From Victivallis vadensis (GTDB lineage Bacteria > Verrucomicrobiota > Lentisphaeria > Victivallales > Victivallaceae), in NCBI RefSeq assembly GCF_003096415.1, contig NZ_QEKH01000018.1, positions 56,002 to 120,001 of the forward strand: a stretch of DNA of 64,000 nucleotides. Direction: 5' to 3'. The translations under genes and the position numbers were made by a program. The number at the start of each line of letters is the position of its first letter. Position 1 is the first letter of the stretch. A model generated the notes under the pieces. That model made no database searches, had not been told where the DNA came from, and saw nothing but the letters and a program-made list of their open reading frames with translations. Shown piece by piece: positions 1 to 64,000 of the stretch.

Positions 1-279
1 GTTCTGGCAGAATGCACAGTCCAGATTGCAGCCGAAGGTGCCGAGCGAAAACGTGCGGGTGCCCGGCAGGAAAAAGGCGAGAGGCTTCTTTTCCACCGGG
101 TCGACCTGGAGCGCAGCCGGCCGCCCGAAGGAAAGCGCGACGAGCCTGCCGCCGTCGTTGCGCCGCACCCGGCAGAAACCGGTCCGGCCGGGAGCGATCA
201 CGCAGGCGCGCGGGCAGAGGTCGCACCGGACCTCTCCGCCGGGAAGAGAACTCTGAAAATCCGCTTCCCGCATTGACAT
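1..279 (-). CDS. amrS: AmmeMemoRadiSam-type radical SAM protein AmrS, N-terminal part (cut by window edge)
   Basis: The reverse strand reads open from an ATG at 279 to the window edge, giving the first 93 residues. A CxxCPRAC cluster (C19, C22, C26) precedes GCNLDCAFCQN, the CX3CX2C motif (C84, C88, C91) that holds the radical-SAM [4Fe-4S] cluster. Both motifs, and the order in which they occur, fit the AmrS / pyruvate-formate-lyase-activating-like family found in the AMMECR1-MEMO1-radical SAM system, whose substrate is unsettled. The ATG overlaps the TGA of the upstream YggL-like gene (TGATG), so translation is probably coupled. The catalytic barrel lies outside the window. Confidence 0.8.
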   Translation of the reverse strand, partial: MSMREADFQSSLPGGEVRCDLCPRACVIAPGRTGFCRVRRNDGGRLVALSFGRPAALQVDPVEKKPLAFFLPGTRTFSLGTFGCNLDCAFCQN

Positions 280-605
280 CATGCCTTTTTGGTGTCGTAC
301 CACGCGTCGGCGAAATCGGAACCTTCAACGGAGGTGACGCCGGGCAGGGAGTTCATGAAATCCAGCACCGCCTGGCGCTTTCCCGCTTCATCAGTGTTCA
401 CGAGGCCGGTGGTCACGAAAAGCTCCAGCTCGTTGACGTCGAAGCGCCCGCCGCACTCCAGCCCGAGCGAACCGATCTTGTCGATCACGCAGTCGGTGAA
501 GCGGTCGAATTCCTCGTCGGGCATCTCCGCATATTTGACCTTCAGGAAGAAACCGAGTTCCTGAAATTCGCCGCGGTGAAGTTTTTTGCGCAATCTTTTC
601 TTCAT
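279..605 (-). CDS. yggL: YggL-like (DUF469) ribosome-associated protein
   Basis: A 108-residue protein, the same size as E. coli YggL. It opens with the basic KKRLRKKLHRGEFQELGF segment and ends with the acidic DFADAWYD segment, matching the RLRKKMH-EFQELGF start and SELFDVWWD end of YggL, which binds the 50S subunit. The ATG at 605 has an AAGGA ribosome site; a TTG 18 bases upstream is a weaker alternative. The stop overlaps the start of the radical-SAM gene by one base. The family match is by sequence likeness; a ribosomal role here is inferred. Confidence 0.8.
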   Translation of the reverse strand: MKKRLRKKLHRGEFQELGFFLKVKYAEMPDEEFDRFTDCVIDKIGSLGLECGGRFDVNELELFVTTGLVNTDEAGKRQAVLDFMNSLPGVTSVEGSDFADAWYDTKKA

Positions 606-688
606 GGTGAAATTCCTTTTCAAGTTGATCGATTGAGATATGTCTATACTATAACACCGAAAACGGCTTTTCCCACCCGCGGCCGGCT

Positions 689-1315
689 TTATTTGTGGGT
701 TTTACGGTATTCCCAGGGGGGAGTCGGATTCTGCGCATTCCAGAGGCCGAGCCGGGCGCGGCGGGCGGCAAGCTCGGCGAGGGCGAATTCCGGTTCGTCG
801 CGGGCGTAGGCGACATAGTGCCAGGCATGGCCGAGCTTGACCATTTCAAAGTTCACGAATTTCCCGTCGACATAGACCTTGCCTACGGCGCGGCCGTACT
901 GGTCGGTGTTGGCGACTTCGACCCGGACGTTGCGGCCGAGGATCATATCGGCCAAAGCGTCCCGGGAAGCGCCGCCGCCCTGCTGGGCGGCTTCCGGCGC
1001 ATCGATGCCGTAAAACCGGATTTTGTATTTGGTGTCGCCTTCCGGAGTGAGCAAGGTGGCGGTGTCGCCGTCGTAGACCTGAATGATCTTGCCTTCCAGG
1101 ATTTCCCGGGGCTGTGCTTTGCCTTCCGCCGCGGAGCCGCCGGGCAGGAAGGTGCGCACGGAGCGGGGCAGGAAGCGCTGCACCTGAAGCAGCCGGATTC
1201 CGACCGAGTCGAGCCGGTCGAGGTTGAAAAGCAGCCCCCCCAGCAGAATCAGGAAAGCCATGAAAAAATAGTTGCAGATACGCCGGATGCGGGCGAACGG
1301 TCTGGAAGCCATCAT
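689..1315 (-). CDS. Membrane-anchored thermonuclease (SNase-like)
   Basis: About 208 residues from the ATG pair at 1315. One hydrophobic segment near the N-terminus (FFMAFLILLGGLLF) would act as signal anchor. The SNase fold follows with VYDGDTATLL, KIRFYGIDAPE and ALADMILGRNVRVE, then DQYGRAVGKVYV, FEMVKLGHAWHY and RARLGLW. These match the calcium-dependent OB-fold nuclease, including the arginine and glutamate/aspartate segments of its active site. It probably cleaves DNA or RNA outside the inner membrane. An in-frame extension upstream to 1492 has no ribosome site and was left out. Confidence 0.82.
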   Translation of the reverse strand: MMASRPFARIRRICNYFFMAFLILLGGLLFNLDRLDSVGIRLLQVQRFLPRSVRTFLPGGSAAEGKAQPREILEGKIIQVYDGDTATLLTPEGDTKYKIRFYGIDAPEAAQQGGGASRDALADMILGRNVRVEVANTDQYGRAVGKVYVDGKFVNFEMVKLGHAWHYVAYARDEPEFALAELAARRARLGLWNAQNPTPPWEYRKTHK

Positions 1316-1900
1316 TCTCACTTTCGTTAACGGTTGTCCGGATACTGTATCGCCGAGTCCGGCTTTTTTCAACTTCGGAAAGCATGTTTCCGCCGGTTTC
1401 GCGGAGAAGTTCAGGCTTCGGAGGGCGGCGGAAACGGTGCGGTTGATCGCACGTGACGGTTCCGAAGTGGCCGTTTGCGCAGATTCCCGCATTCAGCGTG
1501 ACCGCTCCGGCTCCGGTCGCTCCGCCAAGCGGTTTTCAGAGGAGGAAGCATGGAAAAAAGTTGATTTTCCGGGAGGAAGGCGAAAAAAGAATGAATTTTT
1601 ATTTTCATTTAAACAGGGTTGCGTTTTCAATTGAATTGGAATAATGCCGGTTTATCCGGCATTCGTTTTCCCACATGCGAAGAGGTGTGTTTGGAGAGGA
1701 AGCCGGCGATATGGAGCATTGTTTACGGAGCAGTATTCCGGTACCTGTCCGGCAGTATTCTGATTACTGCCGCCGGCCTGCCGGAAAGGAAATATCGGGG
1801 GAATTTTCCGTTTTGCGATTGCGCACCGCCGCTTCTTGCAATATTTTATAGCACATGAATCCGATTTGTGTTTATCATGAAATATTGTGAGAGGTTTGTT
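1316..1900. other. 585-base intergenic region with two hairpins
   Basis: No convincing gene in either strand. Two clean hairpins are visible: ATGCCGG/CCGGCAT at 1644-1662 followed by TCGTTTTC, and GGCAGTA/TACTGCC at 1751-1771 with a seven-base loop, itself followed by CCGGCCTGCCGG. The first could end a transcript; the second lies about 130 bases before aroB, where a leader RNA would be. I do not recognise a known riboswitch. Confidence 0.4.
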
Positions 1901-2965
1901 ATGGCGGTTGAAACGGTACGGGTGGGGCTGGAGGAGCGCGCCTATGATATTCTGATCGGTTCCGGCGTGCGCGAACGCGCGGCGGAGCTTGCATATGGAC
2001 GGCTGCTGACGGTGACGGATTCCGAGGTTGATGAACGGTACGGCGAGTGGATTGACACGGTGATCGGCGCCGATTTCAAATTCATCTTTCCGGCCGGAGA
2101 AGCCTCCAAGACTCCCGTTACCGTGATCGACATCTGCCGGTATGCCGCGCTGGAGAAATACGACCGTAAAAGCTGTTTTGTCGCGGTCGGCGGCGGTGTG
2201 GTCGGCGATATGACCGGATTCGCGGCCGCGATCTATATGCGCGGCGTCCGTTTCGTGCAGATTCCGACTACGCTGCTGGCGATGGTCGACTCCAGCGTCG
2301 GCGGCAAGACCGGCGTGGACATCCCGGAGGGGAAGAACCTGGTCGGCGCGTTCCACCAGCCGCAACTGGTGCTGATCGACCCGGATTTCCTGAAGACCCT
2401 GCCGGGGCGGGAGATCCGCTGCGGCCTCGCGGAGATCGTCAAAACCGCGATGATCCTCGATGCGGAGTTGTTCGCCGAGCTGGAACGCGATCCGGCCGGG
2501 CTGGTTGACGCGGCCGATTTCGGGCGCATGGCGCGGATCATCCGGCGCTGCTGCGAGCTGAAGGCGGCGGTCGTCGCCGAGGACGAACGTGAAGCGGGGC
2601 TGCGGGCGATCCTGAATTACGGCCATACCTTCGGACATGCGGTCGAAATGCTCAGCGGTTTTTCCATCAGCCACGGGGAAGGAGTCGCGATCGGCATGTG
2701 CGCCGCGGCGGAATTGGCGGTGGCCTCCGGAACCCTTTCGCGTGCTGAAGCCGACCGTCAGAAGGCGTTGCTGCAGGCGGTCGGCCTGCCGGTTTCCCTT
2801 TCCCGCCGGTTCGCCGTAGACAAGGTGGTCGATGTGATGGGGCGCGACAAGAAGAGTGCGGACGGCAGGATCAAGGTGGTGACTGTCGACCGGATCGGTC
2901 ATGCCGCGGTCGGGCAGCCGCCGTTGGAGGCGATTGCCGCCGCGGTGGAGGCGATTTATGCTTGA
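1901..2965 (+). CDS. aroB: 3-dehydroquinate synthase
   Basis: Converts DAHP to 3-dehydroquinate, the second step of the shikimate pathway, in the cytosol. The 354-residue protein carries the NAD-binding GGGVVGDMTGF loop, the RGVRFVQIPTTLLAMVDSS segment, GGKTGVD, and the metal ligands in GLAEIVK, NYGHTFGH and HGEGVAIGM. The ATG at 1901 is preceded by GTGAGAGG; an in-frame ATG 33 bases upstream has no ribosome site. The last eight bases overlap dprA, so the two genes are one transcript. Confidence 0.96.
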   Translation: MAVETVRVGLEERAYDILIGSGVRERAAELAYGRLLTVTDSEVDERYGEWIDTVIGADFKFIFPAGEASKTPVTVIDICRYAALEKYDRKSCFVAVGGGVVGDMTGFAAAIYMRGVRFVQIPTTLLAMVDSSVGGKTGVDIPEGKNLVGAFHQPQLVLIDPDFLKTLPGREIRCGLAEIVKTAMILDAELFAELERDPAGLVDAADFGRMARIIRRCCELKAAVVAEDEREAGLRAILNYGHTFGHAVEMLSGFSISHGEGVAIGMCAAAELAVASGTLSRAEADRQKALLQAVGLPVSLSRRFAVDKVVDVMGRDKKSADGRIKVVTVDRIGHAAVGQPPLEAIAAAVEAIYA

Positions 2966-4100
2966 CCGGGAGGCCTGTATTGTCCTGAATATGATTTCAG
3001 GCGTCGGATATGTGAAATACACGGCGCTCTGCGACGAATTCGGCTCGCCGGCCGGCGTATTCCGGCGGAGCGCCCGCGAATTGATGCACGTTCCCGGCAT
3101 CGGTGAAACGCTGGCCGTCAAGATCGCGGAGTTCGATTGGGAAGGGGAGCTGGCCCGCGAGCTGGAGCTGGCGGACAAAGCGGGAGTACGGGTCATCACG
3201 CTGTTCGATGAGGCCTATCCCGCCGTGCTGCGCAACCTCTACGATCCGCCGCTGTGTCTGTATGTGCGGGGCCGCCTGCCGGAATTTCCGGAATACGCAG
3301 TCGCGGTGGTCGGTTCGCGCCGGATGTCCGATTACGGGGCCCGGATGACGCGGCAGATCACCGCCGAGGCGGTGGCGGCCGGATACACTGTGGTTTCCGG
3401 GCTGGCTTACGGAGTCGACACCGTCGCGCACGGCATGACCGTCGAGCAGGGCGGCTGTACGGTCGCGGTGCTGGGCGGCGGACTGATGCGGATTCATCCG
3501 CAGGAGAATGTGCCGCTGGCGCGCCGGATCGTGGAAACCGGCGGCGCGGTGATCAGTGAATTTCCGATGAACTTCCCGGTCAGCCGCACTTCGTTCCCGC
3601 GCCGGAACCGGATCGTTGCGGGTTTGGCCCGGCTGACCATCGTGACCGAAGCCGGGATCGGCAGCGGAGCGTTGATCACCGCGCGGCTGGCGCTGGACAA
3701 CGGCCGCGATGTATTCGCGGTGCCGGGACATGCGGACAATCCGCAGGCGCAGGGCTGTCACCAGCTGATCAAAGAGGGGGCCGCCGGATTGATCGAGAAT
3801 TTCAGCGACGTGCTCAATGCGATCGGAGTGGGGTTCGGCTACCTGCCCGGCCTTGCTCCGGGCGGCGAGGCGAATGAGGACGCGGTGCCCTACGACAGTT
3901 CATCCGTCGGCGATCTTCCGCCGGAAGCGCGTGAAATCTGGAAACTGCTGGACGGGCGCGAGCTTTCCCTTGACCTCCTTGCCGAGGAGACCGGCCGCGA
4001 AACCGGTGCGTTGCTCTCCACATTGATGATGCTCGAAATGAAGCTGCTGGTCGAGCACGGCAGCGATATGGTTTACCGCCGCATTCCCCGGCGTCCGTGA
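2958..4100 (+). CDS. dprA: DNA-processing protein DprA
   Basis: DprA binds incoming single-stranded DNA and loads RecA during natural transformation. The 380-residue protein has an N-terminal HhH/SAM-like region (residues 1-70), the Rossmann-like core with VGSRRMSDYG, VSGLAYGVDTVAH, VAVLGGG, SEFPMNF, FPRRNRIVAGL, TEAGIGSGALITA and FAVPGH, and a C-terminal winged helix (residues about 315-378), the domain that in other species touches the competence or partner proteins. The ATG lies inside the end of aroB. No other competence gene is in the window. Confidence 0.96.
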   Translation: MLDREACIVLNMISGVGYVKYTALCDEFGSPAGVFRRSARELMHVPGIGETLAVKIAEFDWEGELARELELADKAGVRVITLFDEAYPAVLRNLYDPPLCLYVRGRLPEFPEYAVAVVGSRRMSDYGARMTRQITAEAVAAGYTVVSGLAYGVDTVAHGMTVEQGGCTVAVLGGGLMRIHPQENVPLARRIVETGGAVISEFPMNFPVSRTSFPRRNRIVAGLARLTIVTEAGIGSGALITARLALDNGRDVFAVPGHADNPQAQGCHQLIKEGAAGLIENFSDVLNAIGVGFGYLPGLAPGGEANEDAVPYDSSSVGDLPPEAREIWKLLDGRELSLDLLAEETGRETGALLSTLMMLEMKLLVEHGSDMVYRRIPRRP

Positions 4101-4163
4101 GGCCGGAAAGCTATTTCGGCGGGGGCAGCAGCGTACACTCCCGTGCCTGCAATCCCGGAAGGT

Positions 4164-5153
4164 TCAGCGGTTCGGATTGACGACCTCTTTGCCGAGGTCG
4201 AGCAGGCCGCTGGAACGGGGAGGCTGCGGCAGCGGAGCGGCATTCTCCAATGGGTCGCCGTTTTCGTTCAGCAGTTGGGTCGCGGTGAGCTTGCCGGCGT
4301 TGGGATCCTGAAAATCGATGCCGACGCGGGCGACGGCGCCGCCGGCGAGAGTGACCATGCCGTTGGCCGGATCGCGGACGAGAGTCGGAATGGTGCCGGT
4401 GGTTTTCCAGTGCTGGTTGGCGATGCAGGTGCCGTCCAGAGCGAATGCCAGATAGTGGAACACCTTGGGCGAAACCGGCATCAGCAGGTGGATGCGGCTC
4501 AGCATGTCGACTTCGGCGCGGAACTGTTCCTGCCCGATCCGTTTGCCGATCCGGATGACACCGTATACCTTGTCATTGTCCTCCACGACGAGGTAAAAGA
4601 AGCGGTCCGGCCCTTCGGTCATCGAGCGGATGGAATAGGTGCGTTCCACGGACTTTTCTTCTCCTTTGCCGGTCAGGTCGGGGATGCCGACGCTTTTGGA
4701 CCAGACTTCCACGCCGGGGCTGACCTGAAAACGGGTCTCCTTGGACTGGTATTCCGCCGGAAGCTGGGCATGACTCACATAGGCGAACATCCGGTAGGTC
4801 CCGAGCGGATCCAGATTGTAGTATTTGGAAACCGGAATCACCAGACGCTTGATTTCGCCGGCGCGCAGCAGCAGCCCGGTCGTGTTGATCTCCGCGCCGG
4901 GGCGCTTGGGCACGAGGTTGTTTTTGCTGTCGCGGATTTCGAACAGCACGAAACCCTGAAGCTTCGGGTCGTGTCCGAAAGCCAGCGCCCGCCCGCTGTC
5001 GTTGCGGAGGGTGACGGCGGCGTAAATTGGTTCATACTGCATGTAGACAGTCCGGTTCAGGCTGAGATCCATCGCGACCTGGGCAAAGGTGGCGGCGGCA
5101 CAGACCAGCGCCGCCGGCGTCAGCAGCAGTTTCAAAAGGGTGTGGGAAATCAT
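4164..5153 (-). CDS. Exported protein of unknown function
   Basis: The 329-residue product starts with a typical Sec signal peptide (hydrophobic LLKLLLTPAALVCAAATFAQ, cleavage near AFA/Q), so it is probably periplasmic. The body alternates beta-rich stretches (MQYEPIYAAVTLRNDSG, LGTYRMFAYVSHAQL) that suggest Ig-like or jelly-roll folding; the early part resembles domains that describe a protein needing equal strand pairs rather than an enzyme. The C-terminus is proline-rich. It starts three bases after the stop of the heptosyltransferase gene, so it is co-transcribed with envelope sugar genes. No family recognised. Confidence 0.65.
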   Translation of the reverse strand: MISHTLLKLLLTPAALVCAAATFAQVAMDLSLNRTVYMQYEPIYAAVTLRNDSGRALAFGHDPKLQGFVLFEIRDSKNNLVPKRPGAEINTTGLLLRAGEIKRLVIPVSKYYNLDPLGTYRMFAYVSHAQLPAEYQSKETRFQVSPGVEVWSKSVGIPDLTGKGEEKSVERTYSIRSMTEGPDRFFYLVVEDNDKVYGVIRIGKRIGQEQFRAEVDMLSRIHLLMPVSPKVFHYLAFALDGTCIANQHWKTTGTIPTLVRDPANGMVTLAGGAVARVGIDFQDPNAGKLTATQLLNENGDPLENAAPLPQPPRSSGLLDLGKEVVNPNR

Positions 5154-5156
5154 GGC

Positions 5157-6218
5157 TCAGTTCTCCTGTGGTTGGGTGAGTACCTGAAAGGCGTCCGCCG
5201 CTATTTTATCCGCGTCAAGGCGATGGCAGCGCAGCAGCCCGTCGACAGGACGGCAGTTGCGCTTCATGCACCGGACGCAATCGATGTTCAACTGATAAAT
5301 CCGGGTACGCTCTCCGTAGGGGCCGGTCTTTTCGGGGCAGGTCGGGCCGAAAAAGGCAAAGACCGGCTTGTTCAGCGCCGCCGCCGCGTGCACCGGGCCG
5401 GAATCGTTGCTGATCACCAGCGAGGAGGCGCGGAGCACCTCCATCATGCCCGTCAGCGAGGTTTTTCCGGCCAGCGGCAGCACGGGAACTTCGCCGCGGA
5501 GCCGTTCGACGATCTCCTGCTCGATCTTCCGGTCGCCGCCCGCCCCGATGATCGCGAATACGTAATCCGGCAGCAGTTGGTGAAGCCGCCGGGCGATTCC
5601 GGCGAACAGGGCGGGAGGAAACTGTTTGCTCTGCCAGCGGGCTCCCGGAATCAGGGCGACCAGCCGGGAGGGCAGGGGACCGGCCAGAGTCTCCAGTTTG
5701 CGGAGGGCGGCCGGATTGGCGGGCAGCTCCGGCAGCCTGACCGGGCCATTGTTTCCGGTCAGTTCCCCGATCAGGGCGCTGTTGCGTTCAAGGGCATGGC
5801 CCGGCGCGACGGCGATGCGCCGGCTGTAGAACCACTTTGCGGCGGTTTCGCGGGTCTGGGCGAAGCCGACGACCGGACCGCCCCGGGTCAGGGAGGCGAA
5901 CAGCGCACTGCGGGTCAGCCCCTGAAAGTCGATCACCAGATCGTACTTCTTGCGCCGGAGTTCGCGGGCCAGCTTCAGGAATTCCGGCACCATCGTGGAA
6001 ACCCGTCCCATCCTTTTGCGCTCGAAGAGAATCCGTTCGGAAACCGGAAAGGGGGAGTAGTCGAGGATGTCGGCAAAAGCGGGATGGATCAGGAAGTCCA
6101 GCGTCGCTTCCGGGCAGTGAATGCGCAATTCCGCCAGGGCCGGGAACACATGCAGGATATCTCCGAGGCTGCTCGGCTTGATGACCAGAATCCGCTTGAC
6201 CTTGGCGAGTTCGAACAT
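5157..6218 (-). CDS. GT9-family ADP-heptose:LPS heptosyltransferase-like protein
   Basis: 353 residues from the ATG at 6218. The start KRILVIKPSSLGDILHVFPALAEL is the N-terminal signature of WaaC/WaaF/WaaQ-type enzymes, which add heptose to the LPS core from ADP-heptose at the inner membrane. Later motifs fit: DLVIDFQGLTRSALFA, LIPGARWQSKQFP, and the donor-binding SLVISNDSGPVHAAAALNKPVFAFFGPT. The extended open frame upstream is only the reverse of another gene. It starts two bases after the phosphoesterase stop. The exact sugar transferred is unknown. Confidence 0.88.
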   Translation of the reverse strand: MFELAKVKRILVIKPSSLGDILHVFPALAELRIHCPEATLDFLIHPAFADILDYSPFPVSERILFERKRMGRVSTMVPEFLKLARELRRKKYDLVIDFQGLTRSALFASLTRGGPVVGFAQTRETAAKWFYSRRIAVAPGHALERNSALIGELTGNNGPVRLPELPANPAALRKLETLAGPLPSRLVALIPGARWQSKQFPPALFAGIARRLHQLLPDYVFAIIGAGGDRKIEQEIVERLRGEVPVLPLAGKTSLTGMMEVLRASSLVISNDSGPVHAAAALNKPVFAFFGPTCPEKTGPYGERTRIYQLNIDCVRCMKRNCRPVDGLLRCHRLDADKIAADAFQVLTQPQEN

Positions 6219-6219
6219 T

Positions 6220-7035
6220 CTAGGTACCGACGGCGAGCCGGAGCGCCAGTCTTTCGGGCAATCCGGCGTCGATGATCTTGTTCTGCTGCGCGGCGATATC
6301 GTAGGGAATCCGGTAGCGGGTGATGGTTCCCGCATCGGTGTCCATGATCGCGAAGCTGGAACGCGGGTCCCGGTTGCGCGGCTGGCCGATGCTGCCGACA
6401 TTGAACAGGTATTTGTAGCCGGCCTTGATTTCGACGGTCAGCTCGTCTTCATAGTTGAAATCGGTATTGGAAAGCTCGAACTGGTAGTTGTAGGTCCACT
6501 CCGGGATTTCGTCGATGCTCCGCTCGTTGATGCTGGTGATCGGCTTCTTGCAGAACGCGACCGGAACGTGGGAGTGCCCGCAAAAACAGATCTGGGTGAA
6601 CTGATAGGAGAAGTTGTCCGCGGCATGGTGGCAGTCGAAGATGTAGCCCCAGTTTTCCGGCGTGTCCAGCGTCGCGTGAACGATCGTGGAGTTGTTGCCG
6701 GGGATCCGGGTCCGATAGGGCATGGAGACCAGCCACGCGCGTTCCGCATCGGTCAGCTGCTCCCTGGTCCAGTTCACCGCGAATTTCGCGTGCGGATTAA
6801 AGCCGGAAAGCTCCGTCTTGCCGTTGGCCGTGTATTCGTCGTGGTTGCCGCGCACCATTGCCACCCAGGCAAGATCGCGTACCAGATAAAGACATTCGCG
6901 CGGTTCCGCGTTGTAGCCGACGATGTCGCCGAGTGAAACAAAATGATCGACTCCGATCTCCCTGCACTTTTCCAGAACCACCTTCAGTGCATCGCTGTTG
7001 GCGTGAATGTCACTGAGAATCGCGTACTTAGCCAT
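6220..7035 (-). CDS. Calcineurin-like metallophosphoesterase
   Basis: 271 residues with all metal-binding blocks of the family in order: SDIHAN (DxH), SLGDIVGY (GD), MVRGNHDEY (GNHD/E), IVHAT and CGHSHVP (GHxH). The arrangement resembles the stand-alone YfcE/PrpE-like phosphatases acting on nucleotides or phosphodiesters. First gene of the minus-strand operon with the GT9 enzyme and the exported protein. The substrate cannot be read from sequence. Confidence 0.88.
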   Translation of the reverse strand: MAKYAILSDIHANSDALKVVLEKCREIGVDHFVSLGDIVGYNAEPRECLYLVRDLAWVAMVRGNHDEYTANGKTELSGFNPHAKFAVNWTREQLTDAERAWLVSMPYRTRIPGNNSTIVHATLDTPENWGYIFDCHHAADNFSYQFTQICFCGHSHVPVAFCKKPITSINERSIDEIPEWTYNYQFELSNTDFNYEDELTVEIKAGYKYLFNVGSIGQPRNRDPRSSFAIMDTDAGTITRYRIPYDIAAQQNKIIDAGLPERLALRLAVGT

Positions 7036-7205
7036 CGTTCGTTCTTATCCCGACCTCGGCTTCGCCTTGAGGAAAGCGAAGCGTGTTTCAATTATGATTT
7101 ATCTTTCATACAAAAACAGGATCGTGCCGGAAATCTCTTTCCCGCAAAATCCCGGCGCCTTTCGCCGTTCCCGGAACCTGTTCCGGAATTCAGGCGAAGC
7201 AAAGC

Positions 7206-7568
7206 ACATCGCCGCTGTAAGCCGGATTCTGTATCCCGCCGAAGCGGAACGGCAATCATCTGTCTATGCGACCAGAACCCGGGACTGATAGCGCCGCGAG
7301 CAGCGGCATCATCCCCTATTTGGTCTTGCTGCGGGAGGGGTTTACCATGCGGCGCCGCTCTCGCTGCGCGCCCGGTGGGCTCTTACCCCACCCTTTCACC
7401 CTTACCTTCAGCCGAAGCCGGAGGCGGTTTGCTTTCTGTTGCACTGGCCTTCTCGCGGCGTATGGTCCGCGATATCCTTCTTTTCAAAAGGACTCCCTGC
7501 TCTCTGCAGTCCGGACTTTCCTCGAACGGCGGGTTGCCCAGCTGTCCGCGATTGCCCACGGCTGATGT
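7206..7568 (-). ncRNA. rnpB: RNase P RNA (bacterial class A)
   Basis: Read on the minus strand, the transcript holds the conserved GAGGAAAGTCCGGACT near its 5' end and ACAGAATCCGGCTTACAG near its 3' end, the two halves of the RNase P catalytic core. The ends pair as helix P1: ACATC and GCCG at the 5' end with CGGC and GATGT at the 3' end, which fixes the limits. The RNA cleaves 5' leaders from pre-tRNAs. Length near 363 nt is normal. Confidence 0.95.
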
Positions 7569-7582
7569 ACCTTGCGTTTGTT

Positions 7583-7610
7583 AATATAGCCATCCCTTTG
7601 GAATATACAA
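7583..7610 (-). promoter_or_regulatory. Probable sigma-70 promoter of rnpB
   Basis: On the minus strand TTGTAT and TATATT are 16 bases apart, and the -10 box ends about 14 bases before the start of helix P1. Confidence 0.5.
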
Positions 7611-7657
7611 GAGTGTCCGGGCTTTTTTTTGAGCATCCATATTATTTTTCCGCAGGT

Positions 7658-7686
7658 TTGCATTGAAAGTGCTCCGACTGTATATT
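7658..7686 (+). promoter_or_regulatory. Probable promoter of the GT39-like gene
   Basis: TTGCAT, 17 bases, TATATT, ending 35 bases before the start codon at 7722. Confidence 0.45.
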
Positions 7687-7721
7687 GGGAACAGGTTGAA
7701 TTTTAGCGGAGGAAGTTTGAA

Positions 7722-9437
7722 ATGCGGCGTTCCTGGAGTCAGGTCTACCTGCCGGTGGCGGCTGTCGCGGCGGTATTGCGGTGCTGGGCGGCGGTTGCAC
7801 TGGCCGGCTCTCCATTGCGGAATTTCCATCTGGTGCCCGGATTGGATATGCAGACGCTGCTGGAACGCGGCGAATGGGGGGCGACGGCCAGTCCGCTGTT
7901 CACGCTGCACCGGATGCTGGTCGCTTTTTTCTGGTCTGTCAACGGCCGGAGCCATCAGGTCATGCAACTGGCGGGCGTTCAGCTTGTGCTCGGCGTGGTT
8001 GCCGCGCTGCTGACCGCCTGGATCGTGCTGCATTTGTTCGGCAGCCGCCGGTATGCGCTTGCGGCCGGGATGGTCGCCGCGCTTTACGGGCCCGCCCTGA
8101 TGTACGAGTGCACGATGCTTCAGGAGAGCATGGTGACTTTCGCCTGTCTTGCCGCGGTGGTGTCGCTGATTCGGGCGCACCGTTTGCACTGGGGTGGCGG
8201 AGCCGCGTTGGCAAGCGGTGTCCTGTTCGGACTGGCTACGATCGGCCGGCCGACCGCGCTGCTGCTGGCGGGGGGGGCGGTGCTCTGGTTCTGGCTGGAG
8301 TTGAAGCGCCGGAACCGCCTGCGTCGCTGGTGGACTCTGCCGGGCGGCATTCTGGTGGTCTGGATTCTGATCGGCGGACTCAACTGGCATTACAGCCGTA
8401 ATTGGTCGCCTTTTTTCAACGTGCTGCCTTATTCGGCTTCGGTCAACACGGGCGGTGAGACGCCGTCGTCGGCCGTACCGGAGAGCAAGGCCGCTTTTGA
8501 ACTTCCGCCGCCGGTCCGGATCGGGGTCAATGCCGTGAAACGCCTGCCGGTGCTCTTCTGTGCTCACGAGGTGCCGGACAACCTCAATTATTATTTTATC
8601 CGCGAGATGTTTCCGCCGTTGCGGATGAGCTGCGGCCCGTGGCTGGTTCTGCCGCTGGCGGCGGCCGGGATGGTCCTGCTGCTGTTTTCCGGGCGGTGGA
8701 AAAGGCGCGACGGATTGCTGCTGGGGGTGATCCTGCTTTTGATGCTTCCGTTATGCGCGAATTATCCGATGGGGCGTTACCGTCTGCTGCTTTATCCGTA
8801 TTTGTCCATCCTGGCGGTTTATCCGGCTTGGTGGGCGTTGCGTTGCGGCCCCGAAGGCTGCCGGAAGCGGACGGTATGGATGCTGGCGGCGGTTGCCGGA
8901 AGCGCCGGGCTGAATCTGGCATTGAGCGAACGGCCGTTTGTGCGCGGCAGTGATTTTGTGGCATGGGCGATGGCGATGGAGGAAGGCGGCAAACGTGTTT
9001 CGGAAGCGTCGCTGCAAACCTTTGAGCAGGGGTTGGCGGAAAGCGGGTTTACGGAGCAGGCGGCGCTGGTGAACCTGATGGTGCGGCTGATCCCGGCCGG
9101 GCAGCTGGATCGGGCGGAAGGATTGCTGGCCAAGGCGTTTGAAGCGGGAGCGATCGAACCGGCGCTGCTGTGGTATTACGGAGGGCTGGTGAAGCTGGGG
9201 CAGGGGCGTTTTGACGCGGCGGCGGCGGCGCTGGAGCGGAGTGATCCGGCCCGGTTGGGAATCCTGGCATCGAAACGCAGCTTTTTCGAGGGGGAAGCGC
9301 GTCGCTTGAAAGGGGATAACGCGGGAGCGGCGCGTTGCTATCGGCGGGCGCTGACGGAGGAACCGCTTCCGTCTTTTCGGCCGCTGATCGAAGAGGCTCT
9401 GAAGAATTTGCCGGAAACAGGCCGCACGACCGAGTGA
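7722..9437 (+). CDS. GT39/PMT-like membrane glycosyltransferase with C-terminal repeat domain
   Basis: 571 residues. About ten hydrophobic segments fill residues 1-400 (for example VMQLAGVQLVLGVVAALLTAW, WWTLPGGILVVWILIGGL), with polar loops, the layout of ArnT/PMT-like lipid-linked sugar transferases. A loop resembling the family's first acidic motif is not clear, so function is inferred from topology. Residues about 430-571 are soluble and helical with TPR-like periodicity (VRLIPAGQLDRAEGLLAKAFE, GRFDAAAAALERS, GDNAGAARCYRRAL). GGAGGAAG precedes the ATG. It stands alone between rnpB and tmRNA. Confidence 0.65.
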   Translation: MRRSWSQVYLPVAAVAAVLRCWAAVALAGSPLRNFHLVPGLDMQTLLERGEWGATASPLFTLHRMLVAFFWSVNGRSHQVMQLAGVQLVLGVVAALLTAWIVLHLFGSRRYALAAGMVAALYGPALMYECTMLQESMVTFACLAAVVSLIRAHRLHWGGGAALASGVLFGLATIGRPTALLLAGGAVLWFWLELKRRNRLRRWWTLPGGILVVWILIGGLNWHYSRNWSPFFNVLPYSASVNTGGETPSSAVPESKAAFELPPPVRIGVNAVKRLPVLFCAHEVPDNLNYYFIREMFPPLRMSCGPWLVLPLAAAGMVLLLFSGRWKRRDGLLLGVILLLMLPLCANYPMGRYRLLLYPYLSILAVYPAWWALRCGPEGCRKRTVWMLAAVAGSAGLNLALSERPFVRGSDFVAWAMAMEEGGKRVSEASLQTFEQGLAESGFTEQAALVNLMVRLIPAGQLDRAEGLLAKAFEAGAIEPALLWYYGGLVKLGQGRFDAAAAALERSDPARLGILASKRSFFEGEARRLKGDNAGAARCYRRALTEEPLPSFRPLIEEALKNLPETGRTTE

Positions 9438-9453
9438 TTTGCCGGAATCGGGC

Positions 9454-9481
9454 TTGACATTTCGTGAAAAGATGATATAGT
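9454..9481 (+). promoter_or_regulatory. tmRNA promoter
   Basis: A consensus TTGACA box, 16 bases, and TATAGT; the -10 box ends 16 bases before the mature tmRNA 5' end. Confidence 0.7.
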
Positions 9482-9497
9482 GATAGTTACCGATTTT

Positions 9498-9854
9498 GGG
9501 GGTGTTCCGGATTCGACCGGCCCGGTTGGGTGTTGATTGCATGCCGAGGATGATCGTTGGCCTCGTAAAACATCGGTCGAAACGATAACTGCGAACGAAG
9601 AGTTTGCTCTGGCGGCTTAAGTCCCGCCACGCTGTCGTCCCTGAGGAGTGCTAGGGGATCATGGCGTCATTCAGCGCTCTGGCTTTGAACAATCGTCTTT
9701 CGGTTCAAGGCGAGATCAAAGGAAGGAATAGTCTGGAGTCAGGCCTGCTCATTGGCTTCGGCAAAGGACGATAAAAAGAAAAGATGAGATAAGCATGTAG
9801 ACGTCCTCATTGGACCTCGTCGGCACGCGGGTTCGACTCCCGCCACCTCCACCA
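9498..9854 (+). ncRNA. ssrA: Transfer-messenger RNA
   Basis: The 5' GGGGGTG pairs with CACCTCC next to the encoded ACCA end, giving a seven-pair acceptor stem, and GGTTCGACTCCCGCC is the T-arm. The tag frame runs 9591-9620 and reads ANEEFALAA followed by TAA, very close to the ANDENYALAA class, ending in the ALAA degron seen by ClpXP. tmRNA rescues stalled ribosomes. Its 3' end is a frequent integration site, and a lower-GC island starts just after it. Confidence 0.97.
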
Positions 9855-9867
9855 GTATTAAATGTAT

Positions 9868-9904
9868 GAGCATTAACGATTTACGTTAGTGCTCTTTTCT
9901 TTTA
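9868..9904 (+). terminator. Rho-independent terminator of tmRNA
   Basis: GAGCATTAACG pairs with CGTTAGTGCTC (one G-U pair) around a five-base loop, then TTTTCTTTT. Confidence 0.8.
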
Positions 9905-10212
9905 TATCCTATCTGTTTCAGCCTTAAAGTCTTACCGATAAACAGTTTTGCCACAGAGAATGTAAACTGGCGCTATTCCGGGTGTCAAACTGGGTTTTTC
10001 TGTCAAAAATCCTCTCTCTTTCTCTCCGGGTGGAGGACGGCGTCCTTTACCAGATTTGAGCTCAAAACAACCGTTTTTGACGTAAAAGACGGATTTTAAT
10101 GATGCGGTTTCGGAGAGAATACAATCACCTTGTCTTATATCAACAAAAAGTAATAAAACCCCGAAATTCCCTAAAAAATGTTGTTTTCACCTTACCGGAA
10201 GTGTCCGAACAG
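9905..10212. other. 308-base non-coding stretch at the island's left end
   Basis: No gene seen. AT-rich with a short AGGAC-GGC-GTCCT hairpin near 10034. It may contain the left junction of the island, but I see no repeat that marks it. Confidence 0.35.
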
Positions 10213-10250
10213 TAAAAAAGCCTCCAAGAGTAATTCCCGGAGGCTTTTCG
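10213..10250 (-). terminator. Terminator of the Xre/ImmA cassette
   Basis: On the minus strand GCCTCC and GGAGGC enclose a 13-base loop and are followed by TTTTTT. It sits directly after the stop of the last cassette gene. Confidence 0.75.
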
Positions 10251-10255
10251 TGTTT

Positions 10256-11230
10256 TTAAGCAGTCCTTCTCCGACTGCCCCAATGCTTATTACCGTAGGC
10301 GATCATCAATTCAAGATCGTGGGATGCGTCCCACATGGCCCGAATTTCCGGATGCTTACATTTCTCAAACTTGACTTTCAATTCCAACAGCGCTGAAACG
10401 CGCGGTTTGCTTTTTCCGATACGTTCTGCAAGGTACTCCTGCGTGATCGGCTTCAACAGCTGAGATCCGTTGCCCCGACTCAACTCGTGACAATAATGCC
10501 GGTACTGTGTTTCCAGATACTCATGCAGAGCTTTTTTCATAGCTCCGACAGTCGTCGCTGTTGCGTCACGTGTTTCGGGCTCCGGTTCCTCGTCAGGCCC
10601 ATCACAGGCCAGCTGGTGCAGCCATTCCATATCAAGCGCCCATTTGTCGTCCTGAATCATCAGGATCGTGTCCACTGAAACGATCCGGTTGTCATCATAC
10701 GGATTATCCGGGCTTTTGGAATAACGGCTGCTGCCAACGATCAATAAAGGAGTCTTTGTATCTGGCAGCTTGCTATATATGTCCTGCGGATCATCGTTCA
10801 GACGAGGCGTGAAATAAATATCCCGGCTACGGCCTGCAACAGGAACTCCAGACCGGCCCATCTTCCAAAGGCGACCGGGAATAATCATTTCAACATCTGC
10901 CCGGCATCGGAACAGCGAATGAAACAACTCCGCCACCTTTGCAGGCTGAAAAGTGTAGCCGATCAATTCTTCTTCTTTCACTTCTCTGGCTCCGCCGGTC
11001 AATGAACAGAACGCCATATATTTTGTTTTTCCGTCGCGCTCAAACTCCATGACATCTGCCTGGTGCAGTTGTTCGTCACAATCGCAGTCAACCGTTGTAT
11101 AGCGCTTGGTGGCCCGGAGGATTCCAGCTTTTTTCCACATTTCTGCTTCTCCGACAAGCTCCTTGCTCTGCCATTCCGGATCAGTCAAACACAAACGATC
11201 AGTCACCAGTTGAATAGCTCTTACGCACAT
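10256..11230 (-). CDS. Unrecognised protein with C-terminal HTH-like segment
   Basis: 324 residues; I know no family. An early CDCDEQLH segment followed by a later cysteine (YMAFC) could be a small metal site. The middle is acidic (CDGPDEEPEPETRD). Near the C-terminus ITQEYLAERIGKSKPRVSALL reads like a helix-turn-helix. The ATG at 11230 overlaps the end of the preceding gene by ten bases and has a GGGGGA ribosome site; a TTG 12 bases upstream is also possible. The overlap says that it works with the 390-residue protein upstream. Last gene before a terminator. Confidence 0.7.
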   Translation of the reverse strand: MCVRAIQLVTDRLCLTDPEWQSKELVGEAEMWKKAGILRATKRYTTVDCDCDEQLHQADVMEFERDGKTKYMAFCSLTGGAREVKEEELIGYTFQPAKVAELFHSLFRCRADVEMIIPGRLWKMGRSGVPVAGRSRDIYFTPRLNDDPQDIYSKLPDTKTPLLIVGSSRYSKSPDNPYDDNRIVSVDTILMIQDDKWALDMEWLHQLACDGPDEEPEPETRDATATTVGAMKKALHEYLETQYRHYCHELSRGNGSQLLKPITQEYLAERIGKSKPRVSALLELKVKFEKCKHPEIRAMWDASHDLELMIAYGNKHWGSRRRTA

Positions 11231-12393
11231 ACGATCCCCCAACTTTTCAGAGTTTCCATGATAACCAGCTGAACGCCGGGATCTTTGCTGTTAATGTTGC
11301 AGGAGTTCGGCCGGACTGTTACGGTCTGGCATTGTTTTCTGCCATACTTTTTCGGATCAAGCTGAAGGCGGAGCTTCACACAGGATATTTCCAGAATGGA
11401 CATCGGAACACGATCCGGGTTCAGCTCTTTGCGCATCTGAGTATAAAGGTCCAGATCGGATTCCTCATAAACGCGGCGGCTGCCTTTGTTACCGGCAATC
11501 CCGGCTTCAAGCATAAGCACCTTTGCTTCTCTAACGTCAGACAGCGGATCAACAATGATGTTATCAGGGCCTTTTTTGAATCCGGAAATATCAAATGCCT
11601 GCTTCTTCAAATCGGCATCTTGGATAATTGTGTCCCGCATTGTTTCGGCCCAGATCTGGCACAAACGCTCTTTGTGGGCGCGAGGTCCAGTGGTTCGAAC
11701 AGACAGGTGATTTTCCTTCCGATCATAAACTATGACGATTTCATAGGCGTGCTTGTCGATCCCGCGAGAGAAATCATTGCCGCCTTTCCACTGCATCGTA
11801 TTGCGGGGATAGTCGCTCAGGTAAAGGAAGAAGCACTCCTTATCCAGCGCGAGACGTTCAAAATACTCTATGAAGCAGTATTTGCCCCGGCCTTCCAAAT
11901 TATAAATGTACTCACTTATTCCCCGTTCAAGTCGATCAAAGTGTTCATCTTCGTACTCAACCTTTCCGGCTCCGCCATTAAAAAGTTTCTGGACAAACCA
12001 GAGGGACTCTGTCATTCGATCAATATGGGCAAATCTGGCAGCCTGAGTCCAGGCAGTTTCGTCTTGCAGAAATACCCATGCCGCTTTGTCATGGATACTC
12101 CACTCGTCGAATTCAGCAGGTGGAATAAGTCCCTGCTGGGCGATCAAACTATGCAGAGTTGTGGCATTGACTGGATGTTCTGCAAAAACAAAGATCTCGT
12201 ACAGAGCCGAATCAACCTTGCCCCGGAGATCGTCACTAAGTGTGAGGAACCGGGAATAAAGGTGATCAACATTCCGTACTTTGACTTTGGTCCAGTCAAT
12301 TTCAAGTTCAGGAGCGAGTTTTTCAAAGATGGCTTTCTGCATGACTTGTGACAGAGAACGAAAAGCCTTCTTGGTATTATACGTCGTACACAT
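11221..12393 (-). CDS. Unrecognised 390-residue protein of the Xre/ImmA cassette
   Basis: A soluble protein without signal or membrane segments; no family recognised. It is rich in aromatic residues, with stretches such as SLWFVQKLFNGGAGKVEYEDEHFDRLERGISEYIYNLE cut by charged loops, and a more beta-like middle (HAYEIVIVYDRKENHLSVRTTG). It overlaps the downstream gene by ten bases. A -35/-10 pair just upstream suggests that this gene pair can be transcribed apart from the regulator and protease before it. A defence or toxin role is possible but only from context. Confidence 0.7.
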   Translation of the reverse strand: MCTTYNTKKAFRSLSQVMQKAIFEKLAPELEIDWTKVKVRNVDHLYSRFLTLSDDLRGKVDSALYEIFVFAEHPVNATTLHSLIAQQGLIPPAEFDEWSIHDKAAWVFLQDETAWTQAARFAHIDRMTESLWFVQKLFNGGAGKVEYEDEHFDRLERGISEYIYNLEGRGKYCFIEYFERLALDKECFFLYLSDYPRNTMQWKGGNDFSRGIDKHAYEIVIVYDRKENHLSVRTTGPRAHKERLCQIWAETMRDTIIQDADLKKQAFDISGFKKGPDNIIVDPLSDVREAKVLMLEAGIAGNKGSRRVYEESDLDLYTQMRKELNPDRVPMSILEISCVKLRLQLDPKKYGRKQCQTVTVRPNSCNINSKDPGVQLVIMETLKSWGIVCA

Positions 12394-12421
12394 AGCTAAT
12401 GTCTACCTTTCGTTAATTGAG

Positions 12422-12449
12422 TGTTTAGTAAATAGTCAGCATTTGTCAA
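12422..12449 (-). promoter_or_regulatory. Possible internal promoter of the two unknown cassette genes
   Basis: Minus-strand TTGACA, 16 bases, TAAACA in the 94-base gap between the protease and the 390-residue gene. The -35 box is consensus, the -10 box weak. Confidence 0.4.
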
Positions 12450-12487
12450 CGTGGACATCCGAGCACGCTGGCACAAAATTGATGGGT

Positions 12488-13189
12488 TCAGAACAAACGA
12501 GGTTCTGGCTCGGCAAGCTCAAGGAGGCCCATATCACGAAGCCGGATCTGCATGGTTTGTGCAGACACCTTGAACTTGATAGCAAACTCCCTCGCCAAGT
12601 CGCAGCGGATGTTCTCCGGCTCAGTTTGGAAGCGCTCGCTCTTTTCGCGGATTTCCTCGTAGACGTTTTCCGGACCATGATCGGGACCGAATTTAGCCTC
12701 CCACTCCCGAAGGATTAAGTCCTTTGGCATGAGGATATAACCAGAAAACATATCCGCTTGCTTTTCTTTCGGCTCTTTGCAGCTGGTTCGGTAAACGGAG
12801 ACAGGTTTTAACTCATCGTCGAACAGGTTGTCAGTGTTCACACTGGCCAGCAAGTGCTGGTGCAAGATCCAGTGTCCTGTTTCATGACCGAGAGTGAATC
12901 GGTAACGTCCCTCTTTGTCTGCATTGAAATCCGGGTGAATTGTTTGGTCGATCAGGATGACTTTTCTGTTCCTGCCTACAAGAAATTCAGCCAGCACGTC
13001 GTCGTTTTGATACTTCGCCCGGAGATCCGCTGCTTCGATCGTCACGTCATAAAGGCAGTCAAGAATCTCCTCTATGGGAACGGGAGCAGTGATCGGTTCT
13101 TTATACTTCTGCGCGTAGGCAGCCAGAACCGACATGGCTTCATCTTCTATTTTTTGTGCGGGAATGTAGGAGGAATAGCCCATTGCCAT
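12488..13189 (-). CDS. ImmA/IrrE-family metallopeptidase
   Basis: 233 residues. LGHETGHWILHQH is the zinc-binding HExxH with its typical context, and KEKQADMFSGYILMP supplies the downstream acidic ligand segment of this family. Such proteases cleave the Xre-type repressor encoded next to them, relieving repression in response to DNA damage or other signals (ImmA of ICEBs1, IrrE of Deinococcus). The start ATG overlaps the repressor stop (TAATG), the usual pairing. The C-terminus (SAQTMQIRLRDMGLL) is the common winged-helix-like end. Confidence 0.88.
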   Translation of the reverse strand: MAMGYSSYIPAQKIEDEAMSVLAAYAQKYKEPITAPVPIEEILDCLYDVTIEAADLRAKYQNDDVLAEFLVGRNRKVILIDQTIHPDFNADKEGRYRFTLGHETGHWILHQHLLASVNTDNLFDDELKPVSVYRTSCKEPKEKQADMFSGYILMPKDLILREWEAKFGPDHGPENVYEEIREKSERFQTEPENIRCDLAREFAIKFKVSAQTMQIRLRDMGLLELAEPEPRLF

Positions 13190-13572
13190 TATTCCTTTTT
13201 TGCTTCTTCAGTCGCCTTCTTCTCAGCTTCCATAAAGCGCTGAAATTGTGCGAGTTGAGCTTCGGACATTCCACTGGCTGTACGCAGAAACGCTGCCATA
13301 GCCTTTGGCTTTTCCAGAATAATAGCATTGAGTGCGGGGTCCACCTTCTCGGCTAAACCCAACAGTTCGTCACGATTGATGTCGAGCAGATCTGCAATCC
13401 TTATGATTGTATCTGCTGCCGGGATCAACTCTCCAGCTTCTACCTTATTCAAATAGGTAGGGCTCAGGCTGAGCATTTCTGCGAACTTGCGCTGTGAAAA
13501 ACGCGGATCGCTCTGCTTTTTCACTTCTCGCAGTGCGCGGATTTTGTCGCCCAGGGCGTTACTCTCGGACAT
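13189..13572 (-). CDS. Xre-family transcriptional regulator
   Basis: 127 residues. An N-terminal HTH (residues about 8-70) includes FSQRKFAEMLSLSPTYLNKVEAGELIPAADTIIRIADLLDI; a helical tail follows. First gene of the minus-strand cassette, overlapping the ImmA/IrrE-type protease that is its probable antagonist. It is expected to repress its own operon and perhaps the divergent recombinase operon starting at 13.7 kb. Confidence 0.88.
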   Translation of the reverse strand: MSESNALGDKIRALREVKKQSDPRFSQRKFAEMLSLSPTYLNKVEAGELIPAADTIIRIADLLDINRDELLGLAEKVDPALNAIILEKPKAMAAFLRTASGMSEAQLAQFQRFMEAEKKATEEAKKE

Positions 13573-13595
13573 AATCGTTCCTTTCTATTGGTTTT

Positions 13596-13623
13596 ATTCT
13601 ACGGTGCTGATAATATATGACAA
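13596..13623 (-). promoter_or_regulatory. Promoter of the Xre/ImmA cassette
   Basis: Minus-strand TTGTCA, 16 bases, TAGAAT, ending 24 bases before the regulator's ATG. AAAGGA is the ribosome site. The gap to the divergent operon is short, so one operator could control both. Confidence 0.55.
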
Positions 13624-13734
13624 CTTGATGTGAATTACAAATCTTTTTTTGAAAAAAAATCAAAAATAATGGCACCAATTGGGACTTTTTTGGAAAGATA
13701 CTTGTTTGGAGACCTCAACAGAAGGAGCAACAAC

Positions 13735-13977
13735 ATGTCCCAAACAAAAAAAGACTTTACGGAAGCCATGCGAATAATTCAGAGAATATTTCGCAAAAGA
13801 CGAGAAAGTGAACTTGCTTTAGTTCAAAACCAGAGCAAATGTATGCACAAAGCAAACAATATCAACATCTTAACAAAGAAAGGATTTATAGATGAGACAA
13901 CAGACACCAACGAGTGTGACCCGTCAGTTAATGGAGCTGCAGAATATGGGAGTCCCTGCTTTGCAGGCCAGATTTGA
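13735..13977 (+). CDS. Possible small basic protein before the DUF2924 gene
   Basis: An 80-residue frame with a good ribosome site (GAAGGAG) before the ATG and a basic helical start (RIIQRIFRKRRESE). It overlaps the DUF2924 gene by 86 bases, and the overlapping tail looks unlike a natural protein. It may be a real gene that coupled into the next one, or a leader. Low certainty. Confidence 0.3.
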   Translation: MSQTKKDFTEAMRIIQRIFRKRRESELALVQNQSKCMHKANNINILTKKGFIDETTDTNECDPSVNGAAEYGSPCFAGQI

Positions 13978-14332
13978 AGAACTGTACGGCTTCCCGACAA
14001 CTCAGAAAAGAGTGGTAACATTGAGAAAACGCATTGCTTTCAGAATTCAGGAGCTTTATTATGGCGGATTGACAACAGCAGAAAAAGATATTCTCAATGA
14101 AGTCGCCTCAAACGATCCGCTGGCAAACCTGCAAAAGACGTCAAATAATGAATCCGTTTTGCTTCCGGGATCAAGATTGACAAGAACCTGGAAGGGCAAA
14201 GAGTACGAAGTAACCATCATGGACGATGGACGCTTTGAATATGAAGGCCGAATTTTTAGATCGCTTTCAGGAATAGCGTCCGAAATCACCGGATCGCACT
14301 GGAACGGTAAAGTTTTCTTTGGAGTAAAATAA
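13892..14332 (+). CDS. DUF2924-family protein, partner of the serine recombinase
   Basis: 146 residues. The start TSVTRQLMELQNMGVPALQARFEELYG and the later RIQELYYGG match DUF2924, a family nearly always encoded just before a serine recombinase of phage or plasmid origin. The C-terminal half (LTRTWKGKEYEVTIMDDGRFEYEGRIFRSLSGIASEITGSHWNG) is the conserved DUF2924 end. It ends two bases before the recombinase gene. Function unproven; a DNA-binding or directionality role is inferred from this constant pairing. Confidence 0.85.
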   Translation: MRQQTPTSVTRQLMELQNMGVPALQARFEELYGFPTTQKRVVTLRKRIAFRIQELYYGGLTTAEKDILNEVASNDPLANLQKTSNNESVLLPGSRLTRTWKGKEYEVTIMDDGRFEYEGRIFRSLSGIASEITGSHWNGKVFFGVK

Positions 14333-14334
14333 TT

Positions 14335-15396
14335 ATGGATAAATCACAAATAAAGCGATGTGCAATTTATACGCGTAAAAGTACCGATGAGAACCTTCAG
14401 GATTCTTTTAACAGTCTTGATGCGCAGCGGGAGGCGGCCGAAGCATATATCCAAAGCCAGAAAATGAATGGCTGGCGCTTGCTCCCGGATCGTTACGATG
14501 ATGGCGGTTATTCTGGCGGAAATATGAATCGACCTGGTTTGAAAAAACTTCTGGAAGATGTAAAAGCTGGTAAGATCGACATTATTATCGTTTATAAGTT
14601 GGATCGACTTTCACGATCCATCTGCGATTTTGCCGAATTGAGCAAGGTCTTTGATAAACATGGAACATCCTTCGTCAGTGTCACGCAGGAAATCAACACA
14701 ACCACAAGTTCCGGTCGAATGATGCTAAATATTCTGGTAACTTTTGCCCAATATGAGCGAGAGGTTATCGCAGAACGTATCCGCGATAAAATGTCCGCCA
14801 GCCGCAAAAAAGGCAAATGGGTTGGCGGTTCGGTTCCTCTGGGATATAAGGTGGTGGACAAGCATTTGCACATAAATGAAGAAGAAGTCAAAATTGTAAA
14901 GCGGATCTTTACGCGATTCCTGGAAATTGGTTCTCCGCGACAGATAGCTTTTGAACTGGAAGAATCTGGCGTGGCAAGACGCGATGGAAGGCCCTGGAAT
15001 GTAAGTCATATTTACCGGATTTTGCAAAATCATACCTATATCGGGAAAGTCAATTATAAAGGTGAGATTTACGAAGGTGAACACGAGGCTATCATTGACA
15101 AAAAGAGCTGGGATGAAGCCCAGGAGCATCTCAAAGAAAATGATCCTATGAAATATCTGCGAAACAAAAAGCAGGAGACCGTTGCAATCCTTAAAGGAGT
15201 TATTCGCTGCGGACATTGCGGATGTGCGATGGGGCCGACATACGCCAGGCGAAGAGGTCGGAAATATCTTTACTATCTTTGCGTCGATGAATCAAAGCGC
15301 GGAAAACATGTATGTCCAGTAAACCGAGTAGCTGCACCGGCCATTGAGGAGATCGTTTTGAAACTGAAACAGCGGCCTTTTTTAGAGGACTTTTGA
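14335..15396 (+). CDS. Serine recombinase, shortened at the C-terminus
   Basis: 353 residues. The catalytic domain has YTRKS with nucleophile S16, KLDRLSRS and the long E-helix (RMMLNILVTFAQYEREVIAERIRDK). A recombinase domain follows (GYKVV to HTYIGKVNYKG) and then the zinc ribbon (C292, C295, C316, C327). Large serine recombinases of this group run on for about 150-250 more residues with a coiled coil that controls synapsis; here the frame stops just after the ribbon at PAIEEIVLKLKQRPFLEDF. The missing part suggests either a compact variant or truncation at the border of the next element. Integration or excision of the island is the probable job. Confidence 0.85.
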   Translation: MDKSQIKRCAIYTRKSTDENLQDSFNSLDAQREAAEAYIQSQKMNGWRLLPDRYDDGGYSGGNMNRPGLKKLLEDVKAGKIDIIIVYKLDRLSRSICDFAELSKVFDKHGTSFVSVTQEINTTTSSGRMMLNILVTFAQYEREVIAERIRDKMSASRKKGKWVGGSVPLGYKVVDKHLHINEEEVKIVKRIFTRFLEIGSPRQIAFELEESGVARRDGRPWNVSHIYRILQNHTYIGKVNYKGEIYEGEHEAIIDKKSWDEAQEHLKENDPMKYLRNKKQETVAILKGVIRCGHCGCAMGPTYARRRGRKYLYYLCVDESKRGKHVCPVNRVAAPAIEEIVLKLKQRPFLEDF

Positions 15397-15442
15397 CATT
15401 AGGCGAACCAACGCTTATAAAAAGCTGGCGTCAATCTTCGGT

Positions 15443-15637
15443 AAAAAGTCCCCGTACATCGAAAAATCCGTAATTTCGAAGTTTATGACTTTTTCGGAAT
15501 TTGAACGGGTGTTGAACCATTGTCCCCATTTTACGAACTTTTGGCTGTTTTTGAGGGTGGGAGAATTTTGACTTTTTGTTTTGTTAACCTCCAGGAAATA
15601 AAACCCGGCGTTATTGAAACCAGAAAAATGACTTTTT
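15443..15637. repeat. Cluster of AAAAAGTC motifs, candidate element end
   Basis: AAAAAGTCCC stands at 15443-15452, and its complement TGACTTTTT occurs three times, at 15486, 15569 and 15629. GGGACTTTTT, the inverted match of the first copy, lies at 20453-20462 directly after the integrase stop codon. Several transposase-binding repeats at one end and fewer at the other is the pattern of DDE elements such as Tn7 or Mu. The motif is short and A/T-rich, so chance is possible. Confidence 0.35.
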
Positions 15638-15827
15638 AAGGTTGTAAAATGCGCGTTTTGGTGATATATTACGCTGTGACAGATAGAGCGTTATAAATAG
15701 AGAAAGGAGCAGCATCTGACATAATAAAAGCGTCTATTTTTAATACATACATTGTTGGATAATACCGACGACTAAATTTTCCTCCAAGTGAAATCGCCAA
15801 TTTTCTATTCGAGAGAGGGTAAAGTTT

Positions 15828-15851
15828 GTCGGGTCGTTTTTGCGACCCGGC
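15828..15851. other. GC-rich hairpin in AT-rich surroundings
   Basis: GTCGGGTCG pairs with CGACCCGGC (one G-T pair) around the loop TTTTTG. It is followed by CTTTTGC, so it could be a terminator, or a structured site near the element end. Confidence 0.4.
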
Positions 15852-15934
15852 CTTTTGCATCTCTCTGGCTTTGGCGAGCCTCACTTGGTACAATCGGTCG
15901 AGGTCGCTTTTTTATGCTTTTGCTTTGATATTAC

Positions 15935-16768
15935 ATGCTGAATAAACGAAGCGGGAAAAACTTTTTTAATACGCATATATCCAGCCTGCGATTTCTGATA
16001 ATTGCAGTTTCTCTTTTCGTTTCCATCGTCACGATCTCTGCAAAAGAGCCATTTGTTTATCGCCCGAAATATCCACAGTATGATAACCTTAAATATGGCG
16101 TTCCCGGTCCGGCTGATACCATTATTGAGCGCGAAGGTTATGCCCTGGGATATATCGAAAAACATGAACAGCCGAGCTGGGTTTGTTATATTGTCACAAA
16201 AGATGAACTTTCCAGTCGGGTTGCAAAACGCACAAATAACTTCCGGGAAGATCCCCTAATTCCGACTGGTTCCGCACATCCTTCCGACTATACCAGATCT
16301 GGCTTTGATCGCGGCCATTTGGCCCCGGCCGCCGATATGTCATTCTCACAGAAAACGATGAGCGACAGTTTTTTCATGAGCAATATGTCGCCCCAGAAGC
16401 CAGCTTTCAATCGCGGAATCTGGGGAAAGCTGGAAAAACAAATCCGGTATTTTGCAAACCGGGAAGGAATGATTGTTGTTGTCACCGGGCCGATCCTTCC
16501 GAAAACGCCAACTATTACGATTGGCCGAAACAAGGTTTCTGTTCCCGAATATTATTATAAGGTTGTATATGATCTCACGCCACCACAGAAAATGATCGGT
16601 TTTATTCTGCCCAACAAAGGCAGCTCCGAGGACCTTCTTTCCTTCGCTGTGACCGTCGATCATGTCGAAAAATTAACTGGACTGGATTTTTTCAGTCTGG
16701 TTCCAAAACAAAAACAGGAAAAACTGGAAAGCAGCATCTCCGTTGAGAGCTGGGATTGGATCAACTAA
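15935..16768 (+). CDS. Secreted DNA/RNA non-specific endonuclease
   Basis: 277 residues. A hydrophobic segment (LRFLIIAVSLFVSIVTISA, residues 18-36) gives export or membrane anchoring. The DRGH motif is present (D125-H128, FDRGHLAPAADM) with the metal-binding asparagine segment SNMSPQKPAFNRGIW, as in the NucA/EndA/Serratia nuclease family (beta-beta-alpha-metal fold). It should cut DNA or RNA outside the cytosol. No clear ribosome site precedes the ATG. A terminator follows it, so it is separate from the HTH-array operon. A secreted nuclease as cargo in a mobile element is unusual; it might cut competing DNA or feed uptake. Confidence 0.85.
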   Translation: MLNKRSGKNFFNTHISSLRFLIIAVSLFVSIVTISAKEPFVYRPKYPQYDNLKYGVPGPADTIIEREGYALGYIEKHEQPSWVCYIVTKDELSSRVAKRTNNFREDPLIPTGSAHPSDYTRSGFDRGHLAPAADMSFSQKTMSDSFFMSNMSPQKPAFNRGIWGKLEKQIRYFANREGMIVVVTGPILPKTPTITIGRNKVSVPEYYYKVVYDLTPPQKMIGFILPNKGSSEDLLSFAVTVDHVEKLTGLDFFSLVPKQKQEKLESSISVESWDWIN

Positions 16769-16797
16769 AACATACATATATATCGTTTGCGATAATG

Positions 16798-16834
16798 GCA
16801 CTGTGATAAACGGTCACAGTGCTTTTTTATTTTT
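16798..16834 (+). terminator. Terminator after the nuclease gene
   Basis: GCACTGTGA pairs perfectly with TCACAGTGC around TAAACGG, followed by TTTTTTATTTTT. Confidence 0.85.
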
Positions 16835-16887
16835 GACGGTTTTGAAAATCCCTTAACCTTAATATAAAAAACAAGAAAGGAACGTTT

Positions 16888-18717
16888 ATGGGAAAATCAA
16901 ACATTATTCACGACATTGAGGTGATTGCGGATCGCGTCTCAAAGCAGAACATCCGCAAACATCAAAACCTGATCCGGCTGGGCGAATGGGTAAAAGAGCT
17001 CCAGGAGGAAAACAAACTTCTCAAACAGCGCCTTTTTACGCTGGAACTGCGCGTCAAAAAACTCAATGACTATGGCGCGACACCGTTGACGCGGGCAGAA
17101 CAGGCTGCTGAACAACAGCGCCAGGAACAGCCGAAACAAAAGATCACCGGTGCTCACCTGAAGCGTTTTCGGTTGGGCAGATCGTTGAGCCAGGAAGCTA
17201 TGGGCTCTCTTTTCGATGCATCCGCACAGAAATATGCCCGTTGGGAAAGCGGTCGCTTTGCTCTGGCGCCTGCTGTTGAAGAACGATTCCGGGAAATTCA
17301 AAAGTGGCCCGCTACCAAACTTCGCACCGAATTACAGGAACGCGGGCATTTCCTGACGACCGGTAAAAAGACAAAAATGCCAAAACTGCCGGTACAAAAA
17401 GAACAACCGGAAGTGGTGGTTCAGCCTGCACCGGTCACAGAAACGCCGCAGGTTATTTCAAAAGAACAGATCCGGCAGTTACGGGAGGCCCTGGGATATA
17501 CGCGTCCGCAGCTCGCAGATCTTATCGGTTGTAAAAAGAGAACGCTTGCCAGCTGGGAAAACGGAGAACGAACTGCAAGAGGCGAATTTGCAGAAAAACT
17601 GCTGGATCTGTTCAAAAAACAATTCGCCGCCCAGCCGAAAGACCCGAAACTGGAGCAGCCTTCTTCCGTTAATCGTCAAAGCTCGACTCGTAAAATATAT
17701 GAATCACCCATTATGCCTGTTGCTAAAATCCGGGCCGGTCGTGCCGCCTCCGGAATGTCTGGCCGTGAAGTGGCAGAGGCTCTTGGCGTTCCTGTTACTA
17801 CATATAAAAATTGGGAATCAGGGAATTGCAGACCTTCTGACATATATATTGAAAAGATGCAGAGCCTTTTCGGGAGCTTCCCCACTGAGTCAGCAAGAGC
17901 TTCTGCTGAGATCGAAAAAACACCAATTTCACCGGATAAAATCACTTGCCAGCAGCTCCGCGACTTCCGTCATTCTATCGGTGTGACCAGATTGAAACTG
18001 GCAAACTATTTGCAGATCCCTCTGTCCCAATATCAGAATTGGGAACATCCGTCCCGGTGTGTTCCTTCCAGTTTCCAGGATAAGGTAAGGGAACTCATGA
18101 ATATGAATCCCGACGAAGCAAAACTTATGCTGGGAATAACAGAAGCAACTCCGCCGCCAGCACCCGCTGCCGAACCGGTTGTTGAAAAAACTAATGTTTC
18201 CAGACCCGCTATAACCTGTGACGATATACGGAAGTTCCGTTTGTATCTGGGGCTCAGCGGCCAGCAAATGGCGGACTTTTTGAAAGTTCCCCATTCCGTA
18301 TATAAAAATTGGGAAACTAAAAAACGGCGTGTCGGTGACGAGTTTTATGACCAGGTCGCTCCTATTTATAATGAAGATAAGCGCACTTTGAAAGGGATGG
18401 TATCTAAATTTCTGGGAGGTCGCAAACCGGGAGCCAGAAATCTGGGACCTCAAATTCAAACTAAACCCAATACTGACACAAGGATCTCTGGCGAAGAGAT
18501 GCGCCAGATTCGTCTGCGCTTCGGAATCCCGCAGATCCAAATGGCTGCCTTTTTGAAAGTCGACATGAGTTCTTACCAGCATTGGGAAATTAAAGGACGC
18601 TTTGTCCCTCAAAAATATGTAGACAGGGTGTTGGAAATATCCGATCTTTCCGTTGACGAATTTCAAAAGAGACTTTCTGCAGCCGGGATCGTTGCGCGGT
18701 CTGCTCGTCCATATTAA
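16888..18717 (+). CDS. Protein with six tandem Cro/Xre-like helix-turn-helix units
   Basis: 609 residues. Residues 1-60 form a likely coiled coil (WVKELQEENKLLKQRLFTLELRV). Six related HTH units follow, at about 85-145, 189-245, 274-330, 350-415, 440-505 and 531-596, joined by proline- and charge-rich linkers. Each fits the pattern hRxhRxxhGhoxxxhAxxLxVxxxxYxxWE with a tyrosine or leucine and an invariant WE in the recognition region; the presumed base-contacting positions differ (SAQK, KKRT, PVTT, PLSQ, PHSV, DMSS). No catalytic domain is seen. The ATG has AAGAAAGGAA before it. The next gene starts 12 bases after the stop, so it shares an operon with the split integrase pair. Inference: a modular DNA-binding protein recognising a long target or the element ends. 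Family unknown to me. Confidence 0.85.
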   Translation: MGKSNIIHDIEVIADRVSKQNIRKHQNLIRLGEWVKELQEENKLLKQRLFTLELRVKKLNDYGATPLTRAEQAAEQQRQEQPKQKITGAHLKRFRLGRSLSQEAMGSLFDASAQKYARWESGRFALAPAVEERFREIQKWPATKLRTELQERGHFLTTGKKTKMPKLPVQKEQPEVVVQPAPVTETPQVISKEQIRQLREALGYTRPQLADLIGCKKRTLASWENGERTARGEFAEKLLDLFKKQFAAQPKDPKLEQPSSVNRQSSTRKIYESPIMPVAKIRAGRAASGMSGREVAEALGVPVTTYKNWESGNCRPSDIYIEKMQSLFGSFPTESARASAEIEKTPISPDKITCQQLRDFRHSIGVTRLKLANYLQIPLSQYQNWEHPSRCVPSSFQDKVRELMNMNPDEAKLMLGITEATPPPAPAAEPVVEKTNVSRPAITCDDIRKFRLYLGLSGQQMADFLKVPHSVYKNWETKKRRVGDEFYDQVAPIYNEDKRTLKGMVSKFLGGRKPGARNLGPQIQTKPNTDTRISGEEMRQIRLRFGIPQIQMAAFLKVDMSSYQHWEIKGRFVPQKYVDRVLEISDLSVDEFQKRLSAAGIVARSARPY

Positions 18718-18729
18718 GGAAATCACATC

Positions 18730-19341
18730 ATGAAAAAAGAACCTTCTTTTTATATGGCTCTGCCGCTGACGGAGCGCGACAAACTCAGAGAAAAACAAAA
18801 ACTCAGCACCTACCGGGAGTATACCAGAAACCTGACCGGGCTGGATATAAACAAACAGATGGACGCTGAATCAGATTATTTGTTAAAGGAAAATCAGCTG
18901 TTATTCCGCCGCCTGACTAATGGTGATACTGAGCTGCTGGATATAACGCCACAGAACTTTCGCATATTGGGCCGCCTGGCTAAACGCTTGCCGGAGCGTT
19001 TCCGTTCTGACGTTACCATAATGAAATATGAAGATTTGATCCGGGGCTGTGAGCATTTTGAATCAAACCCGCCGCCGGTAAAATCAAATCAGATTCCTTT
19101 GGAAATTGAGCAACAGATCATTGATTTTGCCCTGGAAAATCCGACCTGGGGATCGCCACATATTTTATATGCCCTGCGAAATATCGGTAACTTCCAGCTG
19201 AAGGAGCATCACGTCAGACGGGTTCTGGTAAAAAATCACATTCCGATTTCCGCCGAGCGCGTCAAAAAGGGACTGCCCTGGAAAGCGTTTGTCGCAGCCA
19301 TGAAATCTGCAAACGGGCTGGGAGGCGTGATCTTCAAATGA
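18730..19341 (+). CDS. Integrase-like N-terminal half without catalytic domain
   Basis: 203 residues. A leucine-rich helix (DYLLKENQLLFRRL) is followed by VTIMKYEDLIRGCEHF and then by a winged-helix-like part (IIDFALENPTWGSPHILYALRNIGNF, VRRVLVKNHIPISAERVKKGLPWKAFVAAM). The order and wording parallel residues 40-185 of the integrase encoded next (EYLHMENMILRG, SPAQIIRFSKK, SIVEEHPRWTKHEVWEEMQKYF, RGLPWKDFLKRF), and both parallel the front of rve transposases of IS481/IS3 type. It stops where the catalytic core should begin. It overlaps the integrase gene by four bases (ATGA), so a paired function is likely, for example binding ends or target without cutting. Confidence 0.75.
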   Translation: MKKEPSFYMALPLTERDKLREKQKLSTYREYTRNLTGLDINKQMDAESDYLLKENQLLFRRLTNGDTELLDITPQNFRILGRLAKRLPERFRSDVTIMKYEDLIRGCEHFESNPPPVKSNQIPLEIEQQIIDFALENPTWGSPHILYALRNIGNFQLKEHHVRRVLVKNHIPISAERVKKGLPWKAFVAAMKSANGLGGVIFK

Positions 19342-20453
19342 CAAAACGCTCAAACAGCAAATTGCGGAAGAATCCCTATGCGTCCCTTCATCGGAAGCTC
19401 ATTGAGTTTACCGAAAATGCTGAACTCGACGAAGAATTGACATTACGGAATGAATATCTACACATGGAAAATATGATTCTGCGCGGGATGTATTTCAAGC
19501 GGAAAGATCGCCTGAAGCTGACGGAGGCAGAAAAACAGGAGCTTGCGGTTCCGGCAGCGAAGATGCGGGGACGATCCAAAGTGAAAGTTTCGTTGCTTTC
19601 CCCGGCGCAGATCATTCGCTTTTCAAAAAAGGCTTCGGGCAAAAAGTATGTGAGCCTTTTCCCGAAAAAGAGAAGTGCTCCCCGTATTTCCACAGTATAT
19701 AAAGGCGACATTCTGCGCAGTATCGTCGAGGAGCATCCCCGCTGGACAAAACATGAGGTCTGGGAGGAAATGCAAAAATATTTCCCAGACATCCCGGCGT
19801 TCCAGGTTTACGACCTGCTTTATGACATCGGGCATTGGGATGCAAAGAAGATTGTTCGCGGACTGCCCTGGAAAGATTTTTTGAAGCGATTTGAAAAAGT
19901 AACCTGGGCCGGTGACTTCTTTTCAACAGACGTATGGACCGACTACGGACAATGGACCTATTTTACTTTATTTTTCATTCATCTGGAAACGCAGCGGGTA
20001 TTTCTGGCCGGAACGACCAGGCATTGTACTTCTCAATGGATCATTAACACTATAAAATGGTGGACTGACGGCGAGAGTCCTTTCGGGCCAGATGCCAGAT
20101 TTTTGATCCGGGATCGGGACACCCGATATACAGCGGAGGTTGATTGGTACTTTGCGCAGGTGGGGTTAATGCCGAAGATTATTTCTCCCGGCGCTCCGGT
20201 AATGAACTTTCACGCGGAGCAGTTTGTTAGGAAGATCAAACATGAGTGCCTTTCGCATTGCCTGTTTTTAAGTGGTGATGCGCTCCGGAATGTTCTGGAT
20301 ATGTATGTAAAATATTACAATACCCAGCGGCCAAATACAAGGTTTAATGGCGGCTGTATCCTGGAAGATGAGACCCATTGGCAGACGGAAGGAGAAATCA
20401 GGCAAATAACAACGCTTCCTGGCTTATTGAACTATTATTACCGTTCAAAGTAG
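19338..20453 (+). CDS. DDE integrase/transposase (rve core)
   Basis: 371 residues. The N-terminal half (1-185) carries the leucine-rich helix and winged-helix parts also found in the preceding gene. The RNase-H-fold core has D193 in WAGDFFSTDVW, D259 in FLIRDRDTRYT and E294 in FHAEQFVRKIKHECL, a DDE set with 34 residues between the second D and E. The end YYNTQRPNTRF is the usual rve finish. It is expected to cut and join the ends of the element. It is one operon with the six-HTH protein and the core-less paralogue. Stop TAG is followed at once by GGGACTTTTT, a candidate end motif. Confidence 0.88.
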   Translation: MTKRSNSKLRKNPYASLHRKLIEFTENAELDEELTLRNEYLHMENMILRGMYFKRKDRLKLTEAEKQELAVPAAKMRGRSKVKVSLLSPAQIIRFSKKASGKKYVSLFPKKRSAPRISTVYKGDILRSIVEEHPRWTKHEVWEEMQKYFPDIPAFQVYDLLYDIGHWDAKKIVRGLPWKDFLKRFEKVTWAGDFFSTDVWTDYGQWTYFTLFFIHLETQRVFLAGTTRHCTSQWIINTIKWWTDGESPFGPDARFLIRDRDTRYTAEVDWYFAQVGLMPKIISPGAPVMNFHAEQFVRKIKHECLSHCLFLSGDALRNVLDMYVKYYNTQRPNTRFNGGCILEDETHWQTEGEIRQITTLPGLLNYYYRSK

Positions 20454-20462
20454 GGACTTTTT

Positions 20463-20744
20463 CTGCTGTTTATATGACAGACCGGAAACAAAAACTGATA
20501 ACAAATGGCAGGGAATTTATATTTCTTTTGAAAAACAGAGATTTTGAGTTCCCTTGTCTCTTTTATTGGTAAAAAGGTTCCAAAATCCCCTGTAAACCAA
20601 GTCCATAACTCATTGTTTTTTAAGCAGAAAACGTCTCTTATAGGAAGCGTTTTTCTGGGGCTCTAATGCTCCAGGAATAATTTTATCATTTTTGCTGCAG
20701 AGAACAGAATCGGGTACTTCCGGAATGGGATAATGTGGTATTGA
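20463..20744. other. Island right margin, no gene
   Basis: 282 AT-rich bases between the integrase and cinA. No gene, tRNA or repeat of the tmRNA end recognised. Base composition returns to the core type near 20690-20745. The right junction of the island should be in this stretch. Confidence 0.4.
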
Positions 20745-21983
20745 TCAGAATGTGGAAGGTTCCAGCAATTCCCGGAGCATCGCGAATGCGTGCTCGATTG
20801 TCCGTTCCCGGATGGCGCGGCGGTCGCCGTTGAAACGGAATTCCCGCACCTGTTCGGCTTCCCCGAGTTTGGCTCCGATATAGACGAGGCCGACCGGTTT
20901 GGCTTCGGTGCCGCCTCCCGGACCGGCGATGCCGGTTACCGCGATGGCGCAGTCGGCTTCCAGGCAGGAAACCGCTCCCCGGATCATCGCTTCGGCGCAC
21001 TCCCGGCTGACGGCGCCGTGTTCGGCCAGCAATTCCTCAGGAACTCCGAGCAGCCGGTGCTTCAGTTCGTTGCTGTAGACCACGACTCCGCCTTTGAACA
21101 CCTCCGAAACTCCCGGCAGGTCGGTCAGGCGGCCGGCGATCAGGCCGCCGGTACAGGATTCGGCTGTGACCAGTTGCAAATGGCTTTGTCCCAGCAGTTT
21201 GACCACGTAATCGGCCATCTCCAGCTCTCCGACCGGAAGAGCGGCGGGCGAGAGCAGCGCGTGGGCGCGTTCGGCGGCGGCTTCAACCCGGCCGCGGTCC
21301 GCCCCGGAGAAAAAGACACGGGTCCCGGCGGGGCGGGCACAGTAGGCCAGTTCGATTTCAAACTCTTTCAAAGCCTTTTCCAACTGCTGCTGAATCGTGA
21401 ATTCTCCGACGCCGGAGACCAGAAAGCCGAGCGTGTATTCGCGGTCAGTGGTACTTTGGCTCTTGAGCAGCGGGATCAGGGCCTGACGGACCATCGGTTC
21501 AAGTTCGCGGGGCGGGCCGGGCAGCAGCACCACCAGCCGTTCGCGCCGGTCGTATACGGTTCGGAATGCGATGCCGCCAGCGGAGCCGTTCGGATTGTCC
21601 AGCACCACGGAATCGGCCGGACGCCGGGCCTGTTTCAGCACCAGTCCGGGAACCCGGCCCGTGTGGCGCCTGTGCCAGAAGGCCGTCACCTTTTCCTCCA
21701 GCACCGGATCGCTTTCCAGTTCCAGGCCGAAGAAACGGGCGGCGGCGTCAAGGCTCAGGTCGTCCCGCGTGGGGCCGAGTCCGCCGGTGATCACGATGAT
21801 GTCGGCCAGTTTGAGCGCGTCACTCAGGGCCGCGTAAAGTTCGCGCGGATGGTCGCCGATCGTGAAATCCGCGATCACCTGCAGACCGGCGGAGGCCAGC
21901 TCCCGGCCGATGAATGCGCTGTTGGTGTTGACGACCGAACCTTTCAGGAGTTCGGTTCCGGTGGAAATCAGGGCAATACTCAT
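20745..21983 (-). CDS. cinA: CinA: competence/damage-inducible protein, nicotinamide-nucleotide amidase
   Basis: 412 residues from the ATG at 21983. The N-terminal molybdopterin-binding-like domain (1-170) has STGTELLKG, NTNSAFIGREL and VITGGLGPTRDDLS. The C-terminal domain (from about 260) carries the NMN-deamidase motifs AESCTGGLIAGRLTDLPG, SNELKHRLLGV and VTGIAGPGGGTEAKPVG. The protein recycles pyridine nucleotides by hydrolysing NMN amide. Starts two bases after glxK's stop; last gene of the minus-strand operon from 26.3 kb. Confidence 0.95.
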   Translation of the reverse strand: MSIALISTGTELLKGSVVNTNSAFIGRELASAGLQVIADFTIGDHPRELYAALSDALKLADIIVITGGLGPTRDDLSLDAAARFFGLELESDPVLEEKVTAFWHRRHTGRVPGLVLKQARRPADSVVLDNPNGSAGGIAFRTVYDRRERLVVLLPGPPRELEPMVRQALIPLLKSQSTTDREYTLGFLVSGVGEFTIQQQLEKALKEFEIELAYCARPAGTRVFFSGADRGRVEAAAERAHALLSPAALPVGELEMADYVVKLLGQSHLQLVTAESCTGGLIAGRLTDLPGVSEVFKGGVVVYSNELKHRLLGVPEELLAEHGAVSRECAEAMIRGAVSCLEADCAIAVTGIAGPGGGTEAKPVGLVYIGAKLGEAEQVREFRFNGDRRAIRERTIEHAFAMLRELLEPSTF

Positions 21984-21985
21984 GG

Positions 21986-23110
21986 TTATCTCGATGGATT
22001 TGAGGTTAATAATCGGGTCAGGTTGCGGCTGAAGCGGGTCAGCCGCTCCCGCGTTGCGGCCAGCGCCTCTTCCAGCGGTTCCGGTCCGATGGAGCAACTG
22101 AAGCAGGCGGCGAATTCCGTTTCCAGAAGTTCGCTGCCGGGGCCGAGCGAACCTGAACACAGGATCGTCGGAACTCCGGCCCGGGCCGCCCGCCGGGCGA
22201 CGGTCACGCAGAGCTTGCCGGCGGCGCTCTGCGAATCGGAGCGCCCTTCGCCGGTGATCACGAAATCGGCTCCGACAACCCTGCGGTCGAAGCCGGCAAG
22301 CTCCAGCAGCAGTTCGGCGCCGGATTCCGGGCGGCCGTGCAGCAGTTTGCGCAGCGCGAAGCCCATGCCCCCGGCGGCTCCGTCGCCGGGACGGGAACCA
22401 TCATCCCCGAACAGGGCGGCGTAGTGGCGCAAACCGGTGTCGAGCAGCTCCGCTTCGGCGGCGGAAGCCCCTTTCTGCGGAGCGAAAACCGCGGCGGCTC
22501 CCTGCGGGCCGGTCAGGGGATTGGTCACGTCGGAGGCGATCCGTATCCGGCTTGCCGCCAGCTCCGGGAGCAACCCGGAAAGATCGGCGCGGCGGATCGC
22601 CGACAGGCCTCCTCCGCCGATCCCCTCCGGCAACAGCCGTCCGGCGTCGTCGTAAAAGCGCGCGCCGAGCGCCTGAAGCATTCCCGCGCCGCCGTCGGTG
22701 GTGGCGCTGCCGCCGAGTCCGATCACGAAGTCGCGGCAGCCGGAGTCCAGCAGTTGCCGGAGCAGAAGCCCGACTCCGAAGGTGGTGGCTTCGAGCGGTG
22801 CGCAGCCGTCCGGCGAAAGCAGTTCCAGCCCGGCGGCGGAGGCCATCTCCACGACCGCGACGCCGCCGGGCAGGCGGGCGGTTTCCGCGGTGAGCGGAGC
22901 GCCGAGCGGACCGGAGGTTTCATATTGTTCCAGAACGCCTTCCGCCGCCAGTGCCGCGGCCCGGACGGTGCCTTCGCCGCCGTCGGCGAGCGGAATCGCG
23001 AGGATTTCCGCCTCCGGCTGCGCCATGCGGATACCGTCGGTCAGCGCGGCACACACTTCGGGGGAACGCAGCGCGTTCTTGAAGGAGTCGGGGGCGAGCA
23101 CGAATTTCAT
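21986..23110 (-). CDS. glxK: Glycerate 2-kinase (GlxK/GarK type I)
   Basis: 374 residues from the ATG at 23110. The start KFVLAPDSFKNALRSPEVCAAL, the LADGGEGT block, FVIGLGGSATTDGGAGMLQALG, ASDVTNPL and VITGEGRSDSQSAAGK are signature blocks of the family, which turns D-glycerate into 2-phosphoglycerate. This feeds products of glycolate, tartrate or hexarate breakdown into glycolysis. The ATG overlaps the TadE-like gene upstream (ATGA), so it is embedded in an envelope-protein operon for no obvious reason. Confidence 0.93.
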   Translation of the reverse strand: MKFVLAPDSFKNALRSPEVCAALTDGIRMAQPEAEILAIPLADGGEGTVRAAALAAEGVLEQYETSGPLGAPLTAETARLPGGVAVVEMASAAGLELLSPDGCAPLEATTFGVGLLLRQLLDSGCRDFVIGLGGSATTDGGAGMLQALGARFYDDAGRLLPEGIGGGGLSAIRRADLSGLLPELAASRIRIASDVTNPLTGPQGAAAVFAPQKGASAAEAELLDTGLRHYAALFGDDGSRPGDGAAGGMGFALRKLLHGRPESGAELLLELAGFDRRVVGADFVITGEGRSDSQSAAGKLCVTVARRAARAGVPTILCSGSLGPGSELLETEFAACFSCSIGPEPLEEALAATRERLTRFSRNLTRLLTSNPSR

Positions 23111-23766
23111 GGCTGACTCTCCGAATAGGGGATATGGGGCATGTAGACCTGATTGGAGGGGATGTTGCCGAGCATCTCCCCGGTGATGCGCACGCCGAAC
23201 CAGGCCTGGAAAGCATTCCGCATCGCAAAGGAGGCATTGTCGCGCTCGCCGCGGTCGAAGCCGGAAATCGGATCGCGCAGCGAGTCGGTGCCGCGCACCA
23301 GCGCCGCTGCATTCAAGGCATTGCCGGCGGTATCGGCGAAATCGCTGTTCAGACGGCGGTCGAAGTCGCGCGGCGAATGCCAGCTGTAGCTGTAAAAGTC
23401 GCTTTCGGAGGGAGTCGCATTGCGGAAACCGCTGGAAACCGAACTGAGCGTGCTCACATCCGTCGAGGAGGAGAGCCGGTCGTCCGCCAGGAACGGAATC
23501 GTGATCTTTTTCCGGGAGGAGACTTCGAGCGTCGTATAACTCCAGCCGCGAAGCTCGCCGTCGCTCTGCTGTACGGCGGAATCCGGCTGCCGGGCCGCTT
23601 TTTCCGCATTGAATTTGGCGGAAAGCAGCAGCCGGTTGTTTGCGACGGTCAGTCCGCCGACATAGACGACGCCCAGCAGGATCGCGACGATTCCGACCAG
23701 CATCACGGTCATTTCGAGCAGGGCCTGGCCGCGTGGCCGGGGACATCGGGGAAAGTGCGGTTTCAT
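23107..23766 (-). CDS. TadE-like pilus-associated membrane protein
   Basis: 219 residues. After a short basic start, RGQALLEMTVMLVGIVAILLGVVYVGGL is the TadE signature: a G-Q-A-(L)-x-E stretch leading into a single membrane helix, as in minor pilins of Flp/Tad systems. The remainder is a polar domain outside the membrane, rich in S/T and aromatic residues. It overlaps glxK at its end. The ATG at 23766 follows GGAGG at a slightly long distance; a TTG further upstream is an alternative. Cargo or pilus role is unproven, since no tadA, tadB, tadC or prepilin peptidase is in the window. Confidence 0.75.
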   Translation of the reverse strand: MKPHFPRCPRPRGQALLEMTVMLVGIVAILLGVVYVGGLTVANNRLLLSAKFNAEKAARQPDSAVQQSDGELRGWSYTTLEVSSRKKITIPFLADDRLSSSTDVSTLSSVSSGFRNATPSESDFYSYSWHSPRDFDRRLNSDFADTAGNALNAAALVRGTDSLRDPISGFDRGERDNASFAMRNAFQAWFGVRITGEMLGNIPSNQVYMPHIPYSESQP

Positions 23767-23786
23767 GGGATTGTCGCCTCCTGTAT

Positions 23787-25754
23787 TCAAAGCCGCGGCG
23801 GTCCCGGCATCAGGTCCGGGGCGGTGTTGGTGCCGCCGAAACCGGGGCCGGTACCCGGCGTGTTGATGCCGTAGTAGCGGCTGGGGTCCAGATCGCTGTT
23901 GTTGATGATATGGTCTTCGTACACCATGTAGAGGCTCTTTCTGGTGCTGTCCGTGAAGCGCAGATAGATGGGTTTGCCGGAGACCGGACTGATCAGCACT
24001 CCGGCCGCGATCGCATCCTTGCTGGTCGTTACCTCGCTGGTGTTGAATAAACGCGGCTCCTGCAGCCAGCCCGGCCCGGCGGATTGATCCGGAGTCGGGA
24101 GATAGACGATCCGGTCACGGTTCTTGTGATATTCGTCCATCCGGTTCTTCCACCGGGCGTCGAAGCCGGATTCGTCGAATTTCTGGTTGTAGCCGTAATA
24201 CCGGTAATGTTCCCCGTCCGCCAACTGCTGCAGCAGGAATAAATAGTATTCCGTGCCGGCCGGAGGCGGTTCGGTGTAGCCGGTCAGGGAATCCTGCCGC
24301 GAGAGCCAGTTCAGGAACCGTTCCAGACTGGAGTAACCGGTCCGCAGCACGCCGAAACCGTAGGGCACCGGCATATAGGTCGGCATCACCGAGGCGCTGT
24401 CGAAAACCGGCAGCACCAGCGGGATGTCGATGGGAGGACGGTTGCCGGAAAGTTCACCCAGCGGTTTGGCGATCGCTCCCGGCCGGTAGTCGGTGTTGAT
24501 CGGATTGCTGCTGTCCGGGTCCTCCCGGCGGCTGCCGACCGCGGTGGTGAAGGTGCGGATCGCGCTGCCCTGTCTTTCATCCCGGCCGATCGTGCGCGGA
24601 TTGTTCAGTTTGCCTGCCAGATAGACGCCCTGCACGGAGACGCGTCCTTCGGCGTAGGCGGCCGGGCCTTCATAGATGTACTGTTTTTTGACGTCGCGGC
24701 GGAGGACACCGCTGCGGAACCAGTAGTTGTAATGGTTTACGTCGTAATCGTTTTCGTAGCGGTCGCGGTAGTATTGCGGATACCAGAAATTGTCGTACCG
24801 GCACCAGCGCATGCCTTCGGGGATTTCATTTTCGGCATAAAACTGCTGGTCGGCCAGCAGTTGCTGCAGCGTGGCAAGGTAGTCCTGATAATAGACGCCG
24901 TTATAGGTGCCGTAGCTGCCGCCGTACATCACGCCGAGCGTGTAGATTTCGCTCTCGTTCGGGAAGCGGATCATGCTGTAGTCGATGTCCCACCATTTTC
25001 CTTTGAAATAGGAGTCCGGTTTGGTGTAGAGTGAAAGGCCGGCGTCGTTCCAGGTGGTCTGTACGGGCGGCGTGAGTCCGGCGTTGATTTCGGTGTAGTG
25101 CCGGGAGAGCGCGTCGTAGAGAGCCTGCTGCGCCAGCTCCGAAGGATAGACGATCGGATTGCTGGTCAGCCGGGCATTCGGCGCTACCGCGATGCCGTTG
25201 CCGACGATGGAACGGATCAGTTGGAGATACGGCGCTTTCCAGCGGTAGTTGTTCACCAGCGGATGGCTGCTGTACCGGTTGTGGGTGTTCAGCAGTTCGA
25301 TATAGCTGTCGAGGTCGGTACTGGGATTCAGGCCGTTGCGCTTGGCGGCCTGCTGGGCGGCGGCAAAGCCGATCAAAGGACCGATGAAGCTGATCCGGGT
25401 CTGCATTTCGGTCAGCAGGTCGATTCGCGGCTTCAGCGGATACGGCGACGGTTCGCCGGTGACCGGATCCGGCTCCAGCTGCGGCACGTCGACCCAGCGG
25501 CCTTCGTCCTGCAGCAGCGTCTCCGCCGCTTTGATCAGGTTGATTTCACCGATCAGGTTCAGCGACTCCTTCTGCCAGTTGGCCGCCGCCAGCGCCGCGG
25601 CCTGCTGGGCGGTCTCGGTCTTGAATTTGGCGCGGATCACATTGTGGATGTCGAACAGGAACAGGATCGCAAGCAGCAGCACCAGCATGATCACGATGCC
25701 GAGCAGCAGAACCTGGCCCTCTGGAGCGGGACGCCGGATGATCGGAAGATGCAT
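23787..25754 (-). CDS. Large TadG/Tad-like envelope protein
   Basis: 655 residues. An N-terminal Tad-type helix (PEGQVLLLGIVIMLVLLLAILFLFDIHNVIRAK) precedes an alanine-rich helical stretch (TETAQQAAALAAANWQKES), as in TadG-like proteins. The long remainder is rich in tyrosine, asparagine and proline (NHYNYWFRSG, YYLFLLQQLADGEHYRYYGYN) and looks like an exported beta-rich domain without a recognised VWA motif. It lies between two TadE-like genes, with which it probably assembles at the cell surface. Confidence 0.7.
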   Translation of the reverse strand: MHLPIIRRPAPEGQVLLLGIVIMLVLLLAILFLFDIHNVIRAKFKTETAQQAAALAAANWQKESLNLIGEINLIKAAETLLQDEGRWVDVPQLEPDPVTGEPSPYPLKPRIDLLTEMQTRISFIGPLIGFAAAQQAAKRNGLNPSTDLDSYIELLNTHNRYSSHPLVNNYRWKAPYLQLIRSIVGNGIAVAPNARLTSNPIVYPSELAQQALYDALSRHYTEINAGLTPPVQTTWNDAGLSLYTKPDSYFKGKWWDIDYSMIRFPNESEIYTLGVMYGGSYGTYNGVYYQDYLATLQQLLADQQFYAENEIPEGMRWCRYDNFWYPQYYRDRYENDYDVNHYNYWFRSGVLRRDVKKQYIYEGPAAYAEGRVSVQGVYLAGKLNNPRTIGRDERQGSAIRTFTTAVGSRREDPDSSNPINTDYRPGAIAKPLGELSGNRPPIDIPLVLPVFDSASVMPTYMPVPYGFGVLRTGYSSLERFLNWLSRQDSLTGYTEPPPAGTEYYLFLLQQLADGEHYRYYGYNQKFDESGFDARWKNRMDEYHKNRDRIVYLPTPDQSAGPGWLQEPRLFNTSEVTTSKDAIAAGVLISPVSGKPIYLRFTDSTRKSLYMVYEDHIINNSDLDPSRYYGINTPGTGPGFGGTNTAPDLMPGPPRL

Positions 25755-25766
25755 GGCGGGCCTCCT

Positions 25767-26297
25767 CTACTCTTCCAGATACAGGGCGGAATGGTTGTAA
25801 GTGGACACGGTATCACCGGGATCCGGGTTCCGGGAAATCCCGAGCGGAATGGCCAGGCGGGGAGAGATCAGCGGCGCGTTTTCCAGCCGGACCGTTGTGG
25901 AAACCGAGTTGTCCCCGGAGTTGAAGCGGCCGCCCAGCATCAGTTGCGGATCGTCGCCGGTCCGCGGATACCAGTAATCGTACCAGACGCCGCTGGCGTC
26001 CCCTTTGGTCATGTAGAGCTGTGCCGCGTCGCGCTCCGCATCGACGGTGGTGACGGCGGCCTGGTCGCGCGCACGGCCCGAAATACCGATGGCCGCCACC
26101 CGGGCCGCCCGGCGCGCGATTGCCAGCCGGTAGCCGAGCGCCATCCCCTTGCCGCCGTAATAGGCGGAGTAGTTGCAGAAGATTTTGGCCACGACCCACG
26201 AGTAGACCTGAAACAGCGAGAAAAAGAGGAAAAGCATGATGCAGAGCACCATCATGGTTTCGAGCATGGAAGCTCCGCGCCGGCGGCGTCTGTTCAT
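25767..26297 (-). CDS. TadE-like membrane protein
   Basis: 176 residues from the ATG at 26297, which has a perfect GGAGGAAAAC ribosome site. Basic start RRRRR, then GASMLETMMVLCIMLFLFFSLFQVYSWV: a TadE-type motif (G-x-S-x-L-E) with one membrane helix. The tail is an extracytoplasmic domain with YDYWYPRTGDDPQLM. First of three related proteins encoded together. Confidence 0.75.
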   Translation of the reverse strand: MNRRRRRGASMLETMMVLCIMLFLFFSLFQVYSWVVAKIFCNYSAYYGGKGMALGYRLAIARRAARVAAIGISGRARDQAAVTTVDAERDAAQLYMTKGDASGVWYDYWYPRTGDDPQLMLGGRFNSGDNSVSTTVRLENAPLISPRLAIPLGISRNPDPGDTVSTYNHSALYLEE

Positions 26298-26322
26298 GTT
26301 TTCCTCCTTCGGGAAGCCCGGA

Positions 26323-27996
26323 TCAGTGCTCCCAGTTGTTCTCTCCGGTTTCGGCATGGCGGCGCAGGATGTCGCGCTTGATTTTTCCGGAAAAGGTCTT
26401 CGGCATCTGTTTGATGAATTCGATTTCGCGCGGATATTTGTACGGCGCGGTCTCCTGCTTCACGTAGTTCTGGAGCTCGCGCACCAGCGATTCGGTCGCC
26501 TCGAACTCCGGCTTGAGCACCACGTAGGCCTTGACCCGCATGCCGCGCAGCGGGTCGGGCGCGCCGACCACGGCGACCTCGTAGACCGACGGATGGTGGG
26601 ACATTACTTCTTCCACTTCCGAAGGGCCGATCCGGTAGCCGGAACTCTTGATGATGTCATCGACCCGGCCCACGAACCAGAAGTAGCCGTCTTCGTCGAC
26701 ATAGGCGCGGTCGCCGGTGTAATAGAAGCCGTTCAGGAAGCAGGCTTTGTTTTCCGGTTCATTGTACAGGTACTTTTCAAAAAGCCCGACCGGGGCCGGG
26801 TCCAGCCTGACCGCGATGCGGCCGTCTTCTCCGGCCGGAAGCGGTTTGCCGTCCTCGTCGTGGATTTCGATCCGCCAGCCCGGCGCGGGTTTGCCCATTG
26901 AACCGGGCTTGACCTTGAAGCCGCGGAAGTTGCCGATCATGCAGACGGTTTCGGTCTGCCCGTAGGCTTCGCGGATCGTCAGGCCGGTGCTCTCCTTCCA
27001 GATGCGGATGGTTTCGGTCTGCATCGGCTCGCCCGCGGTGGTGCAGTGCTTCAGCTCCGAGAAATCGAAACGGGTCAGGTCGTTCAGCGTCAGCATCCGG
27101 TAGACGGTCGGAGGCGCGCAGAAACTGGTCACCTCGTACTTTTCGATGACCGGAAGCAGCTCGTCGGCGTGGAATTTGCCGCGGAAGTCGAAAATCAGCA
27201 CGCACGCGCCGATGATCCACTGGCCGAAGTAGTTGCCCCACAGATTCTTGCCCCAGCCGGTGTCCGAGATGGTCATGTGCAGGTCGTTCGGAGTCAGCCC
27301 GTGCCACAATTCCGCGGTGATGCGGTGGGCGAGCGCATAGCTGCCGTAGTGCTGAACCATCTTCGGATATTTGCTGGTTCCGCTGGTGAACATCAGCAGG
27401 AACGGGGCGTCGGAACGCGTCCTGATCTTCACGGAGCTTTTCACCTCGTGCCGGGAGAGCGTGGAGTTCGGCCCGCTGATTTCGGAACGGTAGCTGATCC
27501 AGTTCGGCCGGTCGCCGTCGACCAGCAGCCGCGCGGAGAGCGTCGGGCAGTCGTCATAGATCTCATCGAATTTATGGGCGTTCTCCGCGTCGGTGATCAC
27601 CATCTTGAATTTACCGTAGCGGATCCGGTGCTGGATGTCCTGCGGGGTCAACAGGGTCGGGGAGGGGCACTGCACCGCTCCGAGCTTGATCAGCGCCAGT
27701 GAAAAAATCCACCACTCCGGCAGGCGCGGCAGCATCAGCATCACCCGGTCGCCCGACGTGATGCCGTGCTTGATCAGCAGATTGGCGGCCTGATTGGAGA
27801 GCTTGCTCAGGTCGTGGAAGGTGTAGCGTTTCTCCTCACCCTTCTGGTTGGCCCAGATCATTGCGAGCTTGTTGCGGTCCCGGACGGCCCAGGCGTCGAC
27901 GACGTCATAGCCGAAATTGAAGTATTCGGGAGCCTGTACGGGGAAGTCATGCGTCAGATCGACCGGAGTCTCGGTTTTTTCTATGGTTTGTTTCAT
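26323..27996 (-). CDS. AMP-forming acyl-CoA synthetase (acetyl/medium-chain type)
   Basis: 557 residues, full family length. Adenylation motifs in order: LLMFTSGTSKYPKMV (phosphate loop), ISDTGWGKNLWG, CTTAGEPM, REAYGQTETVC, YYTGDRAYVDEDGYFWFVGRVDDIIKSSGYRIGPSEVE, and the catalytic lysine in MPKTFSGKIKRDILR. Forms an acyl-adenylate and then acyl-CoA from a carboxylic acid, ATP and CoA. It is most like the ACSM/medium-chain or archaeal-type acetate enzymes. Just upstream of the Tad-like genes on the same strand, 25 bases apart. Confidence 0.92.
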   Translation of the reverse strand: MKQTIEKTETPVDLTHDFPVQAPEYFNFGYDVVDAWAVRDRNKLAMIWANQKGEEKRYTFHDLSKLSNQAANLLIKHGITSGDRVMLMLPRLPEWWIFSLALIKLGAVQCPSPTLLTPQDIQHRIRYGKFKMVITDAENAHKFDEIYDDCPTLSARLLVDGDRPNWISYRSEISGPNSTLSRHEVKSSVKIRTRSDAPFLLMFTSGTSKYPKMVQHYGSYALAHRITAELWHGLTPNDLHMTISDTGWGKNLWGNYFGQWIIGACVLIFDFRGKFHADELLPVIEKYEVTSFCAPPTVYRMLTLNDLTRFDFSELKHCTTAGEPMQTETIRIWKESTGLTIREAYGQTETVCMIGNFRGFKVKPGSMGKPAPGWRIEIHDEDGKPLPAGEDGRIAVRLDPAPVGLFEKYLYNEPENKACFLNGFYYTGDRAYVDEDGYFWFVGRVDDIIKSSGYRIGPSEVEEVMSHHPSVYEVAVVGAPDPLRGMRVKAYVVLKPEFEATESLVRELQNYVKQETAPYKYPREIEFIKQMPKTFSGKIKRDILRRHAETGENNWEH

Positions 27997-28083
27997 TTTA
28001 TTACGGTTGTTGTTGAGTTGAACCGGCCGGAACCGTATGATTACCGCACCGCTCTATTCTGATTCATTTCGATTCTGCAAAGG

Positions 28084-28111
28084 AATATACACCCTCATTT
28101 TTAAAACGCAA
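28084..28111 (-). promoter_or_regulatory. Promoter of the acyl-CoA synthetase gene
   Basis: Minus-strand TTGCGT, 16 bases, TATATT, about 88 bases before the start codon. Confidence 0.45.
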
Positions 28112-28185
28112 CTTCAATTTGCAATATTGTTGACATATAACCGATTTTTTCGGGGAAAGTTGCCGGAGGCGGAAAGCCGCCGGGA

Positions 28186-28214
28186 TTGACAAAGCAAAAA
28201 AATCGGATTATCTT
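28186..28214 (+). promoter_or_regulatory. Promoter of ddh
   Basis: Consensus TTGACA, 17 bases, TATCTT, followed 48 bases later by the ddh ATG with AAGAGGAAAGAGAG as ribosome site. Confidence 0.7.
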
Positions 28215-28262
28215 AAAGCAATTTAATCTTCAATACATGTAAGAGGAAAGAGAGAATTTTTT

Positions 28263-29261
28263 ATGGAAAAAATCCGTGTGATGATCGTCGGTTACGGCAA
28301 TGTCGGCCGCGGCGTGCTGGCGTCGCTCCGCAATAATCCCGATTTCGAGCTGGCCGGAGTGGTCAGCCGTTCGCCGGAACGCGTGAAGAGAGAACTGTCC
28401 GATGTGCCGGTGATGGATGTAAAGGATATCGAGGGGTGGAAGCGTGAACTGCGTCCGGACGTCGCGATCCTCTGCGGCGGCTCCAAGGACGACCTGCCCA
28501 AGCAGGGGCCGGAATTCGTGAGGCACCTGACCACCGTGGACAGCTTTGACAACCACAGCCGCATCCCCGAATATTTCGCAACGATGGACCGGGCGGCGCA
28601 GGAGGCGGGCCACGTATCGGTGATTTCGACCGGCTGGGACCCCGGCATCTTTTCGCTGGAGCGGACGCTGGCGAATGCGTTCGTGCCGGGTGTGCGGGCC
28701 TACGGTTTCTACGGGCTGGGGCCGAAGGGCGGCCTCAGCATGGGACACTCCGACGCGTTGCGCACCATTCCCGGCGTGAAGGACGCGCGCCAGTTCACCC
28801 ACGCGGTGCCGGAGGCGATCGAACGGGTCCGGCGCGGCGAAAATCCCGCTTTCGAGCCGGGCGACATGCACACGCGTGAGTGCTTTGTGGTGCTGGAGGA
28901 GGGGGCCGACAAGGAGGCGATTACGAAAACCATCCTCGAAATGCCCGGCTATTTCGCCCCCTACAAGACCACGGTGAATTTCATCTCCCAGGAGGAGCTG
29001 AATACCAAATACAAGGGGTTCCCGCACGACGGCCTGGTGGTCGCGGCGGGTTCGACCGGCAAGGGCAATCCGGCGCTTGTCGAATACCGCTGCCAGTGGG
29101 GCAGCAATCCCGAGGCGACCGCCAATGTGCTGGTCGCGCACGCCCGGGCGGCGGTCCGGCTGGCGCGGGAAGGGCGCAAGGGGGCGTTCACGATCCTCGA
29201 TATCCCCGCGACCTATTTCTCCACGCTTTCGCGCGAGGAGCTGCTGAAGCACTGGATGTGA
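28263..29261 (+). CDS. ddh: meso-Diaminopimelate D-dehydrogenase
   Basis: 332 residues, normal for the family. The NADPH fold starts IRVMIVGYGNVGRGVLASL; the substrate part has VDSFDNH, STGWDPGIFSLERTL, YGFYGLGPKGGLSMGHSDALR, PYKTTVNF, FPHDGLVV and STGKGNPALVEY. It catalyses reductive amination of tetrahydrodipicolinate straight to meso-DAP, the one-step branch of lysine and peptidoglycan precursor synthesis. Single-gene unit with its own promoter and terminator. Confidence 0.95.
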   Translation: MEKIRVMIVGYGNVGRGVLASLRNNPDFELAGVVSRSPERVKRELSDVPVMDVKDIEGWKRELRPDVAILCGGSKDDLPKQGPEFVRHLTTVDSFDNHSRIPEYFATMDRAAQEAGHVSVISTGWDPGIFSLERTLANAFVPGVRAYGFYGLGPKGGLSMGHSDALRTIPGVKDARQFTHAVPEAIERVRRGENPAFEPGDMHTRECFVVLEEGADKEAITKTILEMPGYFAPYKTTVNFISQEELNTKYKGFPHDGLVVAAGSTGKGNPALVEYRCQWGSNPEATANVLVAHARAAVRLAREGRKGAFTILDIPATYFSTLSREELLKHWM

Positions 29262-29276
29262 TGCGGGAATAAAGGG

Positions 29277-29316
29277 AGGCCCCGGAAAACAGTTTCCGGG
29301 GCCTCTGTTTTTTGTT
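29277..29316 (+). terminator. Terminator after ddh
   Basis: AGGCCCCGGAAA and TTTCCGGGGCCT form a 12-pair stem with a four-base loop, followed by CTGTTTTTTG. It may also serve the convergent GH78 gene. Confidence 0.9.
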
Positions 29317-31262
29317 CAGCGCCGGGGCGGCGGCGGCAGGCGTGAACCGATGCGGAAGCCGTCCGGGCCGGATTCGATGAAAAGCTCGTTGCCGGGCAGG
29401 GGGACGGTGAGCTGGAACTCCTTGCCGGGAAATACCTCCCGGGCCCGGTATTGCTCCCAGCCGTCCGCCGCCGGTTCGCAGTCTGCGTAGATCAGCGGCA
29501 GCAGCGCCGCCGGACCGGCGCTCCACGCATGGCAGAGGCTGAGACCGTAGGGGCGGCCGTAGAAGGAGTGCCGCTCCTGCTCTCCGGCGCCTTCGCGCCA
29601 CGCTTCGAAGAAGGTGGAAGCTCCCTGCCTGAGCATGCCGCCCCAGATCCGGCGAAGCCGCTCCACGGCCCGGCCGGAAGCGCCGCTTCGGTGCAGCGCC
29701 CAGATTTCGAGGGCGGCCATGTACGGCGTGCCGACCGGCGGCAGTCCGTCGCCGAGCAGTGCTTCCGCGATGGCGGGACGCTGCTCCGGCGCCGGGAGAT
29801 CAGTCAGCAGCGCGAAGAAATTCGCGTGGCGCCCGAAGCCGGAGTCCGGCTCTCCGGGCGTCTGGAAAAAGAGGCCGCGCCGGGAGTCGAAGGCTTCGGC
29901 GAACAGCCGGCTTTTCAACTGCCTGGCATGTTCGCGGCAGCGTCCGGCAAGGGCGGATTCTCCGAGCCGTTCGGCCAGGCGCTCCGCCGCCTGAAGCGAC
30001 CAGTGGAACAGGACCTGAAGGGCGCTCTCTTTGGGGCAGTCGACCCAATCGATGAAAAGCCATGTTCCCGCCGACGGCAGGAAGATTCCGGAGCGCGACT
30101 GCTCCAGCAGCACTTCGATATGATCGACAAGTTCGCGGCGTTGCAGTTCCAGAAAATCCCGGTCGCCCCAGTAACGCTGATAGAGGTCGTGGCAGATCAG
30201 GAACCACAGCGAATAATCGACGATGCCGTTCAGGTGCTGTTCGCGGATTCCGGCCCGTCCCAGCACCGCAAGCGTGCGCCGGACCGGGGCAGGATCGCCG
30301 AACACATAGGCATTGGCGAGCAGGCTCAGCGCGAGGTCTCCGACCCACGGCAGCCGGTCGCGCTTCACGCCGTCGATCAGGAAGTGATGGCGGCAGAGGC
30401 GGAGCGTGTAGGCGGCGTGCATCCAGATTTCGGTCAGTTCGGGATCGGCGGCGAAGGCGCCCCGGTAGACCGCCGGTTCGAACAGCGCGCGGCAGGAGAC
30501 CTGTTCCGCATTGCCGGAACGCAGATAGCGGAAGGCCAGCGGAGTCGGTGTGCGCCACACATTCGGAGCGGTTTGCACGAGCGCGAGGCTCTGCTCGAAG
30601 TGGGCGGGATTGCGGTTTTCCAGCTCCGGCAGCGATTCGCCGCAGCCGAAGTCCGGTTTTTCCGGGGCGTGCAGTTCCACATAGGCGAGCACCTCGGTGC
30701 CGGCGTCCCACTTGCCGGGGCCGAGCACGGTCAGGGGAACGGAGACGGCGGGCAGTTCAGTTCCTTCCGGAATGCCGCCCGGCACGGCGGGGGCGAAGTC
30801 GTCGCCGTCGATCGCGGCTTCCCACGTGATTCCGGGGGCGCAGAGGGCGGGCAATGCGGACCGGATGTCGGGCGAAGTGACTGTGACCAGCAAAGTTCCG
30901 GCTCCGGTTGAAACGTGGCGGAAGCCGTCGGGACCGGGGGAGGGGAGGGGCAGCGGAACGCCGTCCAGCTCCGCCTCGGCGATGCCGCTGACGCGAAGCC
31001 GGAGTTCGCCCGCCGGGATTTCCGCCCGGAACCGGACGGTGGCGACCGGTTCGTGGAAGATTCCCGGATAACCGACGTTCAGCCCGGCGCGGCCGACTTC
31101 GTCGCGCATCTTGCGCAGCAGGAAGCACTCGTACTCCGAACGCGGATAGAGCCATTGCGGTTCCGGCGCAAGCGGCGGGTAAGGTTCGGCGGCGGAATAG
31201 GCCGGATCGCACACGGCGAACGCGGAACGGCGGTGGGCGGCGCTCAATGAAACTGCACTCAT
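29316..31262 (-). CDS. GH78-like alpha-L-rhamnosidase
   Basis: 648 residues, no signal peptide, so cytoplasmic. The first 260 residues look like beta-sandwich accessory domains. The (alpha/alpha)6 barrel opens with LIDGVKRDRLPWVGDLALS (residues 296-312), the GH78 signature with its catalytic-acid region; WHLL-like helices, SGIFLPSAGTWLFIDWVDC and later YMAALEIWALHRSG and FFEAWREG follow. It should release L-rhamnose from oligosaccharides or plant glycosides. The GAGGATATC before the ATG supports the start. No transporter or other rhamnose gene nearby. Confidence 0.82.
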   Translation of the reverse strand: MSAVSLSAAHRRSAFAVCDPAYSAAEPYPPLAPEPQWLYPRSEYECFLLRKMRDEVGRAGLNVGYPGIFHEPVATVRFRAEIPAGELRLRVSGIAEAELDGVPLPLPSPGPDGFRHVSTGAGTLLVTVTSPDIRSALPALCAPGITWEAAIDGDDFAPAVPGGIPEGTELPAVSVPLTVLGPGKWDAGTEVLAYVELHAPEKPDFGCGESLPELENRNPAHFEQSLALVQTAPNVWRTPTPLAFRYLRSGNAEQVSCRALFEPAVYRGAFAADPELTEIWMHAAYTLRLCRHHFLIDGVKRDRLPWVGDLALSLLANAYVFGDPAPVRRTLAVLGRAGIREQHLNGIVDYSLWFLICHDLYQRYWGDRDFLELQRRELVDHIEVLLEQSRSGIFLPSAGTWLFIDWVDCPKESALQVLFHWSLQAAERLAERLGESALAGRCREHARQLKSRLFAEAFDSRRGLFFQTPGEPDSGFGRHANFFALLTDLPAPEQRPAIAEALLGDGLPPVGTPYMAALEIWALHRSGASGRAVERLRRIWGGMLRQGASTFFEAWREGAGEQERHSFYGRPYGLSLCHAWSAGPAALLPLIYADCEPAADGWEQYRAREVFPGKEFQLTVPLPGNELFIESGPDGFRIGSRLPPPPRR

Positions 31263-31303
31263 GATATCCTCTGATTTTTTTCAGGCATTTCAGAATGCCT
31301 TAT

Positions 31304-31331
31304 AATATATTCCGGCTGTCGCGAAAAGCAA
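31304..31331 (-). promoter_or_regulatory. Promoter of the GH78 gene
   Basis: Minus-strand TTGCTT, 16 bases, TATATT, ending 42 bases before the start codon. Confidence 0.45.
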
Positions 31332-31480
31332 ACCGCTTTTCCCCGCATTATGGATTCACAAGTGTTTCCCCGCACTGTCCCGGAGCGGGAATTGCCAAAA
31401 TGTAACGGAAAAAACATCAATTTCATTTGAAACTGCCGCACGTCGGAGCGATTGTATTTCCGGTGATTCCGGAGGACGGC

Positions 31481-33490
31481 ATGTTGAAGAGTGGAAATCA
31501 AAGCAAATACGCGGCGGCTTTGGCCGCCTGCCTGATGTTTTTTATAGTATCGGCAACCGGAGCGGCGGAACGTTACGTGACGGTGCCGGGGACGTGGAAT
31601 TCCGCCGCGCCCGAGCTGCTGGTCAAGGCCGAATGCCATCTCGACGAACCGGAGTTCCGGCTGGTCGGCGCGAACCGGCGGGAGATTCCGGCCAGAGTGC
31701 TGGAACGGCACGGTTCGCTGCTGCGCTTCGCCTTTAATGCCCGCCCCGGCGAGCGGCTGCGTTTCATCGAGGGGGAGAAGCCGACCGATCCCGCGAGCGG
31801 CTGGCAGCCCGCCTCCGGTGTGCTCCGCAGCATCTACCGGATCAAAGATGGCCGCGCCAACACCCGGGAGGAGCTGGAAAAACTGCTGGATTCCGGTGTG
31901 CCGGTCGGCCGCACGGTCGAAGAGCGGGTCTACTCCGGCTGGAATCCGCTCGCCGGAAATCCCCGCAGTCTGCATCTCTTTGAAGGGGTGCTGCATATCG
32001 TCAGGCCGGGGACTTATACCTTTTACACCGCTTCGACCGATGCTTCTTTTCTGGAGATCGACGGCCGGCCGGTGGCCGCGTGGCCGGGACGGCACGACGT
32101 GTGGGGCGGCCTGCGCGGCGAACATTCCGGGAAGATCGAACTCGCCGCCGGAACGCACCGCCTGACCTATCTGCACGCCAATTTCCGGGGTAGCTGCTAC
32201 TCGATCGCGGCGTGGCAGCCGCCCGGCGGCGGAAAATTCGCGGCGATCCCGGAGTCCGCGTTCACCCCCTCCGCCGTCGCGAAGGTCGGCCCACGGCTGG
32301 ACGGTTACGGACGCAAGCTGGACGATTTCGGCTGGCGGCTCGACGAAATGCTCACCGAGGGGGACCGGCAGCTCTATTTCGTACAGGTCGAAGCCCAGCC
32401 CGGCACGGTGATCCGGTCGGTCGACTGGGGCGACGGCAGCAAAGCGGGCGGGCTGCTTGCTCACGCCTACTTCAAGCCGGGCGACTACACGGTTACGGTG
32501 ACGGCCGGGGACGGCAAAACAGTGTCGCATGCGGTCGCGTTGAGCTATCGCTTCAGCCAGTCGCTGCCGAAGCCGGGACGCGAGGCGGAGATCCTGCGCA
32601 CCGCTCTGGAGCAGGAGCGCAAGAACGGCCTCCAGCCGGAGGGATACCGCTATCTGAGCGAGGCGCTGCGCCGCGCGAAACTGGAAAAGGAGAGCAAAGA
32701 ATTTTACGAGACGCTGCTTCGCAGGCAGAATGCGATCGAGCCTGAAGTGCTGTTCCGCCATTATGAGGCGACCCGGCTTGAAGAACAGTTGAAGCAGGAA
32801 AAGTATGAAAACGCCGCGAAGGACTTGCGCGCTTTGATCGGACGCCTGACCGCTCCCGCCGAACTTGGCGCCGCCCGGCTGGCGCTGGCGGAGGTGGAGT
32901 TTTACGGACTCGGCAGACGGAAGGAAGCGGAAGCGGAGCTGGCGAAGATCGACCGTTCCGCCCTGCCGAAGGCGCGGGTGCGCCCGTACGAGGTGTTGGA
33001 GATGGAGCTTGCCGCAGCCGGGCAGGGCAAAGCCGCCGCCTCCGCGCTGGCCGCCCGGATCGACGCTCCGGCCAACCGCTATACGCCGCGGCAGCTCCTG
33101 GCGCTGGACGGGGTGAAGCTGAGCATCCGCAACGCGATCGTGCTGAAGAAGTTCGCTGATGGGCTGCGCTATGCGGACGAACTGGAGGAAAAGCAGCCCG
33201 CGATCCGGCTTTCTCCCGATTATCTGCAATTGCGCGGCCGCCTTGAAGCCGGTCTCGGCCGCCCCCGCGCCGCCGCCCGGCTGCTGGAACAGGCGCTGCT
33301 GCTGGAGCCGGACGACGAGCTGTGTGCGCAATTGTCGCTGGAACTGGGACAATTCTATGCCGGGCGCGGCGAAAGCGCCGCCGCCGTCGGAAGCTGGAAG
33401 CAGGCGGTCGCCGCCGCTCCGCGCTCCCATGCGGCCGCAACCGCGGCCCGGCTGCTCAATGAAATCCGCAACCGGGAGGTTGAACGATGA
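31481..33490 (+). CDS. Exported PA14/PKD/TPR-repeat protein
   Basis: About 669 residues from the ATG at 31481 (GGAGG five bases before). Signal peptide near residues 10-28 (AAALAACLMFFIVSATGA). A PA14-like module follows (PGTYTFYTASTDASFLEIDGRPV to IELAAGTHRLTYLHANF), then a PKD-type domain (IRSVDWGDGSKAGGLLAHAYFKPGDYTVTVTAGDG), then helical TPR-like repeats to the end. First gene of the nine-gene MoxR/VWA operon. Probably a periplasmic scaffold or sugar-binding protein. Its stop overlaps the next start by four bases. Confidence 0.75.
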   Translation: MLKSGNQSKYAAALAACLMFFIVSATGAAERYVTVPGTWNSAAPELLVKAECHLDEPEFRLVGANRREIPARVLERHGSLLRFAFNARPGERLRFIEGEKPTDPASGWQPASGVLRSIYRIKDGRANTREELEKLLDSGVPVGRTVEERVYSGWNPLAGNPRSLHLFEGVLHIVRPGTYTFYTASTDASFLEIDGRPVAAWPGRHDVWGGLRGEHSGKIELAAGTHRLTYLHANFRGSCYSIAAWQPPGGGKFAAIPESAFTPSAVAKVGPRLDGYGRKLDDFGWRLDEMLTEGDRQLYFVQVEAQPGTVIRSVDWGDGSKAGGLLAHAYFKPGDYTVTVTAGDGKTVSHAVALSYRFSQSLPKPGREAEILRTALEQERKNGLQPEGYRYLSEALRRAKLEKESKEFYETLLRRQNAIEPEVLFRHYEATRLEEQLKQEKYENAAKDLRALIGRLTAPAELGAARLALAEVEFYGLGRRKEAEAELAKIDRSALPKARVRPYEVLEMELAAAGQGKAAASALAARIDAPANRYTPRQLLALDGVKLSIRNAIVLKKFADGLRYADELEEKQPAIRLSPDYLQLRGRLEAGLGRPRAAARLLEQALLLEPDDELCAQLSLELGQFYAGRGESAAAVGSWKQAVAAAPRSHAAATAARLLNEIRNREVER

Positions 33491-35001
33491 CAAAGCATTG
33501 GTTGATCGGCGGTTTCCTGGCGTTGGCGTGTGCGGCCGGTGCGGCGGGGCCGGAGGAGGACGCGTTTCTGAGGCCGGTGGGGCAGCCTCCGGTGGCGAAA
33601 GCGCAGCGCCGTCAGGGAGGAGAATCGCTGCCGCCGCTGCCGCTGCCCGCGACGCCGCTGCGCCGTTCGGAGCAGAAGCATCCGCCTGCGCCGACCACAT
33701 TGATCGGCAAGGTGATCTGGGGCGGCTACCTCGACTACACCTGGCCGAACGGTGTGGTGAGCCGGGTGTTCGATTGGAATATGGTTCCGGCGGACGCGCA
33801 GCAGCTGCTCCGCCACCTGAAAGGGCGCAGCGGGCTGGAGTATCAGGCGGTCACGCTCGATCTCGGAATGCTGTCGGGCGATCCGGCGGAGGTGCCGGTG
33901 CTGCTCTTCTCCGGCGGCCGGAGCATCTCCTTTACGCCCGGAGAGCGTGCGAGGCTGCGCAAGTATCTGCTGGACGGCGGGATGGTCTGGTTCGATTCGG
34001 TGGCCGGTTCCCCGTTTTTCAGCCGGAGCGCCGCCGGGGAGATGCGCAAGATCCTGCCCGAAGCCCCGTTGCGGCGGGTTCCGGCGGACCATCCGGTCTT
34101 TCATCTGGCCAAATCGCTGGTTGCCGGTGAAACCAACCGGAGCAAAGCGCAGCCGTTCGAGCTGGAAGGGGTTTTTCTCGGCCCCCGGCTGGCGGCGGTG
34201 ATCTCTCCGGTCGGCCTCGGCTGCGGCTGGGATAATGCCAGGCCGGAGCTGATCACGGACGCGCGTTACTACAAACCCGCCGCTGCGGTCGACCTCGGCG
34301 TGAACCTCGCGCTGTACGCGGTCGGCTGGTTCGACAGCGCCCGGCGGTACGCGGCCGGGGAGAGCGAGGCGGAACCGGGGACGGCGAATCCGGAGCAGGT
34401 GCCCTTCGCGCAGCTGGTGACCGACGGGTTCTGGAATTCTGACCCCGGCTCCGGCGACCGCTTCCTGCGCTACCTCGGCAGAAATCTCAAGGTCAACACC
34501 TCCGGCAGCGTGAGCTACGTGAACGTCGATCGCGCCGAGCTTTCGGACTATCCGTTTTTATTCCTGAACGGCCTCGGTGATTTTACACTGGAGAAGCCCG
34601 CGCTGGAAAAACTGCGCCGCTACCTCGACGACGGCGGCTTCCTGCTGGTCAACAACACGATGGGGCTGGCGGAATTCGACGGGGCGGCGCGCCGGTTCAT
34701 CGCGCGGCTCTACCCGGAAAAGAAGCTCGGACGCATTCCGGCGGACCACGTGCTGTTCACCCACGGGCCGTACAAGTTCGCCGATTCCGGTTTCACGGCG
34801 GAGGCGGCGGCGCGTTATCCCGGCGAAACATTTCCGTTGTTGTACGGCGTCTCCGACGGCGACCGGCTGGCGCTGGTCTATTCGCCGGTCGATCTGGCGG
34901 GGGGCTGGCAGCAGGTGCCGCGCCCCGGCAGTGTGATGTACCTTTCTTCCGCCGCCGGGCGGCTCGGCGGCACGATCGTGACTTACTTTTTAACCCATTA
35001 G
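33487..35001 (+). CDS. Exported DUF4159-domain protein, two tandem copies
   Basis: 504 residues with a signal peptide (LIGGFLALACAAGA). Two related halves: one includes LLFSGGRSISFTPGERARLRKYLLDGGMVWFDS and RVPADHPVFHLA; the other YPFLFLNGLGDFTLEKPALEKLRRYLDDGGFLLVNN and RIPADHVLFTH. Both follow the DUF4159 layout with the 'L..YL.DGG....D' and 'IP.DHP.F' motifs, a fold related to glutamine-amidotransferase-like domains. DUF4159 typically accompanies MoxR and VWA genes. A tandem duplicate is less common. Confidence 0.8.
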   Translation: MTKHWLIGGFLALACAAGAAGPEEDAFLRPVGQPPVAKAQRRQGGESLPPLPLPATPLRRSEQKHPPAPTTLIGKVIWGGYLDYTWPNGVVSRVFDWNMVPADAQQLLRHLKGRSGLEYQAVTLDLGMLSGDPAEVPVLLFSGGRSISFTPGERARLRKYLLDGGMVWFDSVAGSPFFSRSAAGEMRKILPEAPLRRVPADHPVFHLAKSLVAGETNRSKAQPFELEGVFLGPRLAAVISPVGLGCGWDNARPELITDARYYKPAAAVDLGVNLALYAVGWFDSARRYAAGESEAEPGTANPEQVPFAQLVTDGFWNSDPGSGDRFLRYLGRNLKVNTSGSVSYVNVDRAELSDYPFLFLNGLGDFTLEKPALEKLRRYLDDGGFLLVNNTMGLAEFDGAARRFIARLYPEKKLGRIPADHVLFTHGPYKFADSGFTAEAAARYPGETFPLLYGVSDGDRLALVYSPVDLAGGWQQVPRPGSVMYLSSAAGRLGGTIVTYFLTH

Positions 35002-35017
35002 GAATGGAATCTGGAAT

Positions 35018-36025
<1,008 letters not shown>

Positions 36026-36029
36026 TGCG

Positions 36030-36932
36030 ATGGGCAACGCCGGATTCACCTATCTGCCCGCCTCCGCGCTGGAGAGTCTGAAAGGGATCGAACTGGTGGC
36101 CCGCTCGCTGGTCGAGGGGGCGCTGCTCGGATTGCACCGTTCTCCCTATCACGGTTTTTCATCGGAGTTCGCGGGGGACCGCAAATACGCGCCCGGCGAT
36201 TCGATCCGTTATCTGGACTGGAAGGCGCTGGCCCGCAGCGGCAAATACTTCATCAAGGAGTTCGAGGAGGAGAGCAACCTTGCGAGCTACGTGATCCTCG
36301 ACTCCTCCGGGTCGATGGCGATGGCCGATCCGGCGGGGCATACGGTGAAGTTCAACTATGCGTGTTATCTGGCGGCGGCGTTCTGCTATCTGATGTACCG
36401 GCAGCACGATGCGTCGGGGTTGTTCGTGTACTCCGACGAGGTCACATGCGCTTCGGAGGCGCGCGCCGGGCGGGCGAACCTGACCGCGCTGCTCGGCAGG
36501 CTCGAAACGCTCGTCCCGGCGGGGCCGACCCGCAACGGCGGCTGCCTGAAGAAGATCGCCGGGCAGATGCCGCGCCGCTCGCTGGCGGTGGTGTTTTCGG
36601 ACTTCTTCACGGTCGACGCGGAATTCGAGGCGGCGCTGCGGCTGCTGCGCTTCAAGCAGTGCGAAGTGATCCTGTTTCAGGTGCTGAACGAAGCGGAGCT
36701 GGAATTTCCCTACCGGGGGCGGGTCGAGCTGCGCGACCTCGAATCCGGGCAGCGGCTGGAGCTGGAGGCGGAGCCGATCCGCGCGTCCTACCTGAAACGG
36801 CTCGGCGAACACAACCGCAGGCTCGGGAAGCTGTGCGATTCGCTGCACTTCATGTTTGAAACTTTGTCCACCTCCACCCCGTTTGAACGGGCGCTGGCGG
36901 CTTATTTCGCAAAACGGGAGAAGCTCTTTTAA
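36030..36932 (+). CDS. DUF58-domain protein of the MoxR operon
   Basis: 300 residues. The family core KYAPGDSIRYLDWKALARSGKYFIKEFEEE is followed by the VWA-like YVILDSSGSMAM (MIDAS D-x-S-x-S). Soluble, no signal. It starts four bases after the MoxR stop; DUF58 proteins are the most constant partners of MoxR. Confidence 0.92.
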   Translation: MGNAGFTYLPASALESLKGIELVARSLVEGALLGLHRSPYHGFSSEFAGDRKYAPGDSIRYLDWKALARSGKYFIKEFEEESNLASYVILDSSGSMAMADPAGHTVKFNYACYLAAAFCYLMYRQHDASGLFVYSDEVTCASEARAGRANLTALLGRLETLVPAGPTRNGGCLKKIAGQMPRRSLAVVFSDFFTVDAEFEAALRLLRFKQCEVILFQVLNEAELEFPYRGRVELRDLESGQRLELEAEPIRASYLKRLGEHNRRLGKLCDSLHFMFETLSTSTPFERALAAYFAKREKLF

Positions 36933-38663
36933 ATGATCGACTTCGGTGCATCGCTGTGGCTCTGGCTGCTGCCGCCGGTATGGGGGGCGGCGCTGGTGCT
37001 GCATCTCTATTTCCGCAGGAAGCGGCAGGTGGTGCCGTTTTCCGACGTCGGCTTCTTCCTGCGCGACGAGCACCATCCGGCGATGCGGCGCAAACTGCGC
37101 GACTGGCTGAAGCTGCTGGTGCGGCTGCTGATCCTGACTTTGCCGGTGCTGGCGATGGCGCAGCCACGGCTGACCGGGATGAAACTCGCGGCCGGGGACG
37201 AACCGCGCCGGGTGATCGTGCTGGACGACTCCTTTTCGATGGAGCGCAAGCTGCCCGCCGGGGAGAGTGCGTTCGACGCGGCCCGCCGGCTGGCTCTGTC
37301 GCTGGCCGATTCCTTCGACGACGGCGAAACCGCGCTGGTGTTCACGTCGGATGTGCCCGGCGTGCTGCCGACCCGCGACCGCGACAAGCTGCGCGAGGCG
37401 ATCCGCGCCGCAAAGCTCCGGCCGCGCGCCGCGACTTTGGGGACCGCGCTCGCCGGGGCGGCGGAACAGGCGGGGGTGACGGAAATTTTTCTGATCTCCG
37501 ACTTCCAGCAGAGTATGCTTGGAAAGTGGGAAGAGCGGCGCGGCCTGCGGATTTACGCGCTGGCGCTGCGGGGCCGCGACGACAATCTGGCCGTTGAAGT
37601 TTCCGGCGGAGCTGTACTGCCGCCGCGCGCCGGAGTGGAGCAGCAGCTCCGGGTGAAAGCGGTCAACTACTCCGGCCGGCCCGCGGAGAGCCGTCTGGAA
37701 TTCCGCTATGGAGGGCGGAAGGCGGGCGAGCGACTGTTGAATCTTTCCCCCGGTGAGAGCCGGGAACTGGAGTTTGCCTTCACTCCGGCCCCCGGCCTCA
37801 CTTCGGGGAGTGTTACAGTCGAGGACGGCAATGTGACGCAGGACAACCGCGCCGGATTCACTTTCCGCGCCGAGGCACCGCTGAAGATCGGGCTGGTGCG
37901 CGGCGAAGGGCAGGGGGCCGATCCCTTTTACTTTTTGCGCTATGCGCTTGATCCGGGCAATGACGGCGGACGCGGGGTGACGCTGGAAACGTTGGGGACG
38001 GCGGAGCTTTCCAGCGACCGGCTGCGGGAGTTCGGGCTGGTGGTCGTTTCCGGCGGCGCGGCGCACCCGGCGCTCGACGCCTATGTGCGCGGCGGCGGGC
38101 GGCTCTGGCAGTTGCCCGCCTCCGCCGCAAAATCCGCCGGAAACGGGAAAAATGCGAAGTTCGCCGGGGCGCTGGCGGAGCTGAACGACGTGCTGCAGCT
38201 CGACCTGGTCGAATGGCGCTCTCCGGCGGAACTGGTTCCTCTGCCGGGCGACGCAGTGCTGCTGGCGTTGGCCGACGGCAGGCCGCTGCTGCTGGAACGG
38301 CGCGATGGGGAGGGGCGGCGTTACCTCGGGGCGTTCGGCCTGCGCAACCGTTCGAGCAACTGGCCGCTGCTGCGTTCTTTTCCGGTTGCGATGGCGAAGC
38401 TGACCGATTACATGGCCTCCGGCGGTGCGAAGCCGGGACTGGACAAAGGCGCGCCGGTCGGCGCGGAGTCGAATCTCGCGTCGGCCTCCGGCGCCGAACT
38501 GCGCCGCCGGCTGCCGGGCGTCCGGGAGCTTCAGCCCGGCGGCGACTGGAAGCTGGAACTTGATGAGCTGCGGCGCGGCAGTGCGCTGGCGGGCTGGCTG
38601 CTGCTGGCGGCGCTGCTGCTCTGGGGCGTGGATTCGTATCTCGGAAAGGAGGCGGCGCGATGA
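36933..38663 (+). CDS. BatA-like VWA membrane protein
   Basis: 576 residues. The N-terminal BatA module has one membrane helix (LWLWLLPPVWGAALVLHLYF) and the basic PFSDVGFFLRDEHHPAMRRKLRDWLK segment, then another helix; a VWA part with VIVLDDSFSM (MIDAS) and later LISDFQQS; then beta-rich domain and a final membrane helix (LAGWLLLAALLLWGVDSYL). Expected on the inner membrane with the VWA outside. Overlaps the next gene by four bases. Confidence 0.85.
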   Translation: MIDFGASLWLWLLPPVWGAALVLHLYFRRKRQVVPFSDVGFFLRDEHHPAMRRKLRDWLKLLVRLLILTLPVLAMAQPRLTGMKLAAGDEPRRVIVLDDSFSMERKLPAGESAFDAARRLALSLADSFDDGETALVFTSDVPGVLPTRDRDKLREAIRAAKLRPRAATLGTALAGAAEQAGVTEIFLISDFQQSMLGKWEERRGLRIYALALRGRDDNLAVEVSGGAVLPPRAGVEQQLRVKAVNYSGRPAESRLEFRYGGRKAGERLLNLSPGESRELEFAFTPAPGLTSGSVTVEDGNVTQDNRAGFTFRAEAPLKIGLVRGEGQGADPFYFLRYALDPGNDGGRGVTLETLGTAELSSDRLREFGLVVVSGGAAHPALDAYVRGGGRLWQLPASAAKSAGNGKNAKFAGALAELNDVLQLDLVEWRSPAELVPLPGDAVLLALADGRPLLLERRDGEGRRYLGAFGLRNRSSNWPLLRSFPVAMAKLTDYMASGGAKPGLDKGAPVGAESNLASASGAELRRRLPGVRELQPGGDWKLELDELRRGSALAGWLLLAALLLWGVDSYLGKEAAR

Positions 38664-40693
38664 TCTCCTTCGATCCTCTGATTCCGGTCTGGCTGCTGCT
38701 GACGGCGCTGGCGGGCGTGTGTTTCGTGATTTACCGCACGGTCGGGCGCAAACGGCTGCGGCTGGTCTGCTGGCTGGTCGCGGCGCTGCTCGGCGTGATG
38801 ATCGCCGACCCGGTGGTCACGGTGCGGCGGCCCGACTCCAAAAACGGCGGCGTGGCGCTGCTGGTGGATTCCTCTGCTTCGATGCAGGTCCCCGATGCGG
38901 ACGGCAAAACCCGGCTCGACGCGGCGAATGCGTTTGCGGACCGCTTCCTGCGCCGTTTCGGAGACGCCGCTCCGGTCACGCGCTACGCCTTCGACTACCG
39001 GCTGACGCCGGGCGAAGCGGCGAAGCCGGAGTTTGCCGCCCACTGGCGCGGTGCGTTTGCGAAACTGGATGAACTTCACGGCGCGGGCGCTCTGTCGGCG
39101 GCGGTGGTGTTGAGCGACGGCGGCGATGTTTCCGGCTGGCGGCCGGGAGGCGCTTCGGCTCCGGTGTTTGCGGTGAAATTCGGTACGGAGCTGGGGGAGG
39201 CGCGCAACGCTTCGCTTGGCGAATTCCGGGTGCCGGAGACGGTGCGGGCGGATTCGACGGTGGAATTTCCGGTGCCGGTCACGCTGACCGGTTACGATGC
39301 GCCGCAGAAGCTGGAGCTGAAACTTCTGGAAGAAGGGCAAGTAATTCAAGCAGAGCAATTTGAACTCGCTCCGGGCGCGACGGAAACGGTGAAACTGAAG
39401 ACCGAACCGGTAATGGCCGGACTGCACCGGTTCTCCATCGAGCTTTCGTCGCTGCCGGATGAGGTCACGGCGTTGGACAACCGCCGCGCCGTCGCGGTTG
39501 ATGCGGAGCCGGACGCGCGCTTTACTTTGATTTCGTTCCCGCGCCTTTCGGCCGGTTTCCGGCCATTGGTGCGTTATTTCACCCGGGTGCGGGCGGATTT
39601 CGCCGCGCTCTATCCGGCGGGGGCCGGGGGCGGAGTGCGCCGGATCGGTTCGCGCGCCGGGCAGGCGTTTGAAAAGGGCATACCCGACCGCGCCGAGGCG
39701 CTGAAGCCGGTGGGCGTGCTGATCCTCGGCGACTTCGACGAAGCGGGCTGGAGCGCCGCGCAACTGGCGGCGGTGGAGGCCTATGTGGAGCAGGGCGGCA
39801 CGCTGGTGCTGCTGGGCGGCGCAGACTCTTTCCGGGTTTCCGGCGGAGCTGCGGCGCGGCTGCTCCCCTTCATTCCCGCCGTGCAGCCGCTGCCGGATAC
39901 TCCGCTGGAGATCGCCGCGCCGGAGGGCAGCCCTTTCGCGGGCCGCCTGAACCGGGGCGCGATCCGCAATCTGAAAGCGGTCGAATCCCTGAAGCCCGGC
40001 ACGACCGTGCTGTTGCAGGCCGGGGAGTTCCCGCTGGCGGTCGCGATGCCATACGGCAGGGGGCAGGTCGCGGCGGTGCTGTCGCAGGGATTGCCGCTGT
40101 GGGGAAAAAACGCGGCGGAACGCGACGCCAATTTCGGGACGTTCTGGGCGGAACTGACCGCGTATCTGGGGCGTTCGGCGTCGGCGCAGTTGCAGGTGGA
40201 GCTGCTGCCGCCCGTGCCGTTGCCGGGAGAGACGGTTACGGTCCGGGTCACGCCGCCGCCGGGAACGACGGAGGTCACCGGCGGTTTTACCGGACTGGAC
40301 GGCAGGCGCGCCGCACTGCTCTTTTCCGGGGAAAAAACCGGCGTGTTCACCGCCCGGACCTCTTTTGCGGACGGAGCGGCGGGCGAGCTGGAGATCACCG
40401 CCGCCGGCGGTTCGGCACAGCAGACGCGCCGGGTGCTGCCGGTCGCGGTCGGTTCGGCTTTCGCGGAACCGGATGAAGTACGCACACTCGACGCGAACTT
40501 CCGCAAAGCGGCGGCGCCGGAGCGGATCTACTCTCCCGCCGACCTCGACCGGCTGGTACAGGAGCTGCGCGCTCTGGTGATGCAGAATGCGGCAGAGCGG
40601 GAATTCCGCCCCGCCTTTGAAACCCCGTACCTGATCGCCGCCGTGCTGCTGCTGGCGGCGCTGGCCTGGCTGATGAGGAGGAAACTGACATGA
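38660..40693 (+). CDS. VWA / glutamine-amidotransferase-like membrane protein
   Basis: 677 residues with two N-terminal membrane helices, a VWA segment (LLVDSSASMQVPDADGKTRLD), Ig-like middle parts, an amidotransferase-like module (VGVLILGDFDEAGWS, YVEQGGTLVLLGGADSF, LPLWGKNAAERDANFGTFWAEL) and a final helix (YLIAAVLLLAALAWLMRR). This is the BatB/YegL-like second VWA protein common in such operons of Planctomycetes-Verrucomicrobia-type bacteria. Its end overlaps the next gene by four bases. Confidence 0.82.
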   Translation: MISFDPLIPVWLLLTALAGVCFVIYRTVGRKRLRLVCWLVAALLGVMIADPVVTVRRPDSKNGGVALLVDSSASMQVPDADGKTRLDAANAFADRFLRRFGDAAPVTRYAFDYRLTPGEAAKPEFAAHWRGAFAKLDELHGAGALSAAVVLSDGGDVSGWRPGGASAPVFAVKFGTELGEARNASLGEFRVPETVRADSTVEFPVPVTLTGYDAPQKLELKLLEEGQVIQAEQFELAPGATETVKLKTEPVMAGLHRFSIELSSLPDEVTALDNRRAVAVDAEPDARFTLISFPRLSAGFRPLVRYFTRVRADFAALYPAGAGGGVRRIGSRAGQAFEKGIPDRAEALKPVGVLILGDFDEAGWSAAQLAAVEAYVEQGGTLVLLGGADSFRVSGGAAARLLPFIPAVQPLPDTPLEIAAPEGSPFAGRLNRGAIRNLKAVESLKPGTTVLLQAGEFPLAVAMPYGRGQVAAVLSQGLPLWGKNAAERDANFGTFWAELTAYLGRSASAQLQVELLPPVPLPGETVTVRVTPPPGTTEVTGGFTGLDGRRAALLFSGEKTGVFTARTSFADGAAGELEITAAGGSAQQTRRVLPVAVGSAFAEPDEVRTLDANFRKAAAPERIYSPADLDRLVQELRALVMQNAAEREFRPAFETPYLIAAVLLLAALAWLMRRKLT

Positions 40694-41769
40694 AATGGCT
40701 TGGGATACTCGGCGCACTGCTGGCCTGTTCCGTTCTGGCGGCGGAACCGGCGGAGGTGCGGTTTTCGGATGGAAGTTCCGCCGTCGGAGAGCTTTCGATC
40801 ATGGGCGCGCGCCCGCTGATCCTGCGGCTTCCCGACAGTAAGATCCAGCGCAAATTCACCTTGCCCGATCTCGCGGGCATAACCCAGTTGGTCGAAACCG
40901 AAACGATGAACCGCCCGTGGCTCTACACCGAAGCGGGCAAGGCCGGTAAAACCTACCTGGAAGGGGAGTATCCGTTTGTGAATTTCGCCACGGAAGTCGA
41001 ACTGATTTCGGGTGAAAAACTGCGCGGCCACGTGATTTCGGCGGTGCTGTTGCTGCGCGGCGAAGACGGGAAGAGACGCAAGGTTTTCCTGAACCGCCAG
41101 ATCAGGGGCAAGGTGGGCGAGACGCTCGAATCGCTGGTCTATCCGGTATCGGTCCGTTTCCCGCAGGCGGTGAAGGCGGAGGCGAAACCGGTATCGGGCC
41201 GGGTTGCCGGTTACGGCCGCCTCGAAGCGGCGACGCTGCTTGATGTGGAGCGCGGCGTGGTGATCCATGCAAAATGCGATGGGGAGAATTTCACCTTTCC
41301 GCCACTGCTGCCGGGCTGTTACGAGATGTACGTCCGCACCGACCGGGCGGTGCTCTACGGACTGAACGGAACACCGGTTGCGCCGGACGAGCTTGCGGGG
41401 ATGCGCAAGGTGTTTCCGTTGGCCGACGACTTTTTCAGGGAACGCTGGCTGCTGGAGGCGAATGGCGGCGCACGGCACGCCCGCGCGCTGATCTACAAGC
41501 GGCGTGGCGACTACTACGCCGCCGGGCAGCATACGCCGGACGGCGGTTACGTATGGCACCTCGACATCTGGAACTTCCATTGCGACGGCGAAACGTGGAA
41601 ACTCGACACCCGCCAGATCCCGGTCCGTTACAAACAGCCGGGCAAAGATTCCGTGCGGAAACTTTTTAAAATTCAGCGGCTCGGCAGTGTGAAGCCGGGC
41701 GACAGGGTCGAAATCGATGCGGCCCGGGAGGGGAACGATGGCGCGGTATTTATCCGCAATCTTGATTGA
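40690..41769 (+). CDS. Exported protein of the MoxR operon, unknown function
   Basis: 359 residues with a signal peptide (LGILGALLACSVLAA). Two similar beta-rich stretches (EVRFSDGSSAVGELSIMGARPLILRLPD; ATEVELISGEKLRGHVISAVLLLRGEDGKRRKVFLNRQIRGKVGE) look like paired small barrels. The rest is a beta-rich domain. I know no name for it. It overlaps the next gene by 32 bases. Confidence 0.6.
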   Translation: MKWLGILGALLACSVLAAEPAEVRFSDGSSAVGELSIMGARPLILRLPDSKIQRKFTLPDLAGITQLVETETMNRPWLYTEAGKAGKTYLEGEYPFVNFATEVELISGEKLRGHVISAVLLLRGEDGKRRKVFLNRQIRGKVGETLESLVYPVSVRFPQAVKAEAKPVSGRVAGYGRLEAATLLDVERGVVIHAKCDGENFTFPPLLPGCYEMYVRTDRAVLYGLNGTPVAPDELAGMRKVFPLADDFFRERWLLEANGGARHARALIYKRRGDYYAAGQHTPDGGYVWHLDIWNFHCDGETWKLDTRQIPVRYKQPGKDSVRKLFKIQRLGSVKPGDRVEIDAAREGNDGAVFIRNLD

Positions 41770-44700
41770 GTTCCGCCGCTATCTGGCGCGGAAACAGGGC
41801 GTGGCGGCGTTCCTGCGGGGAACGACGGTGTGCGCGGCATATTTCCTCGCCGCCGCAGTGATCGACAACCTGTTCGGCTGGAACGCCCTGCTGCGCTGGC
41901 TGGTCTGGGGCGGGATGGCGGCGGCGCTGCTGTATTTCCCGGTCGCGGCATGCCGTTTCCGGCGGCGGCTCGCGAAACGGAGCGACCGCGCGGTTGCGCT
42001 GGAGCTGGAACGGCGGCTCGGCATCCGGGACAACGCCCTCGTGAACGGCGTCGAATTCCGTTCCCGGGACGAACTTCCCGCCGCGATCCGGCAGGTGTAC
42101 GAGCGCCGGGCGGAGGAGGCGGCGATGGATCGGGAGCCTTTCCGCATCCGGCGGCTTCCGGAAATCCGGCGCTGGGGGGCGGCGTTGCCGGGCGTATTGC
42201 TGCTGATCCTGATGTACGCCGCAATCTGGCCGCGTCCCGCCGCGAATGCGGCGCTGCGCATCCTGCTGCCGTGGAAGGAACTGGCCCCGGTCAACCGGAC
42301 GGAGTTCAAAGTGGAGCCGGGCGATGCGGAAATCCCGTATGGCGGCGGAATCCGCATCCGGGCTGCGGCGCTGATCGACGGCCGGCCCCGCGCCGGGTTG
42401 CGGCTGCGGATCGAATCCGGCGAAAGCGTGTCGACTCTCGACATGGCCGGACACGACGGCGGCGCGGTGCGCGAGCTTTCCGGCGTGACGCGCGACTTCC
42501 GCTACCGGGTGGAGTGCGGCCGCGACGCGTCGCGCTTCTGCAAGGTCAGGGTGCGTCCTTCGCCGCGCTTCGCGAAGCTGGAGTTTTCGGCGGAGCCTCC
42601 CGCCTATCTGCGGCAGAAGACGGTAACCGGCACCGAACCGCGCGGCGAATTCACCCTGTGGCGGAATACCGAAATCCGGCTGGACGCGGAGCCTCCCGAC
42701 GGTTACCGAGTGGAGATCGTTCCCGCCGGGCGGTTCAGGCTGGAAGAGGATACGACCCTGACTGCAACGCTGATCGATGAAGCCGGCGGCATCTGCTACC
42801 CGGATTCGGCTCGCTTTCTGTTGAAGTGCCGCCCCGACCGCGCTCCCGAGGTGCGCTTCCTGAACCGGGAGCGGAATTTCGAGGCTCCGGCCGGTTCCAC
42901 GGTGATGCTGGAGGTCTCCGCGCGCGACGACGCGGCGGTGCGCCGGATCACGCTGCTGGCCCGGCGCGAGGGACAGCAGGCCGAAATCCGCAGTTACGAC
43001 TATCCGGCGGAACCGGCCCGCGCCGAGGTGCGCGAGCTGGTCCCGTTCCGGCTGACTCCGCGCGATTTCCCGGTCGGCAGCACGGTGGAGGTCGGCGCGG
43101 CGGCGTTCGATTTCCGGCCCGGCGGCGAACCGGGGACGGCGCCGGGACTGACGATTCATGTGACCGATCCGCTGGAGGAGCTGCGCCGCGCCGCTTCCGA
43201 CCGGGGGGACGGGCGGCTCTACAAATTGCTGTTCGCGGTGCTGGACAAACAGGAGGCGGCGCGCTCTTTCGTGACCGCCCGGCTTCGCAATTTCCGGGTC
43301 GGCGACGCGCGGGAGTTGTGCAACCGCCAGCGTGAGATCCGCCGCATCGCCGCTTCGGCGCTACCGGTGGCGCGCGGGATGGAGCAGGCCGGTTCGCTGC
43401 CGAAACAGGTGCTTCCCGCGATCGAAGCGGTAGCGGCGAAAGAGCTGGAACCGCTGGAGAAACAGACCGCTCCCCCCTTCAACCGTTCCGGCGACGCGCT
43501 GACCCGCCACCTGAATGAGGTGGTGCTCAAACAGAGCCGCGCGATCGACGAATTGCGGCGGCTGCTGACCGGCCTCGCCGCCGTCCGCCGCGCGTGGGAG
43601 AAGCGCGAGCAGGCCGGATTGGAAGCCGCCGAGGAAAAACTGCTCTACGAACAGCTCGCCAAAGTACAGGAGAAGCTGACCGAGTTCCGCACCGAGCAGA
43701 AGAAGATCATCGCGGAAACCGAAGCCTTCGACCCCGCCAAAACCGACGATTGGAGCGAGGCGGAGGAGGAACTGCTCGGCAAGCTCGCCGCGAAGGAGGC
43801 GGAGTTCGGGCAGTACTTCCGGGCCGCCTTCAACGATCTTTCCAAGCTCCAGAGCCAGGATTTCTCCAACTCCGCGATGGCCGACGAATTCGTCGAGATG
43901 TATGAGGAGCTGCAGAAGGCGGGCGACGCGCTGCTGAAAAAGAAGATCGAGATCGCGACGCTGGCCGAAAACACCGCCTGCGACAGCGCCGAAGCGGTCG
44001 CGGCGAACCTCGAACGGTGGCTTGCCGACGCGAAGGATTACATCAAATGGGTTTCCGAGGAGAACGGCGAGATGACCGACGTCGACCTGACCGATCTGCC
44101 GGCGGAGCTGACCGACATCATCGGCGACCTGATCGAAACCGAGGAGGATATGACTGAGGATACGCAGGACGGCACCAATTCCTTTACTTTCGATACCGAC
44201 GAAGGATTGGGCTGGGGCGTCTCCGACGGCACCATCGACAGCATGCAGGCCAAGGGGATCACCGGCAATGTGCTGCCGAACAACAACGAGGTGGGAGGCC
44301 GTTCCGGCGAAGGGCGTTCCGGCAAATCCTCCGGCCAGTTCGTCGAAAAGACCGCGACCGGCAAGGGCGGGCGTAAAACCCCGACCCGGCTGGTGCAATC
44401 TCCCTTCGAGGCGGGGACGGTGGACGACCGTTCCGACGATCCGCAGGGAGGCGCAACGGGCGGCGGCAAGCAGTCCGGCGTCGGCTCGGCAGGGCTGAGC
44501 GGCACCACGCCCGATCAGGACCCGAACATCACCGCGCGGCTGGCGGGAGAGCAGGCCGAGCTTAAGCAGCGCACCCTCGCTTTGTTGCGGCAGGTCAGCG
44601 CGCGCGGACTGCCGACAGGCGAACTCTATGCGGCGCTGCGCCGGATCGACGAGCTGGGGGCGGCGGATTCCGGTTCAGTCGGCGGGGCGGACATTCGCCG

Positions 44701-44905
44701 GATCAAAGGGGAGATCGCCGCCTCGCTGCGCCGGGCGAAAACCGCGATCGACGCGGCGGCGCAGGCGGACGCCGAAAAAGTGCGGACCACGCGGCTGCGC
44801 AGATTCGTGACCGGAGCCTCCGCGGCCGAAAAGATTCCGGCGGGGTTCGACGACTGGGTCGGGGATTACTTCAAGGCGCTGGGCGCGGAAAGGACGGAGG
44901 AATAA
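41738..44905 (+). CDS. Large DUF4175-like membrane protein of the MoxR operon
   Basis: 1055 residues from the ATG at 41738 (GGGAGGGGAACG before it). One or two membrane helices near residues 24-70 and 140-160 (LLRWLVWGGMAAALLYFP; ALPGVLLLILMYAAIW) frame a basic segment, then Ig-like domains (residues about 190-480) and a long glutamate/lysine-rich coiled coil (about 500-800), ending in a glycine/serine-rich low-complexity part. This matches the large DUF4175/'hypothetical' member found at the end of MoxR-BatA operons. It might couple the membrane complex to the envelope. Confidence 0.7.
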   Translation: MARYLSAILIEFRRYLARKQGVAAFLRGTTVCAAYFLAAAVIDNLFGWNALLRWLVWGGMAAALLYFPVAACRFRRRLAKRSDRAVALELERRLGIRDNALVNGVEFRSRDELPAAIRQVYERRAEEAAMDREPFRIRRLPEIRRWGAALPGVLLLILMYAAIWPRPAANAALRILLPWKELAPVNRTEFKVEPGDAEIPYGGGIRIRAAALIDGRPRAGLRLRIESGESVSTLDMAGHDGGAVRELSGVTRDFRYRVECGRDASRFCKVRVRPSPRFAKLEFSAEPPAYLRQKTVTGTEPRGEFTLWRNTEIRLDAEPPDGYRVEIVPAGRFRLEEDTTLTATLIDEAGGICYPDSARFLLKCRPDRAPEVRFLNRERNFEAPAGSTVMLEVSARDDAAVRRITLLARREGQQAEIRSYDYPAEPARAEVRELVPFRLTPRDFPVGSTVEVGAAAFDFRPGGEPGTAPGLTIHVTDPLEELRRAASDRGDGRLYKLLFAVLDKQEAARSFVTARLRNFRVGDARELCNRQREIRRIAASALPVARGMEQAGSLPKQVLPAIEAVAAKELEPLEKQTAPPFNRSGDALTRHLNEVVLKQSRAIDELRRLLTGLAAVRRAWEKREQAGLEAAEEKLLYEQLAKVQEKLTEFRTEQKKIIAETEAFDPAKTDDWSEAEEELLGKLAAKEAEFGQYFRAAFNDLSKLQSQDFSNSAMADEFVEMYEELQKAGDALLKKKIEIATLAENTACDSAEAVAANLERWLADAKDYIKWVSEENGEMTDVDLTDLPAELTDIIGDLIETEEDMTEDTQDGTNSFTFDTDEGLGWGVSDGTIDSMQAKGITGNVLPNNNEVGGRSGEGRSGKSSGQFVEKTATGKGGRKTPTRLVQSPFEAGTVDDRSDDPQGGATGGGKQSGVGSAGLSGTTPDQDPNITARLAGEQAELKQRTLALLRQVSARGLPTGELYAALRRIDELGAADSGSVGGADIRRIKGEIAASLRRAKTAIDAAAQADAEKVRTTRLRRFVTGASAAEKIPAGFDDWVGDYFKALGAERTEE

Positions 44906-44908
44906 GGT

Positions 44909-45580
44909 ATGCGTATTGGTCTATCGGTTATGATGCTGCTGGCCGCCGCGCTTCAGGCGGGGGAAAACCTGCTGCCGAACGGCTCTTTCGACGAAGGAGG
45001 CAAGGAGGCGCTCCACTGGGAAAAGACGGACAACCTGACCAGCTTCTGGCGGAACGACGGCCAACGGGGGCGCATCCTCGAACTGGACACCCGCCCTGAC
45101 CGCAAGCAGGTGCTCGCCTATCGGGAGGAGCGCAAACGCAATCCCGACGCTCCCGCGCCGAAGGCGGTGATTCCGAAAGAGCCGCTCAAAAGCATCGGTT
45201 CCAACGAGGGAACCGCGCTCGACAGCATGCTGCTGGATGTGAAGCCGGGGCAGGACTACAAGCTCTCGATCGACTACCGCGGGGCAGGCACGCCGTTCGT
45301 GTGGATCAAGGGTTTTATGATTCATCCGAAGCGCAAGACGCTGACCGACTGCTACCAGACGAGGCTGGCGCCGCCGGGAGGGGCGGCGGACCGCTGGCGG
45401 AGCTGTTCGATCACTTTCAGGCCGACGCCGCAGACGGTGAAGATGAAAGTGCGCATCTATGCTTACTGGCCCGCCGGAGTCTATTGGTTCGACAACGTCC
45501 GGCTTGAGGAGATCACGCCCGCCGAAGCGGCCGAGCTGCGCAGAAAGCGGGCGGAAACGGAAGAAAAAAATGTAAATTAG
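44909..45580 (+). CDS. Exported CBM-like protein, end of the MoxR operon
   Basis: 223 residues, signal peptide LSVMMLLAAALQAG, then ENLLPNGSFDEGG, the typical start of a carbohydrate-binding jelly roll (CBM4/9/22/DUF642-like), and a late WFDNVRLEEI, the typical end of that fold. Short charged tail. Last gene of the operon, followed by a terminator. A surface sugar-binding role is inferred from the fold alone. Confidence 0.65.
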   Translation: MRIGLSVMMLLAAALQAGENLLPNGSFDEGGKEALHWEKTDNLTSFWRNDGQRGRILELDTRPDRKQVLAYREERKRNPDAPAPKAVIPKEPLKSIGSNEGTALDSMLLDVKPGQDYKLSIDYRGAGTPFVWIKGFMIHPKRKTLTDCYQTRLAPPGGAADRWRSCSITFRPTPQTVKMKVRIYAYWPAGVYWFDNVRLEEITPAEAAELRRKRAETEEKNVN

Positions 45581-45593
45581 CAAGATCTAATTT
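45574..45593. promoter_or_regulatory. TTAG-N6-CTAA palindrome A (candidate DtxR/MntR-type operator)
   Basis: AAATTAG, caagat, CTAATTT: a perfect seven-base inverted repeat. It overlaps the stop codon of the exported-protein gene and lies about 90 bases before the microprotein gene. DtxR-family boxes consist of this kind of T/A-rich palindrome (TTAGG...CCTAA type). Confidence 0.5.
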
Positions 45594-45628
45594 GCAGGCA
45601 TCCCCTTTTCGGATTATAGTAAATCGAG

Positions 45629-45653
45629 TCCACTTTGCGGAGTGGATTTTTTT
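45629..45653 (+). terminator. Terminator of the MoxR operon
   Basis: TCCACT and AGTGGA enclose TTGCGG and are followed by an eight-T run. It separates the operon from the metal regulator. Confidence 0.75.
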
Positions 45654-45663
45654 ACGGATTTTA

Positions 45664-45681
45664 TATTAGGATGATCTAATA
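45664..45681. promoter_or_regulatory. TTAG-N6-CTAA palindrome B over the microprotein ribosome site
   Basis: TATTAG, gatgat, CTAATA. It ends on the base before the ATG at 45682 and covers the AGGA ribosome site, and the -10-like TATATT overlaps its left half. The spacing equals that of palindrome A, which supports control by the DtxR-type protein encoded next. Confidence 0.55.
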
Positions 45682-45819
45682 ATGTGTATGGAACCGGGTG
45701 GATGCTGCGGCGGATGCGACAAGTGCCGCTGCTGCCGTTGGGAAGGGGAACCGGTGGTGCTCGACTCCTTTGTCTGGCCGCCGTGGGAAGAAGAGCCGGA
45801 AAAGGAGGAGGAATGCTGA
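45682..45819 (+). CDS. 45-residue cysteine-rich microprotein
   Basis: Translates to a 45-residue peptide with eight cysteines: seven in the first 18 residues (MCMEPGGCCGG, CDKCRCC) and one as the last residue, followed after the cluster by an acidic tail (EEEPEKEEEC). The pattern suggests metal binding. Its TGA overlaps the regulator ATG (ATGCTGA), so translation is coupled. It lies between a candidate operator and a metal-dependent repressor gene. Too short for most gene finders; a second ATG six bases on is also possible. No family known to me. Confidence 0.65.
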   Translation: MCMEPGGCCGGCDKCRCCRWEGEPVVLDSFVWPPWEEEPEKEEEC

Positions 45820-46526
45820 AAACGGGTCCGAAAAAGGCGGAGGCGATCCAGCTCTCCGCCAGTCTGGAGGATTATCTGGAGACGATTGCGGCCCTGATCG
45901 AGGAACACGGCCACGCGCACACCAGCGACATCGCCGAGCGGATGAAGGTGAAGATGCCGTCGGTGACCTATGCGCTCGGTACGCTCTCCCGGGGCGGCTA
46001 TGTGGATTACCGGCCGAACCAGCCGGTGATGCTGACCGGCGCCGGTATCGCGATGGCCGAACGGGTGCGGCGGAAACACCGGGTGCTGGAGGATTTCTTT
46101 CACGAGCTGCTCGGGCTTCCGGCGGGAATTTCCGGCGAGGCCGCCTGCCGGATCGAGCATGTGGTCGACGGCAACACTGCGAGCCGGATGCAGATCATTT
46201 CCGGGGCGATCCGCCATCGCAACGATTGCCGGGCGCTGCGGAACTATCTGGAGGAGGCTTTTGAATTTCTGGGGTACGCCGAGCGGGAAGTCGGCACGGT
46301 CCTACCCGCGCTACCAGTTGGAAAACATGCAACGGTGCTGAAGCTCGGCGCGAATATCGCCGAACCGCAGCGGCTCGAAGCGCAGGGCCTTACCGTCGGA
46401 GCGACGGTCACGGTGGAACGGCTGCTGCCGGAAGTGAACCGCTGCGTCTGCCGGGTCGACGGCCGCGAATGCGACCTGTCGCTGGACGACGCGGAAAATA
46501 TCTGGATCGATCCGGCCGGATCATGA
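45813..46526 (+). CDS. DtxR/MntR-family metal-dependent regulator with FeoA-like C-terminal domain
   Basis: 237 residues. An N-terminal winged helix (SASLEDYLETIAALIEEHGHAHTSDIAERMKVKMPSVTYALGTLSRGGYVDYRPNQPVMLT) and the metal-binding dimer part (HRVLEDFFHELLGL, AACRIEHVVD) match DtxR/MntR/IdeR. Residues about 160-235 form the SH3-like FeoA domain (KLGANIAEPQRLEAQGLTVGATVTVERLLPE). The family represses iron or manganese uptake genes when metal is bound. AAAGGAGGAGGA precedes the ATG. Which metal is sensed is not clear from sequence. Confidence 0.88.
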   Translation: MLKTGPKKAEAIQLSASLEDYLETIAALIEEHGHAHTSDIAERMKVKMPSVTYALGTLSRGGYVDYRPNQPVMLTGAGIAMAERVRRKHRVLEDFFHELLGLPAGISGEAACRIEHVVDGNTASRMQIISGAIRHRNDCRALRNYLEEAFEFLGYAEREVGTVLPALPVGKHATVLKLGANIAEPQRLEAQGLTVGATVTVERLLPEVNRCVCRVDGRECDLSLDDAENIWIDPAGS

Positions 46527-46554
46527 ATGCCGTTGCGGTTGGATGGTGATTGTA

Positions 46555-46593
46555 CAAAATACGGCCGCTTCCGACTGTTTCGGGAGCGGCCGT
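46555..46593 (-). terminator. Terminator of the ferredoxin gene, shared with the regulator
   Basis: ACGGCCGCTTCCG and CGGGAGCGGCCGT form a 13-pair stem (one G-T). On the minus strand ATTTTGT follows. It lies between convergent genes. Confidence 0.7.
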
Positions 46594-46613
46594 AAACGGT
46601 ACTGTAACGGATG

Positions 46614-46787
46614 TTACCCCAGCGTAATGGCTTCGACCGGGCAGGCGCCGGTGCAGGCGCCGCAATCGACGCAGTCGCCGGCATTGACGGAAGCCTTGCC
46701 GTCAACCATGCTGATCGCGCTGACCGGGCATTCGCCGACGCAGGTTTCGCATCCGGTACACTTTTCCTTATTCACTTCTGCGGCCAT
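46614..46787 (-). CDS. 2[4Fe-4S] ferredoxin
   Basis: 57 residues, not in most gene tables because of its size. Two CxxCxxCxxxCP motifs: KCTGCETCVGECPVSAI and DCVDCGACTGACPVEAI. This is the small clostridial-type ferredoxin that carries low-potential electrons for hydrogenases or pyruvate oxidoreductases in anaerobes. AGGAGGTG six bases before the ATG is a strong ribosome site. A Fe-S protein beside a DtxR-like regulator suggests iron control. Confidence 0.95.
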   Translation of the reverse strand: MAAEVNKEKCTGCETCVGECPVSAISMVDGKASVNAGDCVDCGACTGACPVEAITLG

Positions 46788-46855
46788 AATTACACCTCCT
46801 GATGTTATTGGTTTATTTCTCCGGTCCCGCTTTCGGAACCCTGATCACTGCTTTT

Positions 46856-46884
46856 ACCATACCGGCGGGAATGGGAAAAGTCAA
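46856..46884 (-). promoter_or_regulatory. Ferredoxin promoter
   Basis: Minus-strand TTGACT, 17 bases, TATGGT, about 70 bases before the start codon. Confidence 0.6.
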
Positions 46885-46960
46885 ATCGCGGCGGCAAGAA
46901 AAACAGAAAATTATTCTGGTCTAACATGATGATAATCAAAATCTTGTGATTCATCAGCCG

Positions 46961-46974
46961 TTAGGCTTATCTAA
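46961..46974. promoter_or_regulatory. TTAG-N6-CTAA palindrome C upstream of the ferredoxin
   Basis: TTAG, gcttat, CTAA, with the same layout as palindromes A and B. It sits about 80 bases before the ferredoxin -35 box and next to the end of the Gfo/Idh gene. Confidence 0.4.
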
Positions 46975-46986
46975 TCTGCGGCGGGT

Positions 46987-47970
46987 TCAATGCTCCCGCC
47001 CCGTCAGGTTGCGCAGCGGACGCTCTCCGGCCCGGATCACCCAGCGGGTCGGGGAAAGCTCGGTTTCAAGCGGAACCGGAATCAGCTCTTTGCCGGTGCG
47101 GATTTCGTCGAGGACCGTGTCGAACCAGTCGATCGCGCCGTCGTTCGGATCGAGCGGCACGACTCCCTGCTCCGGCGTGTAGTACCGGACGGTTTCGCCG
47201 CCGTTGACCGATTCGACGAAACCGTTGACGCCGAAAATGCGCACGTTTTCATATCCCCAGGAGTTCCAGTGCGGCGCGCACGGCCCCGCGTAGTTGGAAA
47301 CTCCGCTGGCGATCGCGCCGTTGCTCAATGCCATGCTGAAGGAGACCGCCCGTCGGCATTCGCTTTGCGGCCCCTGGTTGCCGAGCCTGGTCTCGCGGGC
47401 GAAAAGCTCGGTGACGCGCAGGCCGGTCAGGTGTTCGATGAAACGCAGGTTGTAGATGCCGACCTGCCGGATCAGGCCGCCGTCCACATGCTCGTCCGCG
47501 GGGCGTTCCAGCCGCCACGGATAGGATTTCTGGGAGACGACCTGAAGGACTTCGCCGATGGTTCCGGCGGCCACGCATTTGCGCAGCGCCGCGTAGGGGG
47601 CCTGGAACGCGACCGAAGCCATTTCGTGGAATCTCCGGCCGACCCGCCGGGAGGTGCGGATGATTTCGTCCAACTCTTCTTCGCGGAAAGCGCAGGGCTT
47701 TTCGGCGTAGACGTGCCTGCCCGCCTCCAGACAGCGCAGCGCGTGCTGTGCCTGTTCCGACCGCAGCGGCGAGCACAGCGAAATCAACTGGGCGTCGGTC
47801 TGGAGCAGCTCGTCGAGCGAATCGCAGAAACGGAGTTCGGAACGATGCTCCGCCGGAATCTTTTCGGGAGCGATTCCGGCCGCCGCGACGATCTCCGCTC
47901 CGGGGTGTTGAAAAGCGAACCAGATTTGATGGCCGTTGTCGCCGTACAGGCCGATCTTGATCTTTTCCAT
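46987..47970 (-). CDS. Gfo/Idh/MocA-family oxidoreductase
   Basis: 327 residues. The NAD(P) fold reads KIKIGLYGDNGHQIWFAF, then ISLCSPLRSEQAQHALRCLEAGRHVYAEKPCAF with the EKP signature of the family; the C-terminal part has VDGGLIRQVGIYNLRFIEHLTG. Such enzymes oxidise or reduce sugar-like substrates. A substrate cannot be named. It stands alone with its own promoter. Confidence 0.85.
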   Translation of the reverse strand: MEKIKIGLYGDNGHQIWFAFQHPGAEIVAAAGIAPEKIPAEHRSELRFCDSLDELLQTDAQLISLCSPLRSEQAQHALRCLEAGRHVYAEKPCAFREEELDEIIRTSRRVGRRFHEMASVAFQAPYAALRKCVAAGTIGEVLQVVSQKSYPWRLERPADEHVDGGLIRQVGIYNLRFIEHLTGLRVTELFARETRLGNQGPQSECRRAVSFSMALSNGAIASGVSNYAGPCAPHWNSWGYENVRIFGVNGFVESVNGGETVRYYTPEQGVVPLDPNDGAIDWFDTVLDEIRTGKELIPVPLETELSPTRWVIRAGERPLRNLTGREH

Positions 47971-48007
47971 GTCGGTTTCCTCGCATTGATGGATTTATGG
48001 AGAACGA

Positions 48008-48035
48008 GTATAACGCCATTCCTGCTGAAACGCAA
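48008..48035 (-). promoter_or_regulatory. Promoter of the Gfo/Idh gene
   Basis: Minus-strand TTGCGT, 16 bases, TTATAC, ending 38 bases before the start codon. Confidence 0.55.
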
Positions 48036-48086
48036 ATACGGCGGACGTTTTTTCCGAAAAAAAGCGGATATCTTTCCGTCATCCCC

Positions 48087-48115
48087 TTGTGAAAAACGCC
48101 GAAGAGGAATATACT
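48087..48115 (+). promoter_or_regulatory. Promoter of the GYF-domain protein gene
   Basis: TTGTGA, 17 bases, TATACT, ending 36 bases before the ATG at 48151, which has GGAGGAAGG as ribosome site. Confidence 0.6.
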
Positions 48116-48150
48116 TCCTCAAGTAAAACGGCAACAGCGGAGGAAGGTGA

Positions 48151-50346
48151 ATGAAATTTCAGGGCGGCGGGCAACCGGAGGCTCTTTCGGAACACTGGGT
48201 GGTCCGTTTTGCAGACGGTGACCGGGAGGTCGATTCGACGGAACTTTTCGACCGGTTGATTGCCGGTGAAATCAGTGCGGCGACGCCGGTGCGCTCCGTT
48301 GCCTCCGGCAGCGGATTCCGGGAATTGCGCGCAGTTCCCGGGCTTGCGGAGTGCGCGGCGGGAGTGATCGCTTTATATTGCAACTGCTTGAAGTACATGC
48401 TGGTCTGTTTCCCGAGCCTGCTGCTCATCGCATTGGGGAGGTTCGGCCTCACGTTGGTGGACTGCGGAAGTTTCCGCCTTTACGAACCGCAAGGGACGAT
48501 TCTGGCGGTGCTGTACGCCTGGCTTGGCTTTCTCGGGATGATGCAGGTGTGTAACCTATTCTGTTACGGCCGGACCAACGTGGAACCGGTGCGGATGATG
48601 ATGTTGCTGATTCCCTACTGGAATCTGTGGGACGGGCCACGGTATTTTCGGGAACGAATCGTTGGACTGAGAGCGCAACTGAGGATATGGGAATGGCGCG
48701 TGCTGTCGGCGGGCAATGTCTGCATTGGAGTATTCGCGGCGCTGTTCACACTGTCGCTGTGGATCGCTCCGGCGGAGATCCTTTCCGGAGTATGCTTTGC
48801 CGGATTGGTGTTGAGCATGACTGGGAGCTGGCTGGGGTTGTGTCCGCTGCTGATTCGGAAATTGCGGCGGTTGAAACAGAAAAATCCGCTGCCGAAACCG
48901 CCGCGGGGAGTGTTTCTACGGCTGCCGGAACCTTTGCGCACAGCCCGGCGCTGGGGAAAACAGCAGCTCGGCGGAAGCTGGCGGGAGGCCGGAATCGGGC
49001 TGCTGATCGGGCTGGCTGCGCTGCTGGTCGGCTTCGGACCGCCGTGGCTGGCGAATGAGTACCGCTGGCGAGAGGTCGTGCGGGAGCATCCGCAACTGCG
49101 CCTGACGCGGCAGCAGTTGAGCACACCGCTGCCGCCGGGACCGTATGCGTCATCGGCGGTGAAGGCGACGGACGTGCCGGAACATGAACACGAAGAACGG
49201 GTTGCCGAAAACCGGGATTATGCGATGCGTTTTACGGGAAGCATCGACCCGGAATTCCGAAAGCGTGCCGAAGCCTCTTACCTCCGGTATACCCCCGTAT
49301 TTGAGCGGCTGGACCGGAAACTGCGGGAGTTTCCCGCATGGGGATTCCCGGTGGAGAATAACGGAGAGGGGCGGACGAAGCAGGATGTCGCATACGCCCT
49401 TGTGCGGCTCACCGGTTTCTTCCGGGAGAAAGACAGGATCGCCCGACGGAACGGTGAGGCCGTCGATTGGAACCGGACGCGGGAACGCTTCGACCGGTTC
49501 CGGGGTTATCTGCGGGAAAATGACGAAGAGGTCCAGCACTATTCCTACCTGATTGATCTGAGCCGGATGCGGGGGCTGGAGGAGCAGGCGCGCGATCTGG
49601 ATGCGGAGAATCTGCGGCAGGAAATCGCATACTTCCGGGAGGAGGAAAAGGAGGTCGCGGAATTGTTCGCCCGGGAGCTGGCATGGCGGTACGCCGGTTC
49701 GGAGGCATTGGAGTGGGGCGGAGCTGTTCAAAGACCGTTCATCCGGATGCGGAAATTCCGCCCGGTACAGCGGGCGATACGGCTTGCCGGAAAGGACTTC
49801 TCCGAAGTCCGGGAAGCCGTGGAGCAATATGCAAAGGAGTTTGACGGTACTTGGAAACAGTTGCTGCTGCAGGCTCCCGGAAGTCGGGACATCGTCACGG
49901 TGTCCCGCCACCGGCTGGTCTGCCGGCTGGGGTATGCGGGGGCGGCGCTGGAACTGTACCGCCGCCGGTATGGCGGCTACCCGGATTCGCTGCGGCAACT
50001 GGTGCCGGAGTTTCTGCCGGAGGTGCCGTCGGATCCATTCGACGGGGAGCCGCTTCGTTACCGGGCCGGAATAGTTGAAATCAGCCGCTCCGACATCCAC
50101 CGGGAGGGCGGGCGGTTCGTGAAAGTCAACCGGACGGTTGCGGAACCGGGGGCGCGGCTTTACAGCATCGGTCCCGACCTGACCGACGACGGTGGCCGCG
50201 ATTGGAGTGCGGCAGGAAGCGATTCATGCGACCTTTCCTTCACACTCTCGGCGGCGGGGGAGGTGCTGCGGGCGAAATCCAGCAGTTCCAGCAAAGCCAG
50301 CGTGTCGCCGAGCGGTACCAGTGGCGGTTCGGTTCCGGCCAGATAA
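48151..50346 (+). CDS. GYF_2-domain membrane protein with pseudopilin-like C-terminus
   Basis: 731 residues. Residues about 15-65 (HWVVRFADGDREVDSTELFDRLIAGEISAATPVRS) resemble the GYF_2 domain common in PVC bacteria. Five or so membrane helices follow to about residue 310, then a long charged helical region, and at about 605-690 YRRRYGGYPDSLRQLVPEFLPEVPSDPFDGEPLRYR and LYSIGPDLTDDGG, a motif found at the end of type II pseudopilin-like proteins. The last 62 codons overlap, in reverse, the end of the convergent oxidoreductase gene and look unlike a natural protein. Confidence 0.7.
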   Translation: MKFQGGGQPEALSEHWVVRFADGDREVDSTELFDRLIAGEISAATPVRSVASGSGFRELRAVPGLAECAAGVIALYCNCLKYMLVCFPSLLLIALGRFGLTLVDCGSFRLYEPQGTILAVLYAWLGFLGMMQVCNLFCYGRTNVEPVRMMMLLIPYWNLWDGPRYFRERIVGLRAQLRIWEWRVLSAGNVCIGVFAALFTLSLWIAPAEILSGVCFAGLVLSMTGSWLGLCPLLIRKLRRLKQKNPLPKPPRGVFLRLPEPLRTARRWGKQQLGGSWREAGIGLLIGLAALLVGFGPPWLANEYRWREVVREHPQLRLTRQQLSTPLPPGPYASSAVKATDVPEHEHEERVAENRDYAMRFTGSIDPEFRKRAEASYLRYTPVFERLDRKLREFPAWGFPVENNGEGRTKQDVAYALVRLTGFFREKDRIARRNGEAVDWNRTRERFDRFRGYLRENDEEVQHYSYLIDLSRMRGLEEQARDLDAENLRQEIAYFREEEKEVAELFARELAWRYAGSEALEWGGAVQRPFIRMRKFRPVQRAIRLAGKDFSEVREAVEQYAKEFDGTWKQLLLQAPGSRDIVTVSRHRLVCRLGYAGAALELYRRRYGGYPDSLRQLVPEFLPEVPSDPFDGEPLRYRAGIVEISRSDIHREGGRFVKVNRTVAEPGARLYSIGPDLTDDGGRDWSAAGSDSCDLSFTLSAAGEVLRAKSSSSSKASVSPSGTSGGSVPAR

Positions 50347-51272
50347 CCGGCAACCCGGTCGTAGAAGGGGCCGGGCGGCATGTCGGCGAAACTGATACTG
50401 CTCGCCTGCCAGTCGAGCCGTTCGGAAGGATAGCGACGACCGGCGGCGGCTAGTTCGCGGTCGATCCGCAGCGGCGGAAGCGCGGCGAGAGTGCGCAGCT
50501 CCCAACGCCGTTCGGCGGGGTGCAGCCGGGCGCTGCCCCGTTCTCCGTGAAGCTCCCATGCCGAGGAGTCGAAAGCCGAAGCCATGTTGATTTCGAGGTC
50601 GAAGATCAGGCCGTCGGGCCGGATCAGTTGGGCCTTGACCATGTCTTCGGCATCGCCGCCGGAAACGATGCGGCGGGTTTCCATGTGCCGCCGTGCCAGC
50701 GCGGTTCCGAATAAGCTGAAATACTGGTCGATGAAATGTGAGCCGTAGTTGTTCAGCATCCCGCCGCCGTTGGCGCGGAACGCCTGCCAGTCATCCCGCC
50801 GCTGGTAGCGCGCCCAGACCCGGCGGACCAGAAAGAGCCGGCCGAGCCGGTTTTCTTCCAGAATCCGGCGCAGTACCAGTGTTTCCGGCATCAGGCGGTG
50901 GGGTTGATAGGTCATGATTTTGCGGTTCCGATTCCGGGCGGCCGCGGCGATTTCGCGCACTTCCGCCGCCGACAGTGCCAGCGGCTTGTCGCAGAAAACA
51001 TCGCATCCGGCATCAAACGCCTGCAGAATCTGCTCCTTGTGGCAGCAGGTGGGCGAGGCGATCACCACCAGTGCCGGCGTTTCCGCGCTGAGAAGTTCCG
51101 CGAAGGAACGGTAGCCGCGCGGCACCCGGAATCGTTCGCGGGTGTCGGCGACCCGCTCCGGCAGCGGATCTGCGACCGCTTCCAGCGAGAAAGCGGGATG
51201 GCGCGCCAGTTCCGGCAAATGGAATTCCCAGGCGATCCGGCCAAGGCCGGCCAGGGCGGTTCTGATTTTCAT
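50160..51272 (-). CDS. Gfo/Idh/MocA-family oxidoreductase
   Basis: 370 residues from the ATG at 51272 (a GTG four codons upstream overlaps the preceding stop). KIRTALAGLGRIAWEFHLPELARHP begins the NAD(P) fold; FCDKPLALSAAEVREI has the DKP form of the EKP motif; GGGMLNNYGSHFIDQYFSLFG is the substrate-binding block. It lies three codons after the arabinofuranosidase gene, so it probably acts on a sugar released by it. The last roughly 60 residues lie over the end of the convergent gene and are probably a read-through tail. Confidence 0.82.
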   Translation of the reverse strand: MKIRTALAGLGRIAWEFHLPELARHPAFSLEAVADPLPERVADTRERFRVPRGYRSFAELLSAETPALVVIASPTCCHKEQILQAFDAGCDVFCDKPLALSAAEVREIAAAARNRNRKIMTYQPHRLMPETLVLRRILEENRLGRLFLVRRVWARYQRRDDWQAFRANGGGMLNNYGSHFIDQYFSLFGTALARRHMETRRIVSGGDAEDMVKAQLIRPDGLIFDLEINMASAFDSSAWELHGERGSARLHPAERRWELRTLAALPPLRIDRELAAAGRRYPSERLDWQASSISFADMPPGPFYDRVAGYLAGTEPPLVPLGDTLALLELLDFARSTSPAAESVKERSHESLPAALQSRPPSSVRSGPML

Positions 51273-51280
51273 GTCAGCGC

Positions 51281-53308
51281 TCACTTTCCGGCAGGGAGTT
51301 CGCGGGTGATCTCAACGGCAGTCATCGACAGCGGGGGCAGCGTCAGTCCGAAGCCCTGCGGCGAAACCGCCGGAATCTCGGCCCCGGAAACGGTTTCCGC
51401 AACCTCCTGCGTCTTCCAGTTGTTGGCGGCGAGCGAGGGGCCGGTGACCTGCCAGAGCCGGGCGGAACGGGCGGAGCCGTCCGCCACTTTCACGGTGATC
51501 GGAGCGGACTCCTTTTGAAGTTTGTTGAAGATAATCACATAGAGCGTCCGGCGGTCCGGCGACAGTGATGCGGCTGAGGTCACGGCGGAGTAGGCCGGGA
51601 ACTGCGGGCCCTGCGTGAGCCGAATGTTGCGGAATTCGATTTCGGCGTTGACTGGTTTCACTCCCCGGATCATCCGCACCACCAGACTCAGTTGTTCGGC
51701 ATCGGGCAACACGGCGAGGCTGACGCTGCGCCGGATCCACTCCCTTTCCCACAATTCGGACTCCATTCCGCTGGCGGACATGGTCTTGCTCCAACCGCGC
51801 GCATCGGTGAAGCCGAGCCCGACCGCCGCGCCGGAGTCGTCACCGGATTTCACGCGGAATTCGTAGTCGGCCCGGTAGGAGACGCCGGGACGGATGGCAA
51901 AGGGCGGGAAGTTGTGATACGCTTCGCCGCTGAAATCTTTCAACTTCAACGTGAAAGAGTCGGGACCGGTCGGAATTATCCGATAGTTTTCTTTGTCGGC
52001 GGCATCGGGCCGGAATTCCACCGGTACAGCGGGCGCGTCTCCGGCTTGCCGGGTACGGGAGATGCCGCCGAATTCGACCTTCGGTTCGCCGGTCACGGCA
52101 ACGCCGACCTGTTCGGTGCCGAAGTGGGATCCCCACAGCCGGTAAAGCCAGTAGCCGGGCAGCTTGTGCCACGGGTTGAGCGGGCGCCCCTCTTTCCAGC
52201 GGCCGCCGTGTACGAAACCGAAGTAGCCGTTGACGAACTGCCATTGGTTGGCGAAGGCGATGTTGTTCTCCTTTTGCAGCATCACGCGGATCAGGTCGGC
52301 GCAGTAGAGGGCCGGGCCATAGCTGAGCATCCCCTGCGGCGAGCGGGTGTCGATCCAGAGCATGTTGTATTCGGTCAGCGCGATCGGGATGTCGCGCCCG
52401 GTCAGGCGGCGGGTGTTGGCGTGGTACTCGCGGACCAGCGCACCGGTTTGGTCGGGCGCCGCGAGCGCGGATTCCAGAATCAGTTCCGGGTAGGCATTGG
52501 CGCGGGCGGCCTGTTCCACTACGGTCGCGTAGGGATGCAGTGCGATGAAGTCGAGCTGACGGCCGTTTTTGCGCAGCAACGCGGTATTCCACGGATCCTG
52601 CCAGCCGGTTCCGGTGCTGAAGTGGCCGCCGAGCCGGATCGTCGGATCGACCTTGCGGATGGCCCGGATCACCCGATCGACCCAGTCGGCATACTGCTGC
52701 GGCGTGCGCACGAGGCGCGGTTCCCCCTGATGGTTGCCGTGATCGCTCTCGTTGGCGATTTCAATGAATTTGACGTTGCAGGGCTGCGGAAAACCGTCGG
52801 CTGCACGCTGTTTCGCCCACGGATGGGCGTCATCGGCGGGGGAGTTCAGGTATTCGGCCAGTTCAGCGGCGGATTCCGGGGTGGTCAGGTCGCCGAGCGT
52901 GATCAGCGGCTCCGCACCGATCTCGCGGCAGAAGCGCACCAGTTCCGGGATGCCGAATTTCTGGTGAGGCCGTTTTTCCTGTGGTCCGACGGCGGTTTCC
53001 CAGTCGAAGTTGTGGGACAGGCAGCCGCCGGGATAGCGGATCAGTTTCGCTCCGGCTTCCCGCAGGATTCCGACCAATTCGGAGTTGGGAGCGTTGAGTT
53101 CGGGGCGCCATGCACCGGAAGCGTAATTGCCGGCGGGAGTGTCGGTCCTGCCCTGATAGCCTTTGCCGTTGCCGCCTTCGATGTTGTGTCCGAAAATATA
53201 GGGGTTGACCGCCCCCTCCGACCGGGACGGGTCAACCGTGACAACCGTGGCCGCGCCCAATGAGATGGCAGCTCCGATTACAGTGCAGGGGAGTAATTTA
53301 TGAAACAT
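51281..53308 (-). CDS. GH51-like alpha-L-arabinofuranosidase (clan GH-A), exported
   Basis: 675 residues from the ATG at 53308; a signal peptide (LLPCTVIGAAISLGAA) directs export. The catalytic barrel has RYPGGCLSHNFDW, the acid/base in FIEIANESDHG (E187) and the nucleophile in IALTEYNMLW (E313). This pair and the layout fit GH51 and its relatives; the C-terminal half is beta-sandwich. It should cut arabinofuranosyl or related side chains of plant polysaccharides. Following oxidoreductase and preceding pseudopilin are on the same strand. Confidence 0.78.
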   Translation of the reverse strand: MFHKLLPCTVIGAAISLGAATVVTVDPSRSEGAVNPYIFGHNIEGGNGKGYQGRTDTPAGNYASGAWRPELNAPNSELVGILREAGAKLIRYPGGCLSHNFDWETAVGPQEKRPHQKFGIPELVRFCREIGAEPLITLGDLTTPESAAELAEYLNSPADDAHPWAKQRAADGFPQPCNVKFIEIANESDHGNHQGEPRLVRTPQQYADWVDRVIRAIRKVDPTIRLGGHFSTGTGWQDPWNTALLRKNGRQLDFIALHPYATVVEQAARANAYPELILESALAAPDQTGALVREYHANTRRLTGRDIPIALTEYNMLWIDTRSPQGMLSYGPALYCADLIRVMLQKENNIAFANQWQFVNGYFGFVHGGRWKEGRPLNPWHKLPGYWLYRLWGSHFGTEQVGVAVTGEPKVEFGGISRTRQAGDAPAVPVEFRPDAADKENYRIIPTGPDSFTLKLKDFSGEAYHNFPPFAIRPGVSYRADYEFRVKSGDDSGAAVGLGFTDARGWSKTMSASGMESELWEREWIRRSVSLAVLPDAEQLSLVVRMIRGVKPVNAEIEFRNIRLTQGPQFPAYSAVTSAASLSPDRRTLYVIIFNKLQKESAPITVKVADGSARSARLWQVTGPSLAANNWKTQEVAETVSGAEIPAVSPQGFGLTLPPLSMTAVEITRELPAGK

Positions 53309-53321
53309 GATCCGGATACCT

Positions 53322-53993
53322 TTATTTGTAGAAGAACGGGTGTATTGCATTGCGATAGGCGTCGTCGCCGGAGATCGGCGGGAAGTCGTGAGGTGAATGG
53401 GTTGCCGTGTGGCCGTCGACGTAGGCGACATTGGATTTCTGTGAATGGCGTGCGGCGAGCGACTGGTAACGGCCCGGACCGGGGATGAAGTTCCAGTAAT
53501 CGAGATAACCGCTGATGCCGTCGGCAAGGTAGATTTTCTGGGAGGCGTTTTTGACCCGGCTGGGGACGAACGGTGTTTTCAGCGAGGCCTCGCCGGTGCC
53601 GGTGAAGGCGGTCAGCGCAAAGCACCACTGCGAGTTCACCGGGATGTCGCCGACGTAATCCGGTCCTTTCTTGGCCGGGCAGTTCCAGATGTTGCTGGTC
53701 AGGGCCGGGTCGCCTTTGACCGAGGAGAACTCCTGCACCTGAATGTGCCAGTCGATGGCTCCGTCGGCATTCATGATCGCGGGCCAGCACCCGAAAGTGT
53801 CGCCGTACATTGCGAATAACGTGTTCAGTCCCTTGAGGTTGCTGACGCATTTGATCTGATTGGCCCGGTCGCGCGCCTTGTTCAGCGAAGGCAGCAGCAT
53901 CCCGGCGAGAATCGCGATGATGGCAATAACGACCAGAAGTTCAATCAGAGTAAAATGACTTTTTCGGGAAGAAGGCGGCAGCTTGGAATTCAT
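53322..53993 (-). CDS. Type II secretion-like pseudopilin with prepilin leader
   Basis: 223 residues. A short basic leader (RKSHFTLIELL) with cleavage after a polar residue before F, then the hydrophobic helix IELLVVIAIIAILAGMLLPSL. The body ends with VAYVDGHTATHSP, close to the 'hxVDGHV' ending of the pseudopilins that are found in tens to hundreds of copies in Lentisphaerota and Planctomycetota. Often one such gene sits beside each sugar-degradation gene set, as here. Its real job is unproven. Confidence 0.85.
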   Translation of the reverse strand: MNSKLPPSSRKSHFTLIELLVVIAIIAILAGMLLPSLNKARDRANQIKCVSNLKGLNTLFAMYGDTFGCWPAIMNADGAIDWHIQVQEFSSVKGDPALTSNIWNCPAKKGPDYVGDIPVNSQWCFALTAFTGTGEASLKTPFVPSRVKNASQKIYLADGISGYLDYWNFIPGPGRYQSLAARHSQKSNVAYVDGHTATHSPHDFPPISGDDAYRNAIHPFFYK

Positions 53994-54031
53994 GGCGGAC
54001 TCCTTGAGTTTTTTGGGGATGATATACATGA

Positions 54032-55036
54032 TCAGGCTTCGTCGAGCGTTCCGCACAGGTAGATGCGACGTGCGGGCAATCCCGGCCGGACGATTCGGCG
54101 CACGCACTCTTCCAATACGATCCGCCCGGCATACTGCCAGTCGAGGGACACGGAGGGGAAAGGTTCATAGTTGGGGAACAGCCGTCTTTTGCCGTCCAGT
54201 CCGAGGATCTTGCGGTCGGCGGCGAGGAAACGCCCGGTGGCGGCGCGGTACTCCTGTGCGAAGAGCTGGGCGATGGAGTCGCCGATGAAAAGATAGCCGG
54301 AACCGGCATCCTTCAGGCACTCCATGCCGGCCTGATGGTAGGGGATCAGGCCGCATTCGCCGCCGGCGCGCCGGAAGGTGGAGCAGAAGATATCCGCCCG
54401 GAACTGATAGGAAGGCAGTTCCGAGGTGAAAACCGTGACCCGGTCGAAGCCTCCGGCGAGAAAGTAATCGGTCGCGGTTCGGGCCGCCGCCAGCGGATCG
54501 AGCGCGACGGTGGAGAGGCGGCCGCCGTAGTTGTCGTGCATTTCCAGCCCGACGGCGGGGCAGTTGCCGGGCAGCTCCGGGAGATTGAGATCGTAACAGC
54601 CGAGCAGGATCAGTGCGTCCGGCTCCGGAAGGGCCAGTTGTCTGCTGCGTAGTTGCTGGAGATGGCAGGAAACGATGTCGAAATTCACAGCGGTGTTTCC
54701 GTTTTCGGCGGCTTTCCGGACTCCTGCCAGCGCGTGGGCGCAGTAATCGCGGCTGCGGTCTTCGCCGCTGACGAATACGGTGACCCGGCAGGCGGCCTCC
54801 GGTTTCGTGCTGTCACGGTGTGCCCGCACATAGATGCCGGAACCGTGGCGGGATTCCAGTACGCCGCGCTCGCACAATGTTTCGAGGCTGCGGCGCACGC
54901 CGGAAACGGTCAGGGAAAACTCTCCGGCCAGTTCCCGCAGCGAGGGCAGGCGGGTTCCGGGGGCGAGCTGCCCGGCGGAGATTCGCGCCTCGATGGCGCG
55001 GATCAGGTTTTTCCGGGGATCGTTTGTGGTTTTCAT
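54032..55036 (-). CDS. GntR-type regulator with LacI-like effector domain
   Basis: 334 residues. An N-terminal winged helix (LAPGTRLPSLRELAGEFSLTVSGVRRSLETLCERGVLESRHGSGIYV) is the GntR/AraR type; the rest follows the LacI/periplasmic-binding-protein layout (VFVSGEDRSRDYCAHALAGVRKAAE, DALILLGCYDLN, DPLAAARTATDYFLAGGFDRVTVFT, PSVSLDWQYAGRIVLEECVRRI). The combination is that of AraR, the arabinose repressor of Bacillus; here the arabinofuranosidase next to it agrees. It probably binds the direct repeats at 55064-55102 and controls both directions. Confidence 0.85.
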   Translation of the reverse strand: MKTTNDPRKNLIRAIEARISAGQLAPGTRLPSLRELAGEFSLTVSGVRRSLETLCERGVLESRHGSGIYVRAHRDSTKPEAACRVTVFVSGEDRSRDYCAHALAGVRKAAENGNTAVNFDIVSCHLQQLRSRQLALPEPDALILLGCYDLNLPELPGNCPAVGLEMHDNYGGRLSTVALDPLAAARTATDYFLAGGFDRVTVFTSELPSYQFRADIFCSTFRRAGGECGLIPYHQAGMECLKDAGSGYLFIGDSIAQLFAQEYRAATGRFLAADRKILGLDGKRRLFPNYEPFPSVSLDWQYAGRIVLEECVRRIVRPGLPARRIYLCGTLDEA

Positions 55037-55063
55037 CGTATCGCCTTCCTGAACTGTTTCAAT

Positions 55064-55102
55064 GTGTTTGTCTATATTATACCAAAGAATCCGGTGTTTG
55101 TC
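55064..55102. repeat. Direct repeat GTGTTTGTC twice, 30 bases apart
   Basis: GTGTTTGTC at 55064-55072 and 55094-55102. The second overlaps the regulator's -35 box, the first lies past its -10 box. Three helix turns apart, so a dimer or tetramer of the regulator could bind one face. Confidence 0.5.
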
Positions 55103-55104
55103 AA
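55076..55104 (-). promoter_or_regulatory. Promoter of the GntR-LacI regulator gene
   Basis: Minus-strand perfect consensus: TTGACA, 17 bases, TATAAT. Confidence 0.75.
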
Positions 55105-55143
55105 GAGCGCTGTGTGAAATTGTTTAATTTTTTTAAATAATCC

Positions 55144-55172
55144 TTGAATATTACAGGGAGAAAAGGTATAAT
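55144..55172 (+). promoter_or_regulatory. Promoter of the heparinase-like gene
   Basis: TTGAAT, 17 bases, TATAAT. It excludes a start codon before about 55180 and thus supports the ATG at 55237. Confidence 0.7.
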
Positions 55173-55236
55173 AACCTGCGTAATAATAACGGGAATCAAT
55201 AGTGTTTCAAATTGTTTGACATTGGGGGCGAAGGTG

Positions 55237-57834
55237 ATGTTATTAACGGAAATCTGCATGGAACGGCATTGGCATTTACGCAAACAGACGGCAGCGCTGC
55301 CGATCTGGACGGAGCGGGCCGATACGGTGGTTGACCTGACGGCGGCGGAGCGGGAACTGCTGGAACAGCATGGCGCGGCCGCACTGGATGAAAAACTGCG
55401 ATGTCAGGGAGAGTTCGCGTTCCCGGCGCTGGATCTGCCCGCCCCCAGACCGCTGGTACGGGAGGTGAAACTTGATGAAGCGTTGCTGGTCGTGCCGGAA
55501 AATGATCCGTTCCACCGGCAGATGGCGGCGGCCCTGAGCGGTACGGTTGCGGGCGGTATCGCCTGCTGCACGGACCGTGAGGTGAAACCGGAGTGCCGAA
55601 AACCGCTTCTGTTGCTGGGAAACTCCAATACGAACCGGCTGATCCGGGAACTGGCGGCACGGCAACTGGCCTTTGCGAACGGCCTCGTACCGGGACGGGG
55701 AGGGTGGATGATCCAGACGGTTACAGGCGGCAATCAACTGGTGCTGGCCGCCGATGCGGAGAGCCTGCCGGAACTTCTGTCGCACTGGCGCAATTGCCTG
55801 ATACGTCGGGAAGGGGGCTGGTTTCTGACGCGGGCCGACCATACCGCACCGGGGACGGCCTGCCGGGAACGGCTTGGAACGGCGCCGGAGTTGCTGCGTT
55901 CGATCGCGCTGCACGTTTCCCGGCTGGGCGAAGCTGCCGCGACATTCGACGGCATGTCGCGGGAGATTATCCGCTCGTTTGATTCGGGCGGCAAGGCGGT
56001 GAACCGGGACAACGGCCATCCGACCATTCCGAACATGATCCGGATGCACTGGGCGTACCGATATACCGGCGACCGCCGCTTTCTGCGGGTGTTCCGCGAT
56101 ACGCTGTTCGGGTTGGTGGAATACTTTCTGGCGACGCCGGACGGGGCGAGCTATCCGAGCGACTATGATTTCTACCTCGGCAACCTGATCAACTGCTGGA
56201 GCGACGTGGAGGCGGATGAACTGTTTTCGGAGTCCGACCGGCTGCTGATCGCATCGTTTCTGCTTGCCTCCTGCCGTTTGATCGACAAGTATCACCGGAT
56301 CTACTGGCCGGTTCAGCCGGAGCTGCTGCGCTTCAACCACGAAACCTTTCCGGCGCTGTCGCTGGAATGGGCGGCGCGTTACTTTGAAACCTTCGTCAGT
56401 TCGCCGGAGTTTACGGCGTGGCACGAACATGCCGCGCTGGTTTTTTCCGGCATGGTGGAGCGTTTCGGACGGCAGACGGAGAATTCCAGCTCCTATCAGT
56501 GGATCGTCCCGTCGCAGAAATTTGTGTACGATTCGCTGACTTCGCCGGAACGGGCGGCGCGGCGTGCCGGTATGCGCGAAGTGGTCGCCGGGATCCGGGC
56601 CGCGACCGATCCGCTGGGAATGTCGGTTCCTTACGGCGACGGGGAGCCGGTGGTGGCGACGGTTGCGGTGTTCGACCTGCTGCGGGCCGCCGCTGCGCTG
56701 AATCCGGCGGATCCGCTGCCGGGAACTTTGCTCAAGCGGTGCTTCGACGGGATGGGGCGGGAGCCTTTTCTGTTGCTGCCTCAGCCGGGCTGGGGCAATT
56801 TGTTCGCGCCGGACGAGCCGGAGGAAGCGGAAGCGGATGGGGCGGGGGATTGGGAGGTTCTGCCGCTGGCCGGCCACGTCCGGCTTCGCAACGAGCCGGG
56901 AATGCCGCCGGAATGGCTCGCGGATAAGATCGCATGGCGTTCCGGCTGGGACCGTGAGGCGCAGTATCTGCTGTTCGAGCCTTATTCCTGCGACGCGCAC
57001 GCCCATTTCGATATGAATTCGATCCTCGCCTACACACATCACAGGCGGTGGGGGCTGGTGGACAACGGCTACGGCAAGCCGAGCGGCGTGGAGAATATGG
57101 CGGAGGCCTACGACCGGCACGAAACCGGTCCGAACTGTCACAACACTCTGATCTTCCGGGATCAGGAGGGCAATGTGCTGATTCCGCCTCCTTTCGCGGC
57201 CGTGATTGCCCGCAGGCGATTCGGGGATTGTTTCCTGCTCGAAACGGTATTGGGTAATATCGGCGGCTGGGTGTGGAGTCGGGCGGTGCTGTTGAAGCGG
57301 GACGGATTCTTGCTGGTCGCCGACCGGGTGCGGCGAACGGGTGAGGGTTCAGTCGGCAGCATCGAATGCCAGTTCAACGCACCCGGAAAAACAGTGAAAG
57401 ACAGTCCGGAAGCGGTATTGGAACAACAGGGAATCCGTACCTTCCTGACCTTACGCGGGGACGGTGAGTTTCGTTCGGGCGAATACCGGACGGCAGGCTA
57501 TGACGCGGTGCTGGGCGGGCGGTTCTATCCGTGGGCGCAAGGTGCGATCCGGCAGTTTTCGCGTGTGGCGGAGTGCACCGGACAGCGGGAGTTCAGGTTT
57601 ACGGCGCTGTGCGAGCTGACGCCGGAACACACAGCCGGATTCCGCCTGCGGGAGGATGGGATTTACGGCACATTCGGCGAGGCCTGCGAATTGACCGGTC
57701 ATGCGTTTGGAGTCGATATCGCCCCCGGACGCATGATGATCCGCTATCCTGCCGCTCCGTTCCTGCCGGAGGGCCTGACGCAGGAAAAGTTCGGTCCCTG
57801 CGGCCCCCGTCCCTGCCGCCGCGGGCTGGGGTGA
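55237..57834 (+). CDS. Heparinase II/III-like polysaccharide lyase/hydrolase
   Basis: 865 residues from the ATG at 55237; an ATG 21 bases on is an alternative. No signal peptide, so probably cytoplasmic. The helical middle (residues 230-480, with YRYTGDRRFLRVFRDTLFGLVEYF and SDYDFYLGNLINCWSDVEADELFSESDRLLI) resembles the (alpha/alpha) toroid of PL12/15/17/21-type enzymes, and CDAHAHFDMNSILAYTHHRRWGLVDNGYG with CHNTLIFRDQ matches the heparinase II/III beta domain with its histidines. The substrate is probably an acidic or uronic-acid-containing sugar chain. Divergent from the AraR-like regulator. Confidence 0.75.
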   Translation: MLLTEICMERHWHLRKQTAALPIWTERADTVVDLTAAERELLEQHGAAALDEKLRCQGEFAFPALDLPAPRPLVREVKLDEALLVVPENDPFHRQMAAALSGTVAGGIACCTDREVKPECRKPLLLLGNSNTNRLIRELAARQLAFANGLVPGRGGWMIQTVTGGNQLVLAADAESLPELLSHWRNCLIRREGGWFLTRADHTAPGTACRERLGTAPELLRSIALHVSRLGEAAATFDGMSREIIRSFDSGGKAVNRDNGHPTIPNMIRMHWAYRYTGDRRFLRVFRDTLFGLVEYFLATPDGASYPSDYDFYLGNLINCWSDVEADELFSESDRLLIASFLLASCRLIDKYHRIYWPVQPELLRFNHETFPALSLEWAARYFETFVSSPEFTAWHEHAALVFSGMVERFGRQTENSSSYQWIVPSQKFVYDSLTSPERAARRAGMREVVAGIRAATDPLGMSVPYGDGEPVVATVAVFDLLRAAAALNPADPLPGTLLKRCFDGMGREPFLLLPQPGWGNLFAPDEPEEAEADGAGDWEVLPLAGHVRLRNEPGMPPEWLADKIAWRSGWDREAQYLLFEPYSCDAHAHFDMNSILAYTHHRRWGLVDNGYGKPSGVENMAEAYDRHETGPNCHNTLIFRDQEGNVLIPPPFAAVIARRRFGDCFLLETVLGNIGGWVWSRAVLLKRDGFLLVADRVRRTGEGSVGSIECQFNAPGKTVKDSPEAVLEQQGIRTFLTLRGDGEFRSGEYRTAGYDAVLGGRFYPWAQGAIRQFSRVAECTGQREFRFTALCELTPEHTAGFRLREDGIYGTFGEACELTGHAFGVDIAPGRMMIRYPAAPFLPEGLTQEKFGPCGPRPCRRGLG

Positions 57835-57857
57835 GCTGGATTGCGGCGGCCGATTGT

Positions 57858-58325
57858 TTATTGAAGCTGGTAACGGCTCCAGACGGAGAGGCCGGAAACC
57901 TCTTCCTGAGCGTTTACCTGCATCCGGTACATGGTCACGTTTGCGGAGTCTACGGAGATACTGACGAAAAAGGCAATGGTTTCCGGGCCATCTATGGCGA
58001 GTTGAGGATGCAGCCGAATGAGGATGCCGGGCGGAGATCCGGGAGCTGGTTCAAAAAAATCGGCCGGAAGAAATGTATATGCCGGATATTCGGCCCGCAA
58101 TTTTTCAAGAATGTCCGTGGCAACTTGCGTGTTATATTCCGGAACCGCGATTCTGAAAGTCAGCCCGTGGTCCCCGGAAGCTGCGGCAATGGAAACAGAT
58201 TTCTTCAGAAGATTCAGTTTGCAGGCCGCAAGATATTCTCCAAGAAACTTTTCCGGCGGAGAAGTGGCGGCGCAGCCGGCGCCGAAAAGGTGCAGTAAGA
58301 TCAACGGCAGGGGCGGGATACGCAT
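57858..58325 (-). CDS. Small lipoprotein, unknown function
   Basis: 155 residues. Signal peptide with lipobox (LHLFGAGCA), so lipid-anchored; the rest is a beta-rich domain. It resembles in size and layout the lipoprotein encoded just before it (58342-58854): both have an 'h..YPAY.FL' motif (LRAEYPAYTFLPADF; LRRLYPAYSFLDREA). Last in a row of five small minus-strand genes. Confidence 0.65.
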   Translation of the reverse strand: MRIPPLPLILLHLFGAGCAATSPPEKFLGEYLAACKLNLLKKSVSIAAASGDHGLTFRIAVPEYNTQVATDILEKLRAEYPAYTFLPADFFEPAPGSPPGILIRLHPQLAIDGPETIAFFVSISVDSANVTMYRMQVNAQEEVSGLSVWSRYQLQ

Positions 58326-58341
58326 AAGAAAACCTCGTATT

Positions 58342-58854
58342 TCAGCCTATGGCATTGGCGATCTGGATTTTCTCAAGAAGGAACCTGCCGCTGTTCTCCC
58401 TGAAGAAAAAGGTGAAGCCGGAGCTGCCTAGTGAACCGTATGTGATGGTTCCGCCGCAAGAGATAAGGCCGTCTCCCTCTACGGCCGTTTCGGCTATGGT
58501 GATGATGACGATCCGCCGCCCGGATCGGGAATCTGCGAAGCAGCCGTCTGCCGCCTCCCGATCGAGAAAGGAATAAGCCGGGTAGAGCCGACGCAGACGG
58601 GCTGTGATTTTCTCACGCTCCGTCGGATGAGAATTTTCCAGATGGAAAAGTGAAATCTGAAACTCAATTTCATTCCGGCAGGAGGCATCGCCAAGTTCCT
58701 CTTTGACAATATCAATCAGGCCGATCGCAGATTGTACTTGCACATCCCGCAGCCGGTCCACCATGGAAACATTCTCTGAGGGGAAGGCGCATCCGCAGAG
58801 AAAAAGAATGCCGATTGCCGTGAGCAGTAAAAAGCGGCTGATCATTTGGCTCAT
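58342..58854 (-). CDS. Small lipoprotein, unknown function
   Basis: 170 residues. The signal peptide ends in a lipobox (GILFLCGCAF). The body shares the LYPAYSFL motif and general layout with the next gene, so the two are likely paralogues. AGGAAAG is at the start. No family recognised. Confidence 0.65.
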   Translation of the reverse strand: MSQMISRFLLLTAIGILFLCGCAFPSENVSMVDRLRDVQVQSAIGLIDIVKEELGDASCRNEIEFQISLFHLENSHPTEREKITARLRRLYPAYSFLDREAADGCFADSRSGRRIVIITIAETAVEGDGLISCGGTITYGSLGSSGFTFFFRENSGRFLLEKIQIANAIG

Positions 58855-58874
58855 CTTTCCTGTTTCCTTTTCTG

Positions 58875-59291
58875 TCAGAAAGTGGGGCGAATGGTCACGA
58901 AAACATCATGTCCCGGCATTGTTTTCTGTGGAATGAAAATGATTTTTATATGACTCATTTCCTTGTTTACCTGAAATGACGCGGTCTGTTTTGATGTTTC
59001 CAACAATAATTTTTCATCATCGTATATTCGGGTCACAACGTCACTGTTCTGCCCGGTATCGCTCTGGGAAACGTCATATCGTGGTTTGCTGTCACAGACG
59101 ATGGAGTAGAATCCGGGAAGCAAGGAAAGATATAGCTCAGATTCCGAACTCCCGATTTTCAGCGATATGGATTGATAGATCCGGGATGGGGATATCATCC
59201 AGAGGCATTGGGAAATTGTATAGATAAACAATGCGGCGATACAGGAAAGCAGAACGATCAGGATAATATTCACTTTTTTGCCGTCAACCAT
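58875..59291 (-). CDS. Small membrane-anchored protein, unknown function
   Basis: 138 residues from the ATG at 59291 (AGGAG before it). One N-terminal membrane helix (VNIILIVLLSCIAALFIYTI) and a polar beta-rich domain outside. No family recognised. Confidence 0.6.
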   Translation of the reverse strand: MVDGKKVNIILIVLLSCIAALFIYTISQCLWMISPSRIYQSISLKIGSSESELYLSLLPGFYSIVCDSKPRYDVSQSDTGQNSDVVTRIYDDEKLLLETSKQTASFQVNKEMSHIKIIFIPQKTMPGHDVFVTIRPTF

Positions 59292-59362
59292 GTTGTTTCT
59301 CCTGAAATTATAGGTTATTTTCATTTTTCTTACGACTGGATATTCGGAGGCCAGATATAAAA

Positions 59363-59833
59363 TTATTCGGTGACATAAAAATAGATACGGTTGCCGGATA
59401 GCAGGATCATGGCTCTGCCGCCAGATTTGAGATTTGCTGGCTCTTCCGTCAATTCCTCCGAGATCATATAGTTGGGAGAAATATCATATCCCGGAACTTT
59501 TTTTATCGTTATACCATCGGCAGTGGAACAAGGCGTCCAGTGATATTTTTCATGGATTTCCTGAACGGTTTCAGGGGCAATGTCGGCGGCGCCGCAAATG
59601 TATTGCGCAGAGGCCGACGGGCCCGGAGGAAAATCATTGCGCCTCTGAGATACAACACCTTTTGTCCATTTGCAGGAGAGCACCGGAAACGGCAGGGGAA
59701 GAATCCGCAGAAGCTCCTCTGGGTCGTTATTCCAGCCTTCCATGGTATCCTGAGTTCCGGTGAGACGGACGGTAATGATTGCCGTTACCGTAAACAAAAG
59801 GAACAGCAACAGTATCTTGACTGCTTTATTCAC
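59363..59833 (-). CDS. Small exported protein, unknown function
   Basis: 156 residues from a GTG with GGGGG before it. Hydrophobic N-terminal segment (ILLLFLLFTVTAIITV). The last part (RAMILLSGNRIYFYVTE) is beta-rich. No family recognised. Confidence 0.6.
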   Translation of the reverse strand: MNKAVKILLLFLLFTVTAIITVRLTGTQDTMEGWNNDPEELLRILPLPFPVLSCKWTKGVVSQRRNDFPPGPSASAQYICGAADIAPETVQEIHEKYHWTPCSTADGITIKKVPGYDISPNYMISEELTEEPANLKSGGRAMILLSGNRIYFYVTE

Positions 59834-59883
59834 TGGCGCCCCCGAATAATGAAAATATGGTTTTAATGTATTTCATTTGGATA

Positions 59884-60343
59884 TCATTTTCCCATATTCC
59901 AGATTCTATGGATTCGCTCCATGTTGTTATCTTTGAAAGAGAGTGTTCCCTCGCCGGCGATTCTGGAGAACTGTTTCAAATCGGAGTCCAGGAATATTTT
60001 AGAATTCGATGGCACCGTTCTCATTCGCAAAGAAAGGCAGACCATTCCCTGCTTTTATTTTCTCCAGCCAATAGCGTTCCTCCAGGTATTTGGGGATAAT
60101 CCAGAACTTCATCAGCGAAGCGTTTTGCAATTGGTTGTCCAGAGTGCATACAATTTCCATTCTTCGTAATACCACGGGCGGTCCCCACGGCGTTCCGTTT
60201 AATTTGTATTCATAAGCGAGCGTAAAGATATCGTTTTTTCTGAGTAATGAATATCCATAAAAATATAATGACAGAAGAGACGAAAATATTATTGCCGCAA
60301 ACAATAATTTCTTTTGGAGCGACCAATCTATTGTGTTACTCAT
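59884..60343 (-). pseudogene. Small membrane protein gene with an apparent frameshift
   Basis: From the ATG at 60343 the frame encodes a membrane helix (LLFAAIIFSSLLSLYFYGY) and WGPPVVLRRMEIVCTLDN and then stops at 59999 after NENGAIEF. Shifting one base there opens a further 38 residues (KIFLDSDLKQFSRIAGEGTL and on) that look like real protein and stop at 59884. The two parts together give about 152 residues, like the neighbours. Either a mutation, a sequencing error, or programmed shifting at TTCTAAAAT. A truncated 114-residue product is the alternative. Confidence 0.55.
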
Positions 60344-60352
60344 AACCCACAT

Positions 60353-60723
60353 ATTCCGGCAGAATCGGCCTGTGAAAGCGTTGGCTTGACATGCAGTAGT
60401 CCCTCCGGGAAAGGACGGGGCGAATCAGGCGTTCGGTCTTGTTACCGGATTCGTCCTGCGTGAAATTTTATTTCTTTGATACAGCATACCATATTTATTG
60501 TTGTTTTTCAAGCTCTATAGAAATTATTTTCCCATTGTTTCCTTATGAAAACGCTTGAGTTCGGAGCATTGCAAGACGACAATCGGATCTCGGGATCTAC
60601 CGGCAAAGCCTTTGCCCGGAGAGCCGGGCAGGGAAGAAGGAAGGCGGCGGAAATCCGCCGCCGGTTGAGAAAATGGAGAAAAGTCTTTCTGTTACAATTA
60701 TGACCGTTGACTCCGCAAGCGGC
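60353..60723. other. 371-base intergenic region
   Basis: No gene seen. GGCGGCGGA/TCCGCCGCC at 60643-60662 is a strong hairpin that, on the minus strand, is followed by TTCCTTCTT and could end transcription of the gene at 60724-61074. Confidence 0.45.
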
Positions 60724-61074
60724 TTACGAGTCGGTTTTCAGATCGTCGCTCAGGTTGTGAAAAACGTTGAAATAGGAAACCGGAGCGTGGAAAGTTGATT
60801 CCGGAGGAGTGTCCGGGAGTGTCTGAACGGCGGGATTGATTTTGTCGAGCAAATACGACAGGATTTCAAGCGTATGAGGAGAAACCGTCAACCGCTTCCG
60901 TCTGATATCCCTTTCCACATTCGACAGAACATTGTGAACTTCCGGGTCGATATTCCGGGAAACCGTGGAACATTCATGCAGCAGTGCATGGAAGTCGGCC
61001 GGCCGCCGCGTGCCGGCGATCACATGGTTGCCGACCTGAATGACGTTGATGAGCATGGAGTTCAGATTGATCAT
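60724..61074 (-). CDS. Small soluble protein, unknown function
   Basis: 116 residues, mostly helical, no signal. Starts ten bases after the stop of the cysteine-rich gene with GAGGT as ribosome site, so it is co-transcribed with it. No family recognised. Confidence 0.55.
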   Translation of the reverse strand: MINLNSMLINVIQVGNHVIAGTRRPADFHALLHECSTVSRNIDPEVHNVLSNVERDIRRKRLTVSPHTLEILSYLLDKINPAVQTLPDTPPESTFHAPVSYFNVFHNLSDDLKTDS

Positions 61075-61084
61075 TTTTTATACC

Positions 61085-62548
61085 TCAGTAAACATATCTG
61101 ATAACGGCAAGGCTTACGTAGAATTTTTCGGTTGTGCTGTGCCAGCCCTGGGGGTAAAGGTCGGGTCTTCCGCCTTCCTCGCAGTCTTCGGAACAGTCCT
61201 GTTCGTTTTTGATGTAATATGTTCTCATATTGTCGCAGCGCGGCAGCTCTTTCTCTTCTCCGAATTTGAATGTAACCGTTTCATTTTCGTACATATAGGT
61301 ATCGACATTTTTTTCGATTGCATCCTCGTCGTCGGTTTTATGTGAATAAGCGGTGATCATGACCTGTACGCCGCTGGCGCCGGGCGGGGTGTTTTCTCCG
61401 CGTTCAAACTTCAGCTTGGCGAACTGGAATTTTTTCCAGAACTGGCTGTAGGTCGGATGGTTGCCGTGGTATGCCTCATGTTCGCCGCTCCAGCACATAT
61501 TGCCCCAGCTGCCGGGAATATTGGCTGCCACGGAGGCGGAGTCATCCAGATTGTAATGTTCCGGTCTGGTACGGCGTTCTTCATAAGAATTGACCTGACC
61601 GACGGCGGACCTTGTACCGGACCAGAACTCGCAACAGTCAGGCGACTCGTATTTCCAGACGTTGTCTTCAAAATAGGCACGTCCTCCGATCGTATAATAA
61701 TATTCCTGTTCTTCATTGGTGAAGTTGACCAGAATCGAGTCATGAATGGGATGATCGCAATATGTTTCGCAACTCCGTACCAGTTCGCCGTCGCAGTCGG
61801 TGCAATTCATCTCGTCATCATATGCTTTGCAATCTCCATTGCAGTAATTATAGCAATATTCTTCTTCGACACATTCGACGGAGGGATACCAGAGATTGAA
61901 GCTCCATGTGTAAATATCATAGTTGATGATGCAGGAAGGCTTGTACCGTCTGTCGGCCTCCTGCTGCCAGTAATTGTAGATGCAGTTTTGGGCGCTGCCG
62001 GTCATTGTCCACCGGCCGTAATTCAGCTCAAGAATGGCGGGGTACTGGCCGGAAGCGTCCGGGGAGACGCCGCAGCCGGAATAGAAGTAGCGGGCGAATT
62101 TGGTGTAATCGTCATACGCATCGCCGATCCGGTAGACTTTGATTTCGTAATGGATTCGCCATTCCGCCGGTTTGAGGCACACGGTGTAGTCGTCATTCCA
62201 TTCATCACAGTCGGATGAGGCGGGGTCTTTGATATCTTTGTCCACGCTTGCCACGATTCCGGTTGCCGGGTCGGCGGTCCTCGACAGCTTCACGCAGAGT
62301 TTTTCGCCTCTGTAATCGATATAAGAAGCGAGATCGACTGTATTGTCCGTGACTTGGAAAACTGTGGTGGTCAGGTTTTTATAACAGTAGTTATCCCGGG
62401 TCAACCGGGAATCCTGTTCTCCTTTCTTATAGCTTTTTGAATACACTTCAATCACGAAGATGCCCCAATAGCCGCAAGGACAGTCGTCGCATCTTTCCAG
62501 GCTGCCGGAGCTGTTGAGCATGATTTTGTCGCATTTGGTCCAGAACAT
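61085..62548 (-). CDS. Cysteine-rich protein with MFWTxCDKI start
   Basis: 487 residues, no signal peptide, unusually rich in cysteine, tyrosine, tryptophan and acidic residues, with close cysteines (RCDDCPC; CYNYCNGDCKAYDDEMNCTDC). It starts MFWTKCDKI, then CxxCPC, exactly as the gene at 62742-63770 does. GGAGAAAAAAAC precedes the ATG. No family recognised. The many cysteines in a protein without an export signal suggest metal binding or a virion-, pilus- or surface-like structure exported some other way. Confidence 0.65.
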   Translation of the reverse strand: MFWTKCDKIMLNSSGSLERCDDCPCGYWGIFVIEVYSKSYKKGEQDSRLTRDNYCYKNLTTTVFQVTDNTVDLASYIDYRGEKLCVKLSRTADPATGIVASVDKDIKDPASSDCDEWNDDYTVCLKPAEWRIHYEIKVYRIGDAYDDYTKFARYFYSGCGVSPDASGQYPAILELNYGRWTMTGSAQNCIYNYWQQEADRRYKPSCIINYDIYTWSFNLWYPSVECVEEEYCYNYCNGDCKAYDDEMNCTDCDGELVRSCETYCDHPIHDSILVNFTNEEQEYYYTIGGRAYFEDNVWKYESPDCCEFWSGTRSAVGQVNSYEERRTRPEHYNLDDSASVAANIPGSWGNMCWSGEHEAYHGNHPTYSQFWKKFQFAKLKFERGENTPPGASGVQVMITAYSHKTDDEDAIEKNVDTYMYENETVTFKFGEEKELPRCDNMRTYYIKNEQDCSEDCEEGGRPDLYPQGWHSTTEKFYVSLAVIRYVY

Positions 62549-62580
62549 GTTTTTTTCTCCATAAATGTTAGATTGAGAGG

Positions 62581-62609
62581 GGAATACTCACTTGTACGGA
62601 AATTGTCAA
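62581..62609 (-). promoter_or_regulatory. Promoter of the first cysteine-rich gene
   Basis: Minus-strand TTGACA, 17 bases, TATTCC, ending 33 bases before the start codon. Confidence 0.55.
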
Positions 62610-62690
62610 CATGCAATCGAAAACGGGAAGAAAAATGGAAAGGCGGACGCAATTCCGGTGCAAAAACGCGGTCGGGCGGGGCGAAACGGA

Positions 62691-62729
62691 CTGTCGCCCG
62701 GATCGGTACATGCTCAATCCGGGCGACAG
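62691..62729. repeat. 13-base perfect inverted repeat between the cysteine-rich genes
   Basis: CTGTCGCCCGGAT and ATCCGGGCGACAG enclose a 13-base loop, 12 bases after the stop of the 62742-63770 gene. No T-run follows, so it is a terminator without a tail, a mRNA-stabilising hairpin, or a protein-binding site. Confidence 0.6.
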
Positions 62730-62741
62730 TTCCATTGGGGC

Positions 62742-63770
62742 TTATTTCAGGCAGGGGGAGAGCTGTTCATAGACGGCGCGGTAGGCTGCCGGCGGCAGCG
62801 ACTTGCTTTTGCGCCTCAAGGTGATCTGCCCGTTCAGGGAACTGGTGTAAGTATCCAGATCCTGATGGGTGGTTTTGGAGAAGTTGAGCTGAAAGGTTCC
62901 TTCCGCATATCCGGTGAAAGGGATTTCCGGGTAAGAACCGCCATCATCCAGAACCTTGTCAAGCCAGTCGGAATCATGTGACGCTATGCCGCATCTGTTT
63001 TCGTATACGGATTCGGTACGGATATTCAGTCCGGTCAGAAGGAGTTTGTCGCAATTCTCCGAGAGTGCCAGCTGAAGCGTGACATTGCCTTCGGTCTGAT
63101 CAATTTCACACTGCCAGTCGTCGGCGGGACTGGTTGCATTACCCCATGTGCATTTATATTCGGAACGTTCATGATATTGTGCGATTCTGGCAGTTTTAGC
63201 CCTTGTGTTGAATTCGACTTCGGCACCGGCTCCCTGTGAGTTGAGATAGTTTGTGCTTTCCGCTGTACTGATGACAACCGGTTCCGAAGCCTGTGTCCAC
63301 ATTTGGCTGTAAGAATAGGTTTGGAGATTGAACTCCGCTGTGTATTCGGCATCCAGCAGGCAGCAGCAGGTGCAGGCGGCGATTACTTTTTCTCCCCAGT
63401 GGGATTTGGGGTGGGCGTCCCATTCGGTCTGGGCTTTTTGTCGGGTGTCGTAGGTTTTGGGGCCGTTTTCACCGGTTTCGATGGCTTTGTAGACGCTGCC
63501 GTTGGCGGAGAACTCGGAGCCGTCGGCGGGGTAGTAGGTGTGGTTGAGGCGGCGCCAGGCTCCGTCCACGTTGATGCAGCCGTTTTCGGAGGCGAAGTAG
63601 GTCACGAGGCGGGCGCGTTCCCATGCGGTTTCGGGATTGCAGTCGCAATCGTCGAAATCGTTTTCGGTCTTGTCGCAGCGGGTGACGTAGATGTATTTCG
63701 GGCAGGGGCAGAAGTCGCATTTGACCGGGCCGCCGGAAGTCACGATTTTATCGCATTGAGTCCAGAACAT
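62742..63770 (-). CDS. Cysteine-rich protein with MFWTxCDKI start (paralogue)
   Basis: 342 residues from the ATG at 63770. Starts MFWTQCDKI, then CDFCPCPKYIYV, paralleling the other cysteine-rich protein; the rest is different (CTCCCLLDAEYT in the middle, beta-rich C-terminal half). No signal peptide or membrane helix. Its own promoter is upstream. No family recognised. Confidence 0.65.
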   Translation of the reverse strand: MFWTQCDKIVTSGGPVKCDFCPCPKYIYVTRCDKTENDFDDCDCNPETAWERARLVTYFASENGCINVDGAWRRLNHTYYPADGSEFSANGSVYKAIETGENGPKTYDTRQKAQTEWDAHPKSHWGEKVIAACTCCCLLDAEYTAEFNLQTYSYSQMWTQASEPVVISTAESTNYLNSQGAGAEVEFNTRAKTARIAQYHERSEYKCTWGNATSPADDWQCEIDQTEGNVTLQLALSENCDKLLLTGLNIRTESVYENRCGIASHDSDWLDKVLDDGGSYPEIPFTGYAEGTFQLNFSKTTHQDLDTYTSSLNGQITLRRKSKSLPPAAYRAVYEQLSPCLK

Positions 63771-63822
63771 GATGACAGTTTCCTTGTCTTGAGAAGTGAG
63801 AAAGGGAGGATAGCGGAAAGCC

Positions 63823-63851
63823 ACTATATTAGTAATAAACGCCGTGTGCAA
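63823..63851 (-). promoter_or_regulatory. Promoter of the second cysteine-rich gene
   Basis: Minus-strand TTGCAC, 17 bases, TATAGT, ending 52 bases before the start codon. Confidence 0.55.
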
Positions 63852-64000
63852 GTTTTTTAACAAAAAATCCGTTCAAATTGTAGAAGCGGATTCCCATATT
63901 TCTGATTGATACAGCAATTGATGGAATGTGCCAACAATTTCCTGCTAATCCGAACAGTCAAATGCCATAAATCTCGGGCTCTGATTTTTTCGGCATTGAA

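What the first reader, a model, noticed from the sequence alone, without database searches (positions are those of the whole stretch)
16888..20453. Operon of a six-HTH array protein with a split integrase pair
One transcript encodes a 609-residue protein with six tandem Cro/Xre-like HTH units, a 203-residue protein that looks like an integrase front half without catalytic core, and a 371-residue DDE integrase. Spacings are 12 bases and a four-base overlap. The HTH units share a scaffold (WE after the recognition helix) but differ at the positions that normally read bases. I know no described transposition system with this set. A hypothesis: the array reads a long target or the element ends while the two integrase-like proteins form a mixed complex.
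Basis: partly seen in the sequence, partly recalled or inferred. Interest (0 to 1): 0.95.

Follow-up and report, generated by a model that had tools for sequence, protein, structure and literature searches.

The report
Integrase paired with a DNA-reading array
Some bacteria of one order carry a three-gene unit that joins a predicted integrase and a catalytically empty relative of its own front half to a protein built from a variable string of predicted DNA-binding blocks; the string likely tells the integrase where to act, which would be a new way of aiming DNA insertion.

Summary
At 16888-20453 lie a 609-aa protein with six Cro-like HTH units, a 203-aa protein and a 371-aa DDE integrase (INT), tightly coupled. 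The 203-aa protein is a homologue of INT residues 12-192 and ends where the catalytic core begins. The set is conserved: 6 of 137 genomes of the order hold an array (E<=1e-15), the same six hold full-length 203 next to it, and no free array was found. Fused 203-INT proteins exist. Arrays have 1, 3, 4, 5, 6 or 7 units. In the window's lineage the last unit has been duplicated, and its predicted base-reading positions are its most variable columns; units 1-3 show no such excess. 203 and INT are under purifying selection and nearly identical between hosts of two families whose cinA shares 39%. No element ends, target duplication or empty site was found, so mobility and targeting stay inferred. 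Closest known: IS3/IS481-type transposases and IS911 OrfA; my paper searches found no system with an HTH array. The nuclease gene upstream is not specific to the set, but is preceded by a structured RNA absent from Rfam.

The parts
16888..18717 (+). array protein, 609 aa: N-terminal predicted coiled coil (about residues 1-63) and six Cro-like HTH units
17143..17307 (+). HTH unit 1 (residues 86-140), corresponds to rank 1 of four-unit arrays
17455..17619 (+). HTH unit 2 (190-244), corresponds to rank 2
17713..17877 (+). HTH unit 3 (276-330), corresponds to rank 3
17941..18105 (+). HTH unit 4 (352-406), tail type (rank 4)
18211..18375 (+). HTH unit 5 (442-496), tail type
18484..18648 (+). HTH unit 6 (533-587), tail type
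18730..19341 (+). 203-aa core-less homologue of the integrase front half
19338..20453 (+). INT, 371-aa DDE integrase; catalytic codons D193 (19914), D259 (20112), E294 (20217)
16797..16823 (+). terminator-like hairpin that separates the nuclease gene from the array operon
20652..20677 (+). candidate terminator after INT
15935..16768 (+). neighbour, probably not part of the set: DNA/RNA non-specific endonuclease (PF01223); also upstream of the array in L002

Best explanation
The three genes are likely a DNA-integration module in which INT would do the cutting and joining, the 203-aa protein would fill DNA-binding but non-catalytic places in the same complex, and the array would bring that complex to a chosen DNA site. 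Shown: the gene set, its linkage, the intact catalytic triad, the homology of 203 to the INT front half, natural 203-INT fusions, and arrays that grow and shrink by whole HTH units. Inferred: that INT is active, that 203 and INT assemble together on element ends (as IS911 OrfA and OrfAB share an end-binding front half), and that the array is the site reader. I commit to target reading: the N-terminal coil and first units would be the common part that docks or reads a constant sequence, and the duplicating, diversifying tail units would read the variable target. The module likely moves as, or within, larger islands, because it is found in single copy without terminal repeats beside the genes.
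For: Linkage 6 of 6 genomes with an array, order-wide. Five pairs of INT/203/array clusters share the exact length and source of their longest contig, which suggests more linkage. D193/D259/E294 invariant 25 of 25; INT model matches DDE enzymes, best IstA 8b4h E 2.3e-7, though the model is poor (pLDDT 65.6). 203 homologous to INT 12-192 (hhalign probability 95, E 3.8e-8; reciprocal HMM hits). Fusions in 12 of 12 long proteins examined (11 database proteins of the 12 found, plus L087). Trio-type INT forms one side of a 100/100 branch against 17 single-gene INTs. Tail-unit contact columns 27-29 have entropy 2.51 against a unit mean of 1.10 (P 0.0012), units 1-3 no excess. Window units 4-6 all resemble rank 4. 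99% aa identity of 203 and 95.8% DNA identity over 1592 nt between G034 and G414, whose cinA share 39%. dN/dS 0.035 for 203 (202 codons) and 0.054 for INT (247 codons).
Against: No inverted or direct repeat beside the genes exceeds shuffles, and no empty site or target duplication was found. One copy per genome examined; no multi-copy genome. No experiment or binding site. Two loci lie among defence genes, so a defence role is possible. The contact columns rest on 434-repressor numbering recalled from memory. The column test used 15 of 28 four-unit arrays (13 near-copies dropped), related rows and eight comparisons. The near-identity across families rests on metagenome bins, which can be mis-sorted.
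Confidence: 0.42

Rival explanations
1. The array is the operon's own repressor: a multi-HTH Cro/CI-like regulator that keeps integrase expression low, with the string of units reading a long operator.
For: It is the first gene of the operon and its units are Cro/CI-type. A promoter region of about 64 bases lies between the terminator-like hairpin and the array start.
Against: A simple repressor does not need 4-7 units or two array genes in one operon (L060). No operator-like repeats stood out upstream. Tail diversification at contact columns is unexpected for an autorepressor unless operators change in step.
Confidence: 0.22
2. The array reads the element's own ends (sub-terminal repeats) and helps assemble the transpososome, not the target.
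For: Long sub-terminal binding arrays are known in large transposons (recalled: Tn7, Mu). Tail changes could follow changes of the ends.
Against: No repeated motif clusters were found at either side of the genes. 203 and INT already carry the front half that in IS911 binds the ends.
Confidence: 0.2
3. A domesticated system, for example a defence system, in which the integrase acts on foreign DNA recognised by the array.
For: L085 lies between a SinI-type restriction system and a NucC/CD-NTase pair; the INT remnant of L065 lies near a BglI-type system and a Ymh protein. Single copies under purifying selection.
Against: 203, INT and the nuclease have no PADLOC match, and array matches are only single-HTH hits. 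Defence islands collect mobile genes. The flanks of L061 and L059 do not look like defence genes to the eye (not scanned).
Confidence: 0.13

Closest known systems
IS3 family, IS911 OrfA/OrfAB (PMC2909936, passages seen)
   Same: DDE transposase with an HTH and coiled-coil front half; a second protein that consists of the front half only and regulates transposition. A reference in its list names OrfA as a target-specificity switch (title seen only).
   Different: In IS911 OrfA is the same reading frame, made without the frameshift; here 203 is a separate, diverged gene or is fused before the full integrase. No HTH array in IS911. INT scores 43.2 bits against the IS3 cut-off of 160.
IS481 family transposases
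   Same: Best NCBIfam match of INT (49.6 bits) and of 203 (24.5 bits).
   Different: Far below the cut-off of 224 bits; extra genes; no terminal repeats found.
IS21 IstA/IstB, Mu A/B and Tn7 TnsABCD (recalled; IstA by fold match)
   Same: DDE enzyme plus dedicated partner proteins; target choice by a partner.
   Different: No AAA+ ATPase among the three genes; a string of plain HTH units instead.
Cro/CI-like repressors (HTH_3)
   Same: Fold family of each unit.
   Different: Up to seven units in one chain, operon-linked to an integrase, no match in phage or plasmid records.

Membership tests
IS481 family | curated NCBIfam score (224 bits) | tested here: not met
   INT 49.6 bits, 203 24.5 bits
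IS481 family | DDE triad with about 34 residues between second D and E | tested here: met
   D193, D259, E294 invariant in 25 of 25
IS481/IS3 families | terminal inverted repeats close to the transposase genes | tested here: not met
   no repeat better than shuffles beside the genes in window, L060, L085; ends farther away not excluded
IS3 family | curated NCBIfam score (160 bits) | tested here: not met
   43.2 bits
IS3 family | OrfAB made by programmed frameshift from orfA into orfB | tested here: not met
   203 and INT each have a full front half; INT has its own start
Tn7/Mu/IS21-like systems | AAA+ ATPase partner | tested here: not met
   no such domain in the three proteins; farther genes of the island were only partly scanned
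phage or plasmid repressor family | relatives in phages or plasmids, free of the integrase | tested here: not met
   no array match in phages, plasmids or viral contigs; no free array in 137 genomes at E<=1e-15. Array passes three NCBIfam HTH cut-offs (e.g. VC1465 75 against 70), which sum over several units
known anti-phage defence systems (PADLOC) | match to a system-specific protein | tested here: not met
   203, INT: none; array: HTH part of RmrA and others only
DDE transposon in general | movement with target-site duplication | tested here: inconclusive
   no empty site found

The most novel reading that the evidence does not exclude
A protein-programmed integration system: a chain of HTH units that evolves by adding, losing and re-specifying units works as an evolvable address label, comparable in logic to TALE repeats or guide RNAs, and hands the chosen site to a DDE integrase whose complex is half made of catalytically empty 203 subunits.
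Probability: 0.2. Interest if true: 0.92.

Novelty: new variant of a known kind. Interest (0 to 1): 0.72.

Why it matters
If the array sets the target, nature has used strings of ordinary HTH units as an evolvable DNA address for a transposase, without RNA or an AAA+ ATPase. The series of natural arrays with 1 to 7 units is a ready experiment on how HTH chains read long sites. The 203 protein, found both as a separate gene and fused, makes the question of mixed catalytic and non-catalytic subunits in a transpososome directly testable.

Tried and rejected
Terminal repeats: searched beside the genes in the window, L060 and L085 and among four 3' flanks; no inverted or direct repeat beat the best shuffle. 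The best word shared by the four 3' flanks reached, but did not beat, the best of 100 mononucleotide shuffles and is T-rich; the repeat finder over 9400-21000 gave only short chance-like pairs. A 13-of-16 inverted match near both island edges was within shuffles.

Empty site: in 6 of 6 congeners that have both, cinA and tmRNA lie on different contigs, so no clean empty site; the congener of L085's host lacks the flanking gene used. Short contigs are not circular by end overlap (8 tested).

Nuclease as part of the unit: rejected. It occurs in 59 of 137 genomes, and none of 17 fetched nuclease stretches holds an array, a full 203 or a trio-type INT (one, L150, has a distant single-gene INT beside it).

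Viral origin: INT and array found nothing in viral contigs and phages; 203 was not searched in phages. One viral contig has a 203 relative.

Fold of 203: no significant match; the top three were Pax paired domains at E 0.7-1, not used as evidence.

Dropped rows: 13 of 28 four-unit arrays as near-copies; P0045 left out of the tree.

Full report
What is there. The three ORFs lie exactly where the finding says. The array has six HTH units that match HTH_3 and relatives. INT is a DDE integrase by Pfam (rve_3, E 1.1e-10), with a weak but real kinship to IS481 (49.6 bits, cut-off 224) and IS3 (43.2, cut-off 160). Its triad D193, D259, E294 is invariant in 25 of 25 aligned relatives; which aspartates are catalytic is my reading from IS3-type motifs. 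The AlphaFold model is of low confidence (pLDDT 65.6); its best matches in the PDB are IstA, Mos1 and retroviral integrases (134 at E<=0.001, best E 2.3e-7). No solved structure matches by sequence.

The 203-aa protein. HMMs of 203 and INT find each other's front halves. Profile comparison aligns 203 to INT residues 12-192 (probability 95, E 3.8e-8), so it stops just before the first catalytic residue. It is a core-less homologue, not a broken gene: between L002 and L059 it has 28 synonymous and 4 non-synonymous changes over 202 codons (dN/dS 0.035), and INT 26 and 6 over 247 codons (0.054). Twelve proteins of 568-618 aa were found with INT. The eleven put into the tree, and the one in L087, all have an INT-like front half, then a full INT (12 of 12). 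Parsimony needs two changes between fused and separate; well-supported branches force one.

Linkage. Across 137 genomes of the order, an array at E<=1e-15 occurs in six (G000, G021, G034, G412, G414, G417). Full-length 203 (E<=2.2e-58) occurs in the same six, contiguous with the array. Five more genomes matched the 203 profile more weakly (E 1e-22 to 1e-16), through the front half of single-gene INT-like proteins. INT follows in all six, cut by the contig end in G034, fused in G412. The class search of 197 genomes added none at E<=1e-20. The phylum search used INT only and 387 sampled genomes. Two further genomes have only a piece of trio-type INT: G016, cut by a contig end, and G114, a remnant. 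Own genome: one INT copy. In the protein tables, five pairs of INT/203/array clusters share the exact length and source of their longest contig, which suggests further linked loci I could not fetch. L002 (sheep-colon MAG, Lentisphaeria) has the length and mirrored genes of G414's contig (L086), so the window's order lies in Lentisphaeria (inference).

The array. Forty array proteins (34 database proteins, six from loci; P0089 equals the window's) have 3 units (1), 4 (28), 5 (6), 6 (4) or 7 (1). L060 has two array genes in a row, and L162 a 166-aa array with one unit. L059 keeps only the last unit; its match to L002 begins at the start of that unit. Window units 1, 2 and 3 resemble ranks 1, 2 and 3 of four-unit arrays (mean identity 0.51, 0.43, 0.60), and units 4, 5 and 6 all resemble rank 4 (0.39, 0.36, 0.36). 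In P0094 units 4 and 5 both resemble rank 4. So the tail was duplicated. In 15 of 28 four-unit arrays (13 near-copies dropped), columns 27-29, which by recalled 434-repressor numbering begin the recognition helix, have entropy 2.51 in unit 4 (unit mean 1.10; P 0.0012 by drawing columns), and 1.30, 0.23 and 1.01 in units 1-3 (P 0.11, 0.90, 0.50). The test ignores relatedness of rows and eight comparisons were made. More distant arrays (L085, L087, L060) do not map clearly to these ranks, so the constant-head, variable-tail pattern is shown for the window's lineage only.

Mobility and setting. L002 and L059 share 95.8% DNA identity over 1592 bases and 99% identity of 203, while the cinA proteins of the two hosts, from different families, share 39% over 404 residues. 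This points to recent transfer, unless a contig is mis-binned. The window's set lies at the right edge of a low-GC stretch (0.41-0.50 against mostly 0.55-0.70) that runs from the tmRNA gene (9498-9854) to the cinA stop (20745) and also holds a serine recombinase, DUF2924 and ImmA/Xre-like genes. L085 lies between a SinI-type restriction-modification system plus NUDIX and a NucC/CD-NTase pair; the INT remnant of L065 lies near a BglI-type system. No ends were found.

How it most likely works. A catalytic DDE enzyme with a conserved triad, a core-less partner that is sometimes fused to it, and a strictly linked DNA-binding array fit an integration complex with a separate reader. IS911 is the nearest model: OrfAB truncated before its catalytic domain still binds the ends, and OrfA regulates transposition (PMC2909936, passages seen). 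I give it 0.42.

Novelty. Nine paper searches (listings, and passages of one paper) showed no system with an HTH array and a core-less integrase homologue. The library lacks most subscription papers, so this is not proof.

Noticed in passing
window 15785-15913 (+), upstream of the nuclease gene 15935-16768: Structured non-coding RNA candidate: fold z-score -5.4; found in 8 distinct loci upstream of the same nuclease type, 7 of 21 predicted pairs with two-sided compensatory changes, no Rfam match in the window or in five loci. 6 of the 17 fetched nuclease stretches have it. The nuclease genes stand alone in differing surroundings and several are broken: perhaps a separate RNA-plus-nuclease cassette.
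   Followed up: partly
L162 1347-3958 (viral contig, 6368 bases): A one-unit array gene, then a 203 gene that breaks off near codon 113 before a tyrosine-integrase element: the element seems to have inserted in the 203 gene.
   Followed up: partly
L064 7971-9475 and L150 5879-8021: Distant single-gene INTs directly beside nuclease genes of the same type as in the window; the cause of this repeated neighbourhood is unknown.
   Followed up: no
L085 5841-15097: Defence cluster: DNA cytosine methylase, SinI-type endonuclease (one of two similar genes scanned), NUDIX, then the trio, then NucC-like effector and CD-NTase.
   Followed up: partly
window 14335-15396: Serine recombinase of 353 aa with Resolvase, Recombinase and zinc-ribbon domains; shorter than CcrB (542), so possibly truncated.
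   Followed up: no
window 9498-9854: tmRNA gene; the low-GC island begins at its 3' end, a common attachment site.
   Followed up: partly
window 10256-12393 (-): Two proteins of 328 and 390 aa at the left of the island without a PADLOC match; the 390-aa one also without Pfam match, the 328-aa one not scanned with Pfam.
   Followed up: no
L059 1348-2691: The last array unit follows a WYL-like gene (my reading); the join is exactly at the start of that unit. Could be natural recombination or a chimeric contig.
   Followed up: partly
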